Shown piece by piece: positions 1 to 52,559 of a stretch of 52,559 nucleotides of DNA; position 1 is the first letter of the stretch; each line of letters opens with the position of its first letter. Both the position numbers and the translations under genes were made by a program. This DNA is from Candidatus Bathyarchaeota archaeon (GTDB taxonomy: Archaea > Thermoproteota > Bathyarchaeia > Bathyarchaeales > Bathycorpusculaceae): assembly GCA_029907545.1 (NCBI GenBank), contig JARYLR010000010.1, positions 1-52,559 on the forward strand. Direction: 5' to 3'. The notes below the pieces were generated by a model that saw nothing but the letters and a program-made list of their open reading frames with translations, was not told the origin of the DNA and searched no databases.

Positions 1-590
1 TCCAGCGTGTTATCGCGTATAACAAGGTTGTTAACGCCCTCTGCGCATATGCCTGTCTCAGTGTTCTTGAGAAAAACATTGTTCTCAATCGTTGCTTGAC
101 TATTCAGTATTCTAACTCCGTTTTTGGAACAAAGTCTCACTTCACAGTCTCGCATTTCCAGAAAACTGTTTTCCACAACTAAACCGTCGGCGGCATATTC
201 TATTATGCAATGCCTCATAATTGAGGTCGTCGTTCCTCGGAACTCTATCCATTTCCAGTCACCGGGAGACGGAATGTGCTTGCTGGAAGTGAACGCGATC
301 TTTTTGTCAGCTGTGCCGTTGGCAACAAGAACTCCTTGAACGATGAGGGAGAAGTTTTCCGCAAATCTGACCTCAACTTCCGGCTCCACGATCAGCGTAG
401 CATTAGGATAGACAACAACGTTCTGCGAGACTATGTAAGGGCTATCAACAAGAGTCCAAATAGTATCTCGAGTTATGGGCCCTTCAACATAGGTTGTGGA
501 AGCCGAAGATAGAAAGTACCAGCCTCTGAATCCAAACATGCTGGATATGATGAAGAACGCTATTATTAAAGACTTGAATTGTCTGTTCAT
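1..590 (-). CDS. Secreted right-handed beta-helix (NosD-like) protein, N-terminal part, cut by window edge
   Basis: The frame starts at ATG 588-590 on the minus strand and stays open to the window edge, giving about 196 residues without a stop. Residues 1-30 look like a signal peptide (basic start, hydrophobic core, Ser-Ala-Ser near the end). Then comes a beta-rich segment in the style of 'PNATLIVEPEVEVRF', typical of archaeal proteins that precede parallel beta-helix repeats. From about residue 130 there are repeats of the form I-E-N-N-x-F and L-V-I-R-D-N, the turns of a NosD/pectate-lyase-like helix. It is probably exported and surface attached. Substrate unknown. The C-terminal part lies outside the window. 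Confidence 0.8.
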   Translation of the reverse strand, partial: MNRQFKSLIIAFFIISSMFGFRGWYFLSSASTTYVEGPITRDTIWTLVDSPYIVSQNVVVYPNATLIVEPEVEVRFAENFSLIVQGVLVANGTADKKIAFTSSKHIPSPGDWKWIEFRGTTTSIMRHCIIEYAADGLVVENSFLEMRDCEVRLCSKNGVRILNSQATIENNVFLKNTETGICAEGVNNLVIRDNTL

Positions 591-765
591 TTAAACTCAT
601 CCGTCTGCATGCAAACTTTTAGTATCCCTCTAACTGGAAAATGCTTAAGCATTATGAATTCAAGATACGTCTTCAAAATCTGCAAATCATTATGCGACTA
701 TCTGGGCAAGAAGAGTTTTAACAGAGCAAAGAGACAAACCTAGCATGCTAGGTGGAAGATGAAGA

Positions 766-1539
766 TTGAAAACCTACACGGCAATTGCCTTAGAACATTT
801 TCCCATGGTAAAGCCTGGAGACGATATTGCGCTGCAAATTGTGGAAATCGCAAAAGCCAACAATGTGGATCTAGAAGATGGAGATGTTGTCGTTATTGCG
901 CAGAAAATCATTTCCAAAGCTGAGAAAAGAATAGTGCATCTGAAAAATGTTCAGTCCTCTCAGAGGGCTTCGAAGCTTGCGAAGGAAGTCGGAAGAAGCT
1001 CGAAAATTATCGAACTAGTTCTCAGAGAAACAAGAAGGATCCTGAAGCTGTCCCGTGACATCGTGCTTGTCGAAGACAAACGCGGCTTAATCTGCATCAA
1101 CGCGGGACTTGATAAATCGAACGTGAAAGGGGCAGACGCGTTTGCGCTGTTGCCTGAAAATCCAGACAAGTCAGCACAAAACTGCAGAACCGCAATCAAA
1201 AAGCTAACCAACAAGAATGTTGCGGTCATAGTCTGCGACACCTACAGTCGACCATTCAGACGTGGCCAAGTGAACTTCGCCATCGGCGTAGCTGGAGTTA
1301 AGCCTTTCAAAGACTACCGAGGCAAAAAAGATCTTTTTGGGCAGGTATTGAAAGTCAAGAATATCGCCGTGATAGATGAGATCGCGGCAGCAGCTGAACT
1401 GCTAATGGGGCAAGCAACAGAGGCAAGACCAGTAGTAATATTCAAAGGGCTGAAAGAGCACGTAGACAGATGCGAAAACTGTAGTATAAGCGAGCTCTTC
1501 ATTTCTCGGAAAGAAGATCTATTCAAAAACGCGTTATAG
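766..1539 (+). CDS. cofE: Coenzyme F420-0:L-glutamate ligase
   Basis: The 257-residue product matches the usual length of archaeal CofE, which adds glutamate to F420-0 using GTP and a divalent metal, forming gamma-linked F420-1 and F420-2 in the cytoplasm. Visible family features are the N-terminal 'MVKPGDDIALQIVEIA' start of the fold, 'DGDVVVIAQKIISKAE' near residues 38-53, 'ICINAGLDKSNV' and 'VCDTYSRPFRRGQVNFAIG'. The start is a TTG with a ribosome binding site (AGGTGG) about 10 bases upstream; the nearby ATG at 759 is in another frame. It ends one base before the convergent hydrolase gene. F420 synthesis implies F420-dependent redox enzymes elsewhere in the genome. Confidence 0.93.
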   Translation: MKTYTAIALEHFPMVKPGDDIALQIVEIAKANNVDLEDGDVVVIAQKIISKAEKRIVHLKNVQSSQRASKLAKEVGRSSKIIELVLRETRRILKLSRDIVLVEDKRGLICINAGLDKSNVKGADAFALLPENPDKSAQNCRTAIKKLTNKNVAVIVCDTYSRPFRRGQVNFAIGVAGVKPFKDYRGKKDLFGQVLKVKNIAVIDEIAAAAELLMGQATEARPVVIFKGLKEHVDRCENCSISELFISRKEDLFKNAL

Positions 1540-2187
1540 TCAGATGCCACACAGAAAAGGGTTAGTGCGCTTCTCTTCCGCTATCGTTGTCGCAGGTCCA
1601 TGCCCCGGATAAACCTCTAGGTAGTCTGGCAAGCTTGCTATTTTCTTTAAAGACTGAAGCATTTCATGCTGGGAGCTCCCTGGAAAATCTGTTCGTCCTA
1701 TGGAGCCGGCAAAGATGGTGTCTCCCGTGAAGATTTCTTTCTTTCCTAGAAGCGAGATGCTGCCGTGGCTGTGACCTGGCGTGTGGATGACCTTTAGGCT
1801 TGTAACTCCAAACTTGACGACGTCGCCATCATGGAGGAGCACGTCGGCTGGCGGAGAAAAATTCTGAAAACCGAAGTATTTGGCGATTTCTTTGCCTAGT
1901 TTTCCCAGCAGGTGCTTGTCTTCTTCGTGAATAAGAATTTGCGCGTTGAATTTCTCTTTTATCACGCCGTTTCCGCATGTGTGGTCTGGGTGTCCGTGAG
2001 TGTTGACAATCAAACGAATTTCCAGCTTGCTTTCGCTTATGGCTTTGACAAGAGCCTCGGTTTCATGCTTGCTGTCTACACCTGGATCTACGATTATTGC
2101 TTCTTTTGTTTTTTCGCAGTGGATGACGTAACAGTTTGTGAAGAACTTGCCTACTGTGAATTTCTGCGCGATCATATCCTTCGTCAA
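1540..2187 (-). CDS. Metallo-beta-lactamase-fold hydrolase (glyoxalase II-like)
   Basis: The 215-residue protein carries the complete metal site of the glyoxalase II branch: THGHPDH near residues 64-70 (HxHxDH), PGHSHGS near 136-142, TGDTIF near 155-160 (bridging Asp), and a final PGHGPATT. Family members hydrolyse thioesters such as S-lactoylglutathione or act as persulfide dioxygenases; the substrate here cannot be read from sequence. No signal peptide, so it is cytosolic. It is convergent with cofE with no intergenic bases. Confidence 0.88.
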   Translation of the reverse strand: MTKDMIAQKFTVGKFFTNCYVIHCEKTKEAIIVDPGVDSKHETEALVKAISESKLEIRLIVNTHGHPDHTCGNGVIKEKFNAQILIHEEDKHLLGKLGKEIAKYFGFQNFSPPADVLLHDGDVVKFGVTSLKVIHTPGHSHGSISLLGKKEIFTGDTIFAGSIGRTDFPGSSQHEMLQSLKKIASLPDYLEVYPGHGPATTIAEEKRTNPFLCGI

Positions 2188-2427
2188 TCGAGGTTGCTTG
2201 GATAGTATTAAACCGTTTTGTTATGGTTGCTGGGAAGACCGAGTTCTTTATCAGAAATCAAATATTATTCAATTCATGATATAAAATTCATGTGTTATTT
2301 GAAATTCAATAACTAGCTTCAAGTAAGCTCTAAATGCATACTTTCTATCAATTTTTTAAATTTTTTTACCAATGGCAAGTATTCTGGCGGAAGGCAATTG
2401 AGCGGTTATTGAGCGCTATTCTTGAGT

Positions 2428-2595
2428 TTAAGGTTTTCCTTTCTCTATGACTTTGACTTTTTCGACTTTGTAGCACCAAGGAATTAGCATCTGTCCGCAA
2501 CTGATTTCTTTCAATATTTCTTTTTCGATATCATCTGATCTCTTACTCACAGATTCTGGAACTAATTCCAATTCAATTAAAGCTTTCTTAACAAT
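2428..2595 (-). CDS. Small conserved protein, 55 residues, probable AUU start
   Basis: A 55-codon frame on the minus strand reads as a plausible globular protein: 'KKALIELELVPESV', 'DDIEKEILKEI', 'IPWCYKVEKVKV'. It is clearly related to the 52-residue protein at 12747-12905 (K-[KR]-A-L-I-x-x-E-L-V-x-E-S, then I-E-[KR]-E-I-L, then P-W). In this frame there is no ATG, GTG or TTG at the homologous N-terminus. The codon in the right place is ATT at 2593-2595, preceded by a perfect GGAGG (2603-2607) with a 7-base spacer. An ATG at 2610-2612 is in another frame and reaches a stop after 11 codons. Function unknown. It could instead be a copy that has lost its start codon. Confidence 0.5.
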   Translation of the reverse strand: MVKKALIELELVPESVSKRSDDIEKEILKEISCGQMLIPWCYKVEKVKVIEKGKP

Positions 2596-2721
2596 GCTTC
2601 TGCCTCCAACATGCTAAGGCTGATTGAGTTGCTTAGAGCTATTAATTGTTTATCGAGAAGTCGGATTCTGAATCTGAATGCCTTCGAAGAAGCATAACAA
2701 TAAAAGAAGGAGAGTGAAAGA

Positions 2722-3069
2722 TTAAAGGAAGAGTCCCCAGATTCCGATTACTATGGCGATTATGCCTATTATTATTTGGAATCCGCCGAGCCATTTGACG
2801 ATTTTGGCTAAGTCCTTTCCTATTGCTGGTATGCTTGGCAGAAGGCCCAAGATCAATATTAGTCCAGCTATGATTGCCACTATTCCCTGTAATCCGAAAT
2901 ACAGAATCCCGAGGATTATGGCTATCACTCCAATGACTGTTTGGAACCTGCCCAGCCACTTAGCAACTTTCTCTAAACTCTTCCAAACGGCAGGTATGTT
3001 CGGCAGTATACCCATCGCCAGTATAAGTCCAGCCACGATATTTGTTATCTCGATTATCACATGTTTCAC
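2722..3069 (-). CDS. Membrane protein made of two tandem repeats
   Basis: The 115-residue protein is almost entirely hydrophobic and consists of two copies of one unit of about 50 residues. The first has 'GLILAMGILPNIPAVWKSL' and 'VAKWLGRFQTVIGVIAIILG'; the second has 'GLILILGLLPSIPAIGKDL' and 'IVKWLGGFQIIIGIIAIVIG'. Each unit has two membrane segments joined by a short amphipathic loop, so four in all, with the two halves in the same orientation. No enzymatic motif. The function is unknown; the family appears to be an archaeal integral membrane protein. Confidence 0.7.
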   Translation of the reverse strand: MKHVIIEITNIVAGLILAMGILPNIPAVWKSLEKVAKWLGRFQTVIGVIAIILGILYFGLQGIVAIIAGLILILGLLPSIPAIGKDLAKIVKWLGGFQIIIGIIAIVIGIWGLFL

Positions 3070-3222
3070 CAGTAGGCTCTTTCTGTTTAGCCCAGTTTAT
3101 AAGATTTGAATCAGTAGATAGAGATCAAACAATTTTTAGGGGTTCAGATTCGGAACAAAACAATCTGCCCAATAGACTTTTCTACCCCTAAACATTCTAG
3201 TAACTCAAAAAGGTTCAACATC

Positions 3223-4383
3223 ATGAGCAACTCGCCGCCTGAAATCAGTGCACCCGAAAACTGGCAGACCGATTTCAACCAAGTTTCGAGTGCTGTGGAG
3301 GCCGAGTTTCAGGTAGAGGAATCCACGCTGGTAAACGGAATCCCAACATATTACTTGAAACAGCCTCAGGAAACCAAGCAGGCGTTCTTAAGACTGCTGA
3401 AAAGTCTAGATAAACTTGGCCTAATAGCTTTCCTGAGAAGAAGTGGCGATCGGATAGTTTTGAGAGTTGCTCCGAAGCCTCCAGTGAAGCCTAGTAACGT
3501 GTTAGTCAACTGGCTGCTTTTCTTTGCAACAATCGCAACCACGTTTGTAACAGGTTATTTCCTGTCAGACGAGTTTGTTGAGAGCGGGGCGTTGCCAAGC
3601 CCTGTTGTTGGAGGCGTAGCCTTCTCGGTAGCGATAATGGCTGTGCTTGGCGTGCATGAGATGGGTCACAAACTTACTGCGGACAAAAGCGGGATTGAGG
3701 CCACTCCACCCTACTTTATTCCTGGACCTCCTCCCGTGTTTGGGATATTTGGAATCGGCACTTTTGGCGCTGTGATAATGCAGAAGTCGCTTCCACGTAA
3801 CCGAGATGCGCTGTTCGATGTGGGCGCCAGCGGTCCGCTTACAGGCTTCTTTCTGGCAGCTTTCACTTTCATAATCGGCATTTTTATGTCCGCCTACACG
3901 TGGATTCCTGCTGGTTCAGCTACGTTACCTGCGCCTTTGCTGTTTACGCTTGTTGGAGATTTTGTTCAGCCGTTGGGGGCGGTTCCGCCTTATCCTTCTT
4001 CTGCTGCTTCAGGTGACTATTTCCTTGGTATACATCTGCATCCTATAGCGTTTGCTGGCTGGGTAGGCATGATTGTTACTATGCTGAATCTGTTGCCTGC
4101 TGCGATGCTTGACGGCGGGCATATTGCGCGTTCGCTGGTTGGTGAGACTGCAAGACTTGTTTTAACCGGCTTGTCGATTGCGTTTCTGTTTTTAGGTGGC
4201 TTTGTTCCTATGGCCTTGTTTGTTTTTTTTATGGCTATGTATCGGCATCCTGGACCGTTGGATGATGTTTCGGGGCTTTCGAGGAGTAGAAAAATGCTGA
4301 GTGTTGTGCTTGTGGCGGTGTTCATTTTGAGTTCTTATATGCATTACTTGGTGTTTGCTTTGCTTAGACTTCTGGGTTTTTGA
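3223..4383 (+). CDS. Site-2 protease family zinc metalloprotease (M50)
   Basis: The 386-residue membrane protein has the zinc motif HEMGH at residues 145-149 inside a membrane segment, and the second site-2 protease motif around residues 288-300 (NLLPAAMLDGGH), whose Asp completes the metal site. About 90 residues of soluble N-terminal domain come first, then about seven membrane segments; 'PPYFIPGPPPVFGIFGIGTFG' is the loop typical of the archaeal/plant EGY-like branch. The family cuts membrane-anchored regulators within the bilayer. The start ATG at 3223 is preceded by weak AT-rich promoter-like sequence. Substrate unknown. Confidence 0.9.
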   Translation: MSNSPPEISAPENWQTDFNQVSSAVEAEFQVEESTLVNGIPTYYLKQPQETKQAFLRLLKSLDKLGLIAFLRRSGDRIVLRVAPKPPVKPSNVLVNWLLFFATIATTFVTGYFLSDEFVESGALPSPVVGGVAFSVAIMAVLGVHEMGHKLTADKSGIEATPPYFIPGPPPVFGIFGIGTFGAVIMQKSLPRNRDALFDVGASGPLTGFFLAAFTFIIGIFMSAYTWIPAGSATLPAPLLFTLVGDFVQPLGAVPPYPSSAASGDYFLGIHLHPIAFAGWVGMIVTMLNLLPAAMLDGGHIARSLVGETARLVLTGLSIAFLFLGGFVPMALFVFFMAMYRHPGPLDDVSGLSRSRKMLSVVLVAVFILSSYMHYLVFALLRLLGF

Positions 4384-4445
4384 TTGGCTTTTGCTGTATT
4401 TGTGTTGGAAGTTTATACGGTAAGGTTTATTAAATATTACTATAC

Positions 4446-4736
4446 ATGACATTATTTTTAGAGACATCAAATGAAGTTCCAGCTCAAAGCCAGTCTCTAA
4501 GTGAGGCACAGATGAAAGGGCTACTAATTCTCTTTGTCTTCTTCTCAATGTTTACAGTTGCGTCTTTACTGATCCCGTCGCCTATGTTTCCTGGAAACTT
4601 TTTTGCCGCGCAGATGGGCGCTTCGGCTGGCAATTACATTGAATACCTAAGCGCTGTTTTTAATGGAATTTTCTATGGCTGCATTCTTTGGGCTATCTTT
4701 CTGGTCTTTAGTAGGAGACTTGAAGGAGAAAAGTAG
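4446..4736 (+). CDS. Small membrane protein of unknown function
   Basis: A 96-residue protein with a soluble N-terminal 23 residues and two membrane segments (about 25-47 and 68-88), ending in a basic tail (SRRLEGEK). No known domain recognised. An AT-rich promoter-like element (TTTATTAAATATTAC) lies just upstream of the ATG, so the transcript may be almost leaderless. It lies behind the site-2 protease gene and may be a partner or substrate, but nothing in the sequence shows it. Confidence 0.6.
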   Translation: MTLFLETSNEVPAQSQSLSEAQMKGLLILFVFFSMFTVASLLIPSPMFPGNFFAAQMGASAGNYIEYLSAVFNGIFYGCILWAIFLVFSRRLEGEK

Positions 4737-4758
4737 TTTAAGAGAATCTTGGTGTTCT

Positions 4759-5007
4759 TTAGCTTCCTTTTTGGGCGAGAAAACCTACAAGTCTAATCTT
4801 GCTTTTGCATTTCATGCATGAGAGCACTAGTTCTGCGAGTTCGTCTTCCTTGACTATTGTTTCAACGATCTGGTAGGTTTCTTCTGATTCGTCATCTGGA
4901 GAGATTATTGTCCCGCATTTGGGGCATGGAAAGGTTCCGTCTCCATCTATCTTTGTAAGGTCAATTGTGTACATCTCGCTGCTTTTTACTGCGGCTTTTT
5001 TCATCAT
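4759..5007 (-). CDS. Zinc-ribbon protein
   Basis: The 82-residue protein contains two CxxC pairs, CPKC at residues 28-31 and CMKC at 64-67, spaced as in a single zinc ribbon with an acidic insert (DDESEE) between the knuckles. It is preceded by 'MYTIDLTKIDGDGTF'. Such small archaeal zinc ribbons are usually nucleic-acid or protein adaptors; no specific role can be assigned. Two start codons adjoin (ATG ATG at the N-terminus). Confidence 0.65.
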   Translation of the reverse strand: MMKKAAVKSSEMYTIDLTKIDGDGTFPCPKCGTIISPDDESEETYQIVETIVKEDELAELVLSCMKCKSKIRLVGFLAQKGS

Positions 5008-5145
5008 TTTATGATACTCCTTTGTTTTGTTCTTTGATGTTTCCCATGGTTTGGGCTAGAATATATTAAATGATTATGAATTCAGAATTCAGATTTCAGC
5101 TCTACGGGCGCGTGGTTGCTACTTTGCATTGGAATTGGTTATAGC

Positions 5146-5586
5146 CTAGTTTTCCAGAGGAAGCATTCTTGAATAATAGAGGAGTGGTAGCGCCAAGAGG
5201 ATGATGTTTTTGCCTTTTATCGCTAAAGTATAGTCAACCCTCAGCGGCGGTCCGGCGTTCACTTTTCTGTTTAAGTAGTTTTGGTCTTTCAGACTTTTCA
5301 ACTTGTCTGATAAGGTTCTGGAGTTTACTCCTAGGATTTTCTTCAGCTCGCTGAAACTAGCTGCTTTCTTAAGGAAAAGTGTGTAGAGAATCTCCAAGTT
5401 CCATTTCTGTGATAGGAGGTTGAAGCTTTCTTCGAGGCTTTGGATGTCTTTTTTCAGGTCGTCTAGGCTTATTTTCTGTTTTTGCAGTATGTGCTGTAGT
5501 GTTTCTTCTATTGCTTTCAGTGTCTGGTTGATGCGGGTTTCAACGAGTTTGCGAAGCTCGTTGCTTAAGGTGAGCGTTTGGTTCAC
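5146..5586 (-). CDS. HxlR-type winged-helix transcriptional regulator
   Basis: The 146-residue protein has a coiled N-terminal helix (about 1-55) and a winged helix from about 57 to 125 with the HxlR-like core 'KWNLEILYTLFLKKAASFSELKKIL' (here split: KWNLEILYTLF, then FSELKKILGVNSRTLSDKL) and a wing 'RKVNAGPPLRVDYTL'. It starts with GTG at 5586. It is divergent from the flavoprotein gene at 5681, with a TATA-like stretch (AATATTTATAAGG) in the 94-base gap, so it may control that gene or itself. Ligand unknown. Confidence 0.8.
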   Translation of the reverse strand: MNQTLTLSNELRKLVETRINQTLKAIEETLQHILQKQKISLDDLKKDIQSLEESFNLLSQKWNLEILYTLFLKKAASFSELKKILGVNSRTLSDKLKSLKDQNYLNRKVNAGPPLRVDYTLAIKGKNIILLALPLLYYSRMLPLEN

Positions 5587-5680
5587 GGCGGTACACCTAG
5601 TGTGGATGGGCTTACTTCAATATTTATAAGGATTTACCTATACAACAGAGTGTGAAAAGTATATCGGCTTCGGTGATTAG

Positions 5681-7042
5681 ATGGAAAAGTACGACGTCTT
5701 AGTAGTTGGCGCTGGAACGGCTGGATGTCTAGCGGCGAAAACCACAGCGGAAGCCGGCTTGAAAGTCTGTTTGATTGAGCGAAAGAACAGAGCAGAGATT
5801 GGAGAAAAGATATGCGGGGACGCGTTAGGTGAGCATCACTTCAAGACAATAGGGATAAGTAAGCCTCAGGGAGGTGAGCTGGAAAAGAGAATTGAGGGTA
5901 TCAAGATATATTCTCCTGACAAAAACACGGTTTTCAAAATTGCACATGAGGATTTTGTTGGCTACATGCTTAACCGGCGGCTTTTCGGTCAATGGCTACT
6001 GAGGATGGCGCTAGATGAAGGCGCAGTGCTTATGGATAATACTCAGTGCTTGCAGCCGCTTGTTGAAAAGGGATTTGCCTCAGGAGTCGTTGCCAAGAAT
6101 ATGCGAACCGGCGAGACGCTTCATTTGAAATCCAATGTTGTTATGGACGCCAGCGGCTTCTTTGGGGTTGTTAGAAAGAAACTTCCGCCTGAAATAGGAT
6201 TGGAAAGAGAAGTTGCAAACGAGGATGTTGAGGCATGCTACCGCGAAATTAGGCAGCTTAAACAAGAGGACACTGAGTCACAGTTTTGCGAGATCTACCT
6301 AAATCAGAAGGTGACCCCTGGCGGGTATACGTGGCTTTTCCGTAGAGGCGGCGCAAGGATTAACGTGGGCTTGGGCATTTGCATGCAGGGAAGGTTTCCG
6401 AATCCGAAAAATCAGTTTTACAAGCACATCTTGAGCATGCCTCTTTTTGAGGGATCTTTGCTTTTGAATGGGGGGTCATGGTATGACCCGACGAGGCGGC
6501 CGTTGGATAACATGGTTGGAAACGGAGTGATGATCCTTGGCGACGCTGCCTGTTTGGTGAATCCGATTCACGGAGGCGGCATTGGTCCATCGATGCTTAG
6601 TGGCTTCTTGGCAGGAAAAACTGCGGTCGAAGCCTTAGAGAAGGGCAAAGTCAGTCGAGAGTCGTTGTGGAGCTATAACTGCGCGTATATGGAGAAGTAT
6701 GGGATGAAGCAGGCTTCGCTTGACGTGTTTCGTCTTTTGCTGATTGCGAGCTCTGATGAAGATCTAAACTATGGAATGCAGTATAGGCTCTTGACCGAAG
6801 AGGATGTTTTGAAAGCTGGCTTGGGCGACGATTTTCACTTAAACATTACCGAGACTGCCAGGCGTGTGTTCAGAGGGCTAAAGCGCGTGCGTTTCCTGAA
6901 CAAGTTGCGGACCACTGTTAGCTTGATGAAGCAGGTTAAGGAACATTACAGGCACTATCCAACAACGCCTCAGGACTTCGAGATTTGGAGAAACAGAACC
7001 GAGGCGCTGTTTAAGGAAGCTAGGTTAAGACTTGGGCACTAA
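5681..7042 (+). CDS. Geranylgeranyl-reductase-family FAD protein
   Basis: The 453-residue protein begins with a Rossmann dinucleotide motif (VVGAGTAG at 8-15) and has the second FAD motif of the family, 'MILGDAACLVNPIHGGGIG' near residue 285. Archaeal members saturate the geranylgeranyl chains of membrane ether lipids or reduce other isoprenoids at the membrane surface with reduced ferredoxin or F420. The CxxxxE-type substrate-binding features typical of true digeranylgeranylglycerophospholipid reductases are only partly recognisable ('IGEKICGDALGEHH'), so another isoprenoid substrate is possible. It is divergent from the HxlR regulator. Confidence 0.85.
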   Translation: MEKYDVLVVGAGTAGCLAAKTTAEAGLKVCLIERKNRAEIGEKICGDALGEHHFKTIGISKPQGGELEKRIEGIKIYSPDKNTVFKIAHEDFVGYMLNRRLFGQWLLRMALDEGAVLMDNTQCLQPLVEKGFASGVVAKNMRTGETLHLKSNVVMDASGFFGVVRKKLPPEIGLEREVANEDVEACYREIRQLKQEDTESQFCEIYLNQKVTPGGYTWLFRRGGARINVGLGICMQGRFPNPKNQFYKHILSMPLFEGSLLLNGGSWYDPTRRPLDNMVGNGVMILGDAACLVNPIHGGGIGPSMLSGFLAGKTAVEALEKGKVSRESLWSYNCAYMEKYGMKQASLDVFRLLLIASSDEDLNYGMQYRLLTEEDVLKAGLGDDFHLNITETARRVFRGLKRVRFLNKLRTTVSLMKQVKEHYRHYPTTPQDFEIWRNRTEALFKEARLRLGH

Positions 7043-7081
7043 CTTTTTGCGCGGCTGGACTTTGGCGTGGAGTGTAGCTGT

Positions 7082-7771
7082 ATGCGTGTTGCGGTCTTAG
7101 TCACGGGCGGGAAGGATTCTGCTCTGGCTCTTTATTATGTCTTGAAAGAAGGCTATGATGTGAAGTATCTGGCAAGCATGATTCCTCTGCGTGAGGACAG
7201 TTGGATGTTTCACTATCCCAACATGTGGCTGGTTGACCTTTTTGCCGAAGCCGCGGGGGTTCCGCTTGTTAAGGCTGAAACAGATGCTGTGGGCGAAAAA
7301 GAGGTTGAAGATCTAAAACGTCTGATAAGCAGTCTTGATGTTGACGGTGTTGTCTCTGGAGCGGTTGCTTCAGACTATCAGAAAACTAGGATCGAAGGAA
7401 TCTGCAAGGAGATTGGCATAAAATGCGTGGCTCCGCTTTGGCACAGAGACCCTCTGGTGATCTTGAATGAAATTCTGGAGCTTAAGCTTGATGTCATCAT
7501 AACAGCGGTGTCTGCTTATGGCTTTGACAAGGCGTGGCTTAGACGTAAAATCGACGAGAAGGCGGTTAAGGACTTGGCGAAGCTCAACAGACTTTACGGG
7601 GTTTCAATCGTTGGAGAGGGAGGAGAGTACGAGACTCTTGTACTTGACGCACCTTTCCTCAGAAAACGGATACACATAGTCAATGCAGAGACAGTTTGGA
7701 AAGGTCAAGGCGGCTACCTGAAAATCACCAAAGCAGAACTTCAAAACAAATGGCGTAAGAGCATGCTGTAA
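7082..7771 (+). CDS. Diphthine--ammonia ligase family protein (Dph6-like ATP pyrophosphatase)
   Basis: The product has the PP-loop TGGKDS at residues 8-13 for ATP binding and the family signature 'GEGGEYETLVLDAPFF'-like segment near the end (GEGGEYETLVLDAPFL). Dph6 amidates diphthine to diphthamide on elongation factor 2. The ATG at 7082 is chosen because it directly precedes the PP-loop strand and has GGAGTG about 8 bases upstream; an in-frame GTG at 7067 would add five residues. It follows the flavoprotein gene by 39 bases and may share its transcript. Confidence 0.88.
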   Translation: MRVAVLVTGGKDSALALYYVLKEGYDVKYLASMIPLREDSWMFHYPNMWLVDLFAEAAGVPLVKAETDAVGEKEVEDLKRLISSLDVDGVVSGAVASDYQKTRIEGICKEIGIKCVAPLWHRDPLVILNEILELKLDVIITAVSAYGFDKAWLRRKIDEKAVKDLAKLNRLYGVSIVGEGGEYETLVLDAPFLRKRIHIVNAETVWKGQGGYLKITKAELQNKWRKSML

Positions 7772-7993
7772 AAGAACATTCCCTAGGAAATACTGAACCC
7801 CATTGAGCCTATAAATAGGGGGCTATAATCTTTCGAGCAACCAAAATCACCTTCTAGCACACAACATAACACGTGTCCTTTCGGGAAAGGTTTATTTTTC
7901 CGCATACCGCTATCAATAAGGCTACTGGCGGATTAGCATCCGCAGGGATGATGCCGAAAGGCTGAACCATAAACAATGAGAAGTGAAAAGCAT

Positions 7994-8575
7994 ATGGCAT
8001 ACAAGTATATTGCTGAAGCATGGGCAAAACCGGAAAAATCCTTCCTTGATACACTTATGCGCAAGAGACTTGTGGAATGGCGCCAGCAACTAGTCATAAG
8101 CCGTGTTGAGAAACCAACACGTCTCGATAAGGCTAGAAAACTAGGATACAAGGCTAAGCAAGGCTTCGTCATAGCACGTGTTCGCGTTCGACGGGGTGGA
8201 TTAAGAAAAGTTCGACCGCGCGCTGGCAGAAGACCGAAGCGCATGGGAGTCAAGAAGTTCAAGCCGGCGAAAAGTCTCAGGCTTATCGCTGAAGAGCGTG
8301 TGGCAAGAAAGTTTCCTAACCTCGAAGTGCTCAACTCCTATTGGGTTGGAGAAGACGGACGCCAAAAATGGTTCGAGGTCATACTGGTCGACACTAACCA
8401 TCCGGCAATCAAAGCTGACCCGGACATCAACTGGATATGCCAGAAGCAGCATAGAAGACGAGCCTTTAGGAGTCTGACAAGTGCGGGCAAAAAGGTAAGA
8501 AGCCTCAGGAGAAAGGGACGTGGCGCTGAAAAGTTCAGACCAAGCTGGCAGAGAGGAAGCAAGAAGGAGAAGTAA
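7994..8575 (+). CDS. rpl15e: Large-subunit ribosomal protein eL15
   Basis: The protein of 193 residues starts '[17 protein letters not shown]' as archaeal eL15 proteins do and is strongly basic throughout ([34 protein letters not shown]). It binds 23S rRNA at the base of the large subunit. An in-frame ATG at 7976 would add six residues (MRSEKH), which homologues lack. It heads a tight cluster with eL13 (5 bases apart), an RNA-binding protein and two RNase P proteins, an arrangement long known in archaea around exosome and RNase P genes. Candidate TATA boxes lie at about 7810 and 7890. Confidence 0.95.
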
Positions 8576-8580
8576 CGGAA

Positions 8581-8826
8581 ATGCAGAAGATCCAGCCAAC
8601 AATACTCAAGAAAGATGAAAAAAAGCGTCACGGAAAGGGCTTTAGCCGAGGAGAACTCCGAAAAGCCGGACTAAGCATAGCAGAAGCCGTTCGCTTCAAA
8701 ATCCGCGTGGATCCAAGAAGGAAAACTGCCCACGAAGAAAACATAGAGACGTTGAAGGCGTTTTTCGAAGAGAAAAAGAAGTCAGCGAAGACTGTTTCGA
8801 AGACTAAGAAAAAGTCTAAAAGCTAG
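8581..8826 (+). CDS. rpl13e: Large-subunit ribosomal protein eL13
   Basis: The 81-residue protein contains the archaeal eL13 core '[17 protein letters not shown]' and '[19 protein letters not shown]' and ends in a lysine/serine-rich tail. It follows eL15 by five bases and is surely co-translated with it. eL13 is present mainly in TACK/Asgard-type archaea and absent from most Euryarchaeota, which helps place the organism. Confidence 0.88.
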
Positions 8827-8855
8827 CTTGCCTTAACGGGAACTGTGGCCTAAAC

Positions 8856-9302
8856 GTGTCTTCTAGGGTTCCGATAGCCTACCTGGACATACGGGTTTTT
8901 GCGCATGCAACAGAAGATCATGACAAAGTCTTAACCGCAGTTCGCAACCTTCTGCCTTCGGAGTTTTTGGAAAAGGTCGAGTTTAGAACCGCAAACCTAA
9001 CAGGCTATCACGGAAATCCCATAGTTCTGTACAGTGCGCGCATAAAGGAGAAAGACGCGGTGCAGAAGGTTTTCGAGAAAATCGCCTCCGGCATCAGCAT
9101 TCTGGACAAGGAGCTGTTGGGCAATGAAATAGGGCAGCACATGGACAGCGGCAACCTCTATCTTAGGCTGGACAAGCAGTCTGCCTACTTCAATGAGCTT
9201 AGATTTCAGCAGACCGACCCTATACATCTAAAGATACACTTCAAGAAACATAAGCCCGAGGAAATCGTGGAAATCTGCAGAAAAGCAGGACTTTTGCCAT
9301 GA
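8856..9302 (+). CDS. RNA-binding protein of the archaeal exosome/RNase P cluster (COG1325-like)
   Basis: The 148-residue protein starts at GTG 8856 and has the alpha/beta fold of COG1325, as in 'IAYLDIRVFAHATEDHDKVL' at the N-terminus and 'GNEIGQHMDSGNLYLRLDKQ' in the middle. Members sit next to RNase P and exosome genes across archaea and are thought to bind structured RNA. The stop overlaps the start of the Rpp30 gene by four bases (ATGA), so the two are translationally coupled. Confidence 0.85.
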   Translation: MSSRVPIAYLDIRVFAHATEDHDKVLTAVRNLLPSEFLEKVEFRTANLTGYHGNPIVLYSARIKEKDAVQKVFEKIASGISILDKELLGNEIGQHMDSGNLYLRLDKQSAYFNELRFQQTDPIHLKIHFKKHKPEEIVEICRKAGLLP

Positions 9303-10033
9303 CAGGAATCTATGCTGACCTACATTTACGTCCGAACTTGAAGAATAGCGAGCAAACATCAGCTTTGGTAACGAAGGCTTTACAGCTTGGCTATCGCCTC
9401 GTAGCAGTCACTTTTTCACCTCCCTATGCAAGAGAGGAAATAGAGAAGCTGCGAAGTCTCTGCAAAGAAGCAAAGCTGGATATCACTTCCAGAATTGATC
9501 TCCAACCAAAGACACCGAATGAACTGCTTGCCGCTTTGCGAAGGTTCAGAAGAGAATTCGAAGTCATCGCTGTGCTTTGCTGGTCAAAAAATGTGGCAAG
9601 GCAGGCGGCAAAAGACCGCAGAGTAGACCTCTTAAACTTTCCGTCATTTGACTATCGCCAAAGATTCTTCGACAAGGCTGAGGCAGAGCTTGCAGCCAGC
9701 GGGTTGGCTAGTTTGGAAATTGACATGGAGCCGCTGTTGAAGCTTGAAGGCGAGATGAGAATTAGGCTTCTGTCAACTCTCAGAAGGGAAGCAGCCGTAG
9801 CCAAAGGCTTTCATGTGCCGATAGTTGTTTCAAGCGGTGTCTCCGATGCTTTTCTTATGAGAAAGCCGCGAGAAATGGCTGCTCTCGCAACGCTCTTCGG
9901 CATAGACATGGAGTATGCCCAAAAAGCAGTCTCAAAGATTCCAGTAGCTATCGTGAAGAGAAATAGAGAAAAGCTTGAGGCAAAATTCGTCGCGCCTGGG
10001 ATTCGGGTGATTCGGAGGGGAAAAGATTGCTGA
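9299..10033 (+). CDS. rnp3: RNase P protein component 3 (Rpp30)
   Basis: The 244-residue protein has the PHP-like TIM barrel of Rpp30: 'YADLHLRPN' at the start, 'LVAVTFSPP', 'VDLLNFPSFD' and 'LEIDMEPLL'. In archaea it pairs with Pop5 to activate the RNase P RNA that trims the 5' end of tRNA precursors. Its start lies in the end of the upstream gene and its end overlaps Pop5 by seven bases, so the partner proteins are made together from one message. Confidence 0.92.
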   Translation: MTGIYADLHLRPNLKNSEQTSALVTKALQLGYRLVAVTFSPPYAREEIEKLRSLCKEAKLDITSRIDLQPKTPNELLAALRRFRREFEVIAVLCWSKNVARQAAKDRRVDLLNFPSFDYRQRFFDKAEAELAASGLASLEIDMEPLLKLEGEMRIRLLSTLRREAAVAKGFHVPIVVSSGVSDAFLMRKPREMAALATLFGIDMEYAQKAVSKIPVAIVKRNREKLEAKFVAPGIRVIRRGKDC

Positions 10034-10359
10034 AAAAGGTTAAACGCCGCTACTTAGCCCTATCTATTGACTCACAGGAATCCTTCAGCTCTGAAGAGTT
10101 CATTAATGCGGTTTGGCTTGCGGTGCAGAAGCTTTTCGGCGAATGCGGTGCAAGCCAGACAGGTTTAAGGCTTATAGACTATGATGCTGGCAGCAAGCTT
10201 GCTGTGATCCGCGTTTTTCATGTGGCAGTTGAACAGGTTAGGGCTGCGCTAGCCGCAATAACGGAAATCGGGCGGAAACCGGCAGCGGTTCACGTTATAA
10301 CTGTTTCTGGAACGTTGAAAGCGCTTTACAGCAGAATAAATTCTTCAAGAAAAGGCTAA
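10027..10359 (+). CDS. rnp2: RNase P protein component 2 (Pop5)
   Basis: The 110-residue protein begins at TTG 10027 inside the Rpp30 gene and reads 'LKKVKRRYLALSIDSQE', followed by 'LIDYDAGSKLAVIRVFH', the central strands of the Pop5 RRM-like fold. Pop5 and Rpp30 form a heterotetramer that contacts the catalytic domain of RNase P RNA. It ends the operon that began at eL15. Confidence 0.92.
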   Translation: MLKKVKRRYLALSIDSQESFSSEEFINAVWLAVQKLFGECGASQTGLRLIDYDAGSKLAVIRVFHVAVEQVRAALAAITEIGRKPAAVHVITVSGTLKALYSRINSSRKG

Positions 10360-10529
10360 CTTGAAAAACACCACAAAGCTTATCTAAATAGCTACTTAAT
10401 AAGTAAATAATAGGTGTAATAGAAAGCTTCACTGGATCGGTGTCAAAAAAGACGCGAACTGAAGCCAAGGATACTGATTAAAAAGGGTCTTCCGTCGCTT
10501 CGATCGCGATCTCGCTTGCGTAAGGCACA

Positions 10530-10868
10530 ATGACAAATTTACATCACGCATCTACAAGAGAGGCGATGTTAATGTCCAGCGTTGCGAAAACATGCTTTCT
10601 GCTCTGGCTTGAGGTATTTGCAATTTCAGCCCTAATCTTCTTTCCAACACTGTACATGGCAGTGACAAATGTCAACGGCGTATTTATATGGCTATACATT
10701 ATTGCGACCGCTGCAACGCTTGTCGCAGCGATCTACCTTACAGCTAAATCTTCAGAAGGTAACAGAGAGGCTGTTCCCACTTTAACAACGTTTAAGATGA
10801 GCGAGTTGGAGCTTGCAGTCGCAAGCTACATTGAAACTGTGAGAAAACAGCAAAATAGAAACATCTAA
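10530..10868 (+). CDS. Two-segment membrane protein of unknown function
   Basis: The 112-residue protein has membrane segments at about 21-43 and 50-72 and a soluble C-terminal part with a predicted helix 'MSELELAVASYIETVRKQ'. No known domain is recognised. The gap of 170 bases after Pop5 contains A+T-rich promoter-like sequence, and a 13-codon frame (GTG at about 10440) too short to judge. Methionines at 1, 13 and 15 all could be the start. Confidence 0.5.
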   Translation: MTNLHHASTREAMLMSSVAKTCFLLWLEVFAISALIFFPTLYMAVTNVNGVFIWLYIIATAATLVAAIYLTAKSSEGNREAVPTLTTFKMSELELAVASYIETVRKQQNRNI

Positions 10869-10873
10869 ACTCT

Positions 10874-11056
10874 TCATTTCTTGTTTGCTATGAATGCTTT
10901 TACGCTTTCAGAGTCTGCCAAAATACAGTTTTTTCGTAGGTGTTTGAGTCGTTTGGCTGTTGCTTCGATTGTTGTGTCCTCGTAGGTGTTCCTTTTTATC
11001 CAGAGTATAGTGCCAACGGTTGTGGTGGGGAAGGTGTTAAAATACAACTTCCTGAT
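10874..11056 (-). pseudogene. Remnant of tyrosine recombinase (integrase) N-terminal domain
   Basis: A 60-codon minus-strand frame ending in TGA has no start codon and is preceded by an in-frame TAG at 11057-11059. Its translation, 'WIKRNTYEDTTIEATAKRL' followed by 'KHLRKNCILADSESVKAFI', matches the SAM-like core-binding domain found at the N-terminus of archaeal tyrosine recombinases (pattern: one helix, then S/T-I-x-x-x-x-K-x-L, then L-x-x-P/S-E-x-V-K-x-x-I-A). The catalytic domain with its R..HxxR..Y residues is absent. It is read as the leftover of a former integrated element. No matching attachment repeat was found by eye. Confidence 0.5.
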
Positions 11057-11152
11057 CTATTCTCGTAGGGGGATGATGTAGCCGTCCCAGACTGATATGG
11101 GAAAGATGAGGAACTCATGACGGACAGACCCCTTTTCACGCAAATCCTTTAA

Positions 11153-11842
11153 CTAAAGACGAAAAAGCGCTGCCCTCTGCTTCTTTCTCCAGCGCCCAAA
11201 AGTCAAACCCAGCACAACTCCAGCTACAAAACCCCCTATGTGCGCCCAGTAAGCAATCCCGCCTGAAACATCAAAGTACACGGAAAGCCACTGCATGACA
11301 AACCAGAAACCCAGAAAGAAAAGCGCCGGAACAGGAAGTATGACAAAAGAAACCAACGTCAAAATCCGCGCCTTCGGGTAAAGCACAAGATAAGCGCCCA
11401 ATACGCCGGATATTGCGCCAGAAGCGCCAACCACGCCGTCCAAGAGGCTTCCACTGTTAGGCAAGCCGAAAACAATGCTGAAGATGTGTGCGAATGCGGC
11501 TGCCAGCCCGCAAACAAGATAGAACAGCAGATAGCTGAAGTGTCCCATTGCGTCTTCAATATTGTCTCCGAAGATAAAGAGAAAAAGCATGTTGCTGAAG
11601 AGGTGAAACCAGTTTGCATGCATAAACATCGAGGTAAACAAAGTATAGTAGTTTGCGCCTTCAGTAATTTCGTAAGGAAACATAATAAACCGCTGCTCAA
11701 TGACGGCTGCAAATCTGCTGTCAAGAAAAATGTTTTCAGCCGAAAACCAGTAAACTGCAAAAATCAAAACGTTCGCAATCAGCAGCAAGCGATTCACGTG
11801 AGGCGTCGTGAAAGAACGATTCAAATCCCTGATGGGAAACAA
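11153..11842 (-). CDS. Rhomboid-family intramembrane serine protease
   Basis: The 229-residue protein has six predicted membrane segments. The catalytic serine lies in GASG at residues 139-142 (S141) and the partner histidine in AHIGG (H201). The family's H/N pair in the second segment is present as 'MHANWFHLFSNMLFLFIFG' (residues 74-92). It cleaves type I membrane proteins within the bilayer. Length and layout are those of a compact prokaryotic rhomboid without extra domains. Starts at ATG 11842. Confidence 0.93.
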   Translation of the reverse strand: MFPIRDLNRSFTTPHVNRLLLIANVLIFAVYWFSAENIFLDSRFAAVIEQRFIMFPYEITEGANYYTLFTSMFMHANWFHLFSNMLFLFIFGDNIEDAMGHFSYLLFYLVCGLAAAFAHIFSIVFGLPNSGSLLDGVVGASGAISGVLGAYLVLYPKARILTLVSFVILPVPALFFLGFWFVMQWLSVYFDVSGGIAYWAHIGGFVAGVVLGLTFGRWRKKQRAALFRL

Positions 11843-11947
11843 TAGGCTCAGCTCTTGATAACTTGATACACCTTATGCTATATAACCACAAACCCTGTTA
11901 AACCTCAAGAGCTAAAAAGAAAACCAATCTGTTTTTGCAGGCTTCTT

Positions 11948-12313
11948 CTAGTGAAGCAAGCACTCAACCATCTTGCTGCACGTCAAGCACTCATCTGGAA
12001 TCGGCATATTCTTCGGGCGCCTGTTCAAGTAGCCGACAAAATGGCTACATCCAGCCTCTTCCCTAGGCTTCTCAAGTCTCCTCGCCGCGCCAACCACGAT
12101 CCTCGGCTCCTCTCTTGCTCGCGCATCAGCCTTGTTAACTCTCGTTATGCATCTTGGGCAAGCATAGTACTGCTGCACGTTCCCGTTTGACGAGACAGTA
12201 GCCAAAAGAGGACTCACAAAACTTTTCCCACATCCATCGCACTTAAATTCCGCACCGCTTTCCTCACGGCGTTGGTCTCCTAGGTAGGATCTCGTTTGCT
12301 CACTTCTCTGCAT
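11948..12313 (-). CDS. Zinc-binding protein with several Cys pairs
   Basis: The 121-residue protein has CDGC at 25-28 and CPRC at 52-55, which together look like one zinc ribbon, and a C-terminal cluster C89, H91, C109, C112, C118 that may hold a second metal. The final part, 'CSHFVGYLNRRPKNMPIPDE' then C-L-T-C, resembles a motif seen at the end of several archaeal zinc proteins of unknown role. Basic segments between the clusters would suit nucleic-acid binding. Function not assigned. Confidence 0.65.
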   Translation of the reverse strand: MQRSEQTRSYLGDQRREESGAEFKCDGCGKSFVSPLLATVSSNGNVQQYYACPRCITRVNKADARAREEPRIVVGAARRLEKPREEAGCSHFVGYLNRRPKNMPIPDECLTCSKMVECLLH

Positions 12314-12413
12314 ACGTGCACTTCCAATAAGAATACGAAATATTGATATTTAATAAACCTTTTTGAACACCCGTTCAACAACCAAACACATCACACCCCA
12401 AAAAAACAAAAAA

Positions 12414-12487
12414 TGGGCCCGCCCGGATTTGAACCGGGGACCTTCGCCGCGTGAGGGCGACGTCCTAGCCAACTAGACTACGGGCCC
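12414..12487 (-). tRNA. tRNA-Val (CAC)
   Basis: Read on the minus strand, the acceptor stem GGGCCCG pairs with CGGGCCC and the discriminator is A. The anticodon arm has stem TCGCC/GGCGA and loop CTCACGC, giving anticodon CAC (Val, codon GUG). The T arm is CCCGG-TTCAAAT-CCGGG. There is no intron, and CCA is not encoded. Length 74. Confidence 0.96.
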
Positions 12488-12625
12488 CTCTGAGCTCTTA
12501 TGCTAGGATGTATTACCCTAGTTCTCATAATCTTTGCTGTAGACTTGTGAATATGTATTCTGTTTTCATAAAGCCTTTTTCCAGTGTTAGCCACCAAGAA
12601 ATAATGGTGTGTAGCTCTGAGTACA

Positions 12626-12742
12626 GTGAAAGATGACAAAAACCGCGGGAAAAAGACAGAAATCGACAGGATCTCGATGCTGCTGTGCTTTTTGATTTCA
12701 GCTTTTGTAGGCTATGGCATATGGCATTTTCTTCTCTTCTAA
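12626..12742 (+). CDS. Possible 38-residue membrane peptide
   Basis: A short frame starting at GTG 12626 encodes 15 charged residues (KDDKNRGKKTEID) followed by one hydrophobic helix ('MLLCFLISAFVGYGIWHFLL') and a stop. Charge pattern and a single membrane segment fit a real small membrane protein, but there is no clear ribosome binding site and no homologue is known to me. It ends five bases before the convergent gene at 12747. Confidence 0.35.
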   Translation: MKDDKNRGKKTEIDRISMLLCFLISAFVGYGIWHFLLF

Positions 12743-12746
12743 GCAT

Positions 12747-12905
12747 CTAGCAGTCTTTCACTGCTACGCTTTTCGCTTCTCTGACCCAAGGCATCCCCTT
12801 CTCCTCGTTAAGCCACTCAAGAATCTCCCGTTCTATGGCTCGGTCATCTTGCCCTATGCTTTCATCAACAAGCTCAACGGTTATCAACGCTCTCTTTCTC
12901 TTCAT
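12747..12905 (-). CDS. Small conserved protein, 52 residues, paralogue of the gene at 2428-2595
   Basis: The protein starts at ATG 12903-12905 with GAGG nine bases upstream. It reads 'MKRKRALITVELVDES', then 'AIEREILEWLNEEKGMPWV', then 'AKSVAV'. The order strand, acidic turn, helix with I-E-x-E-I-L, P-W, strand is the same as in the 2428-2595 protein. This suggests a small alpha/beta fold. It is too short for enzymatic motifs and the function is unknown. The open frame on the other strand is a shadow. Confidence 0.65.
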   Translation of the reverse strand: MKRKRALITVELVDESIGQDDRAIEREILEWLNEEKGMPWVREAKSVAVKDC

Positions 12906-13055
12906 TTCATCAAACCTCTAAGCCTTATCTGAACAGAGTTGGGCTTTTAAACCATGCTTCCTTTCCCGATTTATTGAATGCTAGGATTCTGACTCCAATT
13001 CGACTCGCGAAGCTAGAATAAACCTTTTCTTCCAAACCAAATTCAAAACTATCAC

Positions 13056-13128
13056 GGGTGCAGGTTAAGGAATTTGTCTCTCCTTTCTCCCTTCAATCCT
13101 AACATCGAAAAACGGAAACTTGCACCCC
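13056..13128 (+). ncRNA. Possible small structured RNA closed by an 11-bp stem
   Basis: GGGTGCAGGTT (13056-13066) pairs with AACTTGCACCC (13117-13127), one G-U pair, enclosing about 50 bases that have little internal pairing. It is followed at once by C and five Ts (13129-13133), as at the end of an archaeal RNA. No open frame covers it. The gap between 12906 and 13191 otherwise holds only the upstream region of tRNA-Phe. It could be an RNA gene or simply a transcription terminator. Confidence 0.3.
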
Positions 13129-13191
13129 TTTTTCTGCTCTAATTCAGAAAACTTTTAAGCATACCCACTCTCTCTTTTGGTAGCCACTATT

Positions 13192-13295
13192 GCCGAGGTA
13201 GCTCAGCCTGGGAGAGCGCTCGACCCAGTTACTTGTCGTGGCTGAGGGCGAAGCTGAAGACCGAGTTGTCGCCGGTTCAAACCCGGCCCTCGGCA
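13192..13295 (+). tRNA. tRNA-Phe (GAA) with a 30-base intron at position 30/31
   Basis: Acceptor stem GCCGAGG/CCTCGGC, discriminator A, T arm GCCGG-TTCAAAC-CCGGC, 3' half of the anticodon stem CCGAG, loop CTGAAGA with anticodon GAA. The 5' half of the anticodon stem is broken after CTCG (13219-13222). Removing 13223-13252 joins CTCG to GCTGAAGA and restores a perfect CTCGG/CCGAG stem; no other cut does. The mature RNA has 74 bases. CCA is not encoded. A TATA-like element (ACTTTTAAGC) lies about 40 bases upstream. Confidence 0.93.
13223..13252 (+). other. Intron of tRNA-Phe
   Basis: Thirty bases interrupt the 5' strand of the anticodon stem. Inside, CAGTTAC pairs with GTGGCTG (two G-U pairs) around a five-base loop, giving the intron-side helix expected of a bulge-helix-bulge substrate. 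Introns at this site are non-canonical in archaea, where 37/38 is standard. Confidence 0.85.
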
Positions 13296-13446
13296 CTGCA
13301 GACAAACCCGCGACACAGCAGACTGCTTACTGGCATGGGAACTTGTTGGGTCTGAAACTTAAACTTGATGTCCCTCTAATAGTTAGCTCCACAGACTCTA
13401 ATATCTTATGTCTTGCTGGTAATTTCAGATATTATCTGTAGCAAAG

Positions 13447-14007
13447 GTGCCCGCTTTTTTGTTGGAAGAACGATTTCGCAAGAGCAACAAATCGAGAGGC
13501 AAACTTGCCACTGCGAAACGTTTACTCAAGCCTACACTCCAAGTACTTTCGATTGGAACGGCTGTAACTCTGTTGCTCATATTTCTAGCTCTCAGCGAAG
13601 GACTTGGATATCAAATCTCCGCTACTCTGTCTTCAACCAGTCTTATAGTCAAAAATCATCCATGCGAAGGCGTCATCTGCACAGGATACTATAACATCTC
13701 CTTTGCCAGCATACTTTGTCCAATAAGCTACATTACTCAAAGCGGCCAAAAGTCGGAAACTTTTAGCGTGGTCTACAAGCCGCCTCTCAACAATCCCCAC
13801 ATTCCCACACTCGCAGAAGTGAGAGAAAAACTAGGGGCCTCCATAGCGGTAGCTGAGATCTGGAAAAATATGCTATATCTTTTCGTCATCGGCTGCATAT
13901 TCGGTTTTTTGGCGATGAAAATAGCATGGATGATTAATGCAAAACTACAGAGAAAGTGTAGTGAAGAAGAGTTAATGTTGAGAGGTAAAGACGGGTGGAC
14001 TAAATAG
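13447..14007 (+). CDS. Membrane protein of unknown function
   Basis: The 186-residue protein starts at GTG 13447. It has a basic N-terminus, a membrane segment at about 32-52, an extracytoplasmic part of about 85 residues with four Cys (CEGVIC and two others) that could form disulfides, and a second membrane segment at about 140-162 followed by a basic tail. No family recognised. The true start could be later in the frame. Confidence 0.5.
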   Translation: MPAFLLEERFRKSNKSRGKLATAKRLLKPTLQVLSIGTAVTLLLIFLALSEGLGYQISATLSSTSLIVKNHPCEGVICTGYYNISFASILCPISYITQSGQKSETFSVVYKPPLNNPHIPTLAEVREKLGASIAVAEIWKNMLYLFVIGCIFGFLAMKIAWMINAKLQRKCSEEELMLRGKDGWTK

Positions 14008-14014
14008 AGGCATG

Positions 14015-15223
14015 TTAGGCTATGAAAAAAACAAGGATTCCCGCTGCCAAAGAAATGATCGTTGATGGTATGAGATACTTGTATAATCTGCCTAGTGAAC
14101 ATTTGAAGTATTCCGCTGTCAGCACAAGGCAAAGGTGAGTTGGGGCTACAATATAGCCAAAATAGCCGCTTATGTACAGTAGCGAGACACTTGTTGGTGT
14201 GTAGCTAAACAATCCCGCCAGCATGGCGATGCTTATGGCGGCTCCTCCGGAAACGGAGCCTGTTATGGCGCTTAGAAAGGCAGGAATCGCTATGAGTAGG
14301 AGCAAACTATCTACATTCCCGTTGCTGATAAGAGTGCTGAAAAGTTGCGAGATCCCCATGGTCTCGGTTGTTGTTTTTAGTAGGAATGCGCCGAAGGCAG
14401 CCAAGGTGACTCCCCAGATTGTCCAGTTGCGCAGAGGCTTCACTATCGTTGCGGGCTTGGGTCTTGCAAGCATAAGGAGAACGGCTGTGCCTATAAAGGA
14501 AGCGATAGACACGTCGATGTTCAAAATGACAACTGCTACAATCGTGGCTAGGATCGGTGAAAACGTGATGGCAAGCTGCCTAGTTTCCGACAAGTGGTCC
14601 GTTTTGTCTGGTGTTTTCTGCGGTGCGGTTGGCGTCTTTCTCAGTCCAATCAGGTAGCCTACTATGACCATCACCGCGACAACTGGGATTTGACGTATGA
14701 TGAGTGACGTTACACTCAGTCCCGTCAGCCCAGCTATCACTATAAGCACAGTGTTTATGGGGTAAACTGGAAATATCGTGTGTCTAAACCACAGGTTGAC
14801 ATACGTTTTTTTATCTTCCTTAAGACCAAGTTTCTCTGCTTCTGTTTCCACAAGTGGCGCAGACATAAGGGCGCCTCCCCCAACAGGCAGAAGCCCGATA
14901 ACCGCTGGAATGGCGCTAACTATCAGCTTGGAGTTTTTGACAATGCTGCTTAAGCTTCGACTTAAAGCATCAATCGTCCCTGTCTCCTTGTAAAGCATGC
15001 TGAGCAGCATGATGCCGAAGCTTGCGAGAACTATTGACTGCGTCTGCGCGTTGGCCACTGTTGTTTGGAGAACTTCCCAGACTTGCTGTGGATCAAAGAC
15101 TAGAAAAGCCAGAAGCAAGGCAGTCACGTTAAGCGTAACGCCAAGGTTAACACGCTTGTAAATCAGCACTGCGAGAACACAGAAAGAAACAACAAGCGCC
15201 GCCAGTGGTTCAATCAAAGCCAA
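14015..15223 (-). CDS. DUF401 family integral membrane protein
   Basis: The 402-residue protein has ten or more membrane segments. Segments such as 'LLPVGGGALMSAPLVETEAEKLGL', read here as LLPVGGGALMSAPLVE then TEAEKLGL, and 'GGAAISIAMLAGLFSYTPTS' are typical of the DUF401 family, which resembles permeases of the arsenite/ion-transporter type with two inverted halves. The substrate is not known; the polar 'GSVSGGAA' and 'PVGGGAL' loops would be the substrate sites of the two halves. It is convergent with the gene at 13447, eight bases apart. Confidence 0.8.
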   Translation of the reverse strand: MALIEPLAALVVSFCVLAVLIYKRVNLGVTLNVTALLLAFLVFDPQQVWEVLQTTVANAQTQSIVLASFGIMLLSMLYKETGTIDALSRSLSSIVKNSKLIVSAIPAVIGLLPVGGGALMSAPLVETEAEKLGLKEDKKTYVNLWFRHTIFPVYPINTVLIVIAGLTGLSVTSLIIRQIPVVAVMVIVGYLIGLRKTPTAPQKTPDKTDHLSETRQLAITFSPILATIVAVVILNIDVSIASFIGTAVLLMLARPKPATIVKPLRNWTIWGVTLAAFGAFLLKTTTETMGISQLFSTLISNGNVDSLLLLIAIPAFLSAITGSVSGGAAISIAMLAGLFSYTPTSVSLLYISGYFGYIVAPTHLCLVLTAEYFKCSLGRLYKYLIPSTIISLAAGILVFFIA

Positions 15224-15361
15224 ATCAAGGTTTTCTCCGCATCATGGATAGGGAACTGAAGACTTGACTTTATTCATAACTATTTCTCTGCCAGATAATG
15301 CTTTGAAATGGAGTTGCAGAAAAGAAAATAAATATCACAATGGTGTTTACTGATGTCCCGT

Positions 15362-15436
15362 GCGGTCGTAGTCTAGCCTGGTCTAGGACATCAGCCTGCC
15401 ACGCTGACGACCCGGGTTCAAATCTCGGCGACCGCA
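15362..15436 (+). tRNA. tRNA-Gly (GCC)
   Basis: Acceptor stem GCGGTCG/CGACCGC, discriminator A, anticodon stem TCAGC/GCTGA with loop CTGCCAC, giving anticodon GCC (Gly). The T arm is CCGGG-TTCAAAT-CTCGG with one G-U pair. CCA is encoded in the DNA at 15437-15439. No intron. An A+T-rich element (AAATAAATATC) lies about 35 bases upstream. Confidence 0.96.
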
Positions 15437-15511
15437 CCAATCTCTTTGTTCCAAGAAAAACCCTGCTTTAGCATGTTTCTTGTACTGGTTTTTGCAGAAT
15501 CGCTAGAAAAA

Positions 15512-15898
15512 CTAGTCGCTACGCTTATGAAGTAGTTTCGCAACTCTGGCTTCTGCAACGTGTTGCTTTAGCCATAGCATCGGCAAAAAGAGGATTGTAT
15601 AGAAAATTGTGTCCAAAAGAAAGCCAAAAAAGCAAAAAGAATATCTCGAAAAGCTTCCTACGATCGGTCCGCATCCTATCATTTTTATCCCTTGAGAGTA
15701 AGTGAGCCACGAGACTGGATAACCATAGTTTGTCACATTTTCACAGAATTCAAACACTGCATAAACGCAAGGCGTCATAACGGGTAGTTTTCGTTTCTGA
15801 AAAACCGATACAAAGATTCCAGATAGCAAGGTGAAGACTATTCCCATTAGAAGCGAAAAAGCAAAAAGAGCTAAAAATTTGCGTTTTCTGGATAACAT
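15512..15898 (-). CDS. Membrane protein of unknown function
   Basis: A 128-residue protein with a basic N-terminus, a membrane segment at about 8-32, a polar middle with four Cys that would face outside, and a second segment at about 88-108. It ends in a basic tail. No domain recognised. It is framed by tRNA-Gly and an M55 peptidase, with no sign of an operon. The 195 bases upstream hold no other supported gene. Confidence 0.5.
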   Translation of the reverse strand: MLSRKRKFLALFAFSLLMGIVFTLLSGIFVSVFQKRKLPVMTPCVYAVFEFCENVTNYGYPVSWLTYSQGIKMIGCGPIVGSFSRYSFCFFGFLLDTIFYTILFLPMLWLKQHVAEARVAKLLHKRSD

Positions 15899-16093
15899 TT
15901 CTCTACCTCCATAAAAAGTATGGTGTCTATGCTCACTTAATTCTAGGCAATCGAACGGCGCGTTCTAAAATCCGTACAGATGGACAGCAATAATGACCTG
16001 CTGATCTAGCCGGTTAAAGGCAAGCACGCATCTATGACCGTCTTTCCTTGCAGCTGTCTATGCCTTACCTGATTTTCCGCTAGAAAGAGATGT

Positions 16094-16948
16094 CTACTTT
16101 AGGTCTGCAAGTATGGCAGACATCCCGCTTGCCGCAAGCACAAGATGTTCAAACACCTTGTATGCCTCAACCATGTTGCCTGCCTTGTACTCTATGCTGA
16201 GTCCATCAAGCCTCTTTACAATCGGCAGCAAAGCCATAACATCAGCGAAATGGCTTGCCAAACAAGTAACTTTCACCTTCACAGGTTTCTCAGCCTTCAA
16301 GGTTCTGGTCTTGCCCTGCTTGAATGTTACCGTTGCTTTCTTTACTGCTTTTCTTAGGTCTTTCTCAACTCTAACCATGCTGTAACTTCTAGCGGAGATT
16401 CTGCTAAGCGAGTGTTTTAAGGCAACGGACTGTACCCAAGGTGCATGCTTTCTCACGTCATCTTCAAGGAGTTGGGCGTCGCCTGCAACAAGAACGACGT
16501 GGACTCCATACTCTCCTGCCACGTATCCATTTAGGAGAAACTCGCTTGTGACGACACCGTTTACTTCTACTCTGTTGATGCTTCCGCCACTGTATGTGTG
16601 GTCAAAAGTGGATTTTGCGGTTCCAAACTTCGCGTGATATCCTAAAAACAATGCGGCATCACAGCCCTCAACACCTGAAACCATGCTTAGTGGACGCATA
16701 AACCCGCGAACCACCTCTACGTATTCCGGCAGCTCATCAACAAGAAGGTTAACCATGGGTCCATGGCTGTCTGCTACGAGGATTTCATTAAAACCGTTCT
16801 TACTGAGCTCGTCAGCGACAGCCAGAGTGACTTTCGTGGCTATTCTGCGGGCTTCCTCGTATAATGCACCTTTCAAGCTGAGGTGGCCGGGGATTACTAT
16901 GTGGGGCATTCCTTCCATGTCAACTGAGATGAAAGCTTTCATAGGCAT
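16094..16948 (-). CDS. M55 family D-aminopeptidase-like protein
   Basis: The 284-residue protein has the metal-binding features of DppA-type peptidases: 'FISVDMEGMPHI' at the start (Asp9, Glu11), 'DSHGPM' at about 60, and 'LFLGYHAKFG' with His at about 104. M55 enzymes are self-compartmentalised decamers that remove N-terminal D-amino acids from short peptides. The first Met at 16948 or the second two codons later could be the start. Substrate not known here. Confidence 0.9.
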   Translation of the reverse strand: MPMKAFISVDMEGMPHIVIPGHLSLKGALYEEARRIATKVTLAVADELSKNGFNEILVADSHGPMVNLLVDELPEYVEVVRGFMRPLSMVSGVEGCDAALFLGYHAKFGTAKSTFDHTYSGGSINRVEVNGVVTSEFLLNGYVAGEYGVHVVLVAGDAQLLEDDVRKHAPWVQSVALKHSLSRISARSYSMVRVEKDLRKAVKKATVTFKQGKTRTLKAEKPVKVKVTCLASHFADVMALLPIVKRLDGLSIEYKAGNMVEAYKVFEHLVLAASGMSAILADLK

Positions 16949-16953
16949 CTTCT

Positions 16954-17103
16954 TTATGAGTTTGAGCGTGGTGGATTAAAGATTTTCGCCGCTGTTTGGA
17001 TGATGTTATCCTTTTTTGAAATATGAAGTAAAATCTTAGATGAGTCAGCAAGTTTGTCTATATTGCGGAGTATTCTCCAGTATCTGCAAATTGTTTCACT
17101 CAA
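16954..17103 (-). CDS. Possible small protein or gene remnant, 49 residues
   Basis: A frame starting at TTG 17101-17103 reads 'LSETICRYWRILRNIDKLAD' and further on 'ILLHISKKDNIIQTAAKIF'. It looks like a helical protein, with sensible codon choice, but there is no good ribosome binding site and no recognised relative. The in-frame sequence upstream soon meets TAG. It may be real or a remnant. The 283-base gap between 16949 and 17231 holds nothing else I can support. Confidence 0.2.
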   Translation of the reverse strand: MSETICRYWRILRNIDKLADSSKILLHISKKDNIIQTAAKIFNPPRSNS

Positions 17104-17231
17104 TTCATTTAACTAGACACTTGAGCAGGTCGTTCACATGGACGTTAACTCAGTTGATAACAAGGATTATATACGACCTCAAAGTTTTAGTATGCTCTTG
17201 AATTAAAAAACGATTGAGGTGTCAAAGAAGC

Positions 17232-17456
17232 ATGGTAAGCGAAGGAAAAGGAAACTTGTTCAGAAGAAAAGACGGCAAATACCTTATCTACATCCCCTTA
17301 GACCTAGCGGAAGACAGCATGTTTCCATTTAAAGACTACCGCAAGACAAAAAGAGGCGCCGACTCGATTCCTCTGAAAGTAAGTTTCAAAATTGGCGACA
17401 AAAAACTGTTAATCGAAAGATGGGATGGACCAGACAAACAGGCAGCAGAGGAATAG
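17232..17456 (+). CDS. Small conserved protein of unknown function
   Basis: The product from ATG 17232 has 74 residues and reads 'MVSEGKGNLFRRKDGKYLIY' and onward with several short strands: it is predicted as a small beta-rich protein. The ATG is chosen because GAGGTG (17217-17222) lies nine bases upstream; the longer frame from TTG 17214 runs through that site. A TATA-like element (GATTATATACG) is about 65 bases upstream. No domain recognised. Confidence 0.6.
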   Translation: MVSEGKGNLFRRKDGKYLIYIPLDLAEDSMFPFKDYRKTKRGADSIPLKVSFKIGDKKLLIERWDGPDKQAAEE

Positions 17457-17647
17457 CCGCAGCAAGCACCCCCCTCACGCTACGAAACCGTTTGCGGCTT
17501 CTGCTGCTTTGTTCCCGCCTAGTCCCCTTTATTTTTCTTTTTCTCTATAATAGATGAATTTTTCGAGTTTTCTTGCTCCTGCGCATACGCAATGAATTTG
17601 AAATATGCTTTTGTAATTCTGATTCTGATTTCAGAAACCGTATATAT

Positions 17648-17851
17648 ATGAAACAGACACATTGCACAAGGCGAGGCAAATTGAGGAAGAAAACAGCTGT
17701 TAACGTTCAAGCTTCGAAGATTATTACCGTCAATTCACAACATTCATATCAAGATGTAAAAACGAATGCTTTTGACACGCTCAAGTGTAAGCTACGTGAT
17801 GAGAAGAAGAAAGAAGCCGGCAAGCCATTGTATCTAGTCAGATACGAGTAA
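17648..17851 (+). CDS. Possible small basic protein
   Basis: From ATG 17648 the frame gives 67 residues, rich in Lys and Arg (RRGKLRKKTAVNV, KLRDEKKKEAGKP). Directly upstream is a TATA-like run (TATATATATG), which would make a leaderless transcript. The in-frame extension further upstream (25 codons) has no coding character. No homologue recognised, so this is a weak call. Confidence 0.35.
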   Translation: MKQTHCTRRGKLRKKTAVNVQASKIITVNSQHSYQDVKTNAFDTLKCKLRDEKKKEAGKPLYLVRYE

Positions 17852-17954
17852 CCCACTTCTCGACTGCGCATTCGTAGCGTCCCGCCGAAGATTTTTATCG
17901 CACACCATATTTAGTGTAAACGCTGTGCAAACTTACGTTTGAGAGTTGTTAGCT

Positions 17955-18248
17955 ATGCCTTACTACGTGTATATGATTGCCTGCGAAGATGGAGGCTTCT
18001 ACACGGGATGCACTAAGAACGTTGATCTGAGATTTCGGCTTCACATGACTGGGAGTGGTGCACGCTACACAAGAATGCATAAGCCTAAGAAACTTGTCTA
18101 TGTAGAAGAAGTCGAATCCCGAAGTGACGCAATGAAAAGAGAAAAGGTGCTTAAAAGGCTGAGCCACAGCCAGAAAGCCAAGCTTGCCAAATCTGCATTG
18201 AGACATTGTCAAAGGGCTCAAAAAGGGAAAAGCGTCTCTCAGCGCTAA
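17955..18248 (+). CDS. GIY-YIG nuclease-domain protein (UPF0213/YhbQ-like)
   Basis: From ATG 17955 the protein has 97 residues. It shows the single-domain GIY-YIG core: 'YYVYMIACEDGGFYTGCT' with the paired YVYM and FYTG strands, Arg in 'DLRFRLHMTG', and Glu in the helix 'VEEVESRSDAMKREKVLKR'. Small stand-alone proteins of this class bind or nick DNA. An in-frame TTG three codons earlier is possible but lacks support. It stands alone in a region of short genes. Confidence 0.88.
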   Translation: MPYYVYMIACEDGGFYTGCTKNVDLRFRLHMTGSGARYTRMHKPKKLVYVEEVESRSDAMKREKVLKRLSHSQKAKLAKSALRHCQRAQKGKSVSQR

Positions 18249-18300
18249 GCGGGCTTCCTTTTACTTTGCGTCAGTTTTCCGCCTTTTTTATGACAGTGGC

Positions 18301-18522
18301 TTAATGTTTCTGTCTGCTCCATTCTGCCTTCAGTTTGGCGATGAATGCTTCTTCATTTTCAGCAATCTGTTTTTTTACCTCTTTCCAAGTACTCGGGCAA
18401 TTTTTGTAGTTTACACCTGCGATGCGATGGATGGTTCTGTCAATTTCCTGTCTGTTCTCGCTTGTCAGTTCTATTCCGGCTTTTCTCAGTGTTTCTTTGA
18501 GATGTTTCAGGTAGCACGTCAT
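18301..18522 (-). CDS. Small conserved helical protein
   Basis: The 73-residue protein is mostly charged helix: 'HLKETLRKAGIELTSENRQE' and 'WKEVKKQIAENEEAFIAKLK'. The pattern of a conserved 'IHRIAGVNYKNCPSTWKEVK' between helices suggests a small two- or three-helix protein. I do not recognise the family. It has an ATG start and a short promoter-like gap upstream that it shares with the divergent gene at 18669. Confidence 0.55.
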   Translation of the reverse strand: MTCYLKHLKETLRKAGIELTSENRQEIDRTIHRIAGVNYKNCPSTWKEVKKQIAENEEAFIAKLKAEWSRQKH

Positions 18523-18668
18523 GTTCCCAGCTTCAATTGTCAGCTATAAATTGCGATGGCTTATATTGCTTGTCTGCTGTGGTTACAGTGGCTTTGGAAA
18601 CAAGATTTCTGCTTAGGATTGTTGCTTCATAAAAATATTATCTGACTGTAGAGATGAGGGTTACATAA

Positions 18669-19133
18669 ATGGTCTTTCACAGACGATGCATCATGCTTTT
18701 TCTCGTTATTTTAGTGGCATCCTTTCTTTTTTGTACCGCATCTGCTACAACAACGCAGTTTGTGGTTCACGCCGGAGGAGAAACATCTAGGACTCTTAAT
18801 CTTGCAGTAGAAGATCATGTCTTGATAGATTTCAGCGTTATAGGTCAATCTGTTCACACTTTACGGTTCTATCTTGCTTGTCCGAACGGCACAGTCAGAG
18901 ATTTCGGCGAAACCGCGGACTTCAACTACCCCTTTGTATGTGTGGACGCTGGCAATTACACCATGAAATTCTCCAATCTTAATTCTGTAGAAGATAAGCT
19001 TGTTACACTTAACTACGAGATCGAGCATTACCTTTTCGGGTTGCCTCAAATGCTGTTTCTGGCAGTTGTAATTGCGGTGCTTTGCGTTGCAGCAGTTGCT
19101 GTCTTTATTCTCATGGGAAGACCGCATTACTAG
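18669..19133 (+). CDS. Secreted membrane-anchored protein with GOLD (emp24/p24)-like domain
   Basis: The 154-residue protein has a signal peptide (about 1-27, ending in an Ala-Ser-Ala stretch), a beta-sandwich of about 95 residues with 'VHAGGETSRTLNLAVEDHVL' and 'FVCVDAGNYTMKFSN', and one C-terminal membrane helix (about 126-150) with a short tail. The order signal, sandwich, helix and the 'DAGNYTMKF' strand resemble the GOLD domain of eukaryotic p24 cargo receptors. The match is by eye and the coiled-coil part of p24 is much shorter here. Function unknown. Confidence 0.65.
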   Translation: MVFHRRCIMLFLVILVASFLFCTASATTTQFVVHAGGETSRTLNLAVEDHVLIDFSVIGQSVHTLRFYLACPNGTVRDFGETADFNYPFVCVDAGNYTMKFSNLNSVEDKLVTLNYEIEHYLFGLPQMLFLAVVIAVLCVAAVAVFILMGRPHY

Positions 19134-19247
19134 GAAATTAGGAAGCAATTGAAATGCAGATGCAAAAAGGTCGTTTGCTAGTCGAATCCAGTTCTGGTGT
19201 GAAATGATTTATATCGATTCACAGCAAATATCAGTCCGCGGTGCATC

Positions 19248-20168
19248 GTGTTGCTTCAAACAAACAAGGATCTCCTCACAAGAGCAATGGATAAAGAATA
19301 TGCCGTAGGCGCCTACAACATAAACAACCTAGAAGCCTTGCTCGCTGTTTCAGAGGCTGCGGTTGAGGAGAAGTCGCCTGCAATTGTCGCTGTCACGCCC
19401 AGCGCCATAAAATACGGAGGACTAGCCTACCTTTCCAACCTTGTGAAGACCGCGGCTGAATCCGTGCCTATTCCAATGTCGCTGCATCTTGACCATGGCG
19501 AGGATTTTGAGGTTGTCTCAAAATGTGTCTCTGCCGGCTTTACTTCGGTTATGATTGACGGGTCGCACCTAGATTTTGAAGGAAACATTGCTTTGACAAG
19601 AAAGGTTGTTGAGCTGGCGCATCCGAAAGGTGTCTCGGTCGAAGCAGAGCTTGGCAGGCTGGCAGGCGTTGAAGAGAAAACGGTGGAGGAGAAAGAAGCT
19701 ATATTGACTGATCCTGCTGCTGCTGCGGAGTTTGTTAAGCGTACAAGTGTTGATGCGCTTGCGGTTGCTGTGGGTACTTCTCATGGAGCCTACAAGTTTA
19801 AGGGCGAAGCGAAACTTGACTTTGAAAGGCTCAAAGCCATTAGGGAAAAAGTGCACATACCGCTTGTGCTGCATGGAGCATCAAGTGTTCCGGCATGGAT
19901 CATTGAGAAAGCCACCAAGTACGGTGCCGAACTTGGCGGAGCCAAAGGGATCCCAGAGGAGCACATAAAGAAAGCTATTTCGCTTGGCATCGCCAAGATA
20001 AACATTGATACTGATTTGCGGCTGGCTTTTACCGCAACTGTGCGCAAGATTCTTGCGAATTCGCCTAAGGAGTACGACCCCCGAAAGATCTTGGGTCCAG
20101 CCAAAGACGCCATGAAAGAAGTTGTGAAAGGCAAGATGCACCTGTTCGGGAGTTCGGGAAAAGCTTAG
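19248..20168 (+). CDS. fba: Class II fructose-bisphosphate aldolase family protein
   Basis: The 306-residue protein has the class II zinc ligands: the LDHG motif at 81-84 (H80, H83), E134 in VEAELG, H179 in GTSHG and H209 in LHGASS. 'NIDTDLRLAF' near the end binds the substrate phosphate. The reaction splits or forms fructose 1,6-bisphosphate. Most archaea use a class I (DhnA-type) aldolase or the FBPase/aldolase instead, so this bacterial-type enzyme suggests transfer. The gene starts at GTG 19248 and is followed after 13 bases by a phosphofructokinase gene in the same direction: a two-step glycolytic operon. Confidence 0.92.
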   Translation: MLLQTNKDLLTRAMDKEYAVGAYNINNLEALLAVSEAAVEEKSPAIVAVTPSAIKYGGLAYLSNLVKTAAESVPIPMSLHLDHGEDFEVVSKCVSAGFTSVMIDGSHLDFEGNIALTRKVVELAHPKGVSVEAELGRLAGVEEKTVEEKEAILTDPAAAAEFVKRTSVDALAVAVGTSHGAYKFKGEAKLDFERLKAIREKVHIPLVLHGASSVPAWIIEKATKYGAELGGAKGIPEEHIKKAISLGIAKINIDTDLRLAFTATVRKILANSPKEYDPRKILGPAKDAMKEVVKGKMHLFGSSGKA

Positions 20169-20181
20169 GGAGAATGGAACC

Positions 20182-21210
20182 ATGAAGGTTGGAGTGTTAA
20201 GCGGAGGCGGTGACGCCCCCGGAATCAATGCTGTCATAAGGGCTGTCGTTAGAAAGGGCATTCAAAAATATCGCTATGAGATCGTCGGCATAAAAGACGG
20301 GTGGCGTGGGCTGTTGGAGAACGAGTTTGTTCCTCTGGACTTGAAGGCGGCTTCGGGGATTCTTCCTCGCGGAGGATCGATTCTGGGCACTTCCAGAACC
20401 AACCCATTCAAGGATAAGAAATCTCCCAACATAGCGTTAAAAAACGCCAAAAAAGCGGGAATAGAGGCGCTTGTGGTCATAGGTGGCGACGACACGTTAA
20501 GCGTAGGTCATCAGCTAAGCAAGCTTGGGCTCAAATGCGTCGGCGTGCCCAAAACAATTGACAACGACCTATCTGGAACTGACTACACTTTTGGGTTTAT
20601 GACAGCCGTTGCGATTGCCACTGAAGCCCTAGACAGGCTGCATACTACGGCTGAAACACATCATAGGGTCATGATACTTGAAGTCATGGGCAGATACACA
20701 GGCTGGATTGCTCTGATGGCGGGGCTTGCAGGCGGAGCAGATACCATATTGGTGCCTGAGAAACCTTTCGATGTGAAAACCATTTGCACATCTATTAAAC
20801 GGCGACAGGAGAGAGGAAGAAACTTCAGCATTATTGTGGTTGCTGAGGGAGCCAGACCTAAGGGCGGAAAAGAAGTTATCTATAGCGAAACGGTGGATGA
20901 GTTTGGGCATATTAGGCTTGGCGGGATTGGCTACTATCTTGGCAAGGAGATTGAACGGCGTTTGAAAATGGAAACTCGCGTCGTGGTTTTGGGGCATCTC
21001 CAGCGCGGCGGTTCGCCTACGCCTTTTGACAGAGTTTTGGCTACGCGCTTCGGAATAGCCGCCATAGATCTCGTCCATGAGAAGAAGTTTGATCACATGG
21101 TTGGAATCAAAGGAAACAAGATAGTTGCTGTGCCTTTGGAAAAAGTTATCGGTAGAAGAAAGTCTGTGGATTCCGAGCTTTATGATATAGCGAGCGTGTT
21201 TTTCGGCTGA
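20182..21210 (+). CDS. pfkA: PfkA-type 6-phosphofructokinase with pyrophosphate-type signature
   Basis: The 342-residue protein has the group A fold: 'GVLSGGGDAPGINAVIRAV' at the start, GGDDT at 101-105, PKTIDND at 123-129 and MGRYTGW near 170. In ATP enzymes the second motif is GGDGS and the third P-G-T-I-D-N-D; an Asp and a Lys at these two places mark pyrophosphate-dependent enzymes, which are reversible. It overlaps no gene and follows the aldolase gene by 13 bases. Donor specificity is inferred from these residues only. Confidence 0.92.
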   Translation: MKVGVLSGGGDAPGINAVIRAVVRKGIQKYRYEIVGIKDGWRGLLENEFVPLDLKAASGILPRGGSILGTSRTNPFKDKKSPNIALKNAKKAGIEALVVIGGDDTLSVGHQLSKLGLKCVGVPKTIDNDLSGTDYTFGFMTAVAIATEALDRLHTTAETHHRVMILEVMGRYTGWIALMAGLAGGADTILVPEKPFDVKTICTSIKRRQERGRNFSIIVVAEGARPKGGKEVIYSETVDEFGHIRLGGIGYYLGKEIERRLKMETRVVVLGHLQRGGSPTPFDRVLATRFGIAAIDLVHEKKFDHMVGIKGNKIVAVPLEKVIGRRKSVDSELYDIASVFFG

Positions 21211-21217
21211 CGCCGAT

Positions 21218-22180
21218 TTATGTTGCCAGCGCCTTGGCAAGCGCTACTAGCTGCTGATTTGAGGGTTTTTCCCTGCTGCATGATTCTTCAAGTTTGATGT
21301 GAGTTATCCTTCCATCTTGTATTCCGACAATGCTGTTTTCCTTTCCAAGCGTAGCCAGCTCAACAGCCTTTTCTGCGAATAAGCATGCTAAAAGTCGGCT
21401 GCGCGCGGTGGGGTTTCCGCCTCTTTGGGCGTAGCCTAAGATGCTGAATCTGACTTCGGCGCCTGTTTCTTTTTCAATGGTTTTCGCCAGCTTGCTTGTG
21501 TTTCTGACTCCTTCTGCAGCTACGATGATTCCTGACCGTTTTCCCTTCGCTGTGTTTTCTTTCACGGTTTTGACGATTTCAGCTTCGTTGATTTCGGCTT
21601 CTGGGACGAGTATTGTTTCTGCGCCGACTGCTAGACCGATGGCTGCGGCCAGAAAGCCGCGTGTGCGCCCCATGACCTCTACGATGAAGATGCGTTCATG
21701 CGAGACGGCAGTGTCACGTATCTTGTCTATTTCGGCGACTGCAGTGTTCACTGCAGTGTCAAAGCCTATTGTTTCATTTGTACCGAAAACATCGTTGTCG
21801 ATGGTTGCCGGTATGCCTATTATCTGCGTGGCTGTTTTCTTGCTTAGCGCGTGTGCTCCTTTGAAGGAGCCGTTGCCTCCTATCACGATAAGGCTGGCTA
21901 TTCTGTTTTCTGCTAGTGTCCGCGCTGCTTTTTCTATGCCTTCGCTTGTTTTGAACGCGTCGCAGCGCGAGGTGCGCAAAATGGTGCCGCCGAGGTGTAT
22001 TATGCCTCCGACCGAGCGTGGGGTTAGTTTGTGGAAAGTGTTGGTTATTAATCCTTCCCATCCTTTCTCGAAGCCATAAACATGAAAGCCCTTCGCGTAT
22101 GCTAGACGCGTGACGGCGCGTATTGCGGCGTTCATGCCTGGTGCGTCTCCGCCGCTTGTGACAAGGGCTATTGTTTTCAA
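21218..22180 (-). CDS. pfkA: Second PfkA-type 6-phosphofructokinase, ATP-like signature
   Basis: The 320-residue protein has 'ALVTSGGDAPGMNAAIRAV' at the start, GGNGS at 101-105 and PATIDND at 124-130, so the two positions that decide the phosphoryl donor (Gly in the GGxG motif, small residue before T-I-D-N-D) are of the ATP type, unlike the neighbour at 20182. The GGD of standard enzymes is GGN here. Length is that of bacterial ATP-PFK. It is convergent with the first copy, seven bases apart. Two paralogues of different donor type tail to tail is unusual for an archaeon. Confidence 0.92.
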   Translation of the reverse strand: MKTIALVTSGGDAPGMNAAIRAVTRLAYAKGFHVYGFEKGWEGLITNTFHKLTPRSVGGIIHLGGTILRTSRCDAFKTSEGIEKAARTLAENRIASLIVIGGNGSFKGAHALSKKTATQIIGIPATIDNDVFGTNETIGFDTAVNTAVAEIDKIRDTAVSHERIFIVEVMGRTRGFLAAAIGLAVGAETILVPEAEINEAEIVKTVKENTAKGKRSGIIVAAEGVRNTSKLAKTIEKETGAEVRFSILGYAQRGGNPTARSRLLACLFAEKAVELATLGKENSIVGIQDGRITHIKLEESCSREKPSNQQLVALAKALAT

Positions 22181-22253
22181 AGAGCGTCTCCTCTTAATCG
22201 TATTGTGTGCGGAGAGCGGTTTACCTTTTTCTATGAGTGCGCTGTATGTTTAG

Positions 22254-23108
22254 ATGCTAGTAAACGAGAAGCAGAGTGTTGGTTGCTACACTATGGGTTT
22301 GGTTTCGCTTTCAACGGGTTGGCTTCCGCGGCTTGAGGAGAGACCTTACTACGAGCTTTCAACGGTTCTGAAGGTTATGAAGAGGTTTTCGCAAGAGCGG
22401 CATGTTGATGGGTTTGAGTTCGGCTTGCTTCCGGAATGGGATTGTGAGAATCCTCCGCTTACGCCGGCACAGGGGCTTCCGGACTGTGAGAAACATGGCT
22501 TAGATGAGATTCTCGCGAAGCTTCTTAGAGAGGATTTTAGGATTTTGTCCGTGCATGCTAGCCGTGATGTCGGCTGCTACCTTTGCTCTGAAGAAGAGCA
22601 GAAATTTGCTAAGGGATTAAGGCTTCTGGAAGATTCGTTAAGGTTTTGTCGAAGCCTGAAAGTGAATCTGTGCGTGGTTCATTTTTGGGATCCGTGGAAG
22701 AAAAGCTTCGATGTTGCACGCTTGCGGAGAGTGCATGAAGAATTTCAAAACAAGTTTCCAGACGTAGCAATCTCTGTAGAGAATATACCTACGGTGATTG
22801 ATGGCAGAACTCCTTTCAGCTTGATGCACGGGCTTAGACATGTGACGTTGGATTTGAAGTGGGCGTCGATGTTCAACGAGTTTGACCTCTTCCTAGACAG
22901 GCTTGACGCGGTTGACAACGTTCATATTCAAGGGAAAAGCCGTTTGGGCTCATTTTATCCTACCGTTGGAAACCTCGATTATGAGCGTGCTCTCTTGCAA
23001 CTTGCTGGAATGGGATACTCTCGTCTTTTTACGGTCGAGTTGGATGGTAAAGCTACCTTCCAAGAAATTCTAAGCTATGCTGAAAAGCTGAAAAATATAG
23101 AAAACTAG
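22254..23108 (+). CDS. Xylose-isomerase-like TIM-barrel protein (sugar phosphate isomerase/epimerase family)
   Basis: The 284-residue protein has the layout of the AP-endonuclease-2/IolE superfamily: 'DGFEFGLLPEWD' early, 'LSVHASRDVGCYL' in the second quarter, 'ISVENIPTVIDG' with its Glu metal ligand, 'VTLDLKWASMF', 'NVHIQGKSRLGSF' and a final 'LFTVELDGKA'. Glu, Asp, His and Glu at the strand ends would form the metal site. Members isomerise sugars or act on DNA; the neighbouring sugar genes favour the first. Divergent from the second phosphofructokinase. Confidence 0.8.
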   Translation: MLVNEKQSVGCYTMGLVSLSTGWLPRLEERPYYELSTVLKVMKRFSQERHVDGFEFGLLPEWDCENPPLTPAQGLPDCEKHGLDEILAKLLREDFRILSVHASRDVGCYLCSEEEQKFAKGLRLLEDSLRFCRSLKVNLCVVHFWDPWKKSFDVARLRRVHEEFQNKFPDVAISVENIPTVIDGRTPFSLMHGLRHVTLDLKWASMFNEFDLFLDRLDAVDNVHIQGKSRLGSFYPTVGNLDYERALLQLAGMGYSRLFTVELDGKATFQEILSYAEKLKNIEN

Positions 23109-23172
23109 AGTTCCACTCTAACTATCTAAAAAAGAAAAAGCTAAAAGAGGCTAAGAGTAGAGTGAGAAGAAC

Positions 23173-23514
23173 ATGACAAAGAAGAAAGCGTCCGAGATTA
23201 TTTCAGAAGCATACAGTGAGTTAGAAAAGCTGCAACCGACCCCAAAAGAAATTCAAGAATATGCGGATACACACGAAAATGATTATGGAGTCGTAACTTG
23301 TTCAAAATCTAAAGGTGGAGACCATTGTTTTCTTAGATTTCATGACACTTGGAAACAGAAAATTGGTGGACGAATTCACATTGATGTCGGATACGTTGAC
23401 GCAGAATATATTCACCAAAGGAATGTTCCAGACACAACGCACTTAATGTTAGACGAAAACTATGCGCCCGACTTTGTTAATTTCATAAAGCAAAGAAGAG
23501 GAATTGTAAGATGA
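23173..23514 (+). CDS. Hypothetical protein, 113 residues
   Basis: A soluble protein with a helical N-terminus (KKASEIISEAYSELEKLQPT) and a beta-rich remainder ('RFHDTWKQKIGGRIHIDVGY'). Base use is noticeably richer in A+T than in the metabolic genes on both sides, as in the following genes up to the SRP RNA. No domain recognised. Its stop codon overlaps the ATG of the next short frame (ATGA). Confidence 0.5.
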   Translation: MTKKKASEIISEAYSELEKLQPTPKEIQEYADTHENDYGVVTCSKSKGGDHCFLRFHDTWKQKIGGRIHIDVGYVDAEYIHQRNVPDTTHLMLDENYAPDFVNFIKQRRGIVR

Positions 23515-23645
23515 ATGTGATAAGAATGGTATCTAAAAATAAAGATGAACTACTAGTCTCACACTATAGCTGCACTGAGCCTCTGAACCGTGAATGTTCA
23601 GATAGTAAGAGTGGCGATCTAGTTATATATAGAAAGAACTCATGA
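23511..23645 (+). CDS. Possible small coupled protein, 44 residues
   Basis: The ATG at 23511 overlaps the TGA of the preceding gene by four bases, the usual sign of translational coupling. The frame encodes 44 residues ('MNVIRMVSKNKDELLVSHYS' and so on) without a membrane segment. No homologue recognised. The gap beyond (23646-23739) holds an inverted repeat. Confidence 0.4.
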   Translation: MNVIRMVSKNKDELLVSHYSCTEPLNRECSDSKSGDLVIYRKNS

Positions 23646-23651
23646 TGCTTA

Positions 23652-23737
23652 GCGAGGACAACTTGAAAGCAATCAGTTTTAGTCTTTTTATGTAATGTTC
23701 TATCTATTGGTGTGCGCGCTAGACATCTAGTCCTCGC
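23652..23737. repeat. Inverted repeat GCGAGGAC / GTCCTCGC
   Basis: GCGAGGAC at 23652-23659 and its reverse complement at 23730-23737 enclose 70 bases between the coupled pair and a convergent gene. It might fold as a long-range stem at the end of both transcripts. No duplicated target or element found. Confidence 0.25.
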
Positions 23738-23739
23738 AG

Positions 23740-24150
23740 CTAATAATAGTCTTCCTCAAAGTCACCTTCAAACCTAAAATCGAGTTCATCTTCATCTACT
23801 CTGTCAAATTTGCAATGAATGTACCCTGCTTTGCTCAGACCAAACTGCATAAAATTGTATGCCTTTTGACCATAGCTGAACGTCTTCTTTGACATCTTAA
23901 ATGCCGTATACAAGTTGTCAAGCGCTATGTGAAAAAGCCATTCAATAACAGCCTTTTCACCTAACCCTTTCCTCTTAGAATCCCAATATTGTTTTATTGT
24001 GTTTTTATCGTTTTCATTATAATGGTGTCTTTTTATTCGATGGTCAACTCCGAGCGTTCTTGTCGGTTCATCAATCCATCTATGTAGTTCTGCAAAATCG
24101 TTGCCTGTCCTTTTCTTGCTTATTGCACAATGAGTTTTAAGAGATGGCAT
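23740..24150 (-). CDS. Hypothetical protein, 136 residues
   Basis: The protein begins 'MPSLKTHCAISKKRTGNDF', followed by 'ELHRWIDEPTRTLGVDHRIK', a pattern of paired His (HRWID, DHRIKRHH) that resembles metal-dependent helical proteins of unknown function (DUF6915-like, a weak by-eye match). The end is acidic (FEGDFEEDYY). Base use is A+T-rich like its neighbours. Function not assigned. Confidence 0.5.
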   Translation of the reverse strand: MPSLKTHCAISKKRTGNDFAELHRWIDEPTRTLGVDHRIKRHHYNENDKNTIKQYWDSKRKGLGEKAVIEWLFHIALDNLYTAFKMSKKTFSYGQKAYNFMQFGLSKAGYIHCKFDRVDEDELDFRFEGDFEEDYY

Positions 24151-24238
24151 AAACCAGAGTCATCCCCTCCGTGCTTAAACCTTCCCCATAGCCCTGCACA
24201 TTTTCTAATGCCTAACAAGTTGTTGTTGGGGGGAAATT

Positions 24239-24703
24239 CTATTCCCTCAAAACACTTGATTTAGGAGTTGGCTTCTTGGGTTTTCTCTTTATCGGTAATA
24301 GCTTCTCTATGTCCTCAGCATCCTTGGTTTGAAGCAGCCTAGCCCATAACCAGCGTCCATCGTGCAACTGTTTCGTGTTTTCTATCAGCCTATACATTTT
24401 GGGACTTAACTCTTTACGCATTGAGAGAGCTTTCTCAGATTCCTCTCTGCCGAGAACAATTAGGACCCTAACAGCGCCTTTTTCTGGTGTGAGGGCGACT
24501 AGAGTTTTGCCACTTTTGCGGTAACGGACATCCCACCCGTGTTTTTTGTCAAACATCATTTCTGGCACAATGTCGTAGTTTTCCCTAAGAAACTGTCTTA
24601 GCTTCATCCAAGCTCCGTTTGCTGGCTCTCCTATAAACTCTGTTATCTCCTTTTCATCGGGCGCATGTGATCCATCCATCATCCGTTGATACTCTATTGC
24701 CAT
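24239..24703 (-). CDS. DUF3788 family protein
   Basis: From ATG 24703 the product has 154 residues and contains the DUF3788 core: 'EFIGEPANGAWMKLRQFL', then 'VPEMMFDKKHGWDVRYRKS' and 'LTPEKGAVRVLIVLGREE'. The function of the family is unknown. The longer open frame to 24862 is not used because it runs into the SRP RNA gene and across a TATA-like element; from that element transcription would start at about 24765, upstream of the chosen ATG. Confidence 0.65.
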   Translation of the reverse strand: MAIEYQRMMDGSHAPDEKEITEFIGEPANGAWMKLRQFLRENYDIVPEMMFDKKHGWDVRYRKSGKTLVALTPEKGAVRVLIVLGREESEKALSMRKELSPKMYRLIENTKQLHDGRWLWARLLQTKDAEDIEKLLPIKRKPKKPTPKSSVLRE

Positions 24704-24784
24704 GAAATCAACTCGCTTCTTAACAATAAGTTGCTTGGCTCTAGCTATAACCGTTCTGTAGCACCATGAAAGCTGTTGGTTGGG

Positions 24785-24803
24785 ATAAAGTTTTATAGTT
24801 CTG
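24785..24803. promoter_or_regulatory. Shared TATA-like element between SRP RNA and DUF3788 gene
   Basis: The sequence AAAGTTTTATAGTT lies about 27 bases upstream of the proposed 5' end of the SRP RNA on the plus strand; on the minus strand it reads AACTATAAAACTTT and lies about 90 bases upstream of the chosen start of the DUF3788 gene. The spacing on the plus side is as expected for an archaeal TATA box. Confidence 0.5.
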
Positions 24804-24823
24804 TTCTTGCTCAATGGTGTCTT

Positions 24824-25140
24824 GCGGTAGGTCTTAGGCGGGGGGCTAGGGGTCCCCTGCACCGTAAATCCTCTATAGGACGGGCTGACAACAGGGGATG
24901 AGGCGTCTAAGGCCGTCTAAACCCTCATTTCCGAAGCGATGAGTATCCGTCCCTTGGGGCCGGCGGTCACTGAGCAGTTTCCGTAGGGAAGCCGTCTTCA
25001 GTGTTTGCCAGGCGAATCCGGCTAGGCCCGGGAGGGAGCAACCTAAGTCTGGACGTTTGGCGCTCAAGGGGGTGCGGGTAATAGCATAGGGCTTGGGGGA
25101 TGGGCGGAGTCTGGGCGTCGAACCTCTGTGACCTGCCGCT
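24824..25140 (+). ncRNA. ffs: Signal recognition particle RNA (7S RNA)
   Basis: The S-domain core is plain: GGCTAGGCCC-GGGA-GGGAGCAACC at about 25018-25043, i.e. helix 8 with a GNRA-type tetraloop and the asymmetric loop with GGAGCAA that binds SRP54. The ends pair as helix 1: GCGGTAGGTC (24824-24833) with GACCTGCCGC (25130-25139), ten pairs with one G-U, a feature of archaeal SRP RNA. Length about 317 is normal. It is followed by a run of seven Ts (25153-25159). The open frames that cross it are shadows. The exact ends are estimated to within a few bases. Confidence 0.93.
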
Positions 25141-25152
25141 TCCTGTTTCGGC

Positions 25153-25159
25153 TTTTTTT
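25153..25159 (+). terminator. T-run terminator of SRP RNA
   Basis: Seven consecutive Ts about 13 bases past the closing helix of the SRP RNA, a typical archaeal termination signal. Confidence 0.5.
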
Positions 25160-25261
25160 CCGTGTTGGAATCAGAACTAGTGACACCAAAAGTTAGTATT
25201 TTTGGTTCATAAAATAGTTATACTTAATTGATTTATTTCGGAAACTTGTTGAGGAAACAGA

Positions 25262-25681
25262 ATGAGCCGAACCAGCGCCATCAACCACACAAAAACCACA
25301 ATCACCCTCCTTCTTACAGCGTCAATCACAGGGCTTATCATAGGAATCGCGCTAGGAATACAGCTCTACCAAATATCCACAACGAAACTCGGCTTCTGGC
25401 GAAACAACGTGGAATCAACCACGCTGACCGTGCTGCAAATTCGCCACCAAATTCAAGACAGCACAAAAATAAGAACCACCGTTCAACTAGGAAACACAGG
25501 GCCAACCGCGATTAGCTGCAACTGCACGCTCTATTATAAGAACAGCGCCGGAGTGTCTCTTGCCACACACTCCTTTAACATAACTCTTACCGCTGGGCAA
25601 ATCAAAACCGAGTCAATGACCATAACGCCGATAGACGTAGCCGAGTTCGCGGGAACAGACCTAAGCGTCTACGAGTACTAG
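25262..25681 (+). CDS. Membrane-anchored extracytoplasmic protein of unknown function
   Basis: The 139-residue protein has a short cytoplasmic start, one membrane helix (about 14-36, ILLLTASITGLIIGIALGI-like), then a beta-rich domain with 'RTTVQLGNTGPTAISCNCTL' and 'SFNITLTAGQIKTESMTI', spaced like a single immunoglobulin-like or CARDB-like unit with N-glycosylation sites (NCT, NIT). Such proteins decorate archaeal cell surfaces or form pili. The start is ATG 25262 with a GGAAAC-rich leader. No peptidase site for pilin processing is clear. Confidence 0.55.
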   Translation: MSRTSAINHTKTTITLLLTASITGLIIGIALGIQLYQISTTKLGFWRNNVESTTLTVLQIRHQIQDSTKIRTTVQLGNTGPTAISCNCTLYYKNSAGVSLATHSFNITLTAGQIKTESMTITPIDVAEFAGTDLSVYEY

Positions 25682-25751
25682 CGCTACAAGCCTATTTTTT
25701 GGAAAACGCTAAATGCTCTAGCCTTCTTTACTGAGTGCTGGAAGACTTCCC

Positions 25752-26804
25752 ATGGATTTCAATGAACTGCGAAAAGACTACTTACTTGACCGCTGGGTCG
25801 TTATTGCCACAAAACGCGCCCGAAGACCAACAGACTTTGCAATCAAAGAGAAAAAACAGCAATCCAAGACAGACACCTGCCCCATGTGCCCGGGAAACGA
25901 GCATATGACTCCGCCCGCCGTGTTGCTTTATCTGAAAAAAGGTAAGGCTTTGCAGAAAACTAGGGATAGAAACGGCGTCAGAAGCAGAGAATGGCTTATA
26001 CGGGTTATCCCGAACCTCTATCCCGCCTTCACGCCGCCAAGCAGCAAAACAGAGGCAAGACGCATCGGAAGAAGCGTAGGCTTGGCAAACGCTGTTGGGC
26101 ACCATGAGGTTATTGTAGAATCCCCATGCCACGATGAGCATCCAGCGGGCGCTGGAAGCCAGCAGTTGCTATATGTGGTCAATGCTTATCTTGACAGGTT
26201 GCGTGCGCTTTCTCGGAAGCCCTACGTCAAGTATGTTTCGATATTTCGCAATCATGGATTGGAGGCAGGAGCCTCTCTTTCTCATGCTCACAGCCAAGTG
26301 ATCGCCACACCTTTCATTCCGAAAACAGTGGAGGAAGAAATGAAAGCAAGCAAAAGACACTTTGAAAAGAAGGGAAGATGCGTTTTTTGCGATATTCTTG
26401 CTAAAGAGAGCAAGAGCCCGCGCTTCATTGTGCAGAATTCCGATTTTGTAGCCTTTGCGCCCTATGCAAGCGTTAATCCAATGGAGTTCTGGGTCGTTCC
26501 CAAAAAACATCAAGCGACAATGCTGGAAATGTCGCTGATTGAAGCAAAAGCCTTCGCAAGAATGCTGAAAACATGCTTGTCTGGTCTGAAACAGCTTGTT
26601 AATGACCCGCCATACAACTATGGCTTCCATCTGGCTCTAGACAGAAAAGCGCGCAAGTACTATCATTGGCACCTTGAAGTTTACCCGAAGCTCACCACGT
26701 GGGCAGGATTCGAGAAAAGCACAGGCGTGTACATAAACACGGTTACACCCGAAACCGCGGCAGAAACCCTGCGGGCGAAGCTGAAAAACTGCCCGAAAAG
26801 CTAG
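25752..26804 (+). CDS. galT: Galactose-1-phosphate uridylyltransferase-like protein
   Basis: The 350-residue protein has the GalT layout of two HIT-type halves: CPMC (43-46) for zinc, 'VIVESPCHDEHPAG', and the catalytic loop SLSHAHSQ at about 176-183 where the second His is the nucleophile. Standard GalT has HPHGQ there; the archaeal variant HxHSQ is seen here as HAHSQ. The second half ends with 'HWHLEVYPKL'. It would exchange UMP between UDP-glucose and galactose 1-phosphate or a related nucleotide sugar. It is convergent with the debranching enzyme gene, nine bases apart. Confidence 0.88.
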   Translation: MDFNELRKDYLLDRWVVIATKRARRPTDFAIKEKKQQSKTDTCPMCPGNEHMTPPAVLLYLKKGKALQKTRDRNGVRSREWLIRVIPNLYPAFTPPSSKTEARRIGRSVGLANAVGHHEVIVESPCHDEHPAGAGSQQLLYVVNAYLDRLRALSRKPYVKYVSIFRNHGLEAGASLSHAHSQVIATPFIPKTVEEEMKASKRHFEKKGRCVFCDILAKESKSPRFIVQNSDFVAFAPYASVNPMEFWVVPKKHQATMLEMSLIEAKAFARMLKTCLSGLKQLVNDPPYNYGFHLALDRKARKYYHWHLEVYPKLTTWAGFEKSTGVYINTVTPETAAETLRAKLKNCPKS

Positions 26805-26813
26805 TTCCCAGTG

Positions 26814-28895
26814 CTACGTCTGATACATGGTTACAAGTTGTTTTTCGTATTTAGGTCTGATCTGCATCGCGTCTTCCACGTATGCCCTTAAAGGCTCTGC
26901 CACACTCCAAGCTTGCGCAACACATCCTCTTGGTCGATTCGGTGGATCACCATCAAAAATCTCGTTGACGTTACCTAATCCTGCATCAGAGATCTGTGCG
27001 GTGAACAGAGGTAAAAGAAAATTCCTAAACGCGTATTCGCGTCTAAAATCAGAGCCGCCTTTGACTTTCAAATACGCTGTTGTAAAGGGGCCTAACAGCC
27101 AAGGCCAAACCGTGCCATTGTGATACGCTTTGTCTCTAGATCTTCTGTCTCCGGAGTAGATGCCGACGTATCTGGGGTCTTCTTTTGCAAGGCTTCTCAA
27201 GCCAAAGGGCGTGAACAGTTCGCGGTGAACAGTGTCGACGATGCTTTCGTTTTGGGCTGTTTCAAGCATAGTAAAGTCCAAAGCCACGGCGATGATTTGG
27301 TTTGGTCTCAGCGAGTCGTCGCGGCGGTTCATTTCTACAGTGTCATAAAGGCATTTCTTCTCAGCATTCCAGAACTTTTCACTGAAGCCTCTCTTGGTCT
27401 TCGCAGCTATTGACATGTATCTTGCTGCCTCGTCTGGTTCATCAAACCTCTCTGCAAGCAGCTCCATCACTTTCAACGCGTTGTACCATAAGGCTTGAAC
27501 TTCCACAGCCTTTCCCTCCCTAGCCGTCACAGGCTGACCGTCCACAGTGGCATCCATCCAAGTAAGCTGGCTGCCATGAGCCAGCAAGCTATCATTACCC
27601 AAGGATATGTTGAACGCTGTTCCCTTAAGGTAGTTTTCAATAATGGCTTTCACTGCATCCCACAGGTGTTCTTGAACAAAGCTAAAGTCCCAAGTATATT
27701 TCAGGTATTGAAAAACCGCGTTCACAAACCACAAGGAAGCGTCCACCGAATTGTAAGCCGGCGGAGTGCACGACTCTGAGACGAAGTTCGGAATCAAGCC
27801 CTGTTTAAGATGCTGCTTGAAGCTAAGGAAAACACCACGGGCCTCATCGATCCTTCCGGTGACGAGCATAAGCCCGGGCAACGAGATGAATGCATCTCTG
27901 CCCCAGCACTCAAACCAATGGTAGCCTGCAATCACAGATTTGCCTAAATCTGCGGCTTTCACTATGAAAGTATCTGCCGCTAAGACAAGCCAGCTTAGCC
28001 ACTCATGTCTTGAGAGAGAAGTGTGTTCTTCGTGAACTTTCTCCAAGAGTCTTCCACGGCGGTTTGCTTCCTTTTCGCACAGTGCTTCTAGATCGTAGAA
28101 TGATGCTGGCAGATCATCCAGACTTCTTTCTGCGGCGTCTGGACTGCTGTCTGCAACAGCAACGATAGCTAAGCTTTCATGTTTCTTTGCTTGGGCTTCC
28201 ATTTCGAAGAAACCTGTTTGATAGCAGTCGTCTAGACAGCTTTCGCCGCGCGCTGCCTCTTCCCTGTAGTAGATTCGTTCAATCCATTTTTCACTGGCTT
28301 CATAGCGTCCATCGGTGGCAGTTATAATCATCGTGGACGGCGGCTGACTGAAGCTTACGTGCAGCTTTCTGTTGCTGTATTTTTGGATAGGGTTCAGTTG
28401 GGTTTTCCATCTGTCTGTTACTGCGTGGAAGCCCCTGCCATTGACTAGTGGAGAGATTCGAATTTTGGCGTCAAGGCTATTTGCGTTAAGAATCTTGTAG
28501 AGAACTATTACGGCGTTCTTTTCGTGCGGCATGAAAACTGTTCTTTCAATCTTGATTTTCTGTGCTTCGTAGAGGTGTTTAGGGAATGGTGCAAGAGAGA
28601 ACTCTTTTAGGGAAAGGAAGCCTTGGGGGAAGATGGTGCTCTGGAACTCGGTTACGCCTAAAGGATAGATACTGTTTCCAACGCATACTTCCTCGTCAAG
28701 CTTCGCCAAGCAAACTCTGCGATCCGTAGGAGGATGCAAAGCTGCAACCAAAAGCCCATGATATTTCCTCGTATTCAATCCCGGCACGGTGGAAGAAGCG
28801 TATCCTCCTAAACCGTTTGTTATAAGCCACTCTTTCTTGACGACTTCTTCAAATCGCGAAAGCGCAGCTTGGTCAAGCTTTGTTGAAGGAAACAT
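26814..28895 (-). CDS. Glycogen debranching enzyme, amylo-alpha-1,6-glucosidase (GH133)
   Basis: The 693-residue protein starts with the family N-terminal domain ('EWLITNGLGGYASSTVPGLN', 'TRKYHGLLVAALHPP') and continues into the (alpha/alpha)6 barrel: 'GYHWFECWGRDAFISLPGLM' with the conserved Trp-Gly-Arg-Asp, 'GLIPNF', 'TWMDA' and 'YHNGTVWPWLLGPF'. It removes alpha-1,6 branches of glycogen-like polymers in the cytoplasm. It is the last gene of a four-gene minus-strand run with DUF89, triosephosphate isomerase and arginine decarboxylase; the distance to the DUF89 gene is three bases. Confidence 0.93.
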   Translation of the reverse strand: MFPSTKLDQAALSRFEEVVKKEWLITNGLGGYASSTVPGLNTRKYHGLLVAALHPPTDRRVCLAKLDEEVCVGNSIYPLGVTEFQSTIFPQGFLSLKEFSLAPFPKHLYEAQKIKIERTVFMPHEKNAVIVLYKILNANSLDAKIRISPLVNGRGFHAVTDRWKTQLNPIQKYSNRKLHVSFSQPPSTMIITATDGRYEASEKWIERIYYREEAARGESCLDDCYQTGFFEMEAQAKKHESLAIVAVADSSPDAAERSLDDLPASFYDLEALCEKEANRRGRLLEKVHEEHTSLSRHEWLSWLVLAADTFIVKAADLGKSVIAGYHWFECWGRDAFISLPGLMLVTGRIDEARGVFLSFKQHLKQGLIPNFVSESCTPPAYNSVDASLWFVNAVFQYLKYTWDFSFVQEHLWDAVKAIIENYLKGTAFNISLGNDSLLAHGSQLTWMDATVDGQPVTAREGKAVEVQALWYNALKVMELLAERFDEPDEAARYMSIAAKTKRGFSEKFWNAEKKCLYDTVEMNRRDDSLRPNQIIAVALDFTMLETAQNESIVDTVHRELFTPFGLRSLAKEDPRYVGIYSGDRRSRDKAYHNGTVWPWLLGPFTTAYLKVKGGSDFRREYAFRNFLLPLFTAQISDAGLGNVNEIFDGDPPNRPRGCVAQAWSVAEPLRAYVEDAMQIRPKYEKQLVTMYQT

Positions 28896-28898
28896 AGC

Positions 28899-29780
28899 TT
28901 ACGGCATCAGCTTGGCAACATTCTTCTCTTTGGGCACTATAAAATAGTTGGCAACGGGATTACACTTCGTTCTAAAAAGTAGCAGATGCGGCTTCTTCAA
29001 CTTGAGCTCGGTAAGAGTTTCAGCGTAGCCCATGCCCTTGGCGAAAACCATGTCTACGTCGTCGTAGGCTTCGAGAAACTCCTTTGAGGCTTCTTTCAAT
29101 GATAGCCCCACAGAATCTGTTCCGGTTGTGATCACCTTATCTGCGATCGCGTTCATCTTTGAGGCTTCAACATCTTCTAATGTTGCGTCGTTTATGATGG
29201 GTCCTCCTTTAACAGCAACAACCACGTTTAAACCCATGTTCTTAAGCTGCTCGACAAGCAGGGTGTCGAAGACTATTTCTCCTGCATTGTCAGTAAGATA
29301 CAGCACGCGCTGTGACTTTTTGGCAATCTCATATGCTTTTCCCGTATCGTCTATGCAAAGGTCTTTTTTGGCGTCTCTGAAATTCTTTTTCAGGTCGTTA
29401 AATGTGACTTTGTGTCCTGGTATGTCGAATTCAATTGTGTTTCCGACCATGGCAGCTAAGCAGGCGTTTCTGAACCGATCTTGCTGGTTGTAGCCTGCTT
29501 CAACAAGTTTTCGCGTGTAGGGCAGCAGTTTAAGGGCTTTTTCGTTGCTTATGCGTTTAATTCGCTTGTATGGATCATCGTTCCCAGTGATTCGCTTGAT
29601 GAGGCGGTCTCTTTTTGTGCCTAGGTCTGCCGGCACCGCTGTAGGCCTGAATTCTCTGCTTAATAGCCGCAGCAGGTCGGTCATGGCTCTGAAGCGGAAT
29701 GCAAGATTCGTTGTCGCCTCCATGGTCTCGGCTACTCCTCGGCTAAGTATGCATGCGCAGCATTCTGGCTCAACTTTCAA
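28899..29780 (-). CDS. DUF89/ARMT1-like damage-control phosphatase
   Basis: The 293-residue protein starts at TTG 29778-29780 with 'MKVEPECCACILSRGVAETM' (the Cys pair typical of archaeal DUF89) and has the metal site 'YLTDNAGEIVFDTLL' near 160-175 (D-N in TDNAGE) plus 'KGGPIINDATLED' and 'FAKGMGYAETLTEL'. Family members hydrolyse stray sugar phosphates such as fructose 1-phosphate or 4-phosphoerythronate. The place between triosephosphate isomerase and debranching enzyme fits a role in cleaning up central sugar metabolism, which is inference. Confidence 0.88.
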   Translation of the reverse strand: MKVEPECCACILSRGVAETMEATTNLAFRFRAMTDLLRLLSREFRPTAVPADLGTKRDRLIKRITGNDDPYKRIKRISNEKALKLLPYTRKLVEAGYNQQDRFRNACLAAMVGNTIEFDIPGHKVTFNDLKKNFRDAKKDLCIDDTGKAYEIAKKSQRVLYLTDNAGEIVFDTLLVEQLKNMGLNVVVAVKGGPIINDATLEDVEASKMNAIADKVITTGTDSVGLSLKEASKEFLEAYDDVDMVFAKGMGYAETLTELKLKKPHLLLFRTKCNPVANYFIVPKEKNVAKLMP

Positions 29781-29793
29781 GGTTTATCTCAGC

Positions 29794-30573
<780 letters not shown>

Positions 30574-31134
30574 TCAGTGGGTTATTCTGATTTTTTTGGG
30601 CACGAAGACGGCTGCTGCAATCACAGTTGTCCATAGGCCGCTTTTGTCTCCAGTTGCTGACTGTGTGATGTTTGTTGTCTTGATTATCATGCCGCTTGTT
30701 TTGAAAAGCTGCTCTTTTTCGTGCCACGCGATTTCCGGATCAAACTGTATGCCCATGGTCGTAGCCAGCATGGTTGCTGCGAGGTCTTCAGCGTAGTCTC
30801 CGGCTTTGTCGTCTGGCTGCCCGAAGGAGTGGTGTTCAGACAGGTAGCCGTAGTGTTTGCCTGAAGGAATAGCCACACCTATTGATGAGGCAACAAGCCT
30901 GTGCGGCTCATTAGTCGAATTTCTTGCGAGCACAACGAAGGTTATTTCGCCAGGGCTTATCATTTTCAAGCCTTTCTCTCTGGGGATCAGTGTGCAGCCT
31001 GGCGGTACGATGCTGGAGACGCTTACGATGTTGCAGTGCTGTATGCCTGCGTCTCTGAGGGCTAGCTCGAATGATTGCAGTTGTTCCTTGTGTTTGCCGA
31101 CGCCTTTGGTTAGGAAGAAATATCTGGGAATCAT
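30574..31134 (-). CDS. pdaD: Pyruvoyl-dependent arginine decarboxylase
   Basis: The 186-residue proenzyme has the self-cleavage site in '[13 protein letters not shown]' (Ser40-Ser41), where the second Ser becomes the pyruvoyl group, and the substrate motifs '[20 protein letters not shown]' and '[11 protein letters not shown]' typical of archaeal PvlArgDC. It makes agmatine from arginine, used for polyamines and, in TACK archaea, for agmatidine in tRNA-Ile. It is first in the minus-strand run towards triosephosphate isomerase. ATG start. Confidence 0.93.
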
Positions 31135-31253
31135 TTTGCAATATGGAAATAGGCTTCTGCTTATTAGTCTTTTTGTTGTCCAAGAAAGACGCTCAGTTTC
31201 TGAGAAGTTTTATTGCCTAGTGGGCGAAGACAATACGTCTGAGGTTTGGTCTA

Positions 31254-32438
31254 GTGCAAGCCCACTTGAGCGTATTTAAAGATGAAGCTAAGCTTGACAT
31301 AAGCTACGTTCCTCACATTCTTCCTCACCGAGAGAGGGAGCTGAAACTCTTAACCGAGTTCTTTAGCTTCGCGTTGCAGTCTCCTGAGAAGATGACGCAA
31401 CGGGTCATAATAACAGGCGATGTCGGCACGGGTAAGACTGTGCTTTCCCAAAGGTTCGGAGCCAACATCGCGGTGGAGGCAGCTAAACGCCGCCTCAGCC
31501 TCAGATATGTTCACGTGAACTGCCGCGAATATCGCGGACGACTCTTCTTGATACTGCAGCATGTTGTTTCAGCGTTTCACCCGAACTTTCCGGCGAGAGG
31601 CTATTCTGCTGAGGAGCTTCTGCGTATTCTTATGCAGGTTCTTGATGAGGAAAACGCCTACGTTATCCTTTCTCTAGACGAGTTTGACAGCGTTATCGAC
31701 CGAGAAGGCTCAGAAGCCGTGTACAAGTTGACTCGGCTGCAGGAGATGAGGCAAGGCAAGGCTCAGCGCCTTTCGCTTGTATGCATCATGCGAAATTTGG
31801 ATGCAATGCAAAGTCTGGATGCTAGCACTAGGAGCACGTTGCAGTCGAACGTGATTAGGCTTGATAACTACACGAGACAGCAGCTCTTAGAGATTCTGAG
31901 TGGCAGGGTGGAGCTTGCTTTTAAACCGTCAACTGTTTCCGAGGACACGTTGGGCTTGATTGCGGAGCTTGCTGCTTCCGAAGGAGGGAACGCGCGTTTC
32001 GGAATTGAGTTGCTCTGGAGGGCGGGCAAATACGCTAACGCTGAGGCAGTGGGATGTGTTACGCCTGAGTGTGTGAGAAAGGCGGTTTCAAGCATAGTTC
32101 CCAGTTTCAGAAAAAGCGACTTGGCTGATCTTGTTTTTCATGAGAAACTTTTCCTGGTGGGGATCGCTCGGCTTTTCAAGACAAACGAAGAGGCATCCAT
32201 ATCTTTGGCAAAGGCGGAGCAGGCTTATGCAGTTGTGTGTGAGGAGTTTGACGTTAAACCGAACAGCCACACGCAGCTCTGGAAGTATCTGCAGGGGCTT
32301 TCGGCATTAGACATCGTGAAGTCAGAGGTTTCTGGAAAAGGTGCGCGTGGAAGGTCAACCCGCATTTTCCTCCCTAGGATTCCGGCGCTCGAGCTGGAGA
32401 AGGAGCTTAGTGCGTTGCTGGAAAAAGAGGTAAAGTGA
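31254..32438 (+). CDS. Orc1/Cdc6 replication initiator-like ATPase
   Basis: The 394-residue protein has Walker A GDVGTGKT at 55-62 and Walker B LSLDEFD at 139-145, a sensor region, and a C-terminal winged helix ending in 'KGARGRSTRIFLP', a conserved Orc1/Cdc6 element that contacts DNA. The protein marks or licenses origins. Start is GTG 31254. Upstream (31135-31253) I see no clear origin-recognition box or long A+T-rich unwinding region, so there is no evidence here for an adjacent origin. It is followed by an ArsR-type regulator and molybdenum cofactor genes with almost no gaps. Confidence 0.9.
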   Translation: MQAHLSVFKDEAKLDISYVPHILPHRERELKLLTEFFSFALQSPEKMTQRVIITGDVGTGKTVLSQRFGANIAVEAAKRRLSLRYVHVNCREYRGRLFLILQHVVSAFHPNFPARGYSAEELLRILMQVLDEENAYVILSLDEFDSVIDREGSEAVYKLTRLQEMRQGKAQRLSLVCIMRNLDAMQSLDASTRSTLQSNVIRLDNYTRQQLLEILSGRVELAFKPSTVSEDTLGLIAELAASEGGNARFGIELLWRAGKYANAEAVGCVTPECVRKAVSSIVPSFRKSDLADLVFHEKLFLVGIARLFKTNEEASISLAKAEQAYAVVCEEFDVKPNSHTQLWKYLQGLSALDIVKSEVSGKGARGRSTRIFLPRIPALELEKELSALLEKEVK

Positions 32439-32444
32439 AAGGCT

Positions 32445-32711
32445 ATGAAGATTGAGGATGTTTTCTCGTCGAGACCCCGCATCAAAATTCTAAGGCTACT
32501 CTGCCAGCTTGGGGAGCTTAACGTTTCTGAAATGGCGCGGAGGCTGGGAACAAACCACGAGACAACAGTTAAGCATCTTAAGATTCTAGAAAGCGAAGGA
32601 ATCCTTAAACAAAAGGTGTTTGGAAGAATCCGCCTCTACAAGATTAACGAAAGCTCAGCCAAAGCAAGAGCCATCCAGCGCCTTGTAGAGACATGGGAAA
32701 CCCAGCAGTGA
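32445..32711 (+). CDS. ArsR-type winged-helix regulator
   Basis: The 88-residue protein is a single winged helix: 'IKILRLLCQLGELNVSEMAR', then 'RLGTNHETTVKHLKILESEG' (recognition helix) and the wing 'ILKQKVFGRIRLYKIN'. No Cys for metal sensing. It lies six bases behind the Orc1/Cdc6 gene and close before moaC; it may control this operon or molybdate metabolism, which is inference from position. Confidence 0.82.
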   Translation: MKIEDVFSSRPRIKILRLLCQLGELNVSEMARRLGTNHETTVKHLKILESEGILKQKVFGRIRLYKINESSAKARAIQRLVETWETQQ

Positions 32712-32818
32712 GAAGCAGCTCAACCTGTAATCGCAAATTCCGCCAGACGGAAGCAAAACAGAAAATAGCTAGAACCATCAATAACACTTGTCCACCCGCT
32801 TTCCAGAAGGTTTTAGAC

Positions 32819-33286
32819 ATGGGCATGGTTGATGTTTCAGACAAGCCTGAAGTAGTCCGCGAAGCGCAAGCAGTTGGAACAATAAGACTGAAAGACGAAA
32901 CTGTGAAGCTGATCAAAGCAGGAAAAATCCAGAAAGGAGACCCGCTGCGTCTGGCTGAAGTCGCAGGGATTCTTGCCGCCAAGCAGACAAGCACGCTTAT
33001 CCCTCTTTGCCATCCACTGCCGTTGACCAAGGTCAAGGTTCAGGCAGAAATCAAAGACCCACATACAGTTCAGGTCTTGTCAACCGTGAAGACGAAGGCT
33101 CGAACCGGAGTTGAGATGGAGGCGCTTGTGGCAGTCGCAGCTAGCCTCTTAGCGATATGGGACATGGTTAAGCAGTATGAGAAAGACGAGAAAGGACAAT
33201 ACCCAGCTACGGTGATTCAGGAGATATGTGTCTTAAAGAAAATCAAGGAAGGCGCAGGTAGTGAGCGAAAGTATAAGAAAACATAA
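32819..33286 (+). CDS. moaC: Cyclic pyranopterin monophosphate synthase
   Basis: From ATG 32819 the product has 155 residues, the usual MoaC size, and shows 'MVDVSDKPEVVREAQAVG' at the start, 'STLIPLCHPLPLTKV' with the conserved His, and 'TGVEMEALVAVAASLLAIWDM' with catalytic Asp. It converts 3',8-cyclo-GTP to cyclic pyranopterin. The start was chosen for GAAGG eight bases upstream; the longer frame to 32693 overlaps the ArsR gene and adds residues without family likeness. Confidence 0.93.
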   Translation: MGMVDVSDKPEVVREAQAVGTIRLKDETVKLIKAGKIQKGDPLRLAEVAGILAAKQTSTLIPLCHPLPLTKVKVQAEIKDPHTVQVLSTVKTKARTGVEMEALVAVAASLLAIWDMVKQYEKDEKGQYPATVIQEICVLKKIKEGAGSERKYKKT

Positions 33287-33791
33287 GGCTGAAGCGCCAC
33301 GCAAACTGGGTTTCGGCGTCTTCATCTGCAGCACGTCCCGCTATCAAAAGCTCGCTCAAGGCGAAAAGCCTAAAGATGTTTCCGGAAGCCTCATTGAATC
33401 CTACTTGAAAGAAGCTGGACACAAAGTTCTCTTCAGGAAAATTATCGCAGACAACAAAACCATGATAGAGCAAGGTATGCAGTATGCATTTAGCCTAGAC
33501 GAGTTAGACTGCGCTATCTTTTGCGGTGGTACAGGCATTGCGCCGTCTGATATCACCATTGAAACGGTCTCCCCGTTTCTGGAGAAGACTTTGCCTGGCT
33601 TCGGCGAAATCTTTAGGCACCTAAGCTTTGGCGCTGTGGGATCTGCCGCGGTCTTATCTCGTGCAATTGCTGGTGTAGCTGAGAGAAAAGCGTTTTTCTG
33701 CATTCCAGGCTCTCCTGACGCTGTGAGGCTGTGTTTTGAAAGGCTTATATTGCCCGAAGCACCTCACATCGTTAAGCACGCTCGGGAATAA
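33261..33791 (+). CDS. moaB: Molybdenum cofactor biosynthesis protein MoaB/MogA family
   Basis: The 176-residue protein has the MoCF fold: 'FICSTSRY', then 'CGGTGIAPSDITIETV' (GGTG with the Ser/Asp that adenylates molybdopterin) and 'LPGFGEIFRHLS' and 'PGSPDAV'. It activates molybdopterin with AMP before metal insertion. Start GTG 33261 overlaps moaC by 26 bases; it could also begin a little later. Confidence 0.93.
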   Translation: MSESIRKHKAEAPRKLGFGVFICSTSRYQKLAQGEKPKDVSGSLIESYLKEAGHKVLFRKIIADNKTMIEQGMQYAFSLDELDCAIFCGGTGIAPSDITIETVSPFLEKTLPGFGEIFRHLSFGAVGSAAVLSRAIAGVAERKAFFCIPGSPDAVRLCFERLILPEAPHIVKHARE

Positions 33792-33793
33792 CG

Positions 33794-34720
33794 ATGACGC
33801 TTGTAGACCGCTACGGAAGACCTTTGCTGAATCTGCGCATAGCCGTAACCAGACAATGCAATCTGCGTTGCGAATACTGCCACATGGAGGGCGAAGACAA
33901 GCAGCATCCGCCATCCGACGAGATGACGGCTGACGAGATCATTCGCATGGTGAGAGTTGCCGCGGGTTTGGGCATTTCTAAGGTGAAGCTTACTGGCGGA
34001 GAGCCTCTTCTGAGGAAGGATATTGTTGAAATTGTGAAGGGCATCGCGGCGATCAAAGATATAGGCGAGCTGTCTATGACGACTAACGGAACGATGCTTG
34101 AGCATCTTGCAGAAGAACTGCGTTCAAGCGGTTTAGGCCGCATCAACATTACGCTTCCAACCCTAGACGCTGAAGCCTACGAGAAGCTGAACGGAGGCAA
34201 AATTGAACCAGTGCTGAGAGGAGTAGAAGCCGCGGTCACGGCAGGTCTTTGTCCTGTGAAGGTTAACATGCTTCTCTTGAAAGGCATCAATGACGACGCT
34301 GTTTTCGACATGATCGAATTCGCAAAGAAGACTGGTGCAATTCTCCAGATGATTGAGCTTGAACCCCTTAACATCAGCAGCGAATACTACCTAAGCCACC
34401 ACATGCCGCTTGACAAGTATGAACAGATGCTGGACGGCATGGCAGAGAAAACTGAGACAAGAAAATTCATGCAGAACCGCAAAGTGTACTACCTACCGGA
34501 TACCAGCGTAGAGATAATCCATCCCACAGAGAACGCGGAATTCTGCAGCCACTGCACGCGGCTGCGGGTGACAAGCGACGGGAAGCTGAAACCATGCCTC
34601 ATGACAAAAAACAACCTCATAGACATCCTAACGCCCTTGAGAAGCGACGCAAGCGATAAGGAACTGGCTGAACTGTTCAAGATGGCAAATGACCGAAGGA
34701 AACCATACAACAATCACTAA
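33794..34720 (+). CDS. moaA: GTP 3',8-cyclase (radical SAM)
   Basis: The 308-residue protein has the radical-SAM cluster CxxxCxxC (CNLRCEYC at about 23-30), 'KLTGGEPLLR' for SAM, and the second cluster in 'FCSHCTRLRVTSDGKLKPCL' (C-x2-C-x13-C), which binds GTP. It makes cyclo-GTP, the first step before MoaC. It ends the five-gene run from Orc1/Cdc6. An archaeal form without the bacterial C-terminal GG tail. Confidence 0.95.
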   Translation: MTLVDRYGRPLLNLRIAVTRQCNLRCEYCHMEGEDKQHPPSDEMTADEIIRMVRVAAGLGISKVKLTGGEPLLRKDIVEIVKGIAAIKDIGELSMTTNGTMLEHLAEELRSSGLGRINITLPTLDAEAYEKLNGGKIEPVLRGVEAAVTAGLCPVKVNMLLLKGINDDAVFDMIEFAKKTGAILQMIELEPLNISSEYYLSHHMPLDKYEQMLDGMAEKTETRKFMQNRKVYYLPDTSVEIIHPTENAEFCSHCTRLRVTSDGKLKPCLMTKNNLIDILTPLRSDASDKELAELFKMANDRRKPYNNH

Positions 34721-34934
34721 ACCAAAAGGCACACGCCTCACATGTTGTTGTGCTGCTGCGAACCCGTCTCTTTTCACTATATATAAGGGGCTCTATCACC
34801 AAGAGCAGTCTAAAAGAACAAAGATTTTATCCAAGTTCTCGCATAATACTTTCTGGTGCACAAAATGAGGGATAACGTTCTCTGTTCATCGAAACAAAAC
34901 ATTTAATACCCCTCAGACCGATTCAACAAGTTCC

Positions 34935-37817
34935 ATGAGCTTTTTGAAACAAATCGAAGAAAAATGGCAGAAACGCTGGGAAACAGCCAAAATCTTCGAA
35001 GCCGACCCAGACAAAACCCGACCCAAGTTCTTCATAACCTTCCCCTACGCATACATGAACGGACCACTACACGTCGGGCACGCATTCACAGCATCACGCG
35101 TAGACGCCTACGCAAGATTCAAAAGAATGCAAGGCTACAACGTGCTTTTCCCATGGGCATGGCACTGGACAGGACAACCGCTGGTAGGTGCAAGCGAACG
35201 CGTCGTCAAAGGAGACAAAGCGTTCATCAAAAGCCTGATAGAAGTTGACGGCGTTCCCAAAGACGAGCTTGAAAAATTCGTTGACCCCATCTACATGGCA
35301 ACATACTACACCAACGAAGGCAGAACATCAACAAGGAAAATGGGCTTCTCAGTGGACTGGCGCAGAGAGTTCGACACAACCATGCCCACCTATCAGAAGT
35401 TCATCGAATGGCAATATGAAAACCTAAAAAACATGGGCTACGTGTCAAAAGGCACGCACCCAGTCGTATGGTGCCCAAAATGCCGAAGCCCAACAGGCGA
35501 CCATGACCGTCAAGTAGGAGAAGGCGTTACACCCGAAGAATATATCCTAATAAAATTCAAACTAGACAAGGAAACATTCCTGCCCGCCGCAACCTTCAGA
35601 CCCGAAACAATATACGGCGTAACCAACATGTGGGTCAACCCCGACGCAACATACGTTGAAGCCCAAGTAGACAACGAAAAATGGATCATAAGCCAGGAAG
35701 CCGCAGAAAAACTCAAAGAACAAGGAAGAACCATAAAAACCCGACGCCAAATAAAAGGCAGAGACCTCATCGGAAAAACATTCGAAAGCCCAATAACCAA
35801 CATCAAGTTTCCCATACTGCCAGGATGGTTTGTTGATCCCAAACACGCAACAGGCATCGTCTACAGTGTGCCGGCACATGCTCCGTATGACTGGTTAGCC
35901 TTAAAGGATCTTCAAGAAAAACCGGAAGTTCTCAAAGAATTCAACATGAATGCAGAAGCTGTCAAGAACATAAAGCCTATATCCCTTATCGAAGTAGCAG
36001 GCTACGGCGAATACCCAGCCATCGAAATTTCCAAGCAGCTTAAAGTTAAAGATCAAAACGACCCGAAAGCCGAAGAAGCCACCAAACTGCTATACAAAAA
36101 AGAATTTCACGAAGGCATACTGAAAGCGAACTGCCGAGAATACTCTGGAAAAACAGTTCGAGAAGTTAAGGACATGTTGATCAGAGACTTCAAAACACGC
36201 AACATAGCTGACGCCATGTATGACCTTCCTCAGCAAGTTGTCTGCCGCTGCATGTCCCAGTGCATAGTGCGGATACTCCAAGACCAGTGGTTTCTAAACT
36301 ACTCGGATCTGGAATGGAAAGAAAAAGCTCGCCAAGCACTAGGCAGGATGAAAATTTACCCCGCAACCGCAACGTCATGGTTCACAACCGTGATCGACTG
36401 GCTGAAAGAATGGGCATGTGCAAGAACAACGGGCTTCGGCACGCCGCTCCCTTGGGGAAAAGGCTGGATCATCGAGACGCTAAGCGACTCCACAATATAC
36501 ATGGCATTCTACACCATAAACAAACACATAAAACGCCACAACATAAAACCAGAAACACTAACAAGCGAACTCTTCAACTACATCTTCTACAAAGAAGGCG
36601 ACAAACAAAAGCTATCCAAAGAAACAGGGATACCTGCAGAAATCCTCGCCGAAATGCAAGAAGAATTCCAATACTGGTACCCAGTCGACCTTAGAGTTTC
36701 AGCCAAAGAACTCGTCCCTAACCACTTAACTTTCTTCATATTCCACCACGCAGCACTATTTCCAACTGAACAATGGCCGAAAGGCATAGGCGTCAACGGC
36801 ATGCTAATGATTGAAGGCAAACAGATGCACAAGTCAAAAGGAAACTTTGTAACAATGAAAAGCGCCGTTGAGCAATACGGCGCTGACGCTACGCGTTGCA
36901 CTTTGCTTATGGCGGCAGAGGGCATGGATGATCCCGACTGGAGAGCCGAAAACGCCAAAGAAATGCAGAGCAAGCTTGAATCTTTCTACAACTTCGCCAA
37001 ATCCATCATAAAAAACAATGAAAAAGGCGAATACACACACATGGAAAGATGGCTGATGAGTACTCTACAACACCGCATCTCCGCAGTCACAGAAAACTTG
37101 GAGCAGATGAAAACCAGAACAGCACTCTCAATCGCCCTCTTCGAGGTTTGGAACGACTTCCGCTGGTATATCCATAGAAAGAAGAAACCAAACGCCAAAG
37201 CCCTGAAACAAGCTCTGAAAACAGCTATTAGGCTACTTGCTCCGTTTGCCCCGCACATCTGCGAAGAAATATGGAACCAAAGCGGCGAAAAAGGCTTCAT
37301 TTCTCTGGCAGATTGGCCCACGATAGACCCAAAACAGATAGATCTCCAAGCGGAGGAAGAGGAAACTCTTGTCAAAAACACAATCGAAGATACGTCTAGC
37401 GTTCTAAAAGCAACAAAAATCACGCCGAAGAGAATCTGCTACTACACCGCTTCAACATGGAAGTGGAAAACATACATGCACATCCTCGAGAAGTCAACAC
37501 GAGGCGAAGTGAAACTGAACGAACTCATGAAAGAGTACGCAGTAAAAGCGGAATTTAGAAAGCATCTGAAGGAGCTTGCCAAATTCGCTCCAGCCATTGT
37601 CAAAGAGATTAGCAGAATGCAGGAAGAAAGGAAAAGAAGCTTACTGGAAGCGGCATCCTTAGATGAGAAGGAGACGCTGGAAAGTGCAAAAGACTTTCTG
37701 ACCGAAAGATTCGCTGCTGAAATCCGGGTCTACAGTGAGGAGGATGTAGAGCGGTACGATCCGAAGATGAGGGCTTCTTTGAGCGCTCCGTGTCGCCCAG
37801 CCATATACATAGAGTAA
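34935..37817 (+). CDS. leuS: Leucyl-tRNA synthetase, archaeal type
   Basis: The 960-residue class I enzyme has HVGH at 46-49, 'PWAWHWTGQP' near 72-81, a large CP1 editing insertion (zinc-like CPKC in 'VVWCPKCRSPTGDHD'), and the second active-site motif 'KQMHKSKGN' near 630. Size and arrangement are those of the archaeal/eukaryotic LeuRS. The gene has a TATA-like element (AAACATTTAATACCC) about 30 bases upstream, so the message is probably almost leaderless; a second such element (ACTATATATAAGG) at about 34780 could start a longer one. Confidence 0.96.
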   Translation: MSFLKQIEEKWQKRWETAKIFEADPDKTRPKFFITFPYAYMNGPLHVGHAFTASRVDAYARFKRMQGYNVLFPWAWHWTGQPLVGASERVVKGDKAFIKSLIEVDGVPKDELEKFVDPIYMATYYTNEGRTSTRKMGFSVDWRREFDTTMPTYQKFIEWQYENLKNMGYVSKGTHPVVWCPKCRSPTGDHDRQVGEGVTPEEYILIKFKLDKETFLPAATFRPETIYGVTNMWVNPDATYVEAQVDNEKWIISQEAAEKLKEQGRTIKTRRQIKGRDLIGKTFESPITNIKFPILPGWFVDPKHATGIVYSVPAHAPYDWLALKDLQEKPEVLKEFNMNAEAVKNIKPISLIEVAGYGEYPAIEISKQLKVKDQNDPKAEEATKLLYKKEFHEGILKANCREYSGKTVREVKDMLIRDFKTRNIADAMYDLPQQVVCRCMSQCIVRILQDQWFLNYSDLEWKEKARQALGRMKIYPATATSWFTTVIDWLKEWACARTTGFGTPLPWGKGWIIETLSDSTIYMAFYTINKHIKRHNIKPETLTSELFNYIFYKEGDKQKLSKETGIPAEILAEMQEEFQYWYPVDLRVSAKELVPNHLTFFIFHHAALFPTEQWPKGIGVNGMLMIEGKQMHKSKGNFVTMKSAVEQYGADATRCTLLMAAEGMDDPDWRAENAKEMQSKLESFYNFAKSIIKNNEKGEYTHMERWLMSTLQHRISAVTENLEQMKTRTALSIALFEVWNDFRWYIHRKKKPNAKALKQALKTAIRLLAPFAPHICEEIWNQSGEKGFISLADWPTIDPKQIDLQAEEEETLVKNTIEDTSSVLKATKITPKRICYYTASTWKWKTYMHILEKSTRGEVKLNELMKEYAVKAEFRKHLKELAKFAPAIVKEISRMQEERKRSLLEAASLDEKETLESAKDFLTERFAAEIRVYSEEDVERYDPKMRASLSAPCRPAIYIE

Positions 37818-37822
37818 GCGTT

Positions 37823-38203
37823 CTAAACGAACCTGAAAAGCATGTTCAATGTGCGAGGATTAACCTTGACATGATAGTTTCTTCGACCGCCACTCGTAGT
37901 CGTGATGTAAAAGTCCTTTTCCTCGCGAAGCTCACTTGCATAAAGCAAAGCCAAAACCGTACGGCAAACATTAACCGTCGTCAGCTTCTCGCTTTTGACT
38001 CTTTTCTCGATCTCTTCCTGAAGAATCCGAGGGTTGATTGTGTACACTATCACTGAAAGATCTTTTCCTGTCCTAGAATAGTGAGTCTCCATCTCTCTCA
38101 GAAGGTGTTGGACAATATCGTAGTAGGGCGACTTGCGATTCATTATCAGGTATATGTAGTTAACTAGAGGAATAGGTACGTTCCCTACCTGTACCTCAGA
38201 CAC
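37823..38203 (-). CDS. Conserved hypothetical protein
   Basis: The 126-residue protein from GTG 38203 mixes helix and strand: 'NYIYLIMNRKSPYYDIVQHL', 'VIVYTINPRILQEEIEKRVK' and a basic C-terminus 'GGRRNYHVKVNPRTL'. It has no known motif that I recognise. It is convergent with LeuRS, five bases apart. Just upstream lie a TATA-like element and a perfect palindrome, which suggests control. Confidence 0.6.
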   Translation of the reverse strand: MSEVQVGNVPIPLVNYIYLIMNRKSPYYDIVQHLLREMETHYSRTGKDLSVIVYTINPRILQEEIEKRVKSEKLTTVNVCRTVLALLYASELREEKDFYITTTSGGRRNYHVKVNPRTLNMLFRFV

Positions 38204-38252
38204 CCTACATCCCCCAACATATACTAATTTTATAAAGGGTTTAAAAACCTTG

Positions 38253-38268
38253 AGGTAAGATTTTACCT
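38253..38268. promoter_or_regulatory. Palindrome AGGTAA-GATT-TTACCT upstream of the 37823-38203 gene
   Basis: A perfect 6-4-6 inverted repeat about 15 bases upstream of the TATA-like element of this minus-strand gene (TTTATAAAATTAG, about 38226-38238). That is the place for an activator or repressor site; the binding protein is unknown. Confidence 0.4.
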
Positions 38269-38398
38269 AAACCCGCCAAAAAACCATCGTGGCAAATCGA
38301 TTTTTGAACTTTTTAAAAGTCTTAGCAACTATCATCTTGGTCTGAAAACTTAATAGGGCAAACCTATATTCGAAACACTTGAAAAAGCAGAAGCACGT

Positions 38399-38489
38399 GG
38401 ATCCGTAGCGCAGCATGGATACGCGTCAAGCCATAGAGCGCGTCGGCCTTCTAAGCCGAAAGTCCTGGGTTCAAATCCCAGCGGATCCG
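38399..38489 (+). tRNA. tRNA-Arg (TCT) with a 16-base D-loop intron
   Basis: Acceptor GGATCCG/CGGATCC, discriminator G, T arm CTGGG-TTCAAAT-CCCAG, anticodon arm TCGGC-CTTCTAA-GCCGA (anticodon TCT, Arg). CCA is encoded at 38490-38492. The D region is 16 bases too long. Removing 38421-38436 gives GCGC-AGCATGGATA-GCGC, a normal D arm, and a 75-base tRNA. Confidence 0.93.
38421..38436 (+). other. Intron of tRNA-Arg in the D loop
   Basis: ATGG just before the intron pairs with CCAT inside it, forming the four-pair central helix of a bulge-helix-bulge substrate, with three-base bulges ATA and AGA cut after the second base. The cut could be shifted by one base with the same product. Non-canonical position; very short. 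Confidence 0.75.
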
Positions 38490-38546
38490 CCACTCTTTTA
38501 ATCAGCCAGCCTGCTGATCGCCCTGCCAAAGCTCTGGGTTACATGG

Positions 38547-39215
38547 CTAACAGTGCGGTTTATTTATAACTGTCTTAATGGTGTCGCTTCCCTGAAAAGG
38601 TGAGCCATCAGCCAGCGTACCGGTCAAAGTCAAGGTTACTGACCTGAATTTGCACGAGGTGGCGTACTGCTTCTGAATCAACCCTACTACGGCTTGCCTG
38701 TCAAACTTCACAATAAGCACGTATCTTCCGTCACCGTCGCAGTCTGCAAAGCAAAGGAATCTGTAGTCTACTGAAATCGAGCGGTTCAGCATAAGCGAAG
38801 AAACATCAATGTCAAAGACGCTGTATCCTTCTGGAAGACTAATTACACACGTAACCCATTTTCCGCGACTTTTCAGACTTAAGCACCGTGGATAAATCCT
38901 TATTTTGGCACAGATCGCAGCTTCCGATTTCTCGCCGAAGCAGCTGGACACGATGTAGACGTCAAGCATGTCGATTCTCTTGTCTTGATTGACGTCTGCT
39001 TCACTGTTCCATCTGGAATGACCCGGATAGGAGCCCACTGCTAATGTCACTTCGCACACATCTTTAAGATCTACTTTTCCGTCATGATTCACATCGCCAG
39101 TAAGTCTCTCGCCAATGCCGATTGGTTGAGCGTCTGATGCATACATGAGTGCACCGGCAACCATGATTATCAGGGCTAATGGAATTATTCTCTGCAACTT
39201 CTCTTTCTCCAACAA
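38547..39215 (-). CDS. Secreted protein with a dockerin-like domain
   Basis: The 222-residue protein has a signal-like N-terminal helix (about 11-27) and two calcium-binding repeats GDVNHDGKVDLKDV (about 40-53) and ADVNQDKRIDMLDV (about 73-86), the type I dockerin pattern. A beta domain of about 120 residues with 'KSRGKWVTCVISLPEGY' follows, as in other archaeal proteins with cohesin-like companions. Dockerins join surface proteins; no cohesin gene is in this window. It is divergent from the GfcR-like gene. Confidence 0.75.
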   Translation of the reverse strand: MLEKEKLQRIIPLALIIMVAGALMYASDAQPIGIGERLTGDVNHDGKVDLKDVCEVTLAVGSYPGHSRWNSEADVNQDKRIDMLDVYIVSSCFGEKSEAAICAKIRIYPRCLSLKSRGKWVTCVISLPEGYSVFDIDVSSLMLNRSISVDYRFLCFADCDGDGRYVLIVKFDRQAVVGLIQKQYATSCKFRSVTLTLTGTLADGSPFQGSDTIKTVINKPHC

Positions 39216-39345
39216 AAGCGGAGCACTCGAGGTAGATAAGCAGGTAACGAGCTAGCTTCTATTACTGTGCTATCGAAGATTTATCTAGAGGGAACCTGTT
39301 CTATGCGGCTAGTAAGTTTTATAACACTAGTGCAATAATAAAGGG

Positions 39346-39363
39346 TAAACGTGTTGACGTTTA
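39346..39363 (+). promoter_or_regulatory. Operator-like palindrome TAAACGT-GTTG-ACGTTTA at the start of the GfcR-like gene
   Basis: A perfect 7-4-7 inverted repeat lies about 20 bases downstream of a TATA-like element (AAGTTTTATAACAC, about 39314-39327), i.e. over the expected transcription start of the gene at 39383. It fits a site for autoregulation by the encoded regulator. Confidence 0.5.
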
Positions 39364-39382
39364 ACTTGTAGATGTGTAAGGG

Positions 39383-40144
39383 ATGCTTATGAGTACTCAC
39401 GCAGAAGATCTCAAGCTTAGGTTGATGACAATCGAGCTTCTTAGAACAGCGAAGTATAAGAGAAACATAACTTACCGTGAACTTGCATCAAAAACAGGCT
39501 TGCCAGTCACAGTTCTCAGCAGATACGCTAAAGGCCATGTTTTGCCGAACACGTCAAGAGCAAGGCAGTTGTGGAAGGTTTTAACGAAGCTTGTTGGCTT
39601 AGAAACAGAGCTTCGCAACAGAATCAAATTTGACGAAGATGGGTTTTTCGACAACACCGAGATCATAGGCGACTTCAACATTCTTCAGCAAGCCGCAAAC
39701 CACGCCTTAGCAAACTTTGCCGGAAAACGCGTCACCAAGGTTCTGACCGCTGCCGTTGACGGAATTCCTCTAGCCACCATGGTTGCCAACGCTCTCGGAG
39801 TGAACCTCGTGGTTGCAAAAAGAAGCAAAGAAGTCGGCGTCAAAGCGTTTCTAGAAGAAACATATGTTTTCAAATACTCAGGAGTCACAATGACCCTCTA
39901 TATCCCTAAAGAGGCAATCAAGAAACGCGACAGCGTCCTAGTCGTAGACGACATGATCAAGACAGGAGAGACGCAGGCTGCATTAGTTAACTTGGTGCGG
40001 AAAGCAAAAGCCGAAATGTCAGGTGTTTTCTCGCTGATCGCTGTCGGAGAAGACTGGAAACGGGTGCTGAAGCTTTCATCTGAGTGCCCTGTGGAAGTCA
40101 TAATCTACGTTAAGACACCGCATGATGCGAGCAGCCACTACTGA
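39383..40144 (+). CDS. GfcR-like phosphoribosyltransferase transcriptional regulator
   Basis: The 253-residue protein has an N-terminal helix-turn-helix ('NITYRELASKTGLPVTVLSR' at about 28-47, then 'YAKGHVLP') and a type I phosphoribosyltransferase domain with the PRPP motif 'VLVVDDMIKTGET' at about 191-203. Relatives such as GfcR of halophilic archaea control sugar catabolism in response to a phosphorylated metabolite. Given the sugar genes elsewhere in the window, it may regulate them. It overlaps the convergent gene by seven bases. A second ATG two codons on could be the start. Confidence 0.87.
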   Translation: MLMSTHAEDLKLRLMTIELLRTAKYKRNITYRELASKTGLPVTVLSRYAKGHVLPNTSRARQLWKVLTKLVGLETELRNRIKFDEDGFFDNTEIIGDFNILQQAANHALANFAGKRVTKVLTAAVDGIPLATMVANALGVNLVVAKRSKEVGVKAFLEETYVFKYSGVTMTLYIPKEAIKKRDSVLVVDDMIKTGETQAALVNLVRKAKAEMSGVFSLIAVGEDWKRVLKLSSECPVEVIIYVKTPHDASSHY

Positions 40145-40806
40145 GAGAGAAAAGCTGGGCACTTTCCTTTTCTATAAAAATCCTTGCCAAGCCTAAGCAA
40201 CGCAGTTTCAAAGTTGACAAAGGATTTTCCAGCAATCTGGTTCCTTGACCAGTAAGCTTTCAACTGTTTCAACGCGCCAGCTGGAGTAGCATTTTTTACG
40301 ATTTTCAACTTGGAAGCAGCAAGAATCGCTAGGACTGTTGGATTTGAATCAGCTTTTTCCCAGACGCCGCGGAGCTCTCTCAGAAAAATGTTAGCTGTAA
40401 CTTCACCAACACCCTTTCCCAGCTCCCTTATCCTGTTCTCTAGCTCTTTCGAGTCAGCCGCCTGCTCATGAATAAGGCCAACCATTCCGTTGTACATTAC
40501 TGAGAGGTTCTGCATCACTTCCAGAAGTTTATCCGCCGTCTTAAAGTCGTATCGCGTGTAGCCACCTTCATCAAGGATTTTGACAAGCCCTTTCCAGCCT
40601 GTCTCAAGAAGCCGCTGCGGCGTCAGCACACCGTACTTCTCAAAGCATTAATACGTCTTTAGTGCAGATGATTCTTTTATTGGTGCGCCAAACAGCAGAG
40701 AAGCCAGAAACCACTTGAAAATCTCTTCTTTTCCACCTTCGGAGAGATCAATGCCAAGAATCTCAGAATATCTCTGCCCCCAATTTTTCAACAAGCATTT
40801 TCTCAC
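40138..40806 (-). pseudogene. HhH-GPD (endonuclease III-like) DNA glycosylase gene with an in-frame TAA
   Basis: The frame from GTG 40806 to TAG 40138 has 223 codons and is coherent over its whole length: 'NWGQRYSEILGIDLSEGG', 'KWFLASLLFGAPIKESSALK', then 'KYGVLTPQRLLETGWKGL' and 'LGKGVGEVTANIFLRELRG', the helix-hairpin-helix of the superfamily. Codon 53 is TAA (40648-40650) in place of a residue that relatives have between Tyr and a Phe-Glu-Lys run. Only the 163-codon 3' part (GTG 40629) would be made. A nonsense mutation, a base-call error or readthrough are possible. Confidence 0.7.
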
Positions 40807-40884
40807 TCTCTTTTCCTGTAGCCATAGTCGCCACCTAAAGAAACCTTATACGCTAAGCCAATAAACGGTTTACGAGGCATAAGA

Positions 40885-41916
40885 ATGCGGACAATCGAAT
40901 GGCAAAACGGCACCGTAGTCACAGTTGACCAGTCAAAACTTCCAAGCGAAACCGTAACCATTACCTTGAAAAATTGCGAAGAAGTTGCCGACGCCATACG
41001 CAACATGAAAATCAGAGGCGCACCCCTCCTCGGGGCTGCCGCAGCCTTTGCCTTAGCCTTAACAGCGCACTCGTCAGAAGCAGAAAGCCGAGAAAGGTTG
41101 CTTGCTGAACTGGAAAAGTCCGCTGAGATCATTCGAGCAACGCGGCCTACTGCTGTAAACCTCTTTTGGGCGATAGATCGGATTCTTAGCAGAGCCAAGG
41201 ATTTTTCAGGTAGTTCCAGAGAGCTAGCTGCTTTTGTCGTCAACGAAGCGCAGAAAGTTGCTGACGAAGATGTTGCCGTTAATCGTCTTCTCGGGAAACA
41301 TGGCGCTGACCTCATCCGTGACGGTGATGTGGTTCTAACCCACTGCAATGCAGGCGCCTTAGCCACTGTGGACTACGGTACAGCGTTAGGCGTCATAAGA
41401 GCTGCGTGGGAAGCAGGAAAGAGAATTAGAGTTTTTGCAACTGAAACCCGCCCACAGCTTCAAGGAGCAAGATTGACTGCTTATGAGCTTCGGCAAGCAG
41501 GCATTCCGGTGACATTGATCACTGATAGCATGGTTGGATATGTTATGAGCAAGCGACTCGTGAACAAAGTCATTGTAGGCGCAGACAGAGTAGTTCAAGA
41601 TGCAGTAATCAACAAGATTGGAACGTTTACAATAGCCGTCCTAGCGCGAGAGCACTCTATACCCTTCTTTGTCGCCGCGCCCACCTCCACTTTCGATTTG
41701 ACTAACCGATCAGACAGCGTCATCATAGAGCAGAGAAAGTCTGAAGAAGTGACCCATGTGGGATCAATAAGAATTGCTACAAAAAGCGTGGATGTGCTGA
41801 ACCCAGCATTCGATGTCACACCGCTAAAATATGTTACAGCAGTAATCTGCGAACAAGGCATCTTATATAAAGGTGATCTAGGTAAATTCAAATCCAGCAT
41901 TCCCACGAGAGAATAA
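40885..41916 (+). CDS. mtnA: S-methyl-5-thioribose-1-phosphate isomerase / aIF2B-like protein
   Basis: The 343-residue protein has 'MKIRGAPLLGAAAAFALAL', 'RPTAVNLFWAIDRIL', 'LTHCNAGALATVDYGTALG' with the catalytic Cys, and 'VGADRVVQDAVINKIGTFT' with Asp, matching MtnA of the methionine salvage or the pentose-phosphate isomerase relatives. The length suits MtnA. In archaea lacking the full salvage, this class can act on AMP- or methylthioribose-derived phosphates, so the exact substrate is not certain. It directly precedes the EndA-like gene. Confidence 0.9.
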   Translation: MRTIEWQNGTVVTVDQSKLPSETVTITLKNCEEVADAIRNMKIRGAPLLGAAAAFALALTAHSSEAESRERLLAELEKSAEIIRATRPTAVNLFWAIDRILSRAKDFSGSSRELAAFVVNEAQKVADEDVAVNRLLGKHGADLIRDGDVVLTHCNAGALATVDYGTALGVIRAAWEAGKRIRVFATETRPQLQGARLTAYELRQAGIPVTLITDSMVGYVMSKRLVNKVIVGADRVVQDAVINKIGTFTIAVLAREHSIPFFVAAPTSTFDLTNRSDSVIIEQRKSEEVTHVGSIRIATKSVDVLNPAFDVTPLKYVTAVICEQGILYKGDLGKFKSSIPTRE

Positions 41917-42008
41917 AGCGGTGATTTAGCATTAAAACAGGTAACACCGAAGAAAGTACAACTGTACGCACCGAGCTTCACATCAGAGGACTGTTAACTA
42001 GAAAAGGA

Positions 42009-42494
42009 GTGAAAATCTCCAAAGAAGAAGCCGAACGAGAACTTTTCGAAAGAGGATACGGCACTCCAGCAGGAAAAACATTTTTACTAGGTTTCCATGA
42101 AGCCCTATACCTGCAAGACAAGGGAATTCTTAGAGTCGAGAGCAGCAAACACAAAGAGGTAAGCTTCCGAGAGCTTCTTAAGGAATACGAGAGCGTGGAT
42201 GAGAATGCTTGGGCTAAATACCTAGTCTACCGTGACCTAAGAAACCGTGGCTACGTAGTTCGAGAAGGCTTTGGGAAAGGCATAGACTTTCGTCTATATG
42301 AACGCGGCGAATACAGTAAAGACACTGCAAAATATCTGGTTCTAAGCGTTCAGGAGGGAAAGCCCATGCTTCTCGGAGATCTGGTCAGCGCCTTGAAGCA
42401 GTGTCAAAGTTTGAAGAAGGAGCTTGTTTTAGCTGCCATGAACCGAAGAGGCGAAATAGTTTACTATTTTGTTTCACAATTTAATGTAAACTAG
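42009..42494 (+). CDS. endA: tRNA-splicing endonuclease homologue lacking the catalytic His
   Basis: The protein has the EndA C-terminal domain: 'YLVYRDLRNRGYVVREGFGK' and 'GIDFRLYERGEYSKDTAKYL' with catalytic Tyr97, and 'LKKELVLAAM' with the conserved Lys. Where Methanocaldococcus EndA has E-H-S-V-Y-L-V this protein has D-T-A-K-Y-L-V: Thr106 replaces the catalytic His. The listed start is GTG 42009, but the N-terminal domain seems to begin earlier: in frame upstream lies 'TELHIRGLLTRKGV', matching the first strands of other EndA proteins, and ATT 41931 has a perfect GGTGAT five bases before it. It may be the structural subunit of a heterotetrameric enzyme. Confidence 0.85.
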   Translation: MKISKEEAERELFERGYGTPAGKTFLLGFHEALYLQDKGILRVESSKHKEVSFRELLKEYESVDENAWAKYLVYRDLRNRGYVVREGFGKGIDFRLYERGEYSKDTAKYLVLSVQEGKPMLLGDLVSALKQCQSLKKELVLAAMNRRGEIVYYFVSQFNVN

Positions 42495-42510
42495 TTGGAG
42501 AACAAAACCG

Positions 42511-43812
42511 ATGCCACTGTTTAAAACCGTGCGCGGAATGAGAGATTTCCTGCCAGACGAAGCCAAGGCAATGAAAAATCTCGAAAACCGCGCTCGCAGA
42601 ATAGCCAAACTCTACGGATACGACGAGATAATAACTCCTATCGTGGAATCCTACGAGCTCTTATCGGCAAAAGCCGGCGACGAAGTCCGCTCGCGAATGT
42701 TCTTCTTCAAAGATCTAGGTGGACGAGACGTAGCTTTAAGATACGAGTTCACGGCTTCAGTAGCCAGACTTGTCGCCACAGCCTTCAGAAACGAGCCAAA
42801 ACCCCTTAGGCTTTTCAGCGTGGGCACCCTCTACCGCTATGACGAGCCGCAAAAGGGACGCTACAGGGAGTTCTGGCAGTCAAACTATGAGTTGATGGGC
42901 TCCAGTCGACCTGAGGCAGATGCAGAGATAATAATGTTGACAGATAGCTTGTTGAAGTCCGCAGGGCTTAAGGGGCACACGTTCAAAATCGGGCATGTTG
43001 GTGTTTTAAGGAGCATATTCCACCAAGAGAAACTGCAAGAGGACACGCAAAACGCGATCATGCAGTTGATGGATAAGAAGCAATGCGATGCTGCGCTGGA
43101 GACAGTTAAAAACGCTGGTGCATCGGCAAACGCCATAAAGACTATTCAAAAATTGATGAAACTGAAAAGCAATGATGCTTTCGACGTCGTAGACAAGATG
43201 AGATCATGCGTTGAAAACTATAAAGAGGCCGCAGACGAGGTAGACAATCTCTTCAAAATCCTAAAGCTCATCTCAGAAAGCAGATGCGAAATCGGCATAC
43301 ACGTTGATGCCAGCTTCGCCAGAGGCTTAGAATACTATACAGGAATGATTTTCGAAGTCAACGTACCCGAACTTGACATTGCGTTGGGCGGAGGAGGAAG
43401 ATATGACAAGCTTGTTGAACTCTTCGGAGGCGAACCCACGCCTGCACTTGGTGTCGCTCACGGTTTAGATAGGATACTGCTTGCGCTACAGATGCAGAAC
43501 GCATCTCCTAAAGAGCAAGAAGCAAGTGCAGTTGTTGTGATTGCTGTCCAAGAGAGCTTGATAGCTGAGGCAATGAAGATTGCCCAAAAGCTTAGAGATG
43601 CAGAAATCAGAGTTGAGGTTGACGTAATGGGGAGGAAGGTGGCGAAGGCTCTGGAGAACGCAGATCGGAAAAAGATAGACTACGCCGTTATCGTAGGTGA
43701 AAAAGAACTTGCCGAGAACTCAGCTGTAGTTAAAGACCTACAGAGAAGAGAGCAGAAAGCCATCAAAATCGACGAGATCGCCAACTTGATCAAAAGTGGC
43801 AACCTCTCCTAG
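42511..43812 (+). CDS. hisS: Histidyl-tRNA synthetase
   Basis: The 433-residue class II synthetase has motif 1 'TPIVESYELLSAKAGDEV', motif 2 with 'RLFSVGTLYRYDEPQKGRYR', the HisRS-specific 'LGGGGRYDKLVELFGG' and 'RGLEYYTGMIFEV', motif 3 'ALGVAHGLDRILLAL', and a C-terminal anticodon domain. It starts with ATG 42511 after GGAG and follows the EndA-like gene by 16 bases. Archaeal HisRS length. Confidence 0.96.
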   Translation: MPLFKTVRGMRDFLPDEAKAMKNLENRARRIAKLYGYDEIITPIVESYELLSAKAGDEVRSRMFFFKDLGGRDVALRYEFTASVARLVATAFRNEPKPLRLFSVGTLYRYDEPQKGRYREFWQSNYELMGSSRPEADAEIIMLTDSLLKSAGLKGHTFKIGHVGVLRSIFHQEKLQEDTQNAIMQLMDKKQCDAALETVKNAGASANAIKTIQKLMKLKSNDAFDVVDKMRSCVENYKEAADEVDNLFKILKLISESRCEIGIHVDASFARGLEYYTGMIFEVNVPELDIALGGGGRYDKLVELFGGEPTPALGVAHGLDRILLALQMQNASPKEQEASAVVVIAVQESLIAEAMKIAQKLRDAEIRVEVDVMGRKVAKALENADRKKIDYAVIVGEKELAENSAVVKDLQRREQKAIKIDEIANLIKSGNLS

Positions 43813-43859
43813 ACAAGTTTCAATTACTTCCCAAGAATAGACGCGGTAGAAATGGCAAT

Positions 43860-44412
43860 ATGAAGAAGCCAGATGTTAACAAAGTCATCATTGTCGAGCT
43901 TTCGAAGGATTATGCTTCTTCGATCAAGCTGGATTCCAGCTACGTGGCAGATCATTACTATGCCTTCTTAATCACTTGCAGAGTCAAAGGCTGGGAAATA
44001 AAGCTACATCTAAAACCGTGTAAGAAGACATTGAAGAAGAAACATGTAGGTTCTTTTTTCGAGAAGCACGTTGAAGAGCTAAGAGCATTTGCAGCCATGC
44101 TTAATAACGAGCAGATAGGCTGAATTGAGCTTGGATATGAAAAATGGAACAATCGATGCGCGTTTGGGAGTCCTTGTCAAAGCGAAATATCGTGGACTCG
44201 GCATCGGAAGCATTCTGATGAAGCATGCGATGAAAGTCGCCAAAGAAAACGGTGCAAGGATGCTGGTTCTGGAGACACAGTCCTGCAACGTTCCAACTAT
44301 GAACTTCTATTTGCATAATAGGTTTAGGCTGATTGGCTTTGACCTAGCCGCGTATTCTAACGAAGACGTCGAGAAGAAGGAAGTTGGGCTGGACTTTGGC
44401 TTAGTCTTGTAG
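43860..44412 (+). pseudogene. Broken GNAT-family N-acetyltransferase
   Basis: Two frames together make one GNAT domain. The first (ATG 43860) gives 87 residues and ends at TGA where relatives have a Trp ('I-G-stop-I-E-L-G-Y-E-K-W'). After the stop the frame still reads 'IELGYEKWNNR', then the coding sense moves to other frames ('MRVWES'), and then to the frame 44125-44412 with the acetyl-CoA loop 'KYRGLGIGSILMKHAMKVA' and 'NFYLHNRFRLIGF'. So one nonsense codon and at least two single-base shifts are needed. It is a decayed gene. Confidence 0.75.
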
Positions 44413-45847
44413 GCTTCTTTCGGCGGCAGGTCGCAACCACCAGAAAAACTAGTATATAAGCAAGCACTATAACATTGTTTGAACTCTCTGGGATAATTTC
44501 CACAATGTGCGTTGAGTGCGGGTAGGCAAAATAAATCCATCTATGAGTTCCATTGTAGTAAAGTGTACCGTTAAAATTCAGAACTACCGTGGATCCGCTG
44601 TCAATCACAACTGAGTAGGGTGGAGACATAAGATTCTCCGAAACGCAGACGCGGCAAAAACCAAACAACTGATCAACAGTCATGTTAGAGACTTTCATCT
44701 TAAGCGTAGAGTTTGTCTCAAAATACGTGGCTTGTTCAATAGTAGAGTTTGAAACAACGATCAGACGGTGATCCGCTGTCACATTCCAGTATGAAAATAT
44801 CCCTTTCAACGGGTACTGATCAATGTTGCCTGCGTCTATTATTAGTGGTAAATCACCTATTCCGTCACGGTTTGAGTCTGCGCCGTCATAGTCGCTCCAA
44901 TAGTTTCCACCGAGCTCTGAGCCGCTGTCCCACATGTTCATGTAAGAGTTGTTGCTTACAACGTTTTTGCTGTTGTCTATGAAATTGTTGTTGTAGATTG
45001 TGTTGCCGTTTGATGATAGAAGCTTGATGCCGTATTTATTTCCCTTTACAGTGTTGGCGGTTATGCTGTTGTTTGGCGAATAATCTAGAAGAATACCTTC
45101 CTGACTGTTAGAATATATGTTGTTCTCCCAGATTCTGTTTTGAGCAGATGCGGCAATCTGTATTGCTGCCGTTGAATAGCTTGAAGTTATGTTGTTTCTG
45201 TACACCATGTTGTGATTCGCGGAAAAGAGCAGAGAAATGCCGTTAAGACTGCCTGATATATGGTTATACGCGACTGTAGAAGCGGTTGTGCCTGTCAATC
45301 CTATGCCGCCCTGATTGTTTAGCACACGATTTCTCGTTATCACGCTGTTTTTGGTTCCCATGTTGAATGCGATCCCACGCTCGTTACTTGTTATGTTGTT
45401 TCCGTTTACTGTGACATCTGAGGAAAATCCAACCCAAACCCCATAGTTCCCGTTTGAACTAATCCTACTATCCAATATCTTGACCCAAGAGGATGCGTTC
45501 ACCCAGACACCAAATTCAAAACTATCAATTCTAAGGCTGGCAACTGTAACATTATTTATCCCAACGAGAGTAATGCCTCGCCCGGTGTCGTCGCCTTTAA
45601 TCATGAATCCTGTTCCGTTAATTAGTATGTGGTCTCTCTCAACGATTATTGAACCGTCCAAACTTCCGTTCAAAAAATAGGTCACTTTGTCCTCGGTGTA
45701 TACCGGTGTTCCCGAAGGCTCGATCGAACCATCCGCCCTAATGTAGATTTGACTCTGTGCCTTAACTTTAACAGGTAGAAGCGCAACGCTGGAAATGCTC
45801 CACACCAAGATGAAAAAGACGGCTACTGGGAGGAATTTTTCTCTCAT
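44357..45847 (-). CDS. Secreted NosD-like right-handed beta-helix protein with C-terminal membrane anchor
   Basis: The 496-residue protein has a signal peptide (about 1-31, ending at KAQS), then a parallel beta-helix of about ten turns of the pattern N-x-I-x-x-N-x-G-I ('VTVNGNNITSNERGIAFNMG', 'GIKLLSSNGNTIYNNNF'), the NosD/CASH signature 'NYWSDYDGADSNRDGIGD' near 310-330, a beta domain, and a membrane helix near 455-475 followed by a basic tail. It sits in the cell envelope. The last 18 codons overlap the broken acetyltransferase. Similar in kind to the protein at 1-590. Confidence 0.85.
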   Translation of the reverse strand: MREKFLPVAVFFILVWSISSVALLPVKVKAQSQIYIRADGSIEPSGTPVYTEDKVTYFLNGSLDGSIIVERDHILINGTGFMIKGDDTGRGITLVGINNVTVASLRIDSFEFGVWVNASSWVKILDSRISSNGNYGVWVGFSSDVTVNGNNITSNERGIAFNMGTKNSVITRNRVLNNQGGIGLTGTTASTVAYNHISGSLNGISLLFSANHNMVYRNNITSSYSTAAIQIAASAQNRIWENNIYSNSQEGILLDYSPNNSITANTVKGNKYGIKLLSSNGNTIYNNNFIDNSKNVVSNNSYMNMWDSGSELGGNYWSDYDGADSNRDGIGDLPLIIDAGNIDQYPLKGIFSYWNVTADHRLIVVSNSTIEQATYFETNSTLKMKVSNMTVDQLFGFCRVCVSENLMSPPYSVVIDSGSTVVLNFNGTLYYNGTHRWIYFAYPHSTHIVEIIPESSNNVIVLAYILVFLVVATCRRKKPTRLSQSPAQLPSSRRLR

Positions 45848-45914
45848 AAGCGCTCTTTTTTATGAAATTCAATGTTCAATTATTTATATTTTTAAAAGCC
45901 ATCATCGAGATAAA

Positions 45915-46388
45915 TCAGCTGTTCTTTCTCTCCCGCCTTAGAAAGTCACCTATATCAGACACGTTTTTAACAGCAACACCTGCCACTTCCCTGCTAGGTT
46001 CACGTAATATTTTTCCAAAGCCTAAACAGTCGCTATACCTATTCATGACCAGCGTGTGTGCTCCTTTCTTCGCAGACCCCTCCACTTTCACAATGCTTTT
46101 TCCAAAGACATCTCTTCCACAGATGAAAAGCCATTCTGTTCGATCGTTGATCGTAATCTTGTTTGCTTTTCCTTTCTCTGCAATCATCCTCAGCAACTCG
46201 AAACTGGGGAAAAACTTGTTCTTCTTAACTTTTCCCAGATACGTGCCGGCAAAATAGAAGTTGTTGGAAACAAACGGTTTCAGCTTTTCATCTACTAGGA
46301 AATAGCGGTTATTCTTCTTTACTACTAGATCTCGTCTTAACATGAGTTTTGCATCGAATTGTCTTGCGAAATCTGCTATTGTCTTCAA
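45915..46388 (-). CDS. Nip7-like PUA-domain protein
   Basis: The 157-residue protein resembles archaeal Nip7 (UPF0113): 'NNFYFAGTYLGKVKKNKFFP' and 'FELLRMIAEKGKANKITIND' at the start, then a C-terminal PUA domain with 'HTLVMNRYSDCLGFGKIL' and 'VKNVSDIGDFLRRE'. Eukaryotic Nip7 works in large-subunit assembly together with the methyltransferase Nop2. Here it overlaps the next gene upstream, a Nop2/Sun-type methyltransferase, by four bases, so the partnership is kept as an operon. Confidence 0.85.
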   Translation of the reverse strand: MKTIADFARQFDAKLMLRRDLVVKKNNRYFLVDEKLKPFVSNNFYFAGTYLGKVKKNKFFPSFELLRMIAEKGKANKITINDRTEWLFICGRDVFGKSIVKVEGSAKKGAHTLVMNRYSDCLGFGKILREPSREVAGVAVKNVSDIGDFLRRERKNS

Positions 46389-47275
46389 GGCTCATCACGT
46401 TTACGAAACTTGCATACAAAAAAACCCTGCGTTTGACCAGGCCATATTCTCCTGCAGTTTTCCACTGAGCGATGCAGTTTTTGGCCGAAAATCTCTGTTA
46501 ACCCTTTTTCTCCATAGCACTCAATCTCTTCCACTTGCAGACGCAGGTTCCTCACAGCCCAGTCAACGTTCATCTCGTTTTCTTCGGGTTCAAGTGAGCA
46601 TGTAGCGTAGACGATTTCTCCATCATCTCTTAACGAGACAGCTGCTTTTGCTAGGATTTCCCTTTGAAGAGCGGCATTTGCCTCAATGTCCTTCAGACTT
46701 CTTCTTGCAAACCAGCTGCTGTCTGCCGCGAAATTTCCTGAGCATGGCACGTCTAGCAGTATTCGACCAAACTTTATCCCTAGTTCGGCAACATGCCTTG
46801 CGTCCATTTGGTAAACCACTGTGTTCTTTACATGGCATCGTTCCAAATGGTTAGCTAAGGCGATTAACTTTGACTTTTCAACATCCAACGCAATGATTAC
46901 GCCGCTGTTGTGCATGAGATCGGCTAGCTGAACGGTTTTCCCTCCAGGAGCCGCGCAAGCGTCAAGCACAACTTTGCCTTCTAGATCGGTAAAAAGCGAA
47001 ACAGGGATTTGAGCGGCAGCCTCTTGGATTGAGTACATCCCTAGAAGATATTCTGTTGTTGCACCTGCAGACAATTTCGCTTTGGAAACCCAGTAGCCTT
47101 TTTCTAGAAAAGAAATTTTTTCAAGCTTTATTCCCCGCGATTGCAGTCTTTCAACAGTTTCTTCAAGGTTCGGGGCGTTTGTAGGGTTTATTCTGATAGC
47201 TTGCTTGAGCTTGATGTCTGAAGGTTTCCAGCCTAGCTTTTCGTAGCGATGTAGGAAGAATTCTTTTCCTGACAT
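46385..47275 (-). CDS. Nop2/Sun-family RNA (cytosine-5) methyltransferase
   Basis: The 296-residue protein has the SAM site 'DACAAPGGKTVQLADL' at about 105-120, the motif IV Cys in DVPCSG (C178) and the catalytic Cys in TCSLEPEENE (C226). The N-terminal 90 residues form a RNA-recognition-like domain. It forms 5-methylcytosine in rRNA or tRNA. The overlap of four bases with the Nip7-like gene suggests rRNA as target. Confidence 0.93.
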   Translation of the reverse strand: MSGKEFFLHRYEKLGWKPSDIKLKQAIRINPTNAPNLEETVERLQSRGIKLEKISFLEKGYWVSKAKLSAGATTEYLLGMYSIQEAAAQIPVSLFTDLEGKVVLDACAAPGGKTVQLADLMHNSGVIIALDVEKSKLIALANHLERCHVKNTVVYQMDARHVAELGIKFGRILLDVPCSGNFAADSSWFARRSLKDIEANAALQREILAKAAVSLRDDGEIVYATCSLEPEENEMNVDWAVRNLRLQVEEIECYGEKGLTEIFGQKLHRSVENCRRIWPGQTQGFFVCKFRKRDEP

Positions 47276-47334
47276 TCACCTTTAAAGTTCAATGATGGTC
47301 AATAAAAACCCTTAGCCGTTACTCAGTCACGTAG

Positions 47335-50067
47335 CTACTTTGTTAGCTTCCGCGCAAGAAGTTTCCTTATTTCTTCTGCAAAAACTACGATACAGCCGAT
47401 TAAAGCCAAGTATGCCCAGTCAAGTATCTCTAAAGGCGCGGTACCGAAGAGGCTTTGCATTAACGGAACATAGACAAGAATGGAAAGCACTGATATCTGG
47501 CTTGCTAGACCTATCAGAATCCACTTGTTGCTTCTGAGGCTTGTTTTGAAGACGGATACTTTACTTGTTCTGCAGGCTAGAACGTTGCCCATTTGAGCCA
47601 CAACTATGCCCGCGAAAGTCATGGTGGTTCCCTTAGCGTAGATGAAACTGTCTAAAGGCTGAGTGGCTCCCAAATACCAGCCACCAGCCGACCAGACTCC
47701 TAAGCAGCCTATCATCGCCCCTGTTGCTGTTATTGCACCAATGTAGAGTGAACGCAGAAACACCTTTGCGTTGAAAAGTCGCTCTCGAACGCTGCGTGGC
47801 GGCTCCTCCATTATTCCGGCTTCGGAGGGTTCTCGGCTAAGTGCAAGCGAGGGAATGACATCTATGCCTAGATCAATAGCTAGAACTTGCACGACAAGCA
47901 GTGGAAGAGGTATCCCGAGCAAGGCGTAAAGCACATAGGGGATCAGTTGCGCCCAATTGTGGGAGAAAACATAGACTATGAATTTTCTCAGATTCTCATA
48001 GATGGTTCTTCCAGATTCTACGGCTTTGACTATCGAAGCGAAGCTGTCATCAAGAAGAACCATGTCTGCGGCTTCTCTTGCGACATCTGTTCCAGAAAGA
48101 CCCATTGCGATGCCTATATCTGCCTCTCTAAGCGAAGGCGCATCATTGGCGCCGTCGCCCGTGACGGCAACAATCTCGCTATTTTTCTTCAGAGCTTTAA
48201 CTATGCGAAGCTTCTGTTCAGGGGAAACCCTAGCAAATATGATGTTTCCCTTCTTGGCTTCTTCAGAAATCTGTCGGTCATCAAGTATGTCCAAGTCAAC
48301 CCCGCGGATTAGCCGACAATGTTCTGGTTCAATTATACCTGCTTCTTCAGCTATCGCCTTCGCAGTGGGACCATAGTCGCCCGTTATTATGATCGTTTTT
48401 ATTCCAGCCTTTTTCGCGGTTTCCACGGCTTTTTTTACTTCTGGACGGAGAGGGTCTTTCATCGCCGCCAAGCCAACAAAAATCATGTCTTTTTCAATAC
48501 TTTTATCGTAAACAGCTTTCTCATTTGACATTTCCCTGTAAGCTACAGCAATTATACCCAATCCTTCATCTGCAAACTCTCGAAGCTTCACCTCTGTAGC
48601 ATGTAAAAGCTCTTCTGTGAGCTCTACTACACCATTTGCGCTCAGTATCTTAGAGCATACGGAAAGTATGCTTCTTGGGGCGCCTTTGGCGTAAGCATAG
48701 GTTTTTCCCTCAGACTTGTGGATCGTCACCATTCTTTTTCGCTTAGAATCAAACGGAATAATCTGAACGGTAGGCTTTAGCGCATGTAGGCTTTGCAGGT
48801 TAAGCCCATACTTCAGTGCGGCTACAAGCAAGGATCCATCCGTTGGATCTCCAACAATGCTCCATGATCTGTTTCTATCTGTTGGAGGCTCGACCTTAGC
48901 GCTGTTGCAGAGCACGGATATTTCCAGAAGTCTTTCAACGGCTTTCGCCTCATCTTTTTTCAATTTTTTCTGATGGATCGTGAATTCGCCCATTGGCTCA
49001 TAGCCGACGCCGGAAACCTCTACAACCTTGTTTACTATCCAAATCTTTTTTACAGTCATCTCTCCTTTGGTGATTGTTCCTGTTTTGTCGGTGCAGATTA
49101 CAGTGACGCTGCCGAGCGTCTGCACAGACGAAAGCTTCTTGACAAGAACATTTTCCTTAGCCATCTTCAGGACGTTGATTGCAAGCGCGCTTGACACGGT
49201 GACCTGCAATCCTTCGGGGACGCATGCAACCATCACACCTATCATAAAAAGCACGCTGCTGAACAGGTCTAGATGAAGCCGGATCAGGCTTGCCAAGAAG
49301 AACACCACTCCCACAGTTATTGCCAAAACGAAATCATACTTCGCAGTGTGAACTATCTCCCTCTGAAGTGGACTTGGCTCGTCAACTATTTCCTATGTCA
49401 GCTCAGCAATCTTTCCAAATTTCGTATTCATACCCGTGCTTATGACGACTGCTTTTCCCTGCCCCTTAGCTACACTTGTACTCATGAAAACAAGGTTCGG
49501 CACATCTATGTATGTTGAATCAACAACCATGACCGGCTTATCGGTTCTAGACTGCGGCTCAGATTCCCCTGTCAAAGGAACATTGTTCGTCCAAAGGTCA
49601 AAAGCCTCAACAAGCCTCGCATCTGCCGGAACACGGTCACCTTCACCTAAAACTATAACATCACCAGGAACAAGCTCTTTAATAGGAACCTTCTTAAGCT
49701 CGCCATCCCGCGTAACCTTCGCGTACTCAGGCATCCAGCTTTTCAGAGTCTGCATCGCCTTTTCCGCCCGCCATTCCTGAAACATGCTGAAAACAGCGTT
49801 GACCAGCACCACAAGCAAAATAACGACACTTAATTCCACCATGCCGCTGACGGCAGCAAGCAAGCTAGCAAAAAGCAGCAGCACACTAAACAAATCTCTA
49901 AGATGATTAATGAACTTGTATACAGGCGGCCTTTGTTTTTTCTCAACAAGCAAGTTAAACCCATATTGTGCCAGCCTTTTCTCGGCTTCGGCACTCGTCA
50001 AACCCTGCGGAGAAGTATTCAAGGTCCTAAAAACTTCAGCAGCATGCAGACAAACAACCTCCTCCAT
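47335..50067 (-). pseudogene. P-type (P2) cation-transporting ATPase gene with an in-frame amber stop
   Basis: The frame from ATG 50067 to the stop at 47335 has 911 codons and codes for a complete pump: TGES at 166-169, CVPEGL at about 282-287, the phosphorylation site 'VICTDKTGTITKGE' with Asp about 327, 'TGDGANDAPSLREADIGIAM', and ten membrane segments. PEGL and the P-domain resemble the Na+/K+ and Ca2+ (P2) pumps. Codon 225 is TAG (49393-49395) directly after 'GKIAELT', where relatives have Gln (CAG), i.e. one C-to-T change. The parts are read as 224 and 663 residues. TAG is used as a normal stop in this window, so recoding is unlikely. Confidence 0.85.
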
Positions 50068-50368
50068 AGACGCACTTCTCCTAAAACCTCAAAGAAACAA
50101 GCTACGACCTGCTAGGTTTCCACTGGTTTTTCAGGCTTTCAGTTGAACAAACGTTACTCGCAACGAGTTTCTTGTAAATCACATACCCTTGAAAGTGACG
50201 CATCCTTTTTCAGCTTCTCTTAAGCTATGCAATTTGGCGTTGTCTGAATGCTGATTTTTGGCCTACACAATGAAGTAAGCTTAGATTTAAAGCAATCGGA
50301 CGTTTCAAAAAGTAAAGTTGACAAAACTTAAATTCTAAAAAAGCAAAGAGAGTGAAAACCGAGATGGA
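50068..50368. other. Intergenic stretch without a supported gene
   Basis: About 300 bases between the divergent ATPase and PUA-like genes. Apart from A+T-rich promoter-like sequence close to 50330 I see no open frame with coding character, no tRNA and no repeat. Confidence 0.5.
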
Positions 50369-50821
50369 ATGTCTGACCGAAGATACGCGTTCGTAATGAT
50401 GATTCAAAATAAATATTGGCAGAAATTTCTACAAAGGAGCTTCGATGGGCTGGAGGTTCATTCCTACGTGCGAAGAGGGTTTGCTGGTCCAAGCGCAACC
50501 TTACTGCTTTTGTTTTATGTAGCCAGACCTGTCGGCGAACTAGCCGGATACGCCGAATTCATTGAAAGAAGCGCAGGCAACGTTGATGAAATCTGGAGTA
50601 AGCATAGTGCCGAATCTGTTCTGGAATCAAAGGAGCAGTACAATGCATTAGTCAGAGGAGTAAAGCATGTTTCTTTTATAAGGTTCAAAAATCTTCACAT
50701 GGCGAAAGATCCCTTGCCTTTGAAGAGCTTGCTTATGATGCTTGGCAAGAAAAGATTGTCCAGAGCCGGCTTCTACATCTGTAGGGAAAACGCTGAAAAA
50801 CTTATTGCACTGATGGATTAA
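50369..50821 (+). CDS. PUA/ASCH-like protein, resembles DUF365
   Basis: The 150-residue protein has the small beta barrel order of the PUA/ASCH group: 'YAFVMMIQNKYWQKFLQRS' at the start, 'LLLLFYVARPVGELAGYAEF', 'ALVRGVKHVSFIRFKNLHMA' and a final helix. The pattern 'P-x-G-E-L-x-G-x-A-x-F' matches archaeal DUF365. Such domains bind RNA or modified bases; no specific role is known. Starts at ATG 50369. Confidence 0.65.
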   Translation: MSDRRYAFVMMIQNKYWQKFLQRSFDGLEVHSYVRRGFAGPSATLLLLFYVARPVGELAGYAEFIERSAGNVDEIWSKHSAESVLESKEQYNALVRGVKHVSFIRFKNLHMAKDPLPLKSLLMMLGKKRLSRAGFYICRENAEKLIALMD

Positions 50822-51021
50822 AAGCGGTTTTTTGCTATAGCAATCGATTTCTCAGAGTGACTCTTGCAACAGTCTGAGTATGCGATAGGTAACAGAATCA
50901 AAAACAAAAAACAATATAAGTGTAATCAATCATTATACGCATTCCCACTTGTGATCGCGTGACGTAAATCAAATTGGGAGTTAAAAAGAAATTGACGAAG
51001 ACAAAACGTGGCTGATGCGCT

Positions 51022-51765
51022 TTGGCACAGTTTTTACTAGATCTTTTTATTATCGGAATTTCTATGGTTGTGTTAAATCTGGCAAGCAACTTCACGATAA
51101 ATAATGCGGTTAAGCTGTCTATCAAGACTCGGCTTGGAAAGACCGCGGTTGGCTTTAGCTTGCTTGCTTTTTCCACATCTTTACCTGAATTAACTGTAGC
51201 GCTGGTTGCCGCTTTGTCTGGAGGTGCCCCAATCTCTGTTGGCAATGTCCTAGGCTCAAACATAGTAAACATAAGTGTCGTCATAGGCTTGTCAGCGTTG
51301 CTTCTGTATTTTGTTAGACCGATGTCTAATGGTTCCAGCACATCCAAATGGCAGACACGCACCATCAATCTTATTCCATCCTTTGCCAAATCAGAGCTAA
51401 GTAACATCCACTTTGGGCTGTTCATTTCTTCAATAATTCCATTGATTTTGGTCTATGTCGCCCAAGCTACTTGGGTGATCGGGCTGATTCTGATATTCAT
51501 TTTTGTTGCCTACATGTACCAACTGTCAAAAATTAGGATTCCGATTGAAAACAACGAAGATAAGATCGATTTGAAGAGGAGTCTATCTTTCACTGTTTCG
51601 GGTGCTTTGATTATTGTCTTGCAGGCTTCACATTTACGGTTGTCACGATTCTTCTTACACGTCTTCCTAATCCAAATACAGTGCAGTCACAGCTTATCCT
51701 CCTCTTTTTCACGGTGTTTTTCTACTTGCTTATCTTTCTGGCAAGTCATTTCGCGATTGACGTGA
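51022..51765 (+). pseudogene. Calcium/sodium exchanger (CaCA) gene, N-terminal half only
   Basis: The first 200 residues are a CaCA first half: 'ASNFTINNAVKLSIKTRLGK', 'VGFSLLAFSTSLPELTVAL' and 'SVGNVLGSNIVNISVVIGLS' hold the alpha-1 ion-binding repeat. The second half with the alpha-2 repeat (G-N-x-I-G-S-N and T-S-L-P-E) is missing. At about 51620 sense is lost and the frame runs on into an unrelated sequence to a stop at 51765. It is read as a deletion remnant. Confidence 0.7.
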
Positions 51766-51992
51766 TTTACTATTGTGGCAGCATTCTCTCGTTGTCAAGA
51801 TCAACAAAGACTACAAATGCTCTTGTTGTGCTTGTAATCCTCTTGGTTGGTTATGCTTTGCCCTTACTTTTCCTTCTTTGGGATTTAACTTTGCTTGCTA
51901 CTATTTCGGGTTTGATATGGTCGTTGTTCGACATCGCTATTTTCCTCTTCGTCTATATGCCGTTTCAAAAATGGCGAAGAAACATCCATTGA
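51624..51992 (+). pseudogene. C-terminal piece of another membrane protein joined to the exchanger remnant
   Basis: In the frame beginning at 51624 lies 'GFTFTVVTILLTRLPNPNT', then several membrane segments and a basic end (KWRRNIH) with a stop. It has no exchanger motif. The style is that of small archaeal four-segment membrane proteins. The N-terminal part is absent, so this is likely the tail left after the deletion that truncated the exchanger. A GTG at 51681 could start a short protein. Confidence 0.45.
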
Positions 51993-52071
51993 GCTTTTGA
52001 AATGATGCTTAGAGTGATTGAATGACACGCGGTAAGTTTTATACGTGCATCCACTACATTGCTCTTATTAA

Positions 52072-52559
52072 GTGAGAGCTTTGACTGGAAAACCGCAAGA
52101 CAAGTATGTTCATGCTGGAAAAATCGAAGAAGTGATAAGACTTGAGGCACAGGCCAAGGCGTTTGGTAAAGTTATTGAGAAAGAATTTGAGATTTTGGGT
52201 CTGAAACAAGGAATGAAGGTGCTGGATGCCGGTTGTGGAACGGGGGCAGTCGCAAGGAAGATGGCTGCGAAGGTTTCTCCAGGAGAAGTTTATGGGATAG
52301 ACATTGATTCCTTGTTCATCAGCGAGGCAAAGAAACTGGCGACAAATGAAGGAATCAAGAACATCGTATTTGAGCTGGGCGATGTTGATGATCTAAAGCA
52401 ATCTGATGGCACTTTTGATGTCTCCTATTGCAGGTTGGTTCTTATGCATGTCAAGAACCCAGTGAAGACTGTATCCGAATTGAAGAGAGTCACAAAGAAA
52501 GGGGGGTTGTTGCAGTATCTGACAACGATGATGGAGGAATGATTGTATATCCAGAAATG
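52072..52559 (+). CDS. SAM-dependent methyltransferase (class I), N-terminal part, with a probable frameshift, cut by window edge
   Basis: From GTG 52072 the protein shows 'GMKVLDAGCGTGAVARKMA' (motif I), 'GEVYGIDIDSLFISEAKKLA', 'FELGDVDDLKQSDGTFDVSY' and 'KNPVKTVSELKRVTKKGG', the order of a class I methyltransferase of the UbiE/ArsM kind. At a run of six Gs (52501-52506) the frame goes to a stop at 52542, but one frame over it reads 'VVAVSDNDDGGMIVYPEM' to the window edge, as expected for the family. So one G too many, in the DNA or in the reading. Target not known. Confidence 0.8.

Follow-up and report, generated by a model that had tools for sequence, protein, structure and literature searches.

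A predicted intron in the D loop of tRNA-Arg(UCU)

The window, which is the whole stretch of 52,559 nucleotides of bathyarchaeal DNA analysed here, contains a tRNA-Arg(UCU) gene with 16 extra bases in the D loop. The question raised by this locus is whether these bases are an intron that is removed from the precursor or a lasting part of the tRNA. The gene reads GGATCCG TA GCGC AGCATGGAT ACGCGTCAAGCCATAG A GCGC G TCGGC CTTCTAA GCCGA AAGTC CTGGG TTCAAAT CCCAG CGGATCC G CCA, in which the 16-base insert ACGCGTCAAGCCATAG sits after AGCATGGAT and before A GCGC. The following features were assigned to the locus.

38364..38370, + strand: putative TATA-like promoter element CTATATT, about 30-35 bases upstream of the gene
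38399..38492, + strand: intron-containing tRNA-Arg(UCU) with encoded CCA (sequence read directly; ARAGORN 38399-38492; Rfam tRNA 38423-38481)
38408..38411, + strand: 5' strand of the D stem, GCGC (sequence and fold)
38415..38418, + strand: 5' arm of the BHB central helix, exon ATGG, positions 17, 17a, 18 and 19 (RNAfold; pairing conserved in relatives)
38419..38421, + strand: 5' bulge ATA, predicted cut AT|A after 38420 (sequence, fold, cutting rule of PMC4307357)
38421..38436, + strand: predicted 16-nt intron ACGCGTCAAGCCATAG at tRNA position 20a/21 (sequence, fold, introns at the same position in relatives, intronless G021 and G081)
38431..38434, + strand: 3' arm of the BHB central helix, intron CCAT (RNAfold; 210/224 pairs in 56 distinct genes)
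38435..38437, + strand: 3' bulge AGA, predicted cut AG|A after 38436 (sequence, fold; AAA or AGA in most relatives)
38438..38441, + strand: 3' strand of the D stem, GCGC (sequence and fold)
38496..38499, + strand: T4 run just after CCA, a possible transcription stop

The tRNA body occupies 38399-38489, with the anticodon TCT at 38450-38452 and the encoded CCA at 38490-38492. It had been proposed from the letters alone that removal of 38421-38436 leaves a textbook D arm and a 75-base tRNA. Indeed, the gene without these bases folds into a perfect cloverleaf followed by the encoded CCA. The acceptor stem is GGATCCG/CGGATCC, the D stem GCGC/GCGC with the loop AGCATGGATA, the anticodon stem TCGGC/GCCGA with the loop CTTCTAA, and the T stem CTGGG/CCCAG. 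ARAGORN detects the unspliced gene but leaves it unnamed ('tRNA-???', 94 bases), and the match to the Rfam tRNA model starts only at the D arm (38423-38481, 32.2 bits). Both results are expected for a D-loop insert, and annotation may thus miss this gene. No second Arg(UCU) gene was found in the genome by a pattern search or among the 36 Rfam tRNA matches read with ARAGORN, so that this single-copy gene must work. The TATA-like element and the T4 run suggest that the gene forms its own transcription unit. A TATA-like element is also present upstream of the orthologues in G005 and G040 in a MAFFT alignment of the flanks, which was used solely for the upstream element of relatives other than G001, the closest genome, of the same genus as that of the window. 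Directly downstream, the opposite strand encodes a protein of 222 aa (38547-39215, -) in which Pfam recognises a type I dockerin domain (4.8e-9), and an archaeal SRP RNA is also present in the window.

Another tRNA gene of the window (13192-13295, +) is called tRNA-Thr(CGT) with an intron by ARAGORN, and it becomes a good tRNA-Phe(GAA) (...CTCGA CTGAAGA CCGAG...) when 30 bases of the anticodon loop are left out. The window would then hold another noncanonical intron, with its border placed approximately at 32/33. The tRNA inventory of the genome (G000), made by an Rfam search and ARAGORN on the fetched loci, holds only 36 tRNA matches at 97% completeness. Several expected isoacceptors are not among them, and some of these may be hidden by other noncanonical introns.

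Borders and structure of the intron

In the minimum-energy structure of the full precursor (RNAfold), ATGG and CCAT are paired within an intact cloverleaf, and ATA and AGA are unpaired. This is the four-pair helix with two three-base bulges that the sequence-only reading had described as a minimal bulge-helix-bulge (BHB) motif, and the helix is kept in relatives. The border is ambiguous by one base, as 38421 and 38437 are both A and removal of 38422-38437 gives an identical product. Archaeal endonucleases cut between residues 2 and 3 of the bulge (PMC4307357), and by this rule the intron is 38421-38436 and not 38422-38437, which agrees with the borders first read. The D stem GCGC/GCGC serves as the outer helix, set off from the core by AGC (or by GC and CGC, with one bulged A). 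The helix inside the intron is minimal, with at most 1-2 pairs possible in a 9-nt loop, so that the motif is relaxed and bulge-helix-loop-like, and strictly not a full hBHBh'. The insert region alone folds no better than shuffled sequence (z +0.66), a single-sequence z-score being uninformative here. Support for the intron reading is comparative and does not come from single-sequence folding.

Orthologues lacking the insert, whose comparison had been named as a check, fix the intron borders independently of the BHB model. At the predicted borders, G021, a genome of the same family, and G081 read GGATA|GCGC, as in the predicted spliced product, with no insert, and the same junction is found in G033, G055 and others. 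The gene of G021 reads GCGCAGCTTGGATAGCGCGTCGGCCTTCTAAGCC, which is the exact spliced form of genes such as that of G005. Even within one genus, g34, the insert is present in G073 and G087 and absent in G081.

Conservation among Bathyarchaeia

Of 257 Bathyarchaeia genomes, 153 matched a pattern in which 0-30 additional bases may separate positions 20a and 21, and a reversed control pattern matched none. Inserts of 13-28 bases are found at the same position in orthologues of many Bathyarchaeia families. In the family to which the genome belongs, about 37 intron-bearing and about 41 intronless Arg(UCU) genes were counted by hand, with G024 and three g27 genomes added to the pattern rows. Taken over all archaea, the D loop is a minority site for introns. 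The earlier description of such introns as rare does not hold within Bathyarchaeia, where the insert is common and occurs in nearly half of the same-family genomes with a readable Arg(UCU) gene.

For the helix, the four exon bases at positions 17-19 were set against the four intron bases before the last two in 57 genes with an insert of such size, including that of the window. At least three of the four pairs form in all 57 genes; the helix is complete in 43, and in the other 14 a single pair is non-standard. Counted over 56 distinct sequences, the true register gives 210 of 224 possible pairs, whereas a shift of the register by 1-6 bases gives 51-129, and none of 20,000 permutations was as good. 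One gene of the 57-gene table, that of G142 (f11), looks like the 22/23 type, and the result is unchanged without it. The outer pair of the central helix is T-A in 20 genes, C-G in 16, A-T in 6 and T-G in 5. Since T-A and C-G both occur within family f7, and A-T and T-A within f1, paired change at this position probably took place more than once. Kinship inflates counts of this kind, but the effect of the register, together with differing pairs in several clades, would be hard to obtain from chance pairing in one ancestor. The intron bodies are unalike and free to vary between 13 and 28 bases in length, and their last six bases keep CC(A)N plus 2. The insert is not due to chance, since 57 genes of this and related genomes have it at one position and with one helix. 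An intron would have been contradicted by orthologues that share the long D loop but show no trace of cleavage; what was found is that the insert-bearing orthologues keep the BHB helix through paired changes.

In families f5 and f9, the matches were tRNA-Arg(CCU) and other tRNAs, and they are thus uninformative on the Arg(UCU) intron. G031 has two Arg(UCU) genes (L170 and L171), each with a D-loop intron, of differing sequence, and apparently also a 37/38 intron; this assembly is 8% contaminated, and two strains are possible. In several Bathyarchaeia families (L012, L016, L017, L030, L042 and L037), the anticodon loop of tRNA-Arg(UCU) is CCTCTAA, with C at position 33, where U is near-universal in tRNAs.

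Splicing machinery and proposed processing

Two genes for subunits of the splicing endonuclease (EndA) are present in the genome, one on contig C33 and one in the window, 3.5 kb from tRNA-Arg(UCU).

42009..42494, + strand: structural (beta-like) subunit of tRNA-splicing endonuclease, 161 aa (Pfam PF01974 2.6e-23, PF02778 3.7e-11; alignment to 1a79)

The 185-aa protein from C33 has its nearest counterparts in crystallised catalytic subunits from Aeropyrum, Sulfolobus and Pyrobaculum (2.6e-38, 3.4e-37 and 1.1e-29, respectively), with the best score, 2.6e-38, to 3p1z_B. Of the active-site residues it retains His and Lys, and Tyr is replaced by Phe, a replacement shared with the aligned Aeropyrum chain. 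It also has an extra loop segment, 'YGKPLGIAKPKIPEFTVP', with a KP motif, which aligns with the sequence of Aeropyrum, Sulfolobus and Pyrobaculum. In the protein from the window, aligned to the Methanocaldococcus enzyme (1a79), the Tyr and His at positions that we take to have these active-site roles are replaced by Lys and Thr, and the subunit is therefore regarded as beta-like. The RtcB ligase is encoded in the genome as well (1.5e-176). In Aeropyrum, the loop with its lysine confers broad substrate specificity (PMC6379350), and the loop lysine of the C33 protein is predicted to be its equivalent. From the two separate genes and their homology, the subunits are predicted to form an (alpha-beta)2 enzyme with broad specificity, a kind linked to noncanonical introns (PMC4090602, PMC6379350).

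We propose, with a probability of about 0.95, that this locus is a functional tRNA-Arg(UCU) gene in which positions 20a and 21 are separated by a protein-spliced (BHB) intron of 16 nt, with EndA as the cutting enzyme and RtcB as the ligase. Cleavage, ligation and their order are predicted here from what was found in the genomes, namely the sequence, the pairing, the covariation, the intronless orthologues and the enzyme genes. In the precursor, CCAT of the intron would pair with ATGG of the exon, which holds the conserved G18 and G19, to give a 4-bp helix between two 3-nt bulges. The heteromeric (alpha-beta)2 endonuclease of the genome would then cut at AT|A and AG|A, and RtcB would join the exons. 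Removal of the intron would free G18 and G19 for the contact between the D loop and the T loop of the mature tRNA.

The precursor does fold with an extended D-arm hairpin, so that one could also imagine a tRNA that retains the insert, with a permanently enlarged D arm and an extra hairpin. However, G18 and G19, which are needed for the tRNA elbow, would be tied up in such a tRNA. Moreover, close relatives lack the insert exactly at the predicted borders, the conserved part is only the BHB core with bulges of two bases plus A, and the enzyme of the genome appears to be of the broad-specificity type, all of which make retention very improbable. A pseudogene or an assembly error is less probable still: although the assembly is fragmented (55 contigs), all stems are intact, the gene is the only one for Arg(UCU) found in the genome, and the same gene structure appears independently in dozens of assemblies of other projects.

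Distribution and origin of the intron

A stricter pattern was applied to several hundred genomes sampled from the phylum, and outside the class it matched only G421 (f51). A scan of named genomes gave scattered matches in other archaea, several of them with a different border. Matches in Thaumarchaeota, Nitrososphaerales, f11 and L115 have the border at 22/23 by eye and were not counted as the same intron. Those in a gammaproteobacterium (L103) and in Mesorhizobium (L118) are chance matches of the collection-wide pattern and not D-loop introns of the Arg(UCU) kind.

It is plausible that one D-loop intron has occupied this single Arg(UCU) site since early Bathyarchaeia, that it stayed spliceable through compensatory change with positions 17 to 19, and that it was lost precisely many times, so that its presence varies within a genus. 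Instead of a class ancestor and repeated precise losses, several gains by transposition of introns between tRNA genes, as proposed for Thermoproteales, could have produced the present distribution. Such repeated gain would fit the dissimilarity of the intron bodies between genera, the patchiness even within the genus of G073, G087 and G081, and the similar inserts in unrelated archaeal lineages. Genus g27 also has a different insert of 44-49 nt at the same spot. We nevertheless consider repeated gain rather unlikely, because many families within and beyond the order of the window agree almost exactly in intron position, intron length and 3' end, which fits common descent with loss, and because of the single match outside the class. 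Short intron bodies also drift fast, so that their dissimilarity says little. The g27 insert (L187/G027, L212/G057 and L220/G043) folds into a long hairpin, with the repeat ACGGAT on its flanks. Its central helix has at most 2 bp, which would fit a very relaxed splice site or else an insertion of recent date.

Relation to known tRNA introns

The archaeal D-arm BHB intron is already a well-known type. Introns at positions 20/21 and 22/23 of the D arm are listed for archaea (PMC4090602), and D-arm introns, those at 20/21 among them, are on record for Crenarchaeota. A survey of 217 archaeal genomes with tRNAscan-SE 2.0 counted 673 noncanonical introns (PMC8450103). For the class-wide, patchy recurrence of the Arg(UCU) intron, or for the tRNA introns of Bathyarchaeia at all, no description was found in the literature searched, whose coverage is incomplete. 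With the present case, a class of uncultured archaea gains a well-supported D-loop intron, and the closely related genes that have or lack it provide a natural series for the study of intron gain and loss and of co-evolution of BHB introns with exons.

Canonical introns at 37/38 of archaeal tRNAs share the enzyme and the BHB logic with the Arg(UCU) D-loop intron. They differ from it in position, and the D-loop intron pairs with G18 and G19 and not with the anticodon. Some relatives appear to carry both types (for example L009/G024, L027, L028 and L050). The D-arm inserts in tRNA-Arg(UCU) of Thaumarchaeota/Nitrososphaeria and other archaea (for example L098, L101 and L107) lie in the same arm of the same tRNA. 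However, their borders fit 22/23 by eye, and the CC(A)N register of the helix is absent from them; they are probably separate events from the intron of Bathyarchaeia.

The nearest likeness is to the noncanonical D-arm introns of Sulfolobus tokodaii tRNA-Glu, which are cleaved in vitro by recombinant EndA, and of Aeropyrum pernix tRNA-Thr(UGU) (PMC4307357). These have in common with the Arg(UCU) intron the D-arm position, the short length and a BHB-type core with 3-nt bulges. Introns of that type are cut between bulge residues 2 and 3 by a broad-specificity (alpha-beta)2 endonuclease, and the same is predicted for the Arg(UCU) intron, which differs from them in the isoacceptor, Arg UCU, in the class, Bathyarchaeia, and in that its splicing is a prediction.
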